From an uncultured Phycisphaerales bacterium (GTDB lineage Bacteria > Planctomycetota > Phycisphaerae > UBA1845 > Fen-1342): 35,748 bases of DNA. The notes under the pieces are model-generated. The model was not told the DNA's origin. It made no database searches and was given only the letters and a program-made list of their open reading frames with translations. The position numbers and the translations under genes were made by a program. The first letter of the stretch is position 1, and every line of letters begins with the position of its first letter. Positions 1 through 35,748 of the stretch are shown here, piece by piece. The DNA lies in NCBI GenBank assembly GCA_903914415.1, contig CAIWOY010000114.1:1-35748 (forward strand), read 5' to 3'.

Positions 1-2
1 GC

Positions 3-190
3 TTACGGACAGGGCTGGCCGATCCTGGCCACGAACGGGTCGATGTCCGCGAACGTGACGTTCTGGTCGGCGGTGCAATCGCCGTTGATCCACGGGCACG
101 GCCAGTGCGTCCAGGCCGCCTCGCCGCCGATCGCGGCGACGAATAGGTCGATGTCCGCGAAGGAAACCTGTCCGTCACAGTTCATGTCAC
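3..190 (-). repeat. Dockerin-like module, copy 1 of 3
   Basis: This segment encodes the terminal GDMNCDG..FADID..WTH..CPW.N.DC..FADID..CP module. It is similar at DNA level to copies at 17252-17440 and 24767-24956 on the same strand; for example GGGTCGATGTCCGC occurs in copies 1 and 2. Confidence 0.75.
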
Positions 191-2156
191 CCCTGCACGA
201 CGCCGGGCACTTGTTCCCGGGGCGGCAAGTGGTGTTATCGCCGTAGTAGTGGCCGGTGGTGCCGCAGGCCGCCTGCGTGATCACCGAGCACGTCCCGGTC
301 GTCGAGCAGCAGGCACCGGTTACCGGCGGCGGCGGGCACGGATTGGGAGTGCAACTCGTCCACTCCGGATGCCACACGCCCGGCGGCTGGCAGTCAAGCT
401 GCGTCGTCACGGCGCAGAAGCCGTCCGGGTAGCAGCAAGCACCTTGCGGCTGCGGGCAGGGGTTCAGCGGCTCGCAGAGCACGCCCTCGGTCCAGGAGGT
501 GCCGCCCGCAAGCGTGCACGCGGAATGGGTCAACAGCGCGCAATGGCCATCCGCGAAGCAGCAGGCCCCCGTGGGGGGCGCGGTCAGACAGAAGGCGAGG
601 TCGCGATTCTGCTCAACGAGGGTCCATCCGTTGTACTGATAGGCTAAGCCGTCGCCGCCCGTGGCAGAAAGCCAAGCGAAAAGGCACGTGTCGGGGGTCG
701 TGTCGCTTCCGCGAATCGACACCCAGCCCGACAATTGCGTGCAGTTCGGACTCAGATTGACCGAGTACTCCTTGAGGTGCCAAGTGCCATAGAGGATGCC
801 CGTATCGACGGCGGTCGCAACTAGCGTATACGTGCAAGCCGGTGCCGCGGTGTTCGGCCGGCCGGTGCCGTCATCGGGGTAGAACTTGATCTCAAACCGC
901 GGGTTGAGCTGGTCGCACTCGGACCAGCCGGAGTTCGGGTCATACGCGAGATCAAAGCCCCACCAATGGAGGTCCCCGATGGGCCCGTTGACCACGTAAT
1001 TATCGTAGACAATCCAGGCGTAGTAGGAATCGCTGAAGTAGCTGCTGTACGAGCTTCCATTCGGGTCCGCCACCGGCTGGCTGAACAACGTGCTCGGGCC
1101 GCAGTCCAGCGGTGACGCGGGACAGAAACCCAGCGTGCACATCGTGAAGTCACCCTGCCAGGCGCCGCTTAGGGCCGTGCAGGCCGCCTGCGAGCGAATC
1201 ACACACATGCCGTTGTACAGGCAACAGGCTCCGAGCGGGGGACACTGGAAGCTACTGCAATTCGTGCCGACCCCCTCATAGGTGCCTCCGGCCGAGGAGC
1301 AGGCCGCGTGCGTAAGCTCTTCGCAGTGCGCGTCGGCAAAGCAGCAGGCGCCGACCACCTGCACCTCCGTGACGCTAAAGTTGTCGAAGTAACCAATCGA
1401 GGTGGAGTTGCGGTTGTCGCTGTACAGGTTGACGTAATCCAGCCTCGTCGCAGCCGCAATCCCGTTGAGGTCGTTGTAGATCAACGTACCACCGTAATAA
1501 TACTGGATCGGCCCGTTGGCGCCGAGCGTCTGGACGATCTTCAACTCCTTGTACGTGTTGGCTGTCCAGTTGTAGCCGGTGCTGGCCCATACGTAGCTGC
1601 CGCCGCTGTACTCAAGAACGTAAATTCCCCCGCCGTAGTAGAACAGTACGCGCGTGGTAACGATGTCCGTAGCGGAATCATACGGCTCGACGTAGTAGCT
1701 GGAACCGTTGGTGGCGGTGATCTTGACCTGCACGGACAACTGGTACTGCTCACCGGAGTGGTAGGCGGGGCTGAAGGCCGGCGTCGTGCCACCGATGTAC
1801 GTTCCGGTGGCCACGTTCGGGTCCCGGGCGATCATCAAATGCTGCGTACCGGCATAGGGAGTGCCCGTCGTCGCGATCTGCGGTTGCAAGGTGCTGCCCC
1901 ACGCCGACCAGCCCTGCTGGCTGCCGAGCCACCCGACGACAAAGGGCGACTCGAAGCCTGTGCTGTACGACTGGCCACGCAGCTCCGCACGGCCGCTGGC
2001 GACGTGGGCGGGCGTTGCGTCGGGAGCGGGGTCGGTTATCGCCGCCGCGGTCGCGTTCGACGCGCCGACGTACGCGTCGTCCAGTGTTTGGGCCAGCGTC
2101 ACGCCCGTGGCCACGAGCACGACGCCCACAAAACAGCCTGTCTTGAACCAGTTCAT
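3..2156 (-). CDS. Secreted Cys-repeat protein with C-terminal dockerin-like module
   Basis: About 717 aa. The start is the ATG at 2156 (MNWFKTG), chosen because a purine-rich GGAAGGGAGG lies just upstream and a signal peptide follows (hydrophobic VGVVLVATGVTLA, cut near AQT). An upstream in-frame start at 2204 lacks both. Residues ~60-265 look like a beta-rich, lectin or jelly-roll-like domain (ends GYFDNFSVTEV). Five Cys-rich repeats of the form GACCxxxGxC...TxxxC...GxxxGxxTxC...CP follow, two before and three after a ~200-residue beta-rich region of unknown family. The C-terminus carries two EF-hand-like loops (DMNCDGQVSFADID and DCTADQNVTFADID) joined by a WTH..CPW.NGDC linker, resembling dockerin type I; the second loop is degenerate. 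It is probably exported and surface-attached or extracellular. No catalytic motif was recognised. The protein ends in a natural TAA (IGQPCP). Confidence 0.85.
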   Translation of the reverse strand: MNWFKTGCFVGVVLVATGVTLAQTLDDAYVGASNATAAAITDPAPDATPAHVASGRAELRGQSYSTGFESPFVVGWLGSQQGWSAWGSTLQPQIATTGTPYAGTQHLMIARDPNVATGTYIGGTTPAFSPAYHSGEQYQLSVQVKITATNGSSYYVEPYDSATDIVTTRVLFYYGGGIYVLEYSGGSYVWASTGYNWTANTYKELKIVQTLGANGPIQYYYGGTLIYNDLNGIAAATRLDYVNLYSDNRNSTSIGYFDNFSVTEVQVVGACCFADAHCEELTHAACSSAGGTYEGVGTNCSSFQCPPLGACCLYNGMCVIRSQAACTALSGAWQGDFTMCTLGFCPASPLDCGPSTLFSQPVADPNGSSYSSYFSDSYYAWIVYDNYVVNGPIGDLHWWGFDLAYDPNSGWSECDQLNPRFEIKFYPDDGTGRPNTAAPACTYTLVATAVDTGILYGTWHLKEYSVNLSPNCTQLSGWVSIRGSDTTPDTCLFAWLSATGGDGLAYQYNGWTLVEQNRDLAFCLTAPPTGACCFADGHCALLTHSACTLAGGTSWTEGVLCEPLNPCPQPQGACCYPDGFCAVTTQLDCQPPGVWHPEWTSCTPNPCPPPPVTGACCSTTGTCSVITQAACGTTGHYYGDNTTCRPGNKCPASCRGDMNCDGQVSFADIDLFVAAIGGEAAWTHWPCPWINGDCTADQNVTFADIDPFVARIGQPCP

Positions 2157-2180
2157 CCTGACTGCCTCCCTTCCAAGCGT

Positions 2181-2233
2181 CCCCACCAGAGATGGGGCCC
2201 TCACGGAGTCTGCAAGCCATCACGCGATGGCTT
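2181..2233 (-). promoter_or_regulatory. Two hairpins in the leader of the first dockerin gene
   Basis: Between the predicted promoter at 2489-2517 and the ATG at 2156 lies a leader of about 325 nt with no supported gene. Near the ribosome binding site it can form a hairpin at 2214-2233 (stem AAGCCATC/GATGGCTT, 4-nt loop) and another at 2181-2197 (CCCCA/TGGGG, 7-nt loop). They could affect translation or mRNA stability. Function is inference. Confidence 0.35.
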
Positions 2234-2488
2234 GTGCTCCACGCGAAACACGTACGTTCTCCACGCGATTCGATGCCCGAGAGGCCGCACCTTCCTACTT
2301 TCTTCCGCGCCAGCCTGACGTGATCCCGAGACTTGAGCATCCTCCGCTTTGCCCAAGAACTCCCGCCCGCAACATAAGAGCACCGCGAGCGGCACCAAAC
2401 GACATGCCCGAGCGAGAACCTCTTCTCCTCCGGTCACACTCGGTCGCCGCGCCGGACCGCACGCCAGCCGACGACCGCCCTTTCCGAT

Positions 2489-2517
2489 AATGTATCAGCG
2501 GCCCGGCGGCGAGTCAA
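2489..2517 (-). promoter_or_regulatory. Sigma70-like promoter for the first dockerin gene
   Basis: On the minus strand, TTGACT (2512-2517) and TACATT (2489-2494) are separated by exactly 17 nt. The -35 overlaps the stop codon of the upstream membrane glycosyltransferase gene, so the dockerin gene probably has its own transcript. Confidence 0.5.
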
Positions 2518-4298
2518 TAGGGATATCCAGTATCCTGAATACCGGGAACTATCCGCACGGTCGCGGGCGCCGGCTCGACGCGCACGATCACGACGTTGGG
2601 GTGCTTGGGAAATGTCCGCACGACCTGCACGCCGGTAGCTGTCTCCAGGTGCGCGAGCGGATCGAAACGCGACAAGCCCCACTTCTCGGCGTAGTACGGT
2701 CCGTGCTCCTGCCCCAGCTCGTCGTGCCAGATCATGTAGGCGATGTGCCGCCGCCGGCACTCATCAATGATCTCAGGCCAGGCTTGCGATCGAATGTCCC
2801 CAAAGCCGACGAAGCGGTCTGGCGGCTCGCGGCCGACATAGAGCCGCAACAGCCCCGGCGTCGCCGACAGTACCCGCGCCCCCGGCGGCGCAAAACCGCG
2901 CACCCAGCGTGCGGCCTCGACCTCGTTGCGGAGGTTGTCGCCCGGGCCCAGCAGCGCCGCCGCCCGCGAGACCTGTTCGGTCGCGAGCACGGCCACACCC
3001 AACAGCAGGACAACCTGCCCCAATCGCTGCCGACGCCGCAGCACGGCGACGGCCCAGACTAACACGCTCGCCAGCAATGCAGGCCAACCCAACCGCCCGA
3101 TGAGGCGGCTTGGGCCGACCGCCGCGAGCGCCGCGGCCCGCGCTTCGTCGATCAGGGCGAGCATCAGTAGCAGCCCCGCCATCCAGAGCAACACGCGTCC
3201 GCCGACGCCGCGTGCGTCGTGCCGTCGAAACCACCTGCAGGTCGCGTGCAACCCGGCCGCGACGAGCACGATCAGAAGCGGTGCCGGCGGATACCCGTAG
3301 CGCTCGATGTCGAACGGTATGATGGCATGCACGGCGGTGTAGGCGAGGAGGGCGACCGTGGCGACCAGCGCACCGGTGCTCGGCGCGCGCGATCCTACGG
3401 CCAGGCCGACGGCTGCCATCGCGAGCGGCAGCAGGATCGCAGTCCAGTGCAGGAACGGTTCGGGCAGGAACCGCCAGGCGGGCGGTTGGACGAGTTGCGG
3501 GTCGAAGCCGGCCTGCGTGATCATCGAGAACGCACGCACGGGACGCAGCCCCTGCCACTGCTCGGCAGCGCGCACCAGGTAATGATCTTCGGAACGCTCC
3601 GTCCAAGTGAGCGCCGTGAGGGCCAGCCACGCTACGAGCGGTGCCGCGGCCAGCACCATGCGTACTGCCGTCGCACGCACCGTCCTGCGTCGCAGCAGAT
3701 CCGCGAGGGCTACGCCGAGGATCAGGCCGGCGGCGTCAAAGCGGGCCATCGTGGCCGCGGCGGCGGCCACATAGGCCCACGCGGTCCCGCGTTGGGCCAG
3801 CCAGACGGCCAGGAGAATCAGGCAGGTCAGCAGAGGCTCGGAGATGAGGTGAGCGGTGCAGTACATGCCAATCGGCAAAAGGAGGAACCACACCGCCGCC
3901 CAGCGCGCCGCGGCGCCGAACCAGCGCCGTCCGATCAGGTACACCAGGAGGCCGTTGATCGGCAGGAGCAGCGCATTGAGCCACTCCGCCACTACGCGCT
4001 CGGGCGCCTCCGCCGGAACCAGCTTGCTCAAGGTCACGACCAGCACGCCGTACACCGGTGGGCGTTTCAGCGTGGGCGGGAGGTGCCCGTGGAGCAGCGC
4101 GTGTCCGCCATCGATGAACTCGAAGAAATCGGAGTAGGGCATGACGAAGTGACCGCGGCAAGCCAGCCCGATCGCCAAACCGAGGATCAGCAGCGCCGGC
4201 ACGTCGTGCCGCAGCGCGTCGCCGCGCCGCGCACGCAGCGCAGCGCCACCCTCGCCCGGCTCGGTCTGCAAGGGGCTCATGTTCGGCAGCGCGGACAT
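2514..4298 (-). CDS. GT-C type membrane glycosyltransferase (GT39/PMT-like)
   Basis: About 594 aa from the ATG at 4298; other starts at 4334 (GTG) and 4280 (ATG) are possible, and none has a strong ribosome binding site. The N-terminal third fits the GT-C fold of lipid-phosphate-sugar-dependent transferases. A first membrane segment (LLILGLAIGLAC) is followed by a periplasmic loop with acidic residues (SDFFEFIDGGHALLHGHLPPTLKRPPVYG), then many hydrophobic segments (roughly ten in all). A soluble C-terminal domain of ~150 residues (RWVRGFAPPGARVLSATPG...) ends in GIQDTGYPY. Such proteins move a sugar from an isoprenoid-phosphate carrier onto a lipid or protein outside the cytoplasmic membrane; the substrate here is unknown. 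The next gene, divergent, encodes tandem Kdo/WaaP-like kinases, so an envelope glycolipid role is plausible but unproven. Confidence 0.75.
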   Translation of the reverse strand: MSALPNMSPLQTEPGEGGAALRARRGDALRHDVPALLILGLAIGLACRGHFVMPYSDFFEFIDGGHALLHGHLPPTLKRPPVYGVLVVTLSKLVPAEAPERVVAEWLNALLLPINGLLVYLIGRRWFGAAARWAAVWFLLLPIGMYCTAHLISEPLLTCLILLAVWLAQRGTAWAYVAAAAATMARFDAAGLILGVALADLLRRRTVRATAVRMVLAAAPLVAWLALTALTWTERSEDHYLVRAAEQWQGLRPVRAFSMITQAGFDPQLVQPPAWRFLPEPFLHWTAILLPLAMAAVGLAVGSRAPSTGALVATVALLAYTAVHAIIPFDIERYGYPPAPLLIVLVAAGLHATCRWFRRHDARGVGGRVLLWMAGLLLMLALIDEARAAALAAVGPSRLIGRLGWPALLASVLVWAVAVLRRRQRLGQVVLLLGVAVLATEQVSRAAALLGPGDNLRNEVEAARWVRGFAPPGARVLSATPGLLRLYVGREPPDRFVGFGDIRSQAWPEIIDECRRRHIAYMIWHDELGQEHGPYYAEKWGLSRFDPLAHLETATGVQVVRTFPKHPNVVIVRVEPAPATVRIVPGIQDTGYPY

Positions 4299-4436
4299 TC
4301 GCGGTCTCGGGCGGCAGCGTAGCGAGCCGGCCACGTGGCCGCAATCGCGATCGCGCTCACCGTTGGCCGCCGACTACTCCCGAGCGCCCCCCGGGCACGT
4401 CCTCCGCCGCGATCCGATCAATTCTCGATCACGTGG

Positions 4437-4466
4437 TTGAGAGGACATTCGCCCTGCTCGTACAAT
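4437..4466 (+). promoter_or_regulatory. Promoter for the tandem-kinase gene
   Basis: TTGAGA (4437-4442), an 18-nt spacer and TACAAT (4461-4466) give a good sigma70-type promoter with a start near 4473. This places the in-frame GTG at 4433 outside the transcript and supports the GTG at 4637. The ~160-nt leader can form a CCACGG/CCGTGG hairpin at 4493-4510. I see no recognised RNA family in it. Confidence 0.55.
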
Positions 4467-4636
4467 CTCCCCGTCGGGCAACAGGACGAGCGCCACGGTT
4501 AGAGCCGTGGGAGAGACCCCGAGAAGCGTGTGACGGGCCCTTCGCAGCGGGCTCGGCTGCGCCCCAGCATTGTATTGCCCCGGGGCGCGGTGTGTGTTCG
4601 CTCGTTTCCTGGCGGCAGGTTGGAGATACAGCCGGC

Positions 4637-6604
4637 GTGGCTTCGTCGACATCGACATCTGCGGCGACAGAAAAGCCCGTGCTCGGCGTCGGCGCTGCAC
4701 CGTTCCCTGCGAACCTGCTGGCCGGCACGCGCGGCCTCAACAGCCCGAGCAGCGCGGGCGCAAGTCCTGCGCCCGAAGTCACCCGCGGAGCTTTCGACGG
4801 CTTGACGTGGACCTACGGCCCAGGCGGCGCAGCGCTGCTCTCCGTGGTGCCGGCCCGGGCCTGGATCAGCCCCGCCGCCCAGGGCTGGCAACTCGTGAAG
4901 CACAATGCCCGTCGGGAAGTCTGGCGGGCCGTCATCCGCGGCACGCCGTACTTCCTGAAATACTATTTCTCCAGCCCGTGGCGCGACGCGGTCACCGGCT
5001 GGTTTCGCGCGCCGGCCTGTGAGGCCGAGCGGGAAGGCGGCCTGTTCGCGATCCGCGCGGGCATTCCCGCCGTGCATCCCATCGCGTACACGCGTGACGT
5101 GTGCCGCGCGCCCGCCGCGCCGCAGCGCGACCGCGGCAGCCGCTGCGCGCTGCTGGTCACGGCCGCGGTCGAGCCCGCCCAACCCCTCAACGAATTCTGG
5201 CTCCAGCTCCGCTCCGACCCGGATCTCGCGCGCCGCCGCTGCGATACCGCGGAGCTGACCGAGCTCCTGGCCCAGATGATCGCACGCGCCCATCAGGCCG
5301 GCTTCGAGCACCTCGACATGCACGCCGCCAACATCCTCGTGCAGCCGATCGCGCCGCGCCGCTACCGCACCGTCTTCGTTGACCTCCAGAGCGCCCGGCG
5401 CGGCGTGCCGCTGAGCGACCGCGCCGTCGTCCGCAACCTGGCGCAGCTTAACCAGTGGTTCCGCCGGCACAGCACCGTCGGCGACCGCCTGCGCTTCCTG
5501 CGGGCCTACCTGCGCTGGCGCGGCGAGTTTGAGGACCGCTGCGAGCACAGTCGCACGCTGGGGCTTTCGTACGTGCAGCTCGTCGCCGCCCTGGCCACCG
5601 CCGCCCGCCGCCACGCCCAGCGGCTCGGACGCCAGCGCGATCACCGCGTGCGGCGCGACGGCCGCTACTTCACGCGCCTCCGGCTTGCCGGCGGTTGGCG
5701 CGGCATGGCGATGGTCCGTTGCAAGCAACCCCAGGAGGAATCCCACGCCTCGCGGCTGGTCTTCCAGCGCGCGTGGTGGGAAGCCCGGTTGCAGGAGCTG
5801 ATGCTGCGGTGGGGCCAGGATGCGCCGTCGGCCGCGGGCGACGCCGCCGGCCCGCCGCAATCCGCGGCGTGCAAGGACTCCCACTCGGCCTGGGTCGGCC
5901 GCGCGGTGCTCACCCATGATGCCGAGCCCCTGCCCGTGATCGTCAAGCGCCCGCGGGCACGAAACTGGCGGCGACGCCTCGCCCAGTTGTGGCCGCCGTC
6001 GCGCAGCCGCCGCGGCTGGAGCCTCGGTCACGCCCTGCTCCATCGCGACGTTCCGACGGCGCGGCCGCTGGCCGTCCTCGAACGACGCCTGGGGCCGTTC
6101 GTCCTCGACAGCTTCCTCGTCACCGAGGCGATCCCGGGTGCCGTCGACCTCGCCACGTTCCTCCGCCGCGAACAGGCCGCCGAAACGCCCGCGGCGTGGG
6201 TGCAGTGCAAGCGCGAACTGCTGCCGCGGCTCGTGACGCTCCTGCGGCGTTTGCAGGAACGCGGCTTCGATCACCGCGACTGCAAGGCCGGCAATATCCT
6301 GGTCGTCCCGTACCCGCGGCTGCGCCTGCTGTGGATCGACCTGGACGGCGTGCGCTACGCGGGCAGCCTCGCTTCCCCGCAGCTCCTCCGTCCGCTCGCG
6401 CGGCTCCACATCAGCCTAGTCGACCTTCCGGGCCTGACGCGCACCGACCGCGTGCGGTTTCTCCGGGCGTATTTCGCACGCTACGGCAGCCCGCCGGGCG
6501 CGTGGCGGGCGGCCTGGCCGGCGCTGCGCGACGCCGCCCGCCAGGCGGAAGACGCCCACGAGCGCCGCCGGGCCTGGAAGCTGGCGCACTACGGCCGTCC
6601 GTAA
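4637..6604 (+). CDS. Tandem lipopolysaccharide (Kdo/WaaP-like) kinase
   Basis: About 655 aa from the GTG at 4637. The frame stays open back to 4433, but codons before 4637 have poorer GC at third positions and a promoter (4437-4466) overlaps that stretch. Two protein-kinase-like domains follow one another. The first has a candidate ATP-binding Lys in PYFLKYYF, a catalytic loop HLDMHAANIL (His ~225) and a metal-binding Asp in VFVDLQS. The second, after ~290 residues, has HRDCKAGNIL (His ~546) and WIDLDGV. This pattern is that of the lipopolysaccharide kinase family, which phosphorylates sugars of the LPS core in the cytoplasm. Both catalytic Asp residues are present, so both halves could be active. 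Each domain ends with a similar RFLRAY element (RLRFLRAYLRWRG and RVRFLRAYFARYG), consistent with internal duplication. Substrate unknown. Confidence 0.8.
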   Translation: MASSTSTSAATEKPVLGVGAAPFPANLLAGTRGLNSPSSAGASPAPEVTRGAFDGLTWTYGPGGAALLSVVPARAWISPAAQGWQLVKHNARREVWRAVIRGTPYFLKYYFSSPWRDAVTGWFRAPACEAEREGGLFAIRAGIPAVHPIAYTRDVCRAPAAPQRDRGSRCALLVTAAVEPAQPLNEFWLQLRSDPDLARRRCDTAELTELLAQMIARAHQAGFEHLDMHAANILVQPIAPRRYRTVFVDLQSARRGVPLSDRAVVRNLAQLNQWFRRHSTVGDRLRFLRAYLRWRGEFEDRCEHSRTLGLSYVQLVAALATAARRHAQRLGRQRDHRVRRDGRYFTRLRLAGGWRGMAMVRCKQPQEESHASRLVFQRAWWEARLQELMLRWGQDAPSAAGDAAGPPQSAACKDSHSAWVGRAVLTHDAEPLPVIVKRPRARNWRRRLAQLWPPSRSRRGWSLGHALLHRDVPTARPLAVLERRLGPFVLDSFLVTEAIPGAVDLATFLRREQAAETPAAWVQCKRELLPRLVTLLRRLQERGFDHRDCKAGNILVVPYPRLRLLWIDLDGVRYAGSLASPQLLRPLARLHISLVDLPGLTRTDRVRFLRAYFARYGSPPGAWRAAWPALRDAARQAEDAHERRRAWKLAHYGRP

Positions 6605-6643
6605 AACTGACGTTGTGGAGCGCTGGCCGCCGGAATGTCGGCG

Positions 6644-7369
6644 CTACGGCGCGACCGGCACCGGCGTCTCGGCGCGGATCGAGGGGATGAGGATCTTCTG
6701 CTCCAGACCGTGGTTGACCAGGTATTCGTACATCTGCGGCAGGTCTTTGAGGCACTCCAGGTCGTCGTGCGTGTCGGTGCCGATCGTGACGTACACGCGA
6801 TGGTTCGGCAGGACCTTGAACCACGCCTCGTGCTCGCCCAGGGGCATCAGCTTCGAGCCCACCTCGTAAAAGATCCGCGCGTTGGCCAGCGTGCGCACCA
6901 CCTGGTCCAGGGACGTGTTTGGAAACTGCACGCGTACGTCGCAGTGCGCCAGCCCGACCGGGCACGGCCAGCGCCGGGCCTGGTTTGCCAGCGTGGTCAG
7001 CCCGGCCCAGTCCACGAACTCGAACAGCACGTAGTCGATCCCGTGGAGCATGTTGCGCGCCATGTCGAGCTGACCCTTGTTCAGCGGCCAGTTAATCTCG
7101 CACCCGCACAGAATCTGTAGCTTGCCCGCCCACCGCTGCCGCGCTTCCTTCACCGACGCCACGTAGTTGCGGGCCTCCTTGCCGAACACGCGGTCGAATT
7201 CCTTCTCGTTGTGGACCTCGCGCGAGGACGGCGTCGCGAACAGATGGTCGGTAATGCCGATGCCCGCCACCGGCCAGCCGCACTTCAGATGCTGCTCGCA
7301 CAGCTCGTCGATCGTGTACGCTCCGTCCGAGAACGGAGTATGGTTGTGCAGGTTGTACATCTGCACCAT
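6644..7369 (-). CDS. PHP-domain metallohydrolase (histidinol-phosphatase-like)
   Basis: 241 aa. The ATG at 7369 is preceded by GGAGGAAGC, which decides this start over the ATG three codons later. The PHP metal-site motifs are all visible: HNHTPFSDG (HxH) near the N-terminus, GITDH, CGCEINW, a later His in AHCDVR, and GTDTHDD near the C-terminus. Members of the family hydrolyse phosphoester bonds with a multi-metal site and include HisK histidinol-phosphatases and PolX or YcdX-type proteins. No his genes are nearby, so a role in histidine synthesis is not supported by context. It is convergent with the kinase gene (39-bp gap). Confidence 0.8.
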   Translation of the reverse strand: MVQMYNLHNHTPFSDGAYTIDELCEQHLKCGWPVAGIGITDHLFATPSSREVHNEKEFDRVFGKEARNYVASVKEARQRWAGKLQILCGCEINWPLNKGQLDMARNMLHGIDYVLFEFVDWAGLTTLANQARRWPCPVGLAHCDVRVQFPNTSLDQVVRTLANARIFYEVGSKLMPLGEHEAWFKVLPNHRVYVTIGTDTHDDLECLKDLPQMYEYLVNHGLEQKILIPSIRAETPVPVAP

Positions 7370-7563
7370 GCTTCCTCCGGGCCGCCGATCCGCGGCCGCG
7401 CATACGCCGGCTCACCCACGTCAGCCCGCACTCGCCCGCCGCGCTGTGCCACACGACACAACCCGGCACTTTCCCTCCACGGCGGAGGAGAAACTAGCCG
7501 ATCGGTGCCTGCTATCCCGCCGACGCCCGGCCCCAACCCCGGCTCACCAACGCCGGTTCGCGT

Positions 7564-8049
7564 CTAATACCGCAATCCGCTCCGCCGAACGTGCACCAGG
7601 GGGCTGCGGCCGCTCACCGCTGCCCCTTCCACAACATCCGCAATATAAAGCCAGTGGTCGCTGATGTCCACGCGCTGGCTCACCTTGCCCACCACGTGCG
7701 CGCAGGCGGACTCCAGCACCACGCCGGGGCCCGCCTGCCGGACACCCTGCTCCGCGAGCACTTTCGCCATCTCGGCCGGCCCCTCGGCCAGCCGGCTTAG
7801 CTGCCCGCGATCGCTCTCCGCGCACATGTTGAGCACGAAGGCCCCCGTCCGCTCCAGCAGAGGAATAATCGGCCGCTCCTTCTGGATCGCTACCACGATC
7901 CGGGGCGGCGCCAAGCCCACCTGTTGCACAAACGAGAGCAGAATCCCCTGCGGGCCGCTCTGAGCGTCCCTGATCGTGAGCACGAAAGCGCCGCTCGTGA
8001 TCTGCGCAAGCGCTTGCGACAGATTCTGGGTACGGTCATCCGCGTTCAT
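7564..8049 (-). CDS. Flavin reductase-like (FMN-binding) protein
   Basis: 161 aa, starting at the ATG at 8049 with GGAG seven nt upstream. The sequence follows the flavin reductase-like domain: ITSGAFVLTIRD near residue 18, then GILLSFVQQVGLAPPRIVVAIQK and FVLNMCAESDRGQLSRLAEG. This is the FMN-binding split-barrel fold of the DIM6/NTAB family. Length fits the family (about 150-180). Such proteins reduce free flavin with NAD(P)H, or act as flavoprotein electron carriers next to rubredoxin-like partners. No partner is adjacent, so the electron donor and acceptor are unknown. It is followed after 194 bp by the PHP gene on the same strand. Confidence 0.8.
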   Translation of the reverse strand: MNADDRTQNLSQALAQITSGAFVLTIRDAQSGPQGILLSFVQQVGLAPPRIVVAIQKERPIIPLLERTGAFVLNMCAESDRGQLSRLAEGPAEMAKVLAEQGVRQAGPGVVLESACAHVVGKVSQRVDISDHWLYIADVVEGAAVSGRSPLVHVRRSGLRY

Positions 8050-8256
8050 CAGCGCTCTCCACTTCTTCTATGCTGCCGACGACAGCTTCGCGTCCGCCAC
8101 ACCTTTTCAGCCGTTGTCACGACCGCCCCAGCGGCCCACACCGCCCGAACGGCGAACCCGCGGCAACGAGATCAGTTGCGAGACGACTTCCCTCACGGCG
8201 TCTGCCCCACCTGCGCCATGCGACCGCACTTTCCTGCGGACGCCATGTCAATCGAC

Positions 8257-8284
8257 AGTATAGCCCCCTCGCCCGTGGCGGCAA
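8257..8284 (-). promoter_or_regulatory. Candidate promoter for the flavin reductase gene
   Basis: On the minus strand TTGCCG (8279-8284) and TATACT (8257-8262) are 16 nt apart, giving a start near 8250 and a leader of about 200 nt. I see no gene in this leader. Confidence 0.35.
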
Positions 8285-8377
8285 CGCGCCCCCCCCGAGT
8301 TTTGGCCGAAGCCGCGGATTCCCCCGCGCACTGCCGCCCCGCAACGCATAGACGACGGACGCACGAAACCACGCAAC

Positions 8378-8406
8378 TTGCTGCCCCAAAACAACTTGTG
8401 AACAAT
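8378..8406 (+). promoter_or_regulatory. Weak candidate promoter upstream of a terminator
   Basis: TTGCTG (8378-8383), 17 nt, AACAAT (8401-8406). The match is modest, but it would start a transcript near 8413 that runs into the intrinsic terminator at 8498-8538. The rest of 8050-8660 shows no credible gene. Confidence 0.3.
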
Positions 8407-8497
8407 TACTCCGCGTCGCCGAACTGGCAGCCCCACCGAGCGTACTTTTGGGTGAACGAGAACCTCCCACAAGACTGTGCCTCTCCTCCTCCGACGT

Positions 8498-8538
8498 GCG
8501 AGGCGACCGGCGAAAGCAGGCCGCCTCGCGTGTTTTTT
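8498..8538 (+). terminator. Intrinsic terminator in the leader of the 8661 gene
   Basis: Perfect 8-bp stem GCGAGGCG (8498-8505) / CGCCTCGC (8522-8529), extendable by three more pairs including G-U wobbles, with a 16-nt loop and then GTG followed by six T (8533-8538). The T-run makes it directional (+). No plus-strand gene lies upstream, since the neighbouring flavin reductase gene is on the minus strand. It must therefore end a short RNA or act as an attenuator or riboswitch expression platform for the gene at 8661. Confidence 0.7.
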
Positions 8539-8660
8539 ATCTCGCCCCGAACCCGCCCGGCAAGAACAAACGTCTTGCATGTCCTCATGCCGCGCGAATA
8601 TCCTGTCACGCCGTGCCGGGACGATCGCGATGCAGGGACATCCGACCCCTCATCCAACGG

Positions 8661-10121
8661 ATGAGAATCATGCCGACACCCCGAAACCGGTTCCGGGTCG
8701 TCGCCCGCGTGACGCTCGGATCGTGCCTGTTCGCCCTCTCCACACCCCACGCTCCCGCTGCCGATCTGCTCACTCGACTCGAAATCCAGCGCATCGGCGT
8801 GGGGGCGCGACATGTCGTGGTCGCGCGCCCGCCCGGATTGGGGTTGCCAGCCGGGTCGGAACTGCTGCTTTGTCTCGGCGTTGAGCCGCGCGCCTGGGCG
8901 ACCCTGGCCGGCGCCACACCCCAAGAAGCGATCTTCGAAATTCGCGACACGGGCGCGCGGCTGGAGCCCAAAAGCGACCTGCGGGCCTTTCTCGTACCCG
9001 GGGATCTTGTGGCCGCGTTGCTCGTCGATTGGCCGCCGCACGCCTTGCTCAACCTCGAGATCGACTCGATCGGGCCGGGGGCGCACTCGGTCTGGCTGCG
9101 CGGGGGCCGGAATCTCGGGTTGTGGATGGGCGATAGCTGCCTGCTGCGGATCGGCGGACAGCCCGCCGCCCGAGTTGACCTGCGCTTCGTCGGCGCGGAC
9201 TTGAGCTTCGGTGCCGTCGTCCCGCTGGTGGCGGACCTCCGCTTGAAGGTCGGCGGCACGGTGGCCCTGTGGCCTTCGCCCGGCGAGACACGCACCGGGT
9301 CCGCCTCCTCGGCTGTCTCCTTCATCGAGACCGTGGACCGCAGCCCTTTGGTCTGGGTAGCCCTGCCGCCCAGCATGCGCTGCCCGCCAGAGCCGCATCT
9401 CGACTACCTGCGTGATGGCGGCTATCTCGGCTACGGCGTGGTCGCGCGACAGGACGGCCGGTTCGGGTATGCGTCGTTCACGCCCCTCGCGACAGCAAGA
9501 GGCACCGGCCAAGCGTCCGCTCCCGAGACTTCCGACAGTCAGCCGACCACGGCCGAGACCCGGCCCGCCGCGAGCCGGCCCGCGACGCTGCGCGTTGGCG
9601 ACGACGTCCTCATCCGCACCACGGCGGACATTGAGCAGCGCTGCTTCGTCGCGCGCGTCTTCGAGACCGCCGCGGTCGGGTTGCTCGTCGACGCCGGCGA
9701 GAACGACGGACTGTCCGTAGACCAGCAGGCCATCGTGTACCGCGACGGCACCGCGCTCGGCCGCGTGGAAATCCGTCGCGTGCAGGCGACCTATGCCGAA
9801 GTCCGGCCGGTCCCCAGGCCCGGCGAGGCGCCCTGCGAGCCGCGCGTCGGCGATGAACTGCGTTTCCGTCCACCGCCCCCGCCCGCCGCCGTCTTGGGGA
9901 CAATCACGAGCGTTACCGACAAGACGCTGATCACCGTCCAACTCGCCGCCGCGGACCCGCCCCTGGCAACGCCACTGGCCGTTGTCGCCGGGCCCCGGAC
10001 AATCGGCGTGGCGGTGCTCGTGGCGGCGGACGGCACGTCGGCGGGCGGGTTCATTCTGCCCTGCTCCGTCACCACACTGCCGGCGCCTGGGATGCAGCTC
10101 ACCCTGACATCGAGCAATTAG
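8661..10121 (+). CDS. Secreted protein with four related beta-type units
   Basis: About 486 aa from the ATG at 8661; an ATG at 8670 is an alternative. The frame extends upstream to 8448, but that part would read through the terminator hairpin, and a signal peptide (VVARVTLGSCLFALSTPHAPAAD) fits this start. Two units clearly share a pattern: LEIQRIGVGARHVVVARPP... and LEIDSIGPGAHSVWLRGG.... Each is ~80-100 residues and predicted beta-rich from alternating hydrophobic residues. Two later units (from LRVGDDVLIRTTADI and from VLGTITSVTDKTLITV) look like more distant copies; the third contains GLSVDQQAIVYRDGTALGRVEI, reminiscent of small barrel domains in envelope proteins. I recognise no family and see no catalytic motif. 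A periplasmic or surface scaffold is a guess. Confidence 0.65.
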   Translation: MRIMPTPRNRFRVVARVTLGSCLFALSTPHAPAADLLTRLEIQRIGVGARHVVVARPPGLGLPAGSELLLCLGVEPRAWATLAGATPQEAIFEIRDTGARLEPKSDLRAFLVPGDLVAALLVDWPPHALLNLEIDSIGPGAHSVWLRGGRNLGLWMGDSCLLRIGGQPAARVDLRFVGADLSFGAVVPLVADLRLKVGGTVALWPSPGETRTGSASSAVSFIETVDRSPLVWVALPPSMRCPPEPHLDYLRDGGYLGYGVVARQDGRFGYASFTPLATARGTGQASAPETSDSQPTTAETRPAASRPATLRVGDDVLIRTTADIEQRCFVARVFETAAVGLLVDAGENDGLSVDQQAIVYRDGTALGRVEIRRVQATYAEVRPVPRPGEAPCEPRVGDELRFRPPPPPAAVLGTITSVTDKTLITVQLAAADPPLATPLAVVAGPRTIGVAVLVAADGTSAGGFILPCSVTTLPAPGMQLTLTSSN

Positions 10122-10140
10122 GGCGGAGTGGACGAAGGCC

Positions 10141-10178
10141 CCGCTGCTGCGTGCGACCCCGGCGCGCCACAGCAGCGG
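10141..10178 (+). terminator. Possible terminator hairpin after the 8661 gene
   Basis: Nine-bp perfect stem CCGCTGCTG (10141-10149) / CAGCAGCGG (10170-10178), loop 20 nt, starting 20 nt after the stop codon. No T-run follows, so termination is uncertain. Confidence 0.35.
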
Positions 10179-10238
10179 TCCGCCCGGCACGCCGTGACCC
10201 GCAGCGGGTCTCCGCGCCGCGGCAGCACACGGTCCGAT

Positions 10239-10266
10239 TTGAGGCCGCTCTCCCTCCCGGTATAAT
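10239..10266 (+). promoter_or_regulatory. Promoter of the interrupted tRNA-Lys gene
   Basis: TTGAGG (10239-10244), 16 nt, perfect TATAAT (10261-10266). It lies about 30 nt upstream of the tRNA 5' fragment and would have driven the original tRNA gene. It may now transcribe into the island. Confidence 0.65.
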
Positions 10267-10295
10267 CTCGCCGCCCGCGCAGCGTCACGACCGTC

Positions 10296-10333
10296 GAGGG
10301 CGTAGCTCAGTCGGTAGAGCAACGGCCTTTTAA
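10296..10333 (+). pseudogene. 5' half of tRNA-Lys, cut at the anticodon loop
   Basis: These 38 nt comprise the 5' acceptor strand, the D arm, the 5' anticodon stem and the complete anticodon loop CTTTTAA. They match positions 1-38 of the intact tRNA-Lys at 17138-17210 with one mismatch, in the D loop (C at 10312, A at 17154). After the loop the sequence changes to TTCATTGAGAACAAAGG and no 3' half follows. The break at the anticodon loop is a known sublocation for tyrosine-recombinase integration. Confidence 0.85.
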
Positions 10334-10426
10334 TTCATTGAGAACAAAGGACTTAGCGGCACAAACGCGGTTTCTGACGCGCCACGGCCGCTGGAAGGCG
10401 CAGCAAACCGCACGAAGCAGCGTCTC

Positions 10427-10444
10427 CGGTTGTCGCGACAACCG
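10427..10444. repeat. 18-bp perfect palindrome in island left end
   Basis: CGGTTGTCGCGACAACCG is a perfect inverted repeat in non-coding DNA ~95 bp inside the left island boundary. It could be a regulator or recombinase binding site. One such palindrome by chance in a window this size is not very unlikely. Confidence 0.5.
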
Positions 10445-10922
10445 TGACTACTTCAAGCCGCTCTTCGATCAAACTTGATGCCAACCGCCGCGCACCAGGA
10501 GTCCTGGCGCCCAAACAGGCAGCGGGCGACGATACCGTTGCTCTCCTTTGCATTTCAGTTTGGTAATCGACACCGCCAGGAGTCGGTGGCCCCCTGGAAA
10601 CGGTTCCGGGCGCGGCGTCCGTTCGTGATTAAGAGGTAATGACGAAGGACGGGGGGCCTCGTGGCAGGCAATTCGTGCCTGGGTGCTCATAGCGGCTGGT
10701 ACGTCGCCCGATAAGACGGAAAAGTGTGCAGCGGTTCCAGGCCGCGACGCGCATCGCGGATGTGCAACCGGCGTCCGGGGCATCCGCCTGCGCCCGGGAC
10801 GGCCGCGTTGGCCGCAGCCCATCCGTTGCCGAACGCGGCGGATTGGGGAGCCCGCAGCGCAGGTCACTCGGGGCCGCGCCAACCTCCGTGGAAGCCGAAT
10901 GCACTTGGGCCGGGCGAGTTCG

Positions 10923-12296
10923 ATGAACGGAAGCGTCAATGATCTGAAGTCGAGCACGGTTGGCACCCCCGGGGGCGGCCCACTCTTGGAGCGCCCGGCA
11001 CGGTCCGTCTGGACGTATGCTCGGCCGGCCGTGGTTCTGGCGGCGGGCCTGGCCTTCAGCACTTACTGCTTCTGGATTGTCGAGGAATCGGCACAGCGCA
11101 ACGGGGGCGTTGAGCATCCGTTGGACCCCTGGCGCGGGCCGTACGCCATACTGTTGGGCGGCTGTGTCCTGACGTTGCTCTCGGCTTGGTGCAGCCGATC
11201 ATGGGCCGGCCGGTTGCCTGCTCAGCGGCAGACCTCCGGGCAACCGGGGCGGGGGCGGCTTGACCGGGGACAAGCACTATGCGGGAGCGAGGAAGCGCTG
11301 TCCCAGATTCTCCAGAGTACGTCGATCCCGCTCTTCGTAATCGACCGGCGGCATGTCGTGATCCACTGGAACCGGGCCTGCGAGAACCTGACCGGCGTCC
11401 GCGCCCACGAGATAATCGGTACACCGGAAGCCTGGCGGGCCTTCTATGCGGCCAAGCGGCCCGTGCTTGCGGATCTGGTGGTGGATCGACGGCCGCAAGA
11501 GGAAATCGCTGAACGTTACGGCGCCCACCAGTCCGAGTCCGTCGTACTCCCCGGGGCATACGAGATCGAAGCCTTTTTCCCGAATTTCGGGGAGGGAGGC
11601 AAATGGCTCTTCTTCACGGCCGCGCCGCTGCGCGACACGGCGGGGGCGATCGTCGGAGCCGTCGAGACCTTCCAGGACACGACCGAGCGCAAGCGGGCCG
11701 AGGCGGCCCTGCGTGAAAGCGAGGAGAAGCTCCGCGAGATCGCCGAGACAACTGGCGACTGGATATGGAAGACGGATCAGAACTGCGTGTACACATACGC
11801 AAGCGTCAGAGTGAAGGACATTCTCGGGTACGCACCGGAAGAGGTGATTGGTAAAGCTCCCTTCGACTTCATGCCCTGCGACGAGGCCAGCAGGGTCGCT
11901 GCCGCGGTGAAACCGTTGATGGAAGCTCGCAGACCGTTTTCCCTGCTCGAGAACAAGAACCTGCACAAGGATGGGCATGAGGTCATCCTCGAGACGAGCG
12001 GCGCGCCCATTTTCGACGGCGCGGGACGTTTCCAGGGCTATCGCGGGGTCGCTCGCGACGTCACAGAACGCAAGCGGGCTGAAGAAGAACTGCAGCGGCG
12101 CGTCAACGAGTTGTCCGAAGCGAAGCGACGCCTGGAGGTTCTGGTCTCTAACACGACCGACCGGGAGAGGCGAATGGTCGACCTGAAACGAGAAGTCGAC
12201 GACCTGCTCGAGACGCTGGGGCGCGGCCCGAAATACGAGGCCCCGCAGAAGGTAGCCGAGCTCAGGGCGTCGACCCCCGCGTCAGCGGCCCAGTAG
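10923..12296 (+). CDS. Membrane PAS-PAS sensor protein without kinase domain
   Basis: About 457 aa from the ATG at 10923; an ATG at 10896 (GGAAG upstream) is an alternative. Two N-terminal membrane segments (VVLAAGLAFSTYCFWIV and YAILLGGCVLTLLSAW) enclose a short external loop. Then come two PAS domains: SEEALSQILQSTSIPLFVID... ending FQDTTERKRAE, and LREIAETTGDWIWKTDQN... ending VARDVTERKRAE. A C-terminal coiled coil (EEELQRRVNELSEAKRRLEVL...) leads into a Pro/Ala-rich tail. There is no HisKA, HATPase, cyclase or DNA-binding domain, so it must pass its signal by protein contact. It is first in the hydrogenase operon, 11 bp before the small subunit. In known H2-sensing systems a PAS domain of the kinase (HoxJ) contacts the regulatory hydrogenase. 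Here that PAS part may be a separate protein (inference). Confidence 0.8.
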   Translation: MNGSVNDLKSSTVGTPGGGPLLERPARSVWTYARPAVVLAAGLAFSTYCFWIVEESAQRNGGVEHPLDPWRGPYAILLGGCVLTLLSAWCSRSWAGRLPAQRQTSGQPGRGRLDRGQALCGSEEALSQILQSTSIPLFVIDRRHVVIHWNRACENLTGVRAHEIIGTPEAWRAFYAAKRPVLADLVVDRRPQEEIAERYGAHQSESVVLPGAYEIEAFFPNFGEGGKWLFFTAAPLRDTAGAIVGAVETFQDTTERKRAEAALRESEEKLREIAETTGDWIWKTDQNCVYTYASVRVKDILGYAPEEVIGKAPFDFMPCDEASRVAAAVKPLMEARRPFSLLENKNLHKDGHEVILETSGAPIFDGAGRFQGYRGVARDVTERKRAEEELQRRVNELSEAKRRLEVLVSNTTDRERRMVDLKREVDDLLETLGRGPKYEAPQKVAELRASTPASAAQ

Positions 12297-12307
12297 CAGG
12301 AGCAGCC

Positions 12308-13246
12308 ATGTCGGCAACGCTTTACTGGCTTCAATCTGGCGGATGCGGCGGGGACACGATGTCGCTGCTCGGAGCAGAGTCCCCAGACCTTGTGGAGCTT
12401 CTGCGCTGGCTGGATGTCGAAATCCTGTGGCACCCTTCGCTTTCCGATCGCAGCCCCCACGAGCATCAGAATCTGCTCGAGCGCATCCTGTCGGGCCGAC
12501 AAGCCCTGGATATTCTGTGCGTGGAGGGAACCGTCATCCGGGGCCCCGGCGGCACGGGCATGTACGACGTGTTCGCCGGCCGACCCAAAAAGGACCTGCT
12601 GGCGGGACTCGCCGGCCAGGCCCAGTTCGTTCTCGCGGTCGGAACGTGTGCCAGCTTCGGCGGGATCGGGGCTGACGGAGCCGTGGAAGCTTGCGGCGTC
12701 CAGTTCCTCAAGTGGGAAAAAGGCGGCTTCCTGGGCGCCACGTTCACGGCCCGCAGCGGCCTGCCGGTCATCAATCTGCCCGGCTGCCCTTGCCACTGCG
12801 ACGTGGTGGCCAACACGTTGGCCGCCCTGCTCGGCGGACGGGCGATCCCGCTCAGCGAGTTCAATACGCCGCTCGCCTGGTACGGCCTGTTGGTGCACCA
12901 GGGTTGCACGCGAAACGAGTACCACGAATACCGCGTGGAGGACCAGGGTTTCGGCGAGAAGGGTTGCCTGTTTTTCCACATGGGCTGTCACGGCCCGCTG
13001 GCCTACGGCCCCTGCAACAAGCTGCTGTGGAACCGGCGCAGCTCCAAGACGCGGGTCGGCGTGCCGTGCTTCGGCTGCACCCGGCCGGACTTCCCGCAAC
13101 CGTATCCCTTTTATTACACGCGCAACATCGAGGGGATTCCCAAACAGCTCCCGGACGGCGTGGACCGGGCGCACTACATGGCCTACAAGGGCATGGCCGC
13201 CGCCGCCGCCCCGGCCAGGCTCAAGGACCGCAAGACCCGCGTATAG
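12308..13246 (+). CDS. [NiFe]-hydrogenase small subunit, group 2-like
   Basis: 312 aa. No Tat signal, so cytoplasmic, as in sensory HupU/HoxB and cyanobacterial HupS. The start MSATLYWLQSGGCGGDTMSLL closely resembles the HupU/HoxB N-terminus, but the second proximal-cluster position is Asp16 instead of Cys (CGGD). Other ligands fit: Cys114 (VGTCASFGG) and Cys160 (LPGC) for the proximal [4Fe-4S]; His197, Cys200, Cys220 and Cys227 for the distal cluster; Cys236, Cys254 and Cys257 for the medial cluster, with the 18- and 3-residue spacing of standard small subunits. It carries electrons between the active site in the large subunit (17 bp downstream) and a partner. The neighbours are signalling proteins, which suggests H2 sensing. 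Confidence 0.93.
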   Translation: MSATLYWLQSGGCGGDTMSLLGAESPDLVELLRWLDVEILWHPSLSDRSPHEHQNLLERILSGRQALDILCVEGTVIRGPGGTGMYDVFAGRPKKDLLAGLAGQAQFVLAVGTCASFGGIGADGAVEACGVQFLKWEKGGFLGATFTARSGLPVINLPGCPCHCDVVANTLAALLGGRAIPLSEFNTPLAWYGLLVHQGCTRNEYHEYRVEDQGFGEKGCLFFHMGCHGPLAYGPCNKLLWNRRSSKTRVGVPCFGCTRPDFPQPYPFYYTRNIEGIPKQLPDGVDRAHYMAYKGMAAAAAPARLKDRKTRV

Positions 13247-13263
13247 CAACAAGGAAGCACAAC

Positions 13264-14832
13264 GTGTCGGCCACGGCAACACTGAACATCCCCACGAGAA
13301 ACGCGGTAAAGACAACACTGAACATCCCGCTTAACCGCGTCGAGGGCGATCTCGAGATCCGGATCGAGTTGCAGGACGGCCGCGTGGCGGACGCCTGGAG
13401 CTCGGGGACCATGTATCGCGGCATCGAGAACATCCTGGTCGGCCGCGGCTCGCTCGACGGACTGGTGATTACACCGCGCATCTGCGGCATCTGCACCACC
13501 GCGCATCTGACCGCCGCGTCGAAGGCCCTGGACGCAATCGCCGGTATCCAGCCGCCCCCGGACGCTGTCCGTGTCCGCAACTTGGCGCTGATGACCGAGT
13601 CGCTCCAAAGCGACGTACGCCAGACGTTCCTGACGTTCGCGGCCGATTTCGCTAACCCGGCCTACCGGGAGCGGCCGCTCTTCGAGGAAGCCTGCGGGCG
13701 CTACACGCCGCTGAAGGGCGAGACGGCGATTGAGGTGATCCGTCAGACCAAGCGGGTCATCGAGATCGTCGCCATCCTCGGCGGGCAGTGGCCGCATTCG
13801 TCGTACATGGTGCCCGGCGGCGTAGCCACCGTGCCCAGCCTCGCTGACTTGCTACAATGCCGACACCTCCTGGCAGGCTACCGCTCCTGGTACGAAGCCC
13901 GGATTCTGGGGTGCCCGATCGAGCGCTGGCGGGAAGTCCGCAGCCAGGCCGACTTGGACGGCTGGCTGGAGGAGTCGGCCGCACACGGCGACAGCGACTT
14001 GGGCTTCTTCATCCGCTTCGCCCGCGAGATCGGTCTCGACCAAATCGGCCGCGGGCACGGGAATTTCCTCAGCTTCGGGCAGCTCGACCTGCCGCCCGAC
14101 ACACAAGTGCGGGGCCGCGCTGGCGCCACTGACCACCTGATCCCCGCCGGGTTTGCCCGCGGCTCGGAGGTCAGCGCGTTCGACCAGGCGAAGGTGGCCG
14201 AACACGTGGCGCATTCTTGGTACGTGGACTACGCTGGCGGCCGCCATCCGTCCGCAGGTCAGACGCAGCCCTATGCCACCGGCGGCGAGAGCCAGAAATA
14301 CTCATGGGCCAAAGCGCCGCGCTACGACGGCCTGCCGGCCGAGACGGGGCCGCTGGCCGAGATGGTCATCGCGCGGCACCCGCTCTTTTTGGACTTGCTG
14401 GCGCAAGGGCCCAACGCCTTTGTTCGCCAACTGGCGCGCCTGGTCCGGCCGGCCGAGTTGATGCCGGCCATGGAGCAGTGGCTTTCCGAGATCACTCCCG
14501 ATGGCACCTTTTACATCCCCACACCGGCAATCAGCGAGGGAGAGGGCATCGGTACCACGCAGGCCGCCCGCGGCGCGCTGGGACATTGGGTGAAGATCGC
14601 CGACGCGAAGATTCAACACTACCAGATCATCACGCCCACGGCGTGGAATGGCTCGCCGCGTGACTCCGATGACGTCCGCGGGCCGTGGGAGGAGGCGCTG
14701 ATCGGCACGCCAGTGGCTGACCCGGCAAACCCGGTCGCGTTGGGTCACGTGGTCCGGTCGTTCGACCCATGCCTGGTGTGCACGGTACACGCCCTCCACC
14801 GTGGGCGGAGCCTGGCCCGCCAACCCTTATGA
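13264..14832 (+). CDS. [NiFe]-hydrogenase large (catalytic) subunit
   Basis: About 522 aa from the GTG at 13264, with AAGGAAG six nt upstream. The frame is open further upstream but overlaps the small-subunit gene. It binds the NiFe(CN)2CO site: N-terminal motif [10 protein letters not shown] (Cys74, Cys77) and C-terminal motif DPCLVCTVH (Cys503, Cys506, His509). After His509 there is a 13-residue tail, [13 protein letters not shown]. Such tails are removed by a specific endopeptidase after nickel insertion, and a candidate endopeptidase is the next gene. Regulatory HoxC/HupV subunits lack the tail, so this one differs from classical sensors. NRVEGDLEI near residue 24 is the usual N-terminal signature. 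A 12-residue duplicated stretch (TLNIP twice) precedes it. Confidence 0.93.
13277..13328 (+). repeat. In-frame 16-bp direct repeat at the start of the large subunit
   Basis: CAACACTGAACATCCC occurs at 13277-13292 and again at 13313-13328, a period of 36 bp (12 codons). It gives two TLNIP segments, the second leading into the conserved RVEGDLEI motif. Confidence 0.7.
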
Positions 14833-14840
14833 GGCGCAGC

Positions 14841-15308
14841 ATGAGGCGCATCATCTGTGTCGGCAACCGTCACAGCGCGGCAGATGCTGCCGGACCGTTG
14901 GTCTACGAGCGCCTGGCCCGGATGGAACGGCCGCTGGACATCGAGGTGATCGACGGTGCGCTGGCCGGACTCGATCTGCTTCGCTTTGTCGAACAGGCCG
15001 AGCGGGTGGTATTTGTGGACGCGGTGCGGGCTGGCGGTTCACGGGGCAGGGTTGTCGTCCTCACAGCCGACGAAGCCGCAGAGAACGCCCCCGAGATCTA
15101 CGACCACTCGGCCGGGCTGGCGTATTTGCTGCGCGCGCTGCGGTGCGTGTCCGAAGGTCCGCTCCCGGAGATCTGGGTGGTCGGAATCGAGGGCATTCCC
15201 GAGGGCGAGACGATCAAGACCGCGGCCGACTTGTGCCTGTCGATTGCCGCCGAAGGGTACCGGGCGGCGCGCCAGCATACCGCGCCGGCCTGCGGAGCGC
15301 GGGCATGA
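14841..15308 (+). CDS. Hydrogenase maturation endopeptidase (HybD/HupW family)
   Basis: About 155 aa from the ATG at 14841 (GAGG seven nt upstream); an ATG at 14829 that overlaps the large-subunit stop has no ribosome binding site. The family signature is present: [14 protein letters not shown] matches the GNxLxxDE/DxxGP pattern, with Asp at the position of Ni ligand Glu16 in E. coli Hyb[11 protein letters not shown] supplies the Asp62 equivalent and [13 protein letters not shown] the His93 equivalent. These enzymes cut the C-terminal tail of the large subunit once nickel is inserted. Its position directly after a large subunit with a 13-residue tail fits. The stop overlaps the next start (ATGA). 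Confidence 0.85.
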
Positions 15309-16900
15309 TGCCAATGACGCGGGAGCGCAGCGCGGCCGAGCTCTTGGAGGAGAACGCGATGCTCCGGGAGGAGGTTCGCGTTGCCCGACGGGCCTCGGAC
15401 ATCACCGCGCAGCTCATGGTGCAGCAATTCATCAAGATCGAAGAAATCCTGTTGCGGCTCGAAGAGCAGGCCCGGGTGGAGCAGGAACTGGGGCGGAAGC
15501 TGACGGAAAAGCTGCGGGAGTCGGAAGTCCGCGAAGGTGAGCTGGCCCGCGATCGAGAACGACTCGAGGACATGCAGGTGGCCGCCATCAACATGATGGA
15601 GGATATCGCGGCGGCACGCGCGGCGGCCGAGGAGGCCACGCTGGCCAAGAGTGAATTCCTGGCCAACATGAGCCACGAAATCCGCACTCCGATGACCGCG
15701 ATCCTGGGATACCTCGAGCTTGTCGTCGAGGGCTGCCCGCGCCAGTGCGAGTTCGGCAACCAGGAGCATCAGGAGCATCTGGCGACCATCTCACGCAACG
15801 CCGACCACCTGCTCCGACTCATCAACGACATTCTGGACCTGTCGAAGATCGAGGCGGGCAAGCTGGAGGCCGAACGCGCGTCTTGTTCCGTGATCCAGTT
15901 GGTGGCCGACATCGCCTCGCTCATGCAGGTTCGCGCCGACGCCCGCAGCCTGTGCTTCAAGACCGAATTCGTCGGGCCGATCCCGGAGCGCATCGAGAGC
16001 GATAGCACGCGGCTTAAGCAGATCCTCATCAACCTCGTGGGCAACGCCATCAAGTTCACCGAGACCGGCAGCGTTCGCCTTGTCACGCAGTTCCTGCCGG
16101 CCGCCGCGAATTCCGACGGCAGCGGCGAGCCCATGTTGCAGTTCCAGGTCATCGATACCGGTATCGGTATGACGCCGGAGCAGCTTAGCAAGCTGTTCCA
16201 GCCATTCTCACAGGCCGACGCCTCGACCACGCGCCGGTTCGGCGGAACCGGGCTGGGGCTGGCGATCACCAGCCGGTTGGCAAACATCCTGGGCGGTAAC
16301 GTGATCGCGGAGAGCTGCCCCGGAAAAGGCAGCACCTTTCGCGTCACGATCGCGACCGGGCCCCTCGGAGACACGGCCTTCCTGGACCAACCTTCAACCG
16401 TCATCACGGTCAACGCCGAGACGGATGCCGGCACGGCAAGCGAGCAAAAGCTGCCGACCTGCCGGATCCTGCTGGCGGAAGATGGACCCGACAACCAGCG
16501 CCTGCTCTCGGCCGTGCTACGCAAGGCTGGCGCGGAGGTGGTGGTCGCCGAGAACGGCAGAATCGCGGTCGAGACGGCACTGACCGCCTGGGAGGCGGGT
16601 GCCGCCTTCGACGCGATCCTGATGGATATGCAGATGCCCGTGCTGGACGGATACGACGCGACCAAGTCGTTGCGGCAAAAGGGCTACGCGGGCGTCATCA
16701 TCGCGCTGACCGCCCACGCCATGTCCCAGGATCGAGAGGAATGTCTACGCGCTGGCTGTGACGACTACGCCAGCAAGCCGATTGACCGGAAACGGTTGAT
16801 CGGCACGATCCAGTCGTGCCTCGTGCAGCACGCTGCGCGGCCGGAAGCCCCTGCTGAAACAGGAATGGTTGCGAACGAACCGCACGTCCACAGCAGGTAG
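15305..16900 (+). CDS. Hybrid histidine kinase with receiver domain, no obvious input domain
   Basis: About 531 aa; its ATG overlaps the protease stop by four nt, so translation is coupled. Residues ~1-110 form a long charged coiled coil without a PAS, GAF or membrane segment. HisKA follows with NMSHEIRTP (phospho-His124), then HATPase_c with an N box ([13 protein letters not shown]), DTGIGM and GGTGLGLAI. The C-terminal receiver starts at [16 protein letters not shown]; its phospho-Asp is about residue 441 in [13 protein letters not shown], and Lys in ASKPID is conserved. Since the kinase has no sensor of its own, the input probably comes through the coiled coil from the PAS protein or the hydrogenase encoded upstream. 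No Hpt protein or output response regulator is in the window. Confidence 0.9.
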
Positions 16901-16916
16901 CAACGTCCGGACGTTG
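16901..16916. repeat. 16-bp palindrome right after the operon
   Basis: CAACGTCCGGACGTTG begins on the base after the kinase stop codon. It is perfect but has no loop and no T-run, so it is not a standard terminator. Confidence 0.4.
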
Positions 16917-17137
16917 GCGGCCCAACAGCGGACACCCACTCGGCGGAGGCACGGAGGCCAGCGGCGGAGACGATCGCAGCGTATTCCTTGACCGGGGCGC
17001 GGGGCGCGACTAGCCTATACGTGAAATCCGGGTAGTGGTCGTCTGAACCGCTGCTCTGAAGGTCGGACACTGGAAATAGAGTTTTGGTCAGGTTCAGTGG
17101 GCCAATACTCGCACAAACCAATATACTCGCATGAGTT

Positions 17138-17210
17138 GAGGGCGTAGCTCAGTAGGTAGAGCAACGGCCTTTTAAGCCGTGGGTCCAGGGTTCGAGTCCC
17201 TGCGCCCTCA
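17138..17210 (+). tRNA. tRNA-Lys (anticodon UUU)
   Basis: All arms pair when drawn by hand. The acceptor is GAGGGCG/CGCCCTC with discriminator A. The D stem is GCTC/GAGC, the anticodon stem ACGGC/GCCGT with loop CTTTTAA (anticodon TTT), and the T stem CAGGG/CCCTG with loop TTCGAGT. CCA is not encoded. A TATACT (17122-17127) lies 10 nt upstream as a possible -10, but no good -35 is visible. Its first 38 nt repeat the fragment at 10296-10333. Confidence 0.97.
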
Positions 17211-17251
17211 TCCGAATGGATCTGCGTGTCGCCGCGCCTTCCGCGGGGCGC

Positions 17252-17440
17252 CTATGGGCATGTCGTCCCGATCAGCGCCACGAACGGGTCGATGTCCGCA
17301 AACGTGACGTGCGCGTCGTGATTGCAGTCGGCGTTGATCCACGGACACGTATGCGTCCAGGTGGACTCGCCACTCAGCGCCGCGACGAACAAGTCAATGT
17401 CGGCGAACGTGACCTGTTCATCGCAATTCATGTCACCCCG
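17252..17440 (-). repeat. Dockerin-like module, copy 2 of 3
   Basis: Same terminal module as at 3-190 and 24767-24956, on the same strand. The gene boundary TGCCCATAG differs from copy 1 only at the extreme end. Confidence 0.75.
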
Positions 17441-18559
17441 GCAACCCTGCGGGGTGCACGGGTTCGGCGTGCAGGGCGCGCCGTCGGACCAGCGCCCGCC
17501 TACGCTGTCGCAGTCGGCCTTGGTCTGGTCAGGGAAGCAGGCCCCGTGATAGCAGCACGCACCCAGGCAGGGGCTCGGGTCGCACGTCGTCGCGGCGTGG
17601 AAGGTCCCTGCGGCCGCGACGCACTGCACGCGGTACGTCTGCGTGCACGCTTGCCCATTCACGCAGCACGCCCCGCGATCGCACGGCGCCGGGCTGTCGT
17701 TGCAGTGCGTCCCGACCCCGCCAAACACCCCGCCGTACCCCGCGCACGAAGCCAGCGTCATGTTAAGGCATCCGCGCTGCGCGGACAGGCAGCACGCGCC
17801 CTGCGGTTGCGGACACGGATTCGGCGAGCAGGTCGTGTTATTTCCCTGGTAGGTTCCACCGCTGCCGGTGCAGTCGACCTGCGTGTGCACCACGCAAGAT
17901 CCGTTCGTATAACAGCACGCTCCGGTCGGATCCGGGCACAGGATCACGGCGCGGATGCCGAAGTCGCCTCGCACGGGCGGATTGAGCGTGCAGGGGTTCA
18001 CCCAGCCGCCAGGGATTGCGAAGATGACGTTCTTCCCGCTCTGGCAGCCATCCACGTCGCGCACGACACTGGGCCCGCCGTTGCCCACGTCGGTCCGGTC
18101 GGCGAATTGGAGAGTCACGTCGAACTGCTGGCCGTTCGTCACCGGCACGTTCAGCGGGATCGTCCCGGCCTCATCCAGGTAGCGGAACTCGTTCCAATAC
18201 CCAGGCGACAGCACCGGGCCTTCGAGGTACGCCAACTCGGTGCCCGCCGCCGGGAACGTCGAGCCGTTGTAGATGTGGATCGAGTCCTCGAGGCTATCGC
18301 CGTGCCCCGGAAGCCCCTCCAGCCAGAGGATCTGCACGGCCACAATGGTGCCGTTGCACGGTGAAGTGAGGCGGGCCCCCGCCTGCTCCCCCTCCAGGAA
18401 GTCCCCCACAATGACGGAATTCGGGTCTCCGGCGGAATTCGGGTCCGATCTGAGGGAATCGTTCTTGACGACGACCTGCCCCGCCCATGCGGGGAGCGCT
18501 AGCGCGCAGAGGGCCAGCGACACGAGGAGAGACCGCAGGGCTGGCGACTGGGCTTTCAT
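17252..18559 (-). CDS. Secreted Cys-repeat protein with dockerin-like module (second)
   Basis: About 435 aa from the ATG at 18559 (GAGG six nt upstream); a GTG at 18571 is less likely. The signal peptide is LLVSLALCALALPAWAG. Residues ~20-195 are a beta-rich domain of unknown family (VVVKNDSLRSDPNSAG... to FGIRAVILCPDP). Four GACC-type Cys repeats follow (GACCYTNGSC, GACCLSAQRGC, GACCVNGQAC, GACCYHGAC). The C-terminal pair of EF-hand-like loops is DMNCDEQVTFADID and DCNHDAHVTFADID, joined by the WTH.CPW.NADC linker. It is a paralogue of the gene at 3-2156 in its C-terminal half only, so different N-terminal domains share one tail. Probably extracellular; no enzyme motif seen. Confidence 0.85.
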   Translation of the reverse strand: MKAQSPALRSLLVSLALCALALPAWAGQVVVKNDSLRSDPNSAGDPNSVIVGDFLEGEQAGARLTSPCNGTIVAVQILWLEGLPGHGDSLEDSIHIYNGSTFPAAGTELAYLEGPVLSPGYWNEFRYLDEAGTIPLNVPVTNGQQFDVTLQFADRTDVGNGGPSVVRDVDGCQSGKNVIFAIPGGWVNPCTLNPPVRGDFGIRAVILCPDPTGACCYTNGSCVVHTQVDCTGSGGTYQGNNTTCSPNPCPQPQGACCLSAQRGCLNMTLASCAGYGGVFGGVGTHCNDSPAPCDRGACCVNGQACTQTYRVQCVAAAGTFHAATTCDPSPCLGACCYHGACFPDQTKADCDSVGGRWSDGAPCTPNPCTPQGCRGDMNCDEQVTFADIDLFVAALSGESTWTHTCPWINADCNHDAHVTFADIDPFVALIGTTCP

Positions 18560-18608
18560 CTTCCGCCTCACAGGTTGGGTCTAGAACGTGACCTCGAGAC
18601 TCGTTCTT

Positions 18609-18637
18609 ATTCTGGCAGATTCCAGGCGTCGAATCAA
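18609..18637 (-). promoter_or_regulatory. Promoter for the second dockerin gene
   Basis: Minus-strand TTGATT (18632-18637), 17 nt, CAGAAT (18609-18614). The predicted leader is short (~45 nt), unlike the other two dockerin genes. Confidence 0.45.
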
Positions 18638-18708
18638 CGAAAAGCACGGGAGAGACACGATCCGCGGATTATCGGAATGTCCGAGAGCAGATATCAGAAG
18701 TGTGCCGG

Positions 18709-19137
18709 CTAGTTCCGCGCCCCGACCGGGCTCGCCGCCGACCGTACCAAGTCGGCAACCACAGTCCGCGTCAGCAGCGTCTTGGCGTAGTCCGCCACGT
18801 CGCGGCAGGTTTGCTCCAGCCGCAGCCGGGCGGCCTCCTTCTCCGGGGCGACGCTCCGCAGCAGCAGGTCGCCGCTGATCGGCCCTTCGATCGCCTCGAC
18901 GATCTCCAGCAGCGAGATCTCATGCGCGGGCTTGCGCAGCACGAACCCGCCCGCCGGTCCCCGTTCGCTCGTCAGCACCTGCGCCCGCACAAGCTGCTGC
19001 AGAATCTTCAGCAGGTGTCCGCACGGTACTCCACAGGCTTCGGCGATGTCGCGTCCCTGGATCGGCGTGCCGTTCTCTTTCTCCGCCAGATACACGGTTG
19101 CGAACACCGCATACGCCGCTGCTCTGCCAAGTCGCAT
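18709..19137 (-). CDS. Rrf2-family transcription regulator lacking the Fe-S cysteines
   Basis: 142 aa from the ATG at 19137 with GAGG upstream. The frame is open to 20208, but the upstream part is a shadow of the acyltransferase gene. MRLGRAAAYAVFATVYLAEKENGTPIQGRDIAEACGVPCGHLLKILQQLVRAQVLTSERGPAGGFVL is a typical Rrf2 winged-helix start. The region that holds three clustered Cys in IscR, NsrR and RirA (about residues 90-107) here has a single Cys (QTCRDV), so a [2Fe-2S] or [4Fe-4S] cluster of the usual kind is not expected. It is divergent from the acyltransferase-ligase fusion, with a palindrome beside its -10, suggesting autoregulation and possibly control of that gene. Confidence 0.85.
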   Translation of the reverse strand: MRLGRAAAYAVFATVYLAEKENGTPIQGRDIAEACGVPCGHLLKILQQLVRAQVLTSERGPAGGFVLRKPAHEISLLEIVEAIEGPISGDLLLRSVAPEKEAARLRLEQTCRDVADYAKTLLTRTVVADLVRSAASPVGARN

Positions 19138-19258
19138 ATCACACCTCGCGACGGTCGCCACACATTCCGCTTCGCGTCCCTGCGGCGCGCGGGCGCACGC
19201 TCCGCACGCCACCAACCCCCGCGTTCTCGCCGGCCCGCACTCCGCTCGTCCATTTTGG

Positions 19259-19279
19259 AGTATAGCGCGCGTCGCGCGC
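19259..19279 (-). promoter_or_regulatory. -10 box with adjoining palindrome (candidate Rrf2 operator)
   Basis: Minus-strand TATACT (19259-19264) directly abuts the inverted repeat GCGCGCG-A-CGCGCGC (19265-19279), which would sit in the spacer between -10 and -35. No clear -35 is visible. A repressor bound here would block the promoter. GC-only palindromes arise easily in GC-rich DNA. Confidence 0.4.
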
Positions 19280-19398
19280 CGTTCCACCGCGAGGCAAAAA
19301 TGCGGCCGGCGCCGCCCGGCCGCGGGTGCCGGTATCATACCCGCGCGGCCGCGGGCCGATGACTTCCGCGTGTCCGGCAGCGATGCGGGCCTCGTACC

Positions 19399-22026
19399 AT
19401 GCTCGACGCATTCCTGCGTAACGCCGTGCAACTCCTCTTGTGGCTCAGATACCGCGTGCGCGTGCGTGGACGGACCGCGGTTCTCCGCCGCGGAACCCGC
19501 CGAATCCTCTTCCTGCCGAATCACCCCGCCCTGATCGATCCGATCATCGTCATGGCCTGCCTCCGCGACCCCTTCGCCCCCGGTGCACTGGCCGACAAGG
19601 ACCAGATCGACCGCTTCTTTGTCCGCTGGCTCGCGCGCCGTTGCGGCGCGCGCCCGCTGCCCGACCTCCGCCGGTACGGGCCCGCGGTCCGACCCGCGGT
19701 GGAGGCCGCCATCCAGCAGTGCGTGGACGAGCTCAGACGCGGCGAGAACCTGCTGCTCTATCCCGCCGGCCACGTCTACCGGACGCGCTTCGAAGACTTG
19801 CGGGGCAACAGCGCGGTCGAGACGATCCTGCGCGCGGTTCCGGACGTGCGGGTCGTGCTCGTCCGCACTCGCGGCCTGTGGGGCAGCAGCTTCAGCCTGG
19901 CCGGCGGCTCCGTCCCTAACATCGCCCGCTGCCTCAAGAAAGGGTCCTGGGCCCTTCTGCGGAACTTCCTCTTTTTCTCGCCGCGGCGCGAAATCACGAT
20001 TGATCTGTGCGAGCCCCCGGACCTGCCCAGAAACGCCGGCCGGAACGAGCTGAACGCGTACTTGGAGCGGTTTTACAACGAGGACGCGCCGCCGGCGCTG
20101 TACGTGCCCTACACGCGCTGGGAATGCGGCGGGCCGCGCGCCTTGCCGGGTCCGGAGCTGGGCCGCGTTGACGGCGCGCTGAGCGAAGTTCCGGAAACCA
20201 CGCGGCAACTGGTGACCACGTTCCTGCGCGGGCTAAGCGGCGCCCCGTCGCTGCGCGACGAGGACCGCCTCGCGCAGGACCTCGGTCTGGACAGCCTCGC
20301 CAAGGCCGAGTTGGTCCTCTGGCTCGCAAAGGAGTTCGGCTTCTCCGAGGCCGACGTGGATGCCCTCCAGACCGTCGGCGAAGTCATGCTGGCGGCCCGC
20401 GGACAGGCGATCGTCGCGCGGCCCGTGGAGCTCAAGGCGGTCCCGGCCAAATGGTCGCGCCGCCGCACCGACCGGCGTCTCGCGCTTCCGCCGGGGCAGA
20501 CGATCACCGAAGTCTTCCTGCGGCAGGCCCGAACCGGCGCCGGCCGGGCGGTCGTGGCCGACCAACTCGGCGGCGTGCGGTCGTACCGCGACTTGATCGC
20601 GGCGATCCTGGTGTTGAAGCCGCTGATCGAGAAACTGCCCGGCGCGCGGGTCGGCATCATGCTCCCCGCCTCCGTCGCGGCCAACCTGGTGTACCTCGCC
20701 ACGCTCTTCGCCGGCAAAGTGCCCGTGATGGTGAATTGGACGACGGGCGCCCGGAACGTGGGCCACGCTTTGGACCTGACCGAGGTGCGGCACGTGCTCA
20801 CGGCCGGCCCGCTGGTCGCCCGGCTCGAGTCGCAGGGTATCGATCTGACCGGCTTGAAGGACCGGTTCGTGCTCCTCGAAACGCTCGCGCGGGAGGTCTC
20901 GGGCGCCACGAAGCTCTGGGCCGGGATCCGAAGCCGGACCAATTGGTCCGCGCTGTGGCGGGTGCAAGTTCCGGACACCGCCGTGGTCCTGCTCACCAGC
21001 GGTTCGGAGTCGCTGCCGAAGGCCGTGCCGCTGACCCACGCGAATCTGCTGGCGAACATCCACGACGTACTCGACGTCTTTACGGTCCGCGGCAGCGACT
21101 GCCTGATGGGCTTCCTCCCGCCGTTCCACTCCTTCGGACTGACGGTCACGATGCTGCTGCCGCTGCTGGCCGGTGCGCGGGCGGTCTACCACCCCAACCC
21201 GACCGAGGCCTGGGTGCTCGCGCGCCTCATCCGGGACTACCAGGCCACGCTGACCTGCGGCACGCCAACCTTCTTGAGCGGCATCGTCCGGGCCGCGACC
21301 GGCGACGAGCTCGCGTCGCTCCGACTGATCGTGTACGCGGCGGAGAAATGCCCGGAGCGGACCTACCAGGCCCTCATCCAACGCTGCCCGAGCGCGGTCA
21401 TCGTCGAAGGCTATGGTGTGACCGAGTGCTCGCCGGTCGTTTCGGTGAATCGGGAGGAAGACCCGCGCCCCGGCACGATCGGCAAGGTCTTGCGCTCGTT
21501 CGAACATGCGCTCGTCGATGTGGACACCGGCCAGCCGGCCGAAACAGGGGCGGTCGGCGTGCTGCTCGTGCGCGGTCCCTGCGTCTTTCCGGGCTATCTC
21601 GGCGCCGACGCCGCCTCACCGTTCGTCGGATTCGCCGGTAAGCAGTGGTACCGCACCGGCGACCTGGTGAGCGCGGACGCCGATGGCGTGCTCACCTTCC
21701 GCGGCCGCCTCAAGCGGTTCGTCAAGCTGGGCGGCGAGATGGTCTCGCTGCCCGCAATCGAGGCCGTGCTCGAGCAGCACTACGTGACAGACGCCGACGA
21801 GGGGCCGGCCATCGCGGTGGAGGCGACCCCGAGCGAGGACCAGCCCGAGATCGTCCTGTTCACGACGCGGGACGTGGACCGACAAACGGTGAATCGCCAG
21901 ATTCGCGCGGCCGGGCTCTCGCCGCTGCACAACGTCACGCGCGTCATCCGCATGGAGCAGATTCCCGTCCTGGGCACCGGCAAGACCGACTATCGCGCGC
22001 TGCGCGACAGCCTCCGCAAAGAATGA
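19399..22026 (+). CDS. Acyltransferase-ACP-acyl ligase fusion (Aas-like)
   Basis: 875 aa. Three domains in order. Residues 1-230 are a PlsC-type acyltransferase (HX4D motif NHPALID, His42/Asp47; a downstream YPAGHVYRTRF block). Residues ~255-330 are an acyl-carrier-protein domain with the phosphopantetheine Ser in LGLDSLAKAEL (Ser299). Residues ~370-875 are an AMP-forming acyl ligase, with phosphate loop LLTSGSESLPKAVPLTH (about 531-547), GYGVTECSP (from 671), WYRTGDL, and a Lys in GTGKTDYRAL near the end. E. coli Aas joins the first and last activities to re-acylate lysophosphatidylethanolamine via external ACP. Here the carrier is built in, so acyl-AMP could be loaded on Ser299 and passed in cis. 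Peripheral membrane localisation is likely. No strong ribosome binding site precedes the ATG. Confidence 0.9.
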   Translation: MLDAFLRNAVQLLLWLRYRVRVRGRTAVLRRGTRRILFLPNHPALIDPIIVMACLRDPFAPGALADKDQIDRFFVRWLARRCGARPLPDLRRYGPAVRPAVEAAIQQCVDELRRGENLLLYPAGHVYRTRFEDLRGNSAVETILRAVPDVRVVLVRTRGLWGSSFSLAGGSVPNIARCLKKGSWALLRNFLFFSPRREITIDLCEPPDLPRNAGRNELNAYLERFYNEDAPPALYVPYTRWECGGPRALPGPELGRVDGALSEVPETTRQLVTTFLRGLSGAPSLRDEDRLAQDLGLDSLAKAELVLWLAKEFGFSEADVDALQTVGEVMLAARGQAIVARPVELKAVPAKWSRRRTDRRLALPPGQTITEVFLRQARTGAGRAVVADQLGGVRSYRDLIAAILVLKPLIEKLPGARVGIMLPASVAANLVYLATLFAGKVPVMVNWTTGARNVGHALDLTEVRHVLTAGPLVARLESQGIDLTGLKDRFVLLETLAREVSGATKLWAGIRSRTNWSALWRVQVPDTAVVLLTSGSESLPKAVPLTHANLLANIHDVLDVFTVRGSDCLMGFLPPFHSFGLTVTMLLPLLAGARAVYHPNPTEAWVLARLIRDYQATLTCGTPTFLSGIVRAATGDELASLRLIVYAAEKCPERTYQALIQRCPSAVIVEGYGVTECSPVVSVNREEDPRPGTIGKVLRSFEHALVDVDTGQPAETGAVGVLLVRGPCVFPGYLGADAASPFVGFAGKQWYRTGDLVSADADGVLTFRGRLKRFVKLGGEMVSLPAIEAVLEQHYVTDADEGPAIAVEATPSEDQPEIVLFTTRDVDRQTVNRQIRAAGLSPLHNVTRVIRMEQIPVLGTGKTDYRALRDSLRKE

Positions 22027-22046
22027 CCCCTCCCGGCCACGCGGGC

Positions 22047-22460
22047 TTACGGTGTCGGCTGCGTCGCCGCCTGCTCGTCGGCCTTCGAGAGCGCCTCGGC
22101 GACCCGGCGACGCTCGCTGCTGTACATCACGAATTGCAGGTTCTTCGCGATGTACCGGCGCGTTTCCGCCATACAGCACGGGTTGTGAATGAGCGTGAGC
22201 AGCGCGTCGGCGTGCTCGCCCCCAACGCCGCCGTAGCAGATCGCGTTGACCAGGTACGTCTGCTCGTGCTGTGACAGCTCCGGGCGGGCGGCGATGCCTC
22301 TCAGCACCGTCAGCCGGTGGCTCGACAGGTCGATCTTTGCGGCGGTCTCAATGGCGTCGCATGATGGACCGTGCGGGCCACGGGGGTGAACCACGCAGCC
22401 GGTCAGGCCCGACGACGCCAGAATCGCCAGCCACGCCGCTCGTCGAAAGCTCACGTACAT
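22047..22460 (-). CDS. Small putative lipoprotein
   Basis: 137 aa from the ATG at 22460 (AGGA upstream); longer in-frame starts overlap the glutaminase remnant and lack support. The signal peptide RRAAWLAILASSGLTGC ends in a lipobox (LTGC). The mature part is helical with several Cys residues (CDAIETAAKIDLSSHRL, CYGGVGGEHADALLTLIHNPCCM) and ends with a charged helix (SSERRRVAEALSKADEQ). I recognise no family. It resembles the many small planctomycete lipoproteins with a HEAT-like helix pattern, but that is a weak impression. Convergent with the acyltransferase fusion (20-bp gap). Confidence 0.65.
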   Translation of the reverse strand: MYVSFRRAAWLAILASSGLTGCVVHPRGPHGPSCDAIETAAKIDLSSHRLTVLRGIAARPELSQHEQTYLVNAICYGGVGGEHADALLTLIHNPCCMAETRRYIAKNLQFVMYSSERRRVAEALSKADEQAATQPTP

Positions 22461-22576
22461 CGGTCGTCCTTGTCCAGGCCCCGTGCCGCCATAAGGGCGC
22501 CACGGCACACGGCTCCGTATTATGTACGGCGTCGGCCGCTGCGCGGATGCGAATCCCGGCTTCTTCCGCGGACACC

Positions 22577-22726
22577 CTACCGCGCGCGCTCGCGCCATTT
22601 CTTCCACAGCGCCTCGTCCGCCAGCAGCGGCATGAACACGCCGCCGACGACCGAGCGGGCCTGGAAGCCCATCTGCTTGCCATCCACGGTCGAAAACCAG
22701 TCGGTCAGCGGCACGCGGCTCGGCGT
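22577..22726 (-). pseudogene. In-frame 3' remnant of the glutaminase gene after a TAG
   Basis: Directly after the TAG at 22727-22729, in the same frame, 49 sense codons and a final TAG (22577-22579) encode [24 protein letters not shown] and [14 protein letters not shown]. This is the expected conserved end of the GtaA/DUF1793 glutaminase family, so no frameshift is needed to restore the full protein. Confidence 0.75.
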
Positions 22727-24664
22727 CTAGTGGGCCCACCTGTAGAGCGGCGTGACGAGCGCCTCGAAGTCCGCACGCGTTTCCGCCAGCGTCGCCGTCC
22801 ACAGGCACCAATCCAGCTTGGTATAATCCTTGCGGTTGTCCAGCGGCAACCCGTATTGGTTCAGCTTCGTCTTGTAGTACGCGACCTCACGCCGCGCCAC
22901 CTCCGGCGGAAACAGCCCCAGCCGCAGCACGCGCTCCCACGCCAGGTTGTACTTCTGGCTCCATGTGTCCGGCTTGTCGAACGCCAGCCGGTAATGGTCG
23001 CCGTCATCGGCCCGCTGCGGCCACTCGGCGGCCATCTGCTCGGCGGTGCGGCGATACGCGCGGGCGTCGTCGGGCTTGCCAGCGCGCTCGCACAAGCGCG
23101 CGTAGGCGCCGAGCGCGAGAATCGCCTTGAGCGACAGGTTCGCGTTGTGGGCCAGCTCGTCGGCGAAGTCGTCCGTACAGAGTTGGTTCGCCGGGTCGAG
23201 CCCGTTGTCCCGCAGGTACTCTGCCCAGCGCGTCAGCGTCGGCCAGTAACGCAGCGCGTACTCCGCGTTCCCGTCCGCCTCGGCCAGCGCGGCCACCAGG
23301 AGCAGCATGTTCGCGCTCTCCTCGACCGGCATCTGGCCCTCCGCGGACTTCTCGCTGCCGCCGTAGACCTGCCCGTCGGCCAGCGGGTACGTGCCCAGGT
23401 CGTGCGGCGCGAAGGGGTGCGGCCAGCGCCGCGAGGAGCCGTACTCCAGCACGGGCGTCAGTTGAGCCTTCAGCAGGGCGGGGTTAAGCAGCAGGAAGAG
23501 CGGCGCCGCGGGGTAGATCACGTCCACCGTCGCGATGCACCCGTTGCTGAGATTCTCCTTGGCGAACATGAGCGGACGGCCGTCCCAGTCCGCGGCGAGC
23601 TTGTGCGCGGCGAGACACTGCCGGTACGCCAGCGCCGCCAGCCGCGCGTACGGCTCGCCGCCGACTTTCGTCAGGTCCGCGACCAGCTCGTCGTCGAACC
23701 GCCGACACCGCTCGACCAGGCGCTCGTAGTCGCCCCATGCGCTGCGCAACAGGTCCGCCGGCTGGGCGCCGTCCCGCCGCCAGTACGGCCGCAGGCGGCG
23801 ATCCAGATACTCGACCGAGTAGAGGTCGTCGTACGCGAGAACGACATGCCGGGTGGCTAGCTTCACGCCGACGGACCCCAGGTCGAGCAGCATCGCCAGC
23901 ACCGGCCAGTCGTCCTCCGCCCGCCGCGGGAAGCGCAGGTCGTCCGCGTCGGGGAGCGTGCCGTCGGCGACGAAGCGGTCGCGCGCCGTGTCGTGCCCGG
24001 CGATCACGTCGTCGGTAACGACATCTTTGGCACACGCCAGATAGAGAAATCCCCACTCAATCCGCAAGTCGTCGCCCGGCCGGTCCAGCAGCCGCTGCTC
24101 CTGCGCTCCGACGCGCAGCACACACAGGTCGGGGAACTTCGCCCGCGTCGCCCAGACCTTCTGATGCGGACGGTCAACCACCCATTCGGCGGTGCAGTCA
24201 AAGTACAGCGCCACATCGTGGGTCTGCTTGTCGAGCGACCGCACGGCCCACGTAATGTAACTTGCAGGCCGCGCGACCAGTTCCGCGTCTTCCGCGAGCA
24301 CCGGCGAGAGGAACGTCAACGCGATCCGCACGCCCGCCCCTTCGAACTCGTACTCCGTGCGCGTCGGCCGGACGTGCAGGCCGGTCTGCGGCAACGCCGG
24401 CACCTTGTCCGGCGCGCTGCCGATGATCCGGTACGCCACACCGTCGATGCGCACCAGCCCGCATAGGGCGTGGTTCGCCCCGGTCCAATGCCGGGTCCAG
24501 TCCTGCGTGAGCTGATCGGTCACCGACCAGACACTGAAGTAGGGGTCATGCGTGACCAGCGGCACGGCGGGCGGGCGGAAATCCGGGCTGTCCTGGGCCC
24601 CGGCCGCCAACGTCAGCGCCAGCAGCGCGAGCGGCACGCTCGCGCGGGGGCGGGGCAGGGTCAT
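22727..24664 (-). CDS. GtaA-type glutaminase homologue, truncated by in-frame TAG
   Basis: 645 aa as written, starting at the ATG at 24664 (GGAG upstream; MTLPRPRASVPLALLALTLAAGAQ is a signal peptide). The domain order matches fungal-type GtaA glutaminase homologues common in Bacteroidetes and planctomycetes: an N-terminal DUF4964-like part (VPLVTHDPYFSVWS...WTGANHALCGLVRIDG), DUF5127, then the helical DUF4965/DUF1793 part (NLSNGCIATVDVIYPAAPLFLL, PHDLGTYPLADGQVYGG, LPLDNRKDYTKLDWCLWTAT). Family members normally continue past FEALVTPLYRW..; here a TAG follows WAH, and the rest continues in frame (22577-22726). Family function: secreted L-glutamine hydrolysis in some members, unknown in most. 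Whether this copy is active depends on the TAG being real and read through. Confidence 0.8.
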   Translation of the reverse strand: MTLPRPRASVPLALLALTLAAGAQDSPDFRPPAVPLVTHDPYFSVWSVTDQLTQDWTRHWTGANHALCGLVRIDGVAYRIIGSAPDKVPALPQTGLHVRPTRTEYEFEGAGVRIALTFLSPVLAEDAELVARPASYITWAVRSLDKQTHDVALYFDCTAEWVVDRPHQKVWATRAKFPDLCVLRVGAQEQRLLDRPGDDLRIEWGFLYLACAKDVVTDDVIAGHDTARDRFVADGTLPDADDLRFPRRAEDDWPVLAMLLDLGSVGVKLATRHVVLAYDDLYSVEYLDRRLRPYWRRDGAQPADLLRSAWGDYERLVERCRRFDDELVADLTKVGGEPYARLAALAYRQCLAAHKLAADWDGRPLMFAKENLSNGCIATVDVIYPAAPLFLLLNPALLKAQLTPVLEYGSSRRWPHPFAPHDLGTYPLADGQVYGGSEKSAEGQMPVEESANMLLLVAALAEADGNAEYALRYWPTLTRWAEYLRDNGLDPANQLCTDDFADELAHNANLSLKAILALGAYARLCERAGKPDDARAYRRTAEQMAAEWPQRADDGDHYRLAFDKPDTWSQKYNLAWERVLRLGLFPPEVARREVAYYKTKLNQYGLPLDNRKDYTKLDWCLWTATLAETRADFEALVTPLYRWAH

Positions 24665-24766
24665 GGGTAGCACTCCGGAATTGGGTCGAACCAGTGCCGG
24701 CGCGCGGGGACCGCACAATGTCGTGAGCCCACGCGCGCCGTGCCAGATTCCTGACGCGACGAACGC

Positions 24767-24956
24767 CTATGGACACGTCGTGCCGATCAGCGCGACAAAC
24801 GCGTCGATGTCGGCGAACGTCACGCCCCCGTCGCCGTTGCAGTCGCCGTTCAGCCACGGACACGGCGCGTGCGTCCAGACGGACTCGCCGCTCAGGGCCT
24901 CGACGAACCGGTCGATGTCGGCAAACGTGACCGCGCCGTCGCAGTTCATGTCGCCC
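24767..24956 (-). repeat. Dockerin-like module, copy 3 of 3
   Basis: Third same-strand copy of the terminal module (see 3-190 and 17252-17440). It has the best preserved calcium loops of the three. Confidence 0.75.
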
Positions 24957-27900
24957 GAGCACAACCGTGGCAAACACAGCCCCGTCGTGCAGGCCGTGCC
25001 GTCCCCTTCGTACGTGCCGGCGCACGCCGCCGGCGCCACCACGGCGCACGAGCCGCCCGCGGAGCAGCACGCACCGTGCTCGCACTCGTCGGGAATCCCG
25101 TTGCTGTTGGCGTCCTGACTGTGCGGCGCCATCGAGTACGTCACCGTCACCTGAATCGTCGTCGGGTTCATGCCGCAGACGGTCGGGTTCATGTTGGACG
25201 TGGGCGACATGGCGATGGCCACGTTGCCGCCGCCGCTCGCCCGCAGCGCGTCGTACGTCGCCATCGGGACCGTCAGCGTGTCGAGCTGGTCCGGAACGCA
25301 TGAGTAGTAGCCCACATGTCCGTACGCCGTGCCCACGGCCTGCCCGTTGAGGCTGACGTTCACGTGCTTGGTCTGCGAGAAGATGTCCCCCACTGCGCTG
25401 AACGTGAGCAACACGTCACTCGTGGTCTCCGGCGGTGCGGTCAGCGTGAATGTCTGCACGGTCGGATAGCCGAGCGGCGTATACTGCGGCGACGCGGCCT
25501 CGTAGTGGCCGACCAGGTCGCAAGCATCCAATATGCCATTGCCGTTGCAGTCGCGGCACCACGGGCTGCCGTCGCAGTCCGCCAGATCGCATTCGTCCGG
25601 CACGCCGTTGGAGTTGCAGTCCGCGCTTGTGCCCGCGGCCAGATCCAGGGCGTCGGGAATCCCGTTGTGGTTGCAATCGGTCTCGAAGACGGCCGTGACC
25701 GTCTTGTCGTTGTCCATCAGGATCGTCGCGGGGTTGGCGGAGCCGGAGAGGGCGCCTTGCCAGTGACCGAAGGCCCAGCCGACGTCGCCGCGGGCGGTAA
25801 GCTGTACGGAAGTCTGGGGTGCGTAGGCGCCGCCGGGCGGATCGGCCGTGACCTGCCCGCCGCCGGCGATGTTGACCGTGAGCGTCACCAGGCCGCCGAC
25901 GTACACGGTGGCGGCGGCTTCGTACGGCAGGTAGTTGCGTTTGGTGACGGTCACGTACACGCTGCCGGTCGAGGTCGGGGTGACGCCGAGGGTGGCGACG
26001 CCGGCCGCGTTGGTCTGCCCGACCGCGTAGACATCCCCGGATTTCAGGAGGCAGACGGTGGCGCCGGCGACGGGGCTCCCGCCGCTCTGCACCTGCACCG
26101 CGAAGTCGGTGTGCACGTTGACGGGCAACGAGCTGGCGTGCGTGACCGCGAGCGAGTGGGGATCGTCAGTCAGGATCGGCAGCGCCGGGTCGCCCAACAG
26201 CGTCAGCTCCGTGAAGATCCATTGGTAAACGTCTCCGGACTGATAGCCCATGTTCTTGTGGCCCGAGAAGCACGCCCCCAGCGTGGCCGGCGCCGTACCG
26301 AAGGCGAACGCGAAGAAGTAGCGGTCGAACCGGGCGGACAGGGTGTCGTTGTTGCTGCCCGGGTTGTACCAACCGTAGCGCGAGTTGCCGACGAAGGCGA
26401 GGCCGCCACCGTGGGTCGGCGCGTTCTGCACGAAGGCCTCGGCGATGCAAGTCGTGGAGGCGTAGTCGCACGGATAGCAGCCAATCGAGTAGAGGATGCT
26501 CTGCCGCTGGCCGTTCGTCAGGTTGCTCATGTCGGCATTGGCCAGACCCTGTCCGTGGTTGGTGTAGCCGGTGCCCATGTAGTTCGTGCTCGCGTGGTCG
26601 GAGTGGTTGACCAGGTTGTTGCCCTGGTTGAGGGCCGCGATGACGGCGGACTTGTGCGTCCCGGCGTCGCTGTCGTAGACCTTGCGGTAGGTCCAGTCGG
26701 CGGGCAGGTACGCGGTCTTGATGGTGTCCTTGGACAACTCGCTGGGCGTACTGGCGTCCAGGTCGAAGCCGCAGAAGAACGCGGTCTTGCCGTAGTTTGT
26801 CGCCGGCGGGTTCTTCTCGTAGGTGAGGACTTTGGCGATGAAGTTGGTGATGGCCGCCGTGCTGCGCACCGCGGCGCGGCCGACGTTCAGGTCGCAGGTC
26901 CAGTTGCTGCCCAGGTCCGCATAGTACGTGTCGTTGGGGATGTCGTCGGTTTCGCCGCCGGCGGTGATCGTGCGGTAGTGGCAAGGCACGGTATCCGTGT
27001 CGCCGCCCAGCAGGAAATAGACCGCGCCCCAGTTCCAGTAGGCGTCAGCGACGAAGGCGCGGATCTGATCGACATTCGTGCCGGTGTAGCCGGCGTTGTA
27101 GATCCAGTCGGTAGTGACGATCGTCGCCCGCAGGCCCTTCTTGGTCCGCCAGTCGGCCAAGGGCTGGAAGGCCGCGATCCAGCCGCTGGGCGTGATGATG
27201 ACGTAGTCGTAGTCGCCAGGGGCCACTCCGCGGACGGACAGCGGGCTGTCCGCTGGGGGGACGGCCTGGGGGCTCAGGGGCGCCGCCCCCAACTCGAGGT
27301 CCGCCGGGTTGACGACCAGGGCGGCGACCGTCTGCTCGGCCAGCGTGCGGCCCTGCGGCGAGAGGTGCGGCGAGAGGCCGGCGGCGCAGCGGTAGCCGTC
27401 GGTGCCGTCGAGCAGGATGTCGAGCGTCGTGTGGAGAATGAGCTGCTTTTGCGCCGGGACGTATTGCACCGGACGGAGCTCGAGGACGGCCAGTTCCTGG
27501 CCGGTGAGGTCTGTCTGATGGAGGAAGCGCGCCAGTTCGGCCGGGAAGGGCGTGGTGGCGGCATAGGTGGCCGGATCGGGCGGCACGAAGTCCGCGGACG
27601 TTGCGGGGCGGGAGATCGGCCGCGGCGGCTGAGCCGGGTAGAGCGTGTATTCGCCCGACAGCGCGACGGACTGCGTCTGCACGACGCGCACGCCGGTGAC
27701 CTGCATGCCGGCCGGCAGGGCGATGTGCACGATCTGGGTGGGCAGCAGCGGCTGGCCGGCCTCGGCCAGCGCCGCGCCGTCGGCGAGCCGAACGACGTCA
27801 TAGCCGTCGACTTGTCGCACGGTCAGCTCGTCCGCAGAAAACGTGACGGCATAGTGCACCTGAAACGTCGAGCCGGCTCGGACCGTTTCGACGACGCCGG

Positions 27901-28009
27901 GCGCCGCCTGCGCCCGCTCCAGGCCGACACTCGCCGCGACGGCCACGAGGACCGCCAATAGGGACCTATAGCTTGCAGGCCGTGCGTGCCCGCACTGAGC
28001 GCGCTTCAT
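24767..28009 (-). CDS. Gingipain-like (C25) secreted peptidase with dockerin-like tail
   Basis: 1080 aa; ATG at 28009 with AAGGAG six nt upstream. The signal peptide is LLAVLVAVAASVGLERAQA. Residues ~35-240 look like a C25 prodomain. The catalytic region (~255-610) starts at YDYVIITPSGWIAAFQPLADWRT and includes FLLGGDTDTVPCH, the candidate catalytic His472 (NHSDHASTNYMG) and Cys511 (SIGCYPCDYAS), and TLLGDPALPI at its end. An Ig-like region follows, then an InlB-type repeat (GGQVTADPPGG...GHWQGALSG...VFE), Ca-binding D-N-N-G-PD repeats (DCNHNGIPDALD, DCNSNGVPDECD), a further beta domain, one GACC repeat and the dockerin-like pair (DMNCDGAVTFADID, DCNGDGGVTFADID), both loops well conserved. 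Likely an extracellular Cys protease; specificity unknown. Confidence 0.88.
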   Translation of the reverse strand: MKRAQCGHARPASYRSLLAVLVAVAASVGLERAQAAPGVVETVRAGSTFQVHYAVTFSADELTVRQVDGYDVVRLADGAALAEAGQPLLPTQIVHIALPAGMQVTGVRVVQTQSVALSGEYTLYPAQPPRPISRPATSADFVPPDPATYAATTPFPAELARFLHQTDLTGQELAVLELRPVQYVPAQKQLILHTTLDILLDGTDGYRCAAGLSPHLSPQGRTLAEQTVAALVVNPADLELGAAPLSPQAVPPADSPLSVRGVAPGDYDYVIITPSGWIAAFQPLADWRTKKGLRATIVTTDWIYNAGYTGTNVDQIRAFVADAYWNWGAVYFLLGGDTDTVPCHYRTITAGGETDDIPNDTYYADLGSNWTCDLNVGRAAVRSTAAITNFIAKVLTYEKNPPATNYGKTAFFCGFDLDASTPSELSKDTIKTAYLPADWTYRKVYDSDAGTHKSAVIAALNQGNNLVNHSDHASTNYMGTGYTNHGQGLANADMSNLTNGQRQSILYSIGCYPCDYASTTCIAEAFVQNAPTHGGGLAFVGNSRYGWYNPGSNNDTLSARFDRYFFAFAFGTAPATLGACFSGHKNMGYQSGDVYQWIFTELTLLGDPALPILTDDPHSLAVTHASSLPVNVHTDFAVQVQSGGSPVAGATVCLLKSGDVYAVGQTNAAGVATLGVTPTSTGSVYVTVTKRNYLPYEAAATVYVGGLVTLTVNIAGGGQVTADPPGGAYAPQTSVQLTARGDVGWAFGHWQGALSGSANPATILMDNDKTVTAVFETDCNHNGIPDALDLAAGTSADCNSNGVPDECDLADCDGSPWCRDCNGNGILDACDLVGHYEAASPQYTPLGYPTVQTFTLTAPPETTSDVLLTFSAVGDIFSQTKHVNVSLNGQAVGTAYGHVGYYSCVPDQLDTLTVPMATYDALRASGGGNVAIAMSPTSNMNPTVCGMNPTTIQVTVTYSMAPHSQDANSNGIPDECEHGACCSAGGSCAVVAPAACAGTYEGDGTACTTGLCLPRLCSGDMNCDGAVTFADIDRFVEALSGESVWTHAPCPWLNGDCNGDGGVTFADIDAFVALIGTTCP

Positions 28010-28314
28010 CCGAATCTCCTTACTGTGCTAATGCTCCGGAGTCGTGTGCCGGAAGCAGGCTCGTTCTTGGTACAACACTGAGCCCGCGCTGTGTGCGCGT
28101 CGCCCCAAGACGGGCCCGCGCGGGGGCCATGTCGACGTTCCGCCTCCAGAAGTCCGCAAGGAAGCCACGCGCGACCCGCGGGGTCCCTTGCCAACTCCGT
28201 TGCACGGGGGTCAACCTCCTGGGCGGGCGCGACCTCGCTGACCCTGGGCCGGACGGAAACAAACGTCCCATAAGCGCCCGAGCGCGGTCGCACACCGATC
28301 ACCAGCGCTTTGTC

Positions 28315-28343
28315 ATTATACGCCCCGGGCGGCGAGCCACCAA
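28315..28343 (-). promoter_or_regulatory. Promoter of the C25 peptidase gene
   Basis: Minus-strand perfect TATAAT (28315-28320), 17 nt, TTGGTG (28338-28343). The transcript would start near 28308 and have a leader of ~300 nt (28010-28308), in which I see no gene or known RNA element. The spacer is GC-rich (GCCGCCCGGGGCG). Confidence 0.6.
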
Positions 28344-28412
28344 GGCGTTTTGCACGTAGTTCGGGCGGTGCCGGAGGCAAGGACGATCCGCGGCGCCCGT
28401 TTCGGGAGTAGA

Positions 28413-29582
28413 ATGCTCCCGCGGACCGGAGCGGCGTGGAATGTCGAGGACGCGAACGTGCGCACGCCAGATCGCGTGGTAGTTCATGTCATCGCCGGCG
28501 ACTTGCCGGCCGTCTGCCGCGATGCGCTGGAGACGCTCTGCGAAAACGGCGCCTCCGCGTTATCGGCCCGTTGTCTTCACATCGGGCCGGGGCGAATCTG
28601 GACGCCGCGGGGCAGGAAAGCCGTGCGGGTCCACGCGCCGCTGGCCTGGCCCAGACTCGGGGCACGCGCCCTGCGCGCAGCGCTCCGCCGCCAAGACCCT
28701 CCGCACCTCGGCCAAACAGTCATCCTCCACGCCTGGACGCCCATGGCCGCCGCGTGGTCCACCGAGCTCACCGCACCAGCCGTTAGGGTGCTCGTCGAGG
28801 TCGACTCCGCTGTGGGCGCTGCCCGGTACGTTTGCTGGCCGCGCTCGGGTCGCCTGGCGGACATGCCCACGTACGTGTGCCCGACCAGCGCCACGCAGCA
28901 GCAGCTCCGGCAGCTTGGCGTACCCCGCGCGTGCACCGTTTTGATCCGTCCCGGCGTCGGCCTCCGCATCTCGGCGCACTGCGACCGCGAGCGCCGTCCG
29001 GCGGTTCGGGCCCACCTCGGCCTCGGTGAACCCGACGTCGTGGTGCTGGCCCTGCCTCCCGTCGCGCGGCAGGTGGGCACGCTCTACGCCGCCTGGGGGG
29101 CCATGCTGCTCGAAAAAATCAGGCCCGACGTACGCTTGGTCATCCCCGGCGACGGACCGGAGCAACAACGGGTGCGTCGGCTGGTGGAAGCCTGCCGGCA
29201 CGAGGAGGTCGTGCGTTTCGCGGGCGAGAGTGTGCCGCTGCCCGATCTGCTCGCCGCGGCCGATATCGCCGTCTATCTGCCGGCGGACGACACGGCGACG
29301 ACCGGCGTGGTCTGGGCGATGGCGGTCGGCTGCCCGCTCATCGTGTCGGCCCTCCCTTCCATCCTGGAAACGGTAGACGGTGACGCCGGCGCGCGGTTAT
29401 GCCAGCCGCATAGCCCCGCGGATGCCGCCCGGCAGATGCTACGTGCGCTCGAGGACCCGCGCGCGACTCAAGCCCGCGCCGACCACGCCCGCCGACGGGC
29501 CGCGGACATGTTCTCACTGGAGCGGATGCTCACGCAGTACGCGGACTGCTACGGAGAATTGGCCTCTATTCCCCGCCACTGA
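28413..29582 (+). CDS. GT4-type glycosyltransferase (GT-B fold)
   Basis: About 389 aa from the ATG at 28413 (GGGAG four nt upstream); a TTG at 28350 would overlap the divergent promoter, and a GTG at 28458 is also possible. The C-terminal half has the GT4 layout: LLEKIRPDVRLVIPGDGPEQQRVRRLV, VVRFAGESVPLPDLLAAADIAVYLP and TTGVVWAMAVGCPLIVSALPSILETVDGDAG, the last covering the nucleotide-sugar binding region, although the usual Glu of the EX7E motif is not obvious (DDTATTGVVWAMA). The N-terminal half is a divergent Rossmann-like domain (VVVHVIAGDLPAVCRDALETL). A transfer of sugar from a nucleotide-sugar in the cytoplasm is likely; the acceptor is unknown. Unlinked to an obvious polysaccharide cluster. 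Confidence 0.75.
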   Translation: MLPRTGAAWNVEDANVRTPDRVVVHVIAGDLPAVCRDALETLCENGASALSARCLHIGPGRIWTPRGRKAVRVHAPLAWPRLGARALRAALRRQDPPHLGQTVILHAWTPMAAAWSTELTAPAVRVLVEVDSAVGAARYVCWPRSGRLADMPTYVCPTSATQQQLRQLGVPRACTVLIRPGVGLRISAHCDRERRPAVRAHLGLGEPDVVVLALPPVARQVGTLYAAWGAMLLEKIRPDVRLVIPGDGPEQQRVRRLVEACRHEEVVRFAGESVPLPDLLAAADIAVYLPADDTATTGVVWAMAVGCPLIVSALPSILETVDGDAGARLCQPHSPADAARQMLRALEDPRATQARADHARRRAADMFSLERMLTQYADCYGELASIPRH

Positions 29583-29631
29583 ACCGCTGCTACGGCGCGC
29601 CCGCCGGACCCTCGACCGGCAGCATACCCGC

Positions 29632-30840
29632 TCAGGGCAGACCGAGCAGTTCCTCCAGGTACGCCAGGCAGCCTTCGGTCCAGGGGGCGTTGAGCGCGAC
29701 AGCGCGCAGCAACTCCTCGCCCAGCTCGCGCAGCTCGCCCGGCTCCATCGTCTCCAGGGCCGGCGTCAGCGGCGGCATGCAGTCGGACGCGCCGGCGGCG
29801 TCCAGAAGCCCCTCGATCTGCCCGTACACTGCGGCCACCCGCGCACCGTCGAGGACGACGCCAGAATCCGAACGTGAAGCGTCAGTGAGCGCACTCGGAC
29901 CAGGCGCCGCGGGCGACGCGCCGGCCACCGCCTCGGTCAGTTGTACGTCGGCGACTGCCACGACATCCGCCGTCCCCTCATCGAACACATTCCCCGCGGC
30001 CACGGCCATTGGCTCGACGACCGGCGCGGGCGCTGGGCTTTCTTCCTCGTGCGCAGCGGGCTCAGGGTCCGATCTTGCCGCGGCGACCTGGGCCGCTTCG
30101 GCCTGTTCCCGCGCCGCGCGGACCGCTTCGGCGTCGGCTTTGGCCTGTCCCGCCGCCTCTTCGGCCGCCGCCAGGCGGGAAACCTGCCGCAGTTGCTCAC
30201 GCGCCGCATCCAGCCCCGGGTCAATTTGCAGGGCCTGCTCCAGGGCGCTGGCGGCGGCAACATAGTGGCCGTCTTCGGCCTGCAAGACGGCGATGTTGTA
30301 GTAGGCGTCGGACTTGCTGCCCGCCTCGCAGAATTCCGCCAGCGCCTCGTCGTAGCGCCCCAGTCTGGCCAGCACCAAAGCGTGGTTCATCCGGGCCCGC
30401 CGGAACGCCGGCTGCAACTCCACGGCGCGAGCCAGGGCCGCCTCGGCGTCTTCGTAGCTCTTCTCCAGGTACAGGCTGAAACCCAGGTTGTTGTAAAGCT
30501 GCGCCTGATCGCCGTGCTTGACGAGCGCGTGTCGGAACTCCGCCGACGCTTCGCCGTGCCGGCCCAGCTTGTTGAGCACGACCCCCAGCCGGTTGCGCGC
30601 GGTCAGCATGTCGGGAACCAGCTCCAGCGCCTGACGGTACTGGGCCGCCGCCCGCTCCAGCTCCCCGCGCCGCTCGAGCAACTCCGCGTGCGCCACGTAT
30701 GTGGACGCGCTCAGACGATCCGCGCGCCCTAACCGGCTCCGCGGCAACGCCCCCGGCACGTCCTGCCGCGGCTGCTCCGTCTCGCACGCCACCAGCCCCG
30801 TCAGCACGATGCTAGCGATGAGTATTCCGGTTCGTCGCAT
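29632..30840 (-). CDS. TPR-repeat lipoprotein
   Basis: About 402 aa from the ATG at 30840; the longer frame to 30900 lacks a good start. Signal peptide with lipobox (GILIASIVLTGLVAC). Four to five TPR units span residues ~45-215 (AHAELLERRGELERAAAQYRQALELVP, LYNNLGFSLYLEKSYEDAEAALARAVELQP, AYYNIAVLQAEDGHYVAAASALEQALQIDP). An Ala/Glu-rich coiled coil, a low-complexity Pro/Ala/Val linker and a small C-terminal helical domain (GELRELGEELLRAVALNAPWTEGCLAYLEELLGLP) follow. TPR lipoproteins act as scaffolds for envelope complexes, for example in secretion or pilus assembly. The second gene of a likely two-gene operon (28 bp after the lipoprotein gene at 30869). Confidence 0.8.
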   Translation of the reverse strand: MRRTGILIASIVLTGLVACETEQPRQDVPGALPRSRLGRADRLSASTYVAHAELLERRGELERAAAQYRQALELVPDMLTARNRLGVVLNKLGRHGEASAEFRHALVKHGDQAQLYNNLGFSLYLEKSYEDAEAALARAVELQPAFRRARMNHALVLARLGRYDEALAEFCEAGSKSDAYYNIAVLQAEDGHYVAAASALEQALQIDPGLDAAREQLRQVSRLAAAEEAAGQAKADAEAVRAAREQAEAAQVAAARSDPEPAAHEEESPAPAPVVEPMAVAAGNVFDEGTADVVAVADVQLTEAVAGASPAAPGPSALTDASRSDSGVVLDGARVAAVYGQIEGLLDAAGASDCMPPLTPALETMEPGELRELGEELLRAVALNAPWTEGCLAYLEELLGLP

Positions 30841-30868
30841 CGACCTGCGCACGGCGGCCTCCGATTCC

Positions 30869-31393
30869 TTACGGGTTCGATGGGCTGCTCGGGTTCCCAA
30901 GAGTCTGGCTGACGTTGCCGCTGTCTGACTTCTTCGGCTTGTACCGGCCTTCGTTCACGCGGATCAGAATCGCCTGGGCGGCGTCCATGCCGCGCCCGCC
31001 CGGCATGTCGCGCGTCAGCACGTTCGCCGTCGTGTCCGCCCCTTCCTGCTTCAGGAACGCCACGATCGCGTCCGTCCGGGTCCGAGCCAGGTCCTCGTCC
31101 GCAACATCCGTGCTGAAACGGATCGTCCCCCCGTACAGCTCCAACAGCCCCGCGAGCCGGTGGAGCCGTTCCTCCCCCAACGAGTTCAACATGGACCGAT
31201 GCGGCACAAAATGCGCGTCGGACACCGACATGTCGGCCAGCAGGGCGTTGTCGACCATCTGCGCGTACGTGTCCCGCAGCTCTATCGGGTTCTCCGTCGT
31301 TCCGTGCGGCGGGGCATTAAGCCGCGGCGCCGGCTTCTGACACCCTCCGCACACCGCCAGGACGGCGATCACGCCAGGCACTAGTCGCGTCAT
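30869..31393 (-). CDS. Putative lipoprotein, possibly OmpA-like
   Basis: 174 aa from the ATG at 31393 (AGGAG seven nt upstream). The signal sequence TRLVPGVIAVLAVCGGC has an imperfect lipobox. A region LGEERLHRLAGLLELYGGTIRFSTDVADEDLARTRTDAIVAFLKQEGAD has the spacing of the OmpA peptidoglycan-binding fold (strand, helix with Arg, helix), but the typical GHTD and NxxLSxxRA motifs are not conserved, so this is a weak suggestion. The C-terminus is polar (KPKKSDSGNVSQTLGNPSSPSNP). It probably forms an envelope complex with the TPR lipoprotein encoded next. Confidence 0.65.
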   Translation of the reverse strand: MTRLVPGVIAVLAVCGGCQKPAPRLNAPPHGTTENPIELRDTYAQMVDNALLADMSVSDAHFVPHRSMLNSLGEERLHRLAGLLELYGGTIRFSTDVADEDLARTRTDAIVAFLKQEGADTTANVLTRDMPGGRGMDAAQAILIRVNEGRYKPKKSDSGNVSQTLGNPSSPSNP

Positions 31394-31613
31394 CGGGAAC
31401 TCCTGCGGTTGGCCGCCGGGCGGGGACGCGTGTCCGCCGTCCGGCGGCAACCACGATTGACCGTTTCCTATAACATCAAATCGGCGCCGCACATCGGTCG
31501 GCTGAAGACGACTTGCCGCCCGTGACCGCTTGCACCCAGCCGAAATCTGCCCCGCCGCCCCACCGCCCCGCCCCGCGGGCCAGCCCCCGCGTTTGACGTT
31601 AGAATCCACCCCC

Positions 31614-33341
31614 ATGCGCGGCAGACGATACCTCCTCGTCGGCTTGCTGGCCGCCGTGATGCTCCCCACCCTGCTCACCACGGGCGGCTTCGCGTGGTAC
31701 TGGCGGAGCGCACGCTACCGCCAACACTGCGCCCGCATTCTGACGAACAGCCTGCAACTGCCCGGCGACATCGGCCGCATCGTGCCCCGTTCCTGGTGCA
31801 CCCGCGAGTTTCAGGACGTGCGCGTCTGGCTGCCGCACCGTCGCGACGAAGCCGCCTTCTGCCGCAGCGCCATCCTGACTTGCACGCCATCGCGGGACGA
31901 TTTGGACGCCTACGAGTTGGACCTGCGCGGCGGACGGTCGGAAATCTCGACGCGCACCTGGCTGCGCGAGGACTACCGCTATGTGCTCGAGTCCGGCCTC
32001 CGGCCTGGGTTCGACCCCACGGGGCCGCGGCGGGTCGTCTTCAGCGGCATGGACCTCGCCTTCGAGCGCGAGCGCTTTCGCGCGTCCCTCACCGACGCCA
32101 GCGGCGAGGTCTCCTTCGTGGACCCACACCGCGGGCACGCCACCGCCCGCTGCCGGCGACTGAACGGATACCTCGCCCCGCGCGATGTTTGCCTGGACGC
32201 GGCGTTCTCCCCGCAGGCGACGGGCATCCGGCTCGACCGCGTCGAGCTAAGCGTGCCAGAGCTGCCGGTCGCGCTGGTCGGGCTGAAAGAGTTGGCCGGG
32301 CTCAGCCTCAAGTCGGGCTCGTTCAACGGCCAGCTCGTGTACCGCGAGCTGGCCGGGCAGGACGAGCCCGCCAATCCCGGCGCGCCCGCAGACCGAGCGC
32401 GCGACGAGCACGAGCTGACCGTCAGCGGACAGTTGCTCCAGTTGCAGTTGGCCGAATGCACGGCCGGGTTCTTCCGCCCGCCCTGGCGCGGCACCGTCCC
32501 CGAGCTGGAGCTGCAAGAGCTGCGGCTGGTCAACGGCCGTCCGGAGCGGATCCGCTTCCGCGGCGCGCTCGCGGCCATGCACGTGGGCGACGTGCTCGCG
32601 CTGTGGGGTCTCGCGGGCGTCGGCGGCGACCTGTCGTTGCGGATCCAGGCCGCCGATCTGAGCCCGGCCGGGATCGAACACCTGACGGCCTCGGGCCGCT
32701 GCGAGGACCTCTCGCTCGCCGAGGTCACGCAGGCACTGGGCCTGGGGCAGGTGACCGGACGGGCGCAACTTGTCCTGGACGGCCTCTCCATCACCAGAAA
32801 CCACCTCGACGCGCTCGATGCCGAGCTGGTGGTGCAGCCCCCGACCTCCGAACCGCGCCCGTCAGGAGGCGGCCCCGCCGCGGAGGCCAATTACATCGAC
32901 CGCCGGTTCGTAACCGAGGCGCTGCGCCGCACGTTGGGCGTGGAGCTGCCGGAGGCGCTGGTCGCGCAGCTTCCGGAGCGGTTCGAGTACAGCCGCCTTG
33001 GCGTCCGCTTCGAGCTGCGCGACGAAGTGCTGCACGTCTTCGGCACGCACGGGCCGCGGCAGAAGGTCATCCTCAGCATGAGCCTCGCCGGGCGGGAGGT
33101 GCCGATCGTGCTCGAGCCGGAGAAACCGTTCGACCTCCGCGCCTACCTGGACGGCCTCCGCAGCCGGGTTCTGCCCGAAGTCGAGCAGCGCTGGCGCAAG
33201 CTGACGCCGGCGGACGCGTGGCGCGCGCTGTCGTCCCCCGCCCAGCCCGCCGAGGATCAGAGCCCAGAGCGCAAGCGACGGGTTGCCGACCAGCGCGCGG
33301 CCAGCCACCCCGCGCCGCCCGCCGGCCCGGATCGGGAGTAG
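31614..33341 (+). CDS. AsmA-like membrane-anchored protein
   Basis: About 575 aa from the ATG at 31614. One N-terminal membrane anchor (YLLVGLLAAVMLPTLLTTGGFAWYW) and a large, beta-rich outer region with repeated segments such as VFSGMDLAFERERFRASLTDASGEVSF and LELQELRLVNGRPERIRFRGAL. This is the pattern of AsmA/TamB-type proteins that span or coat the envelope. No catalytic motif. The C-terminus is Pro/Ala/Arg-rich. The gene is five bp before the sensor kinase gene, so the two are co-transcribed and possibly work together, for example the first protein as an envelope sensor or partner. Family assignment is moderate; I could not test it by search. Confidence 0.65.
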   Translation: MRGRRYLLVGLLAAVMLPTLLTTGGFAWYWRSARYRQHCARILTNSLQLPGDIGRIVPRSWCTREFQDVRVWLPHRRDEAAFCRSAILTCTPSRDDLDAYELDLRGGRSEISTRTWLREDYRYVLESGLRPGFDPTGPRRVVFSGMDLAFERERFRASLTDASGEVSFVDPHRGHATARCRRLNGYLAPRDVCLDAAFSPQATGIRLDRVELSVPELPVALVGLKELAGLSLKSGSFNGQLVYRELAGQDEPANPGAPADRARDEHELTVSGQLLQLQLAECTAGFFRPPWRGTVPELELQELRLVNGRPERIRFRGALAAMHVGDVLALWGLAGVGGDLSLRIQAADLSPAGIEHLTASGRCEDLSLAEVTQALGLGQVTGRAQLVLDGLSITRNHLDALDAELVVQPPTSEPRPSGGGPAAEANYIDRRFVTEALRRTLGVELPEALVAQLPERFEYSRLGVRFELRDEVLHVFGTHGPRQKVILSMSLAGREVPIVLEPEKPFDLRAYLDGLRSRVLPEVEQRWRKLTPADAWRALSSPAQPAEDQSPERKRRVADQRAASHPAPPAGPDRE

Positions 33342-33346
33342 CCGCC

Positions 33347-35323
33347 GTGCGCACCCAGGCTGAGCGTCGCTTGCTGGCAGCGGTAATCGTGGTCAGTTTG
33401 GGATTGACCGGGCTGACCGTCTGGGCCGTCGCGCTGCAGGGACGGGCCCTGCAGCAGCGTGAGTGGGCCGATCTCACCAGCGCCGCCGCCACCGCCGCGG
33501 CCCAACGCGCCGCGGCGCTCACCGGCGAGGTCCAACGGGCCTGCGATGCCGGCGGCCGCGCCTGGCAGGCCGGCCAGGCCGACGAGCTGGACGCCTGGGC
33601 CGCCGACCAGCGGAGTTGGTGGCTCACCGCCGTGGCCACCGGCGACGGCCCGTGGATGATCTTTCCGCGCCCCCCGCTCGAACACGCGCTGCCCAACCCG
33701 TCCCAACTCCCCGGCGAACAGGCCGGATCGCAGCCCGCCGCGAGTCGCCCGGCCGCCTGGCCGGACGACCCCACCAGCATGTTGGACTACTTCAAGCGCC
33801 GGGCGCTGAGCCCTGACCCGTTGACCCGCGCCGGTGCCCTGCTGGCGGCGGCCACCTACGAGCAACAGCTCGGACACCCGCTCGCGGCCGCGCGCATCCT
33901 CACCGACGCCGCAAGCCTGCTCCGCTCCACGCCCGGGCTGGCCCGCTTTGCGTTCCGCGCCGAGCTGGGGCGGATCGACTCGCTGCTGGCGGCGGGCGAT
34001 CGCGACCGCGCGGAGGAAGCCCTGCGCGCCTTCCTCAAGAGTTCCTTGAGCGACCACCCGGCCCGCGTCGGCCCCACCGAAGTGGCCCACCTCCGCGGTC
34101 AGCTCGGCACGCTCGGGCTCGCCGACCACGGCCCGCTGGCCGAGATGCTCGGCACTCTGGACGAGCGCGCCCAGCGGCGCGAGGCGCTCGCGGACGCCGC
34201 CCGCGAGCTGCTGCACACGCTGCCCCCGCCCGCGCACCGAACTCTTGGCGAGCCGGTTTTCCTCACGGGGTTCACGGCCACCAAAGAGCCGCTGGTCGTC
34301 GCCGTGCGGCCGATCGCGGAGGACACCCGCCTGGCCCTCGTCGCGCCCGCCTCCGAGCTGCGGGCGCAATTCTGGCGGCCCACGGAGCCGCCCGCCGACT
34401 GGCGCGTGGTCCTGCCGCCGCCGCCCGCCGGCAGCCCGCCGCTGGTCAAGCTCGGCCCCGAGTTCGCGCACGGCGTGCTCACCCCCGCGCCGGCCACGGC
34501 GGCACGGTTGCGGGCAGCCGCGAATCGACGCCTGGGCACGCTCGCCGTGACCGCCGCCGGCAGCGCCGGCGCGTGGCTGCTGATCATCTGGATGCTCACG
34601 CGCGTCATGGCCCGGCAGCGCGAGCTGGCCCACCTGCGCAGCCGCTTCGTGGCCGACGTCAGCCACGAGCTGAAGACGCCGCTCGCGCTGATTCGCCTGC
34701 TGGCCGAGACGTTGGCCGAGCAGCGCGTGCGCGATCCGCAGCGCTTGCTGAGCTACTACCAGACCATCGCCCGCGAGAGCGAACGGCTCACCGCGCTCCT
34801 GGAGAACATTCTCGACCTCGGCCGCATCGAGTCCGGCCGCAAGCGCTACGAGTTCGGCCCGTGCGACGTCGGAGCCGTCGTCCGCCAGTCCTGGGCGCTC
34901 TTCGAGCCACAGTTCGCCGAGCAGCACTTCAACGCCCGCCTCGACCTGGCCGCGGACCTGCCCGTCATCCGGGCGGACCCGGCGGCCCTCCAGCAGGTCC
35001 TCGTGAACCTGCTCCAGAACGCGTACCGCTACGCGGGCAGCGAGAAATACGTGCGCCTGGCCGCGGCGCGCGAGGGTTACCTGATCGTGCTCACGGTCGA
35101 AGATCACGGGATCGGAATGTCGCGCGACCAACTCGACTGCCTCGGCGACAGCTTCTTCCGCGCGGAGGACACGCGGGTCCGCCAGACGCGCGGCGCGGGT
35201 CTCGGGCTGGCGATTGCCAGCCACATCGTCGCGGCCCACCGCGGCCGAATCGAAGTCCAATCCCGCCCGGGCCAGGGCAGCACGTTCACCGTGTGGCTCC
35301 CCTTCGAACCGCTTCCTGATTGA
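33347..35323 (+). CDS. Membrane sensor histidine kinase
   Basis: About 658 aa from the GTG at 33347 (GGGAG upstream). The frame is open back to 31694, but that part is a shadow of the previous gene. TM1 is LLAAVIVVSLGLTGLTVWAVAL. An extracytoplasmic domain of ~370 residues includes helical, TPR-like stretches (AGALLAAATYEQQLGHPLAAARILTDAASLL, RIDSLLAAGDRDRAEEALRAFL). TM2 is LAVTAAGSAGAWLLIIWML. Then HisKA with VSHELKTPL (His440), and HATPase_c with NLLQNAYRYAG, DHGIGM and RGAGLGLAI. No receiver, and no response regulator gene follows, so it is an orphan in this window. The kinase region resembles PhoR/ResE-type kinases. Confidence 0.9.
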   Translation: MRTQAERRLLAAVIVVSLGLTGLTVWAVALQGRALQQREWADLTSAAATAAAQRAAALTGEVQRACDAGGRAWQAGQADELDAWAADQRSWWLTAVATGDGPWMIFPRPPLEHALPNPSQLPGEQAGSQPAASRPAAWPDDPTSMLDYFKRRALSPDPLTRAGALLAAATYEQQLGHPLAAARILTDAASLLRSTPGLARFAFRAELGRIDSLLAAGDRDRAEEALRAFLKSSLSDHPARVGPTEVAHLRGQLGTLGLADHGPLAEMLGTLDERAQRREALADAARELLHTLPPPAHRTLGEPVFLTGFTATKEPLVVAVRPIAEDTRLALVAPASELRAQFWRPTEPPADWRVVLPPPPAGSPPLVKLGPEFAHGVLTPAPATAARLRAAANRRLGTLAVTAAGSAGAWLLIIWMLTRVMARQRELAHLRSRFVADVSHELKTPLALIRLLAETLAEQRVRDPQRLLSYYQTIARESERLTALLENILDLGRIESGRKRYEFGPCDVGAVVRQSWALFEPQFAEQHFNARLDLAADLPVIRADPAALQQVLVNLLQNAYRYAGSEKYVRLAAAREGYLIVLTVEDHGIGMSRDQLDCLGDSFFRAEDTRVRQTRGAGLGLAIASHIVAAHRGRIEVQSRPGQGSTFTVWLPFEPLPD

Positions 35324-35338
35324 CCACGACGACTCCAA

Positions 35339-35368
35339 GACACCAAGCTGCCCGCTTCTCTTGGTGTC
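35339..35368. terminator. Possible two-way terminator between convergent genes
   Basis: Perfect 9-bp stem GACACCAAG (35339-35347) / CTTGGTGTC (35360-35368) with a 12-nt loop, between the convergent kinase and reductase genes. No T-run on either side, so intrinsic termination is uncertain. The CCTTGGTGG words around it may belong to a dispersed repeat. Confidence 0.4.
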
Positions 35369-35397
35369 CTCGGGTTCTTGGCGCCTTGGTGGTTGGC

Positions 35398-35748
35398 TTA
35401 CCAGTACCGCTCGAAGTGGACGTTGCCGCGGCCGGCGCGGCTGTCGGCCACGAAGCCGCGCTGTCCGAGGAGTGACTCTACGTCGTCGATCATCTGCGGG
35501 TTGCCGCACAGGAAAACGTGGCATTGCGCGGGATCGAGCGGCCCCCCGGCCAGGCGCTCATACGTCGTGGGCTCCAGCGCCGTCTGGACGCGGCCGCGCA
35601 GCCCCGTCCACGGACCACCCTCCGGCTCGCGCTTCGCCAGCGGCACGTAGATCACCGTGGGATCCTCCCGCGCGATCTGCTCCAACTCCGCGCGGTACCC
35701 CAGGTCGGCCGCCACCCGCACGCCGTTGATCAACACGAAGCGTCGCCA
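35398..35748 (-). CDS. Ferredoxin-NADP reductase, C-terminal part (gene runs off window)
   Basis: 116 residues of the C-terminus; the 5' part lies beyond the window, and the frame is open to the last base. LINGVRVAADLGYRAELEQIA, the FLCGNPQMIDDVESLLGQRGF nucleotide-binding block and the terminal FERYW are typical of bacterial Fpr-type ferredoxin/flavodoxin-NADP reductases. The C-terminal aromatic residue stacks on FAD in that family. It is a cytoplasmic flavoprotein that exchanges electrons between NADP(H) and ferredoxin or flavodoxin. Any link to the flavin reductase or hydrogenase of this window is speculation. Confidence 0.88.
   Translation of the reverse strand, partial: WRRFVLINGVRVAADLGYRAELEQIAREDPTVIYVPLAKREPEGGPWTGLRGRVQTALEPTTYERLAGGPLDPAQCHVFLCGNPQMIDDVESLLGQRGFVADSRAGRGNVHFERYW

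Follow-up and report, generated by a model that had tools for sequence, protein, structure and literature searches.

Non-cysteine ligands of the proximal iron–sulfur cluster are central to debates on the bias, affinity and oxygen tolerance of [NiFe] hydrogenases. A locus from an uncultured Phycisphaerales bacterium raises the question of what such a residue means in a hydrogenase that sits among signalling genes. The locus lies on contig CAIWOY010000114.1 (assembly GCA_903914415.1), which was analysed over its whole stretch of 35,748 nucleotides, here called the window. The original prediction, made from the letters of the window, had pointed to a CGGD motif in the hydrogenase small subunit, with Asp at residue 16 where HupU and HoxB have CGGC. 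It suggested that a cluster with such a ligand, in a group 2-like, signalling-linked enzyme, could shift the redox potential or the behaviour towards oxygen.

An aspartate in the proximal-cluster motif

The small-subunit gene encodes a protein of 312 amino acids that starts MSATLYWLQSGGCGGDTMSLL and consists of the Pfam domains Oxidored_q6 (PF01058) and NiFe_hyd_SSU_C (PF14720). The top PDB match is the Huc small subunit from Mycobacterium smegmatis (7UUR, E = 1.5e-87), which at 44–45% identity is the nearest solved relative. Foldseek likewise returned the hydrogenase small-subunit fold, with Huc ranked first and 5AA5 second. The AlphaFold model (26 close homologues) has a mean pLDDT of 63, and residues 12–25 fall below 50. 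Codon 16 reads GAC, as predicted, and places Asp at position 2 of the proximal-cluster Cx2C motif, C13-G-G-D16 (Table 1).

Table 1. Features of the hydrogenase locus, with positions in the window
Feature	Position	Strand	Basis or remark
Membrane-anchored double-PAS protein without a kinase domain	10683–12296	+	PAS_4/PAS_9 (Pfam), two hydrophobic segments
[NiFe]-hydrogenase small subunit, group 2c-like, 312 aa	12308–13246	+	Pfam, PDB match, tree
Cys13, proximal ligand by homology	12344–12346	+	Invariant in alignment
Asp16, codon GAC, position 2 of the proximal Cx2C motif	12353–12355	+	
Cys114, proximal ligand by homology	12647–12649	+	Invariant in alignment
Cys160, proximal ligand by homology	12785–12787	+	Invariant in alignment
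Cys162, extra Cys of the GCPC motif, two residues past Cys160	12791–12793	+	Clade-typical
His197, Cys200, Cys220, Cys227, distal ligands by homology	12896–12988	+	Invariant in clade
Lys247, at the medial-cluster position	13046–13048	+	Cys in HoxB/HupU, Lys in group 2a
Hydrogenase large subunit, GTG start	13264–14832	+	PF00374, E = 4.6e-81; alignment with HoxC/HupV
HycI/HupD-family hydrogenase maturation protease	14829–15308	+	PF01750; overlaps large-subunit stop
Hybrid histidine kinase (HisKA, HATPase_c, receiver)	15305–16900	+	Pfam; overlaps protease stop

There is a negligible chance that the Asp codon arose through faulty sequencing or assembly. The window does belong to an assembly of 464 contigs, but Asp is encoded in 80 independent loci by two types of codon (51 GAC, 29 GAT), and this excludes an error in practice. 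One of these loci, L032, comes from an independent MAG (Phycisphaerales fen_1342) and encodes a protein that is 95% identical to that of the window.

These loci were collected in one scan of a species-level genome collection, which gave 425 matching places, and all of the best 80 (64–95% identity), which were retained, have Asp at column 16. With its 82 closest relatives, the window falls in a clade whose members have Asp at this residue in 83 cases out of 83. Going by record titles, the clade is spread over about 13 phyla (Planctomycetota, Desulfobacterota, Myxococcota, Pseudomonadota, Nitrospirota, Chloroflexota, Acidobacteriota, Fibrobacterota, Eisenbacteria, Bacillota, Armatimonadota, Kiritimatiellota and Riflebacteria), and many of its members are metagenome bins. 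Since the seeds of the scan had CGGD and only close relatives were retained, the counts speak to fixation inside the clade and not to the frequency of Asp among all group 2 enzymes. Asp16 is thus a hallmark of a multi-phylum lineage in which it is fixed, rather than the peculiarity of one genome. On the tree, the presence or absence of Asp at column 16 requires six changes, so that Asp at proximal position 2 has been gained or lost repeatedly.

Operon structure and class membership

The double-PAS gene, whose true start is probably near 10899–10920, lies directly upstream of the small-subunit gene and nearly touches it. The large-subunit, protease and kinase genes overlap or nearly do so, as expected of an operon. 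With PAS and histidine-kinase genes in the same operon, the proposed link to signalling is supported. The large subunit has all catalytic motifs, including L1 (RICGIC) and L2 (DPCLVCTVH), and carries a C-terminal extension of 13 residues. No electron-acceptor subunit adjoins the hydrogenase and signalling genes in the window. The genome also encodes HypD and, on other contigs, two more distant homologues of the small subunit.

Operons of the clade, like that of the window, usually combine the two subunit genes with a histidine-kinase gene, and often with a maturation-protease gene as well. A kinase-like gene, recognized by similarity to the kinase of the window, is found downstream of the hydrogenase in 60 of the 67 loci for which 4 kb or more of downstream sequence is available; the other seven include Ideonella and some divergent kinases. 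Pfam confirmed the downstream kinases in a sample that included the L060 type. The protease was detected in 39 of the 72 loci with enough sequence.

Adjacency of hydrogenase and kinase genes does not prove signalling, and the enzyme might instead be an energy-conserving or electron-recycling uptake hydrogenase, similar to group 2a, that merely neighbours signalling genes. Such an enzyme would fit with Huc being the closest solved structure, and with the large subunit. In HoxC and HupV, Gln replaces a conserved His and there is no C-terminal extension; the window has both the His and the extension, along with the protease, as in group 2a. Within the clade, the extension is usual, and 71 of the 75 readable members have the His. 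On the other hand, the kinase linkage recurs over some 13 phyla, the four signalling and hydrogenase genes overlap or are tightly spaced with no acceptor subunit beside them, and the distal His is unlike group 2a. An uptake role is therefore considered unlikely.

The large-subunit extension varies from 0 to 32 residues across loci L032–L111. The large subunits of L066 and L070 end at CTVH, and those of L045 and L050 at CTVHAIDLR. Short tails occur mainly where there is no adjoining protease (Mann–Whitney p = 0.053, uncorrected for relatedness), as though certain lineages were losing proteolytic maturation, like HoxC/HupV.

Other genes around these operons were also noted. Upstream of the hydrogenase in L050 (964–3960) is an MMPL/RND-like transporter of about 990 residues that is fused to a histidine kinase (HisKA, HATPase_c), and genes of similar length lie upstream of the hydrogenase in the Desulfobacteraceae loci L049, L060, L081, L082, L095 and L105. 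Beyond the operon, the window encodes a secreted-looking, Cys-rich protein without a Pfam match but with a dockerin-like C-terminus of paired D-x-N-x-D repeats (17252–18571, minus strand), an Rrf2-type regulator-like sequence (MRLGRAAAYAVFATVYLAE...) with seemingly only one of the usual cluster Cys residues (within 18709–19140, minus strand), and a fusion of acyltransferase, acyl-carrier-like and AMP-binding parts resembling an Aas-like acyl-ACP synthetase (19399–22026, plus strand).

Columns 16 and 162 were masked before the small-subunit tree was built. In it, the window groups with its 82 closest relatives as a single clade, and group 2b is likewise a single clade (SH-aLRT 99 for each). Ideonella dechloratans (NZ_CP088082), a single representative on a long branch, joins the clade with an SH-aLRT of 97. 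The group 1h row, also single and on a long branch, does not belong to the group 2 clade (SH-aLRT 99); the window shares with it the proximal Asp but not its phylogenetic grouping. In the best tree, the clade adjoins group 2a (91), but a union with group 2b apart from 2a is not rejected by the AU test (p = 0.347), and a firm sister placement to 2a was accordingly discarded. The large-subunit tree gives the same picture, except for L062, which is a wrongly picked paralogue.

HydDB describes group 2b as “histidine kinase-linked” and group 2c as “diguanylate cyclase-linked (putative)” (PMC5037454). In place of a diguanylate cyclase, the window has a histidine kinase and a PAS protein, which is the linkage of group 2b. 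Simple membership of group 2b was nevertheless rejected on account of Asp16, Lys247, the large-subunit His and the C-terminal extension. Because the clade groups with Ideonella but mostly has histidine kinases in its own operons, it is group 2c-like by sequence and kinase-linked by context. A methylococcaceal member, L088, gives no more than a hint of a tie between the clade and the group 2c enzyme of Methylobacter.

The iron–sulfur relay

The other Cys and His ligands had all been predicted to be present. This is true of Cys13, Cys114 and Cys160 at the proximal cluster and of the four distal ligands, but not of the medial Cys of HupU and HoxB, which is Lys247 here. The medial residue is Lys in 82 clade members and Arg in one, Lys in six out of six group 2a sequences, and Cys in six out of six from group 2b. 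Position 197 is His in the clade and in group 2b, and Gln in group 2a. As judged from these alignments, the relay is a mixture, with an Asp at the proximal cluster, a medial position like that of 2a and a distal one like that of 2b. Cluster types can be proposed for the window enzyme by analogy with Huc and RH, and the redox effect described below is likewise a proposal.

The favoured explanation, to which we give somewhat better than even chances, is a cytosolic sensor of H2, group 2c-like in type, whose proximal cluster is Cys3Asp and whose state is read by the PAS protein and the hybrid kinase. We infer that, as in group 1h, Asp16 would directly ligate a site-differentiated proximal [4Fe-4S] cluster, together with Cys13, Cys114 and Cys160. 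Through this cluster, the electrons of H2 would pass to a Huc-like medial [3Fe-4S] cluster (Cys236, Cys254 and Cys257, with Lys247) and on to a distal [4Fe-4S] cluster (His197, Cys200, Cys220 and Cys227). The co-transcribed PAS protein and hybrid histidine kinase might then read the small subunit, through either its redox state or its conformation. As a hard ligand, Asp could tune the cluster through a lower potential or a labile iron, and the slower turnover to be expected from this would suit a sensor.

There are precedents for such tuning. With oxygen as a ligand, a [4Fe-4S] cluster can have a lower potential or a labile iron (examples cited in PMC4070099), and the NO sensor NsrR has an Asp-ligated [4Fe-4S] cluster (PMC5411485). 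The sensory enzyme RH, which has three [4Fe-4S] clusters, has a proximal cluster that is unusually hard to reduce with four Cys ligands (PMC5665086). Asp would thus be one route for sensing and not a requirement.

The proximal cluster could also be a [3Fe-4S] cluster to which Asp16 contributes no bond to iron, which would give a high-potential relay and an enzyme tuned to low H2. The argument comes from Huc, the closest solved homologue: all three clusters of HucS are reported to be [3Fe-4S] (PMC10017518), Asn there goes with a [3Fe-4S] cluster, and the medial Lys is common to Huc and the clade. Moreover, a Cys-to-Asp change in PsaC can give a [3Fe-4S] cluster (PMC4070099). However, the Asp of group 1h binds iron at the same CxxD spacing, and the clade strictly keeps Asp rather than Asn. 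It also keeps His197 where Huc has Gln, so that the relay is not simply Huc-like. A [3Fe-4S] proximal cluster is thus a possibility to be taken seriously, but a rather doubtful one.

A Cys3Asp cluster would also be put in question if another Cys filled the fourth proximal site, and Cys162 does indeed adjoin the ligand Cys160. It is present in 77 of the 83 clade members and in none of the sequences outside the clade. Cys162 might swing in as the fourth thiolate, and the result would be a standard [4Fe-4S] cluster with Cys ligands throughout, or else an unusual one rich in Cys. However, Asp16 persists in the six clade members where position 162 is Ala, Val or Leu, in Ideonella, which has Ala there, and in others, so that Cys162 is not an obligatory replacement, and its role as a compulsory substitute ligand was rejected. 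The spacing to Cys160 also seems close for two ligands of one cluster. A tree-based pair test of sites 16 and 162 yielded no informative pairs. Replacement of Asp16 by Cys162 is accordingly regarded as very unlikely, although Cys162 may serve as an alternative ligand in the proteins that carry it.

A more elaborate version of the Cys3Asp sensor, improbable as it stands, is that in this widespread kinase-linked family, distinct from HoxBC and HupUV, a labile Asp-bound iron and the nearby conserved Cys162 together gate signalling, with ligand exchange combining H2 with a second redox or gas signal. The exchange could be between Asp and Cys162 or could involve an added gas such as O2 or NO.

The suggested effect on oxygen behaviour found no support. 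At the position of Phe110 of HoxC, a residue that lines the gas channel, the window has Thr and most of the clade has Met or Leu. With the bulky Phe replaced, the oxygen insensitivity of RH should not be assumed.

Comparison with known hydrogenases

Proximal position 2 is Cys (CGGC) in HoxB of Cupriavidus necator and in five other group 2b sequences, six out of six aligned, in agreement with the original prediction. It is Asn (CSGN or CNGN) in six group 2a sequences and in Huc, which matches the predicted departure from Cys in cyanobacterial-type enzymes (see also PMC4070099, Table 1). Asp stands in the same column in group 1h, where both the Ralstonia eutropha enzyme that had been named as a precedent (5AA5) and a Streptomyces sequence (L112) have CDGD; the proximal [4Fe4S] cluster of this group is described as having an aspartate ligand (PMC7174314). 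Of the earlier interpretation, the statements on CGGC, the Asp of group 1h, the Asn of group 2a and the signalling link therefore stand, while those on a full set of other ligands and on oxygen do not.

The swap from Cys to Asp is itself already known. Yonemoto et al. (2014) tabulated it at this exact position in Geobacter metalloreducens (YP_006722286), with the cluster assignment marked as unconfirmed, along with a Cys-to-Asn change at proximal position 2 in Nostoc (PMC4070099). Both substitutions were tolerated in an engineered hydrogenase, the Asp variant being C81D of the A. macleodii enzyme, which showed hydrogen-evolution activity (PMC4070099). Searches of open-access papers turned up no description of an Asp ligand for group 2c, which does not prove that there is none. 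The clade shows a known type of ligand swap, here fixed across a broad family of group 2c-like hydrogenases with a kinase link.

Acidic residues at proximal position 2 were also seen in other planctomycete small subunits. L004 (G145) has CGGE and L005 (G239) has CGGD; both have a medial Cys and group weakly with group 2b, and they are a separate, second case in which this position has become acidic. Group 1-like planctomycete small subunits with Asp or Glu there are L007, L008, L010, L011, L012 and L014, among which L007, L008, L010 and L012, from Phycisphaerae-related genomes of the same class as that of the window, have CSGD, CTGD or CSGE.

Within group 2, the same position is occupied by Cys (2b), Asn (2a) or Asp (this clade) in proteins that otherwise align, which amounts to a natural experiment on the way in which the residue sets the type and potential of the cluster. 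The family is large, mostly uncultured, multi-phylum and kinase-adjacent, although the HydDB label for group 2c refers to diguanylate cyclases. It can be told from HoxBC and HupUV by CGGD, a mostly conserved GCPC and the medial Lys, and since Desulfatibacillum alkenivorans DSM 16219 (L060) is a cultured bacterium that carries it, it is open to experiment.

Among known systems, Ideonella dechloratans, the group 2c representative, shares with the window the CGGD motif, the medial Lys, the distal His, the C-terminal extension of the large subunit and a maturation protease in the operon. It is 50% identical, lacks Cys162 and has a PAS-GGDEF-EAL protein (diguanylate cyclase/phosphodiesterase) instead of a histidine kinase. 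HoxBC and HupUV of group 2b (Cupriavidus necator, L030; Azospirillum, L028) share with the window a histidine-kinase link, through which group 2b is known to signal, the distal His and 42–48% small-subunit identity, but have the proximal CGGC and a medial Cys. Group 2a and Huc share the medial Lys and a non-Cys residue at proximal position 2, but this residue is Asn, the distal His is Gln and there is no kinase; Huc is reported to reduce menaquinone (PMC10017518). Group 1h (5AA5; Streptomyces L112) has only 24% identity in the fold comparison and no signalling link. The G. metalloreducens protein and the C81D variant of A. macleodii have the identical substitution at the identical ligand position.
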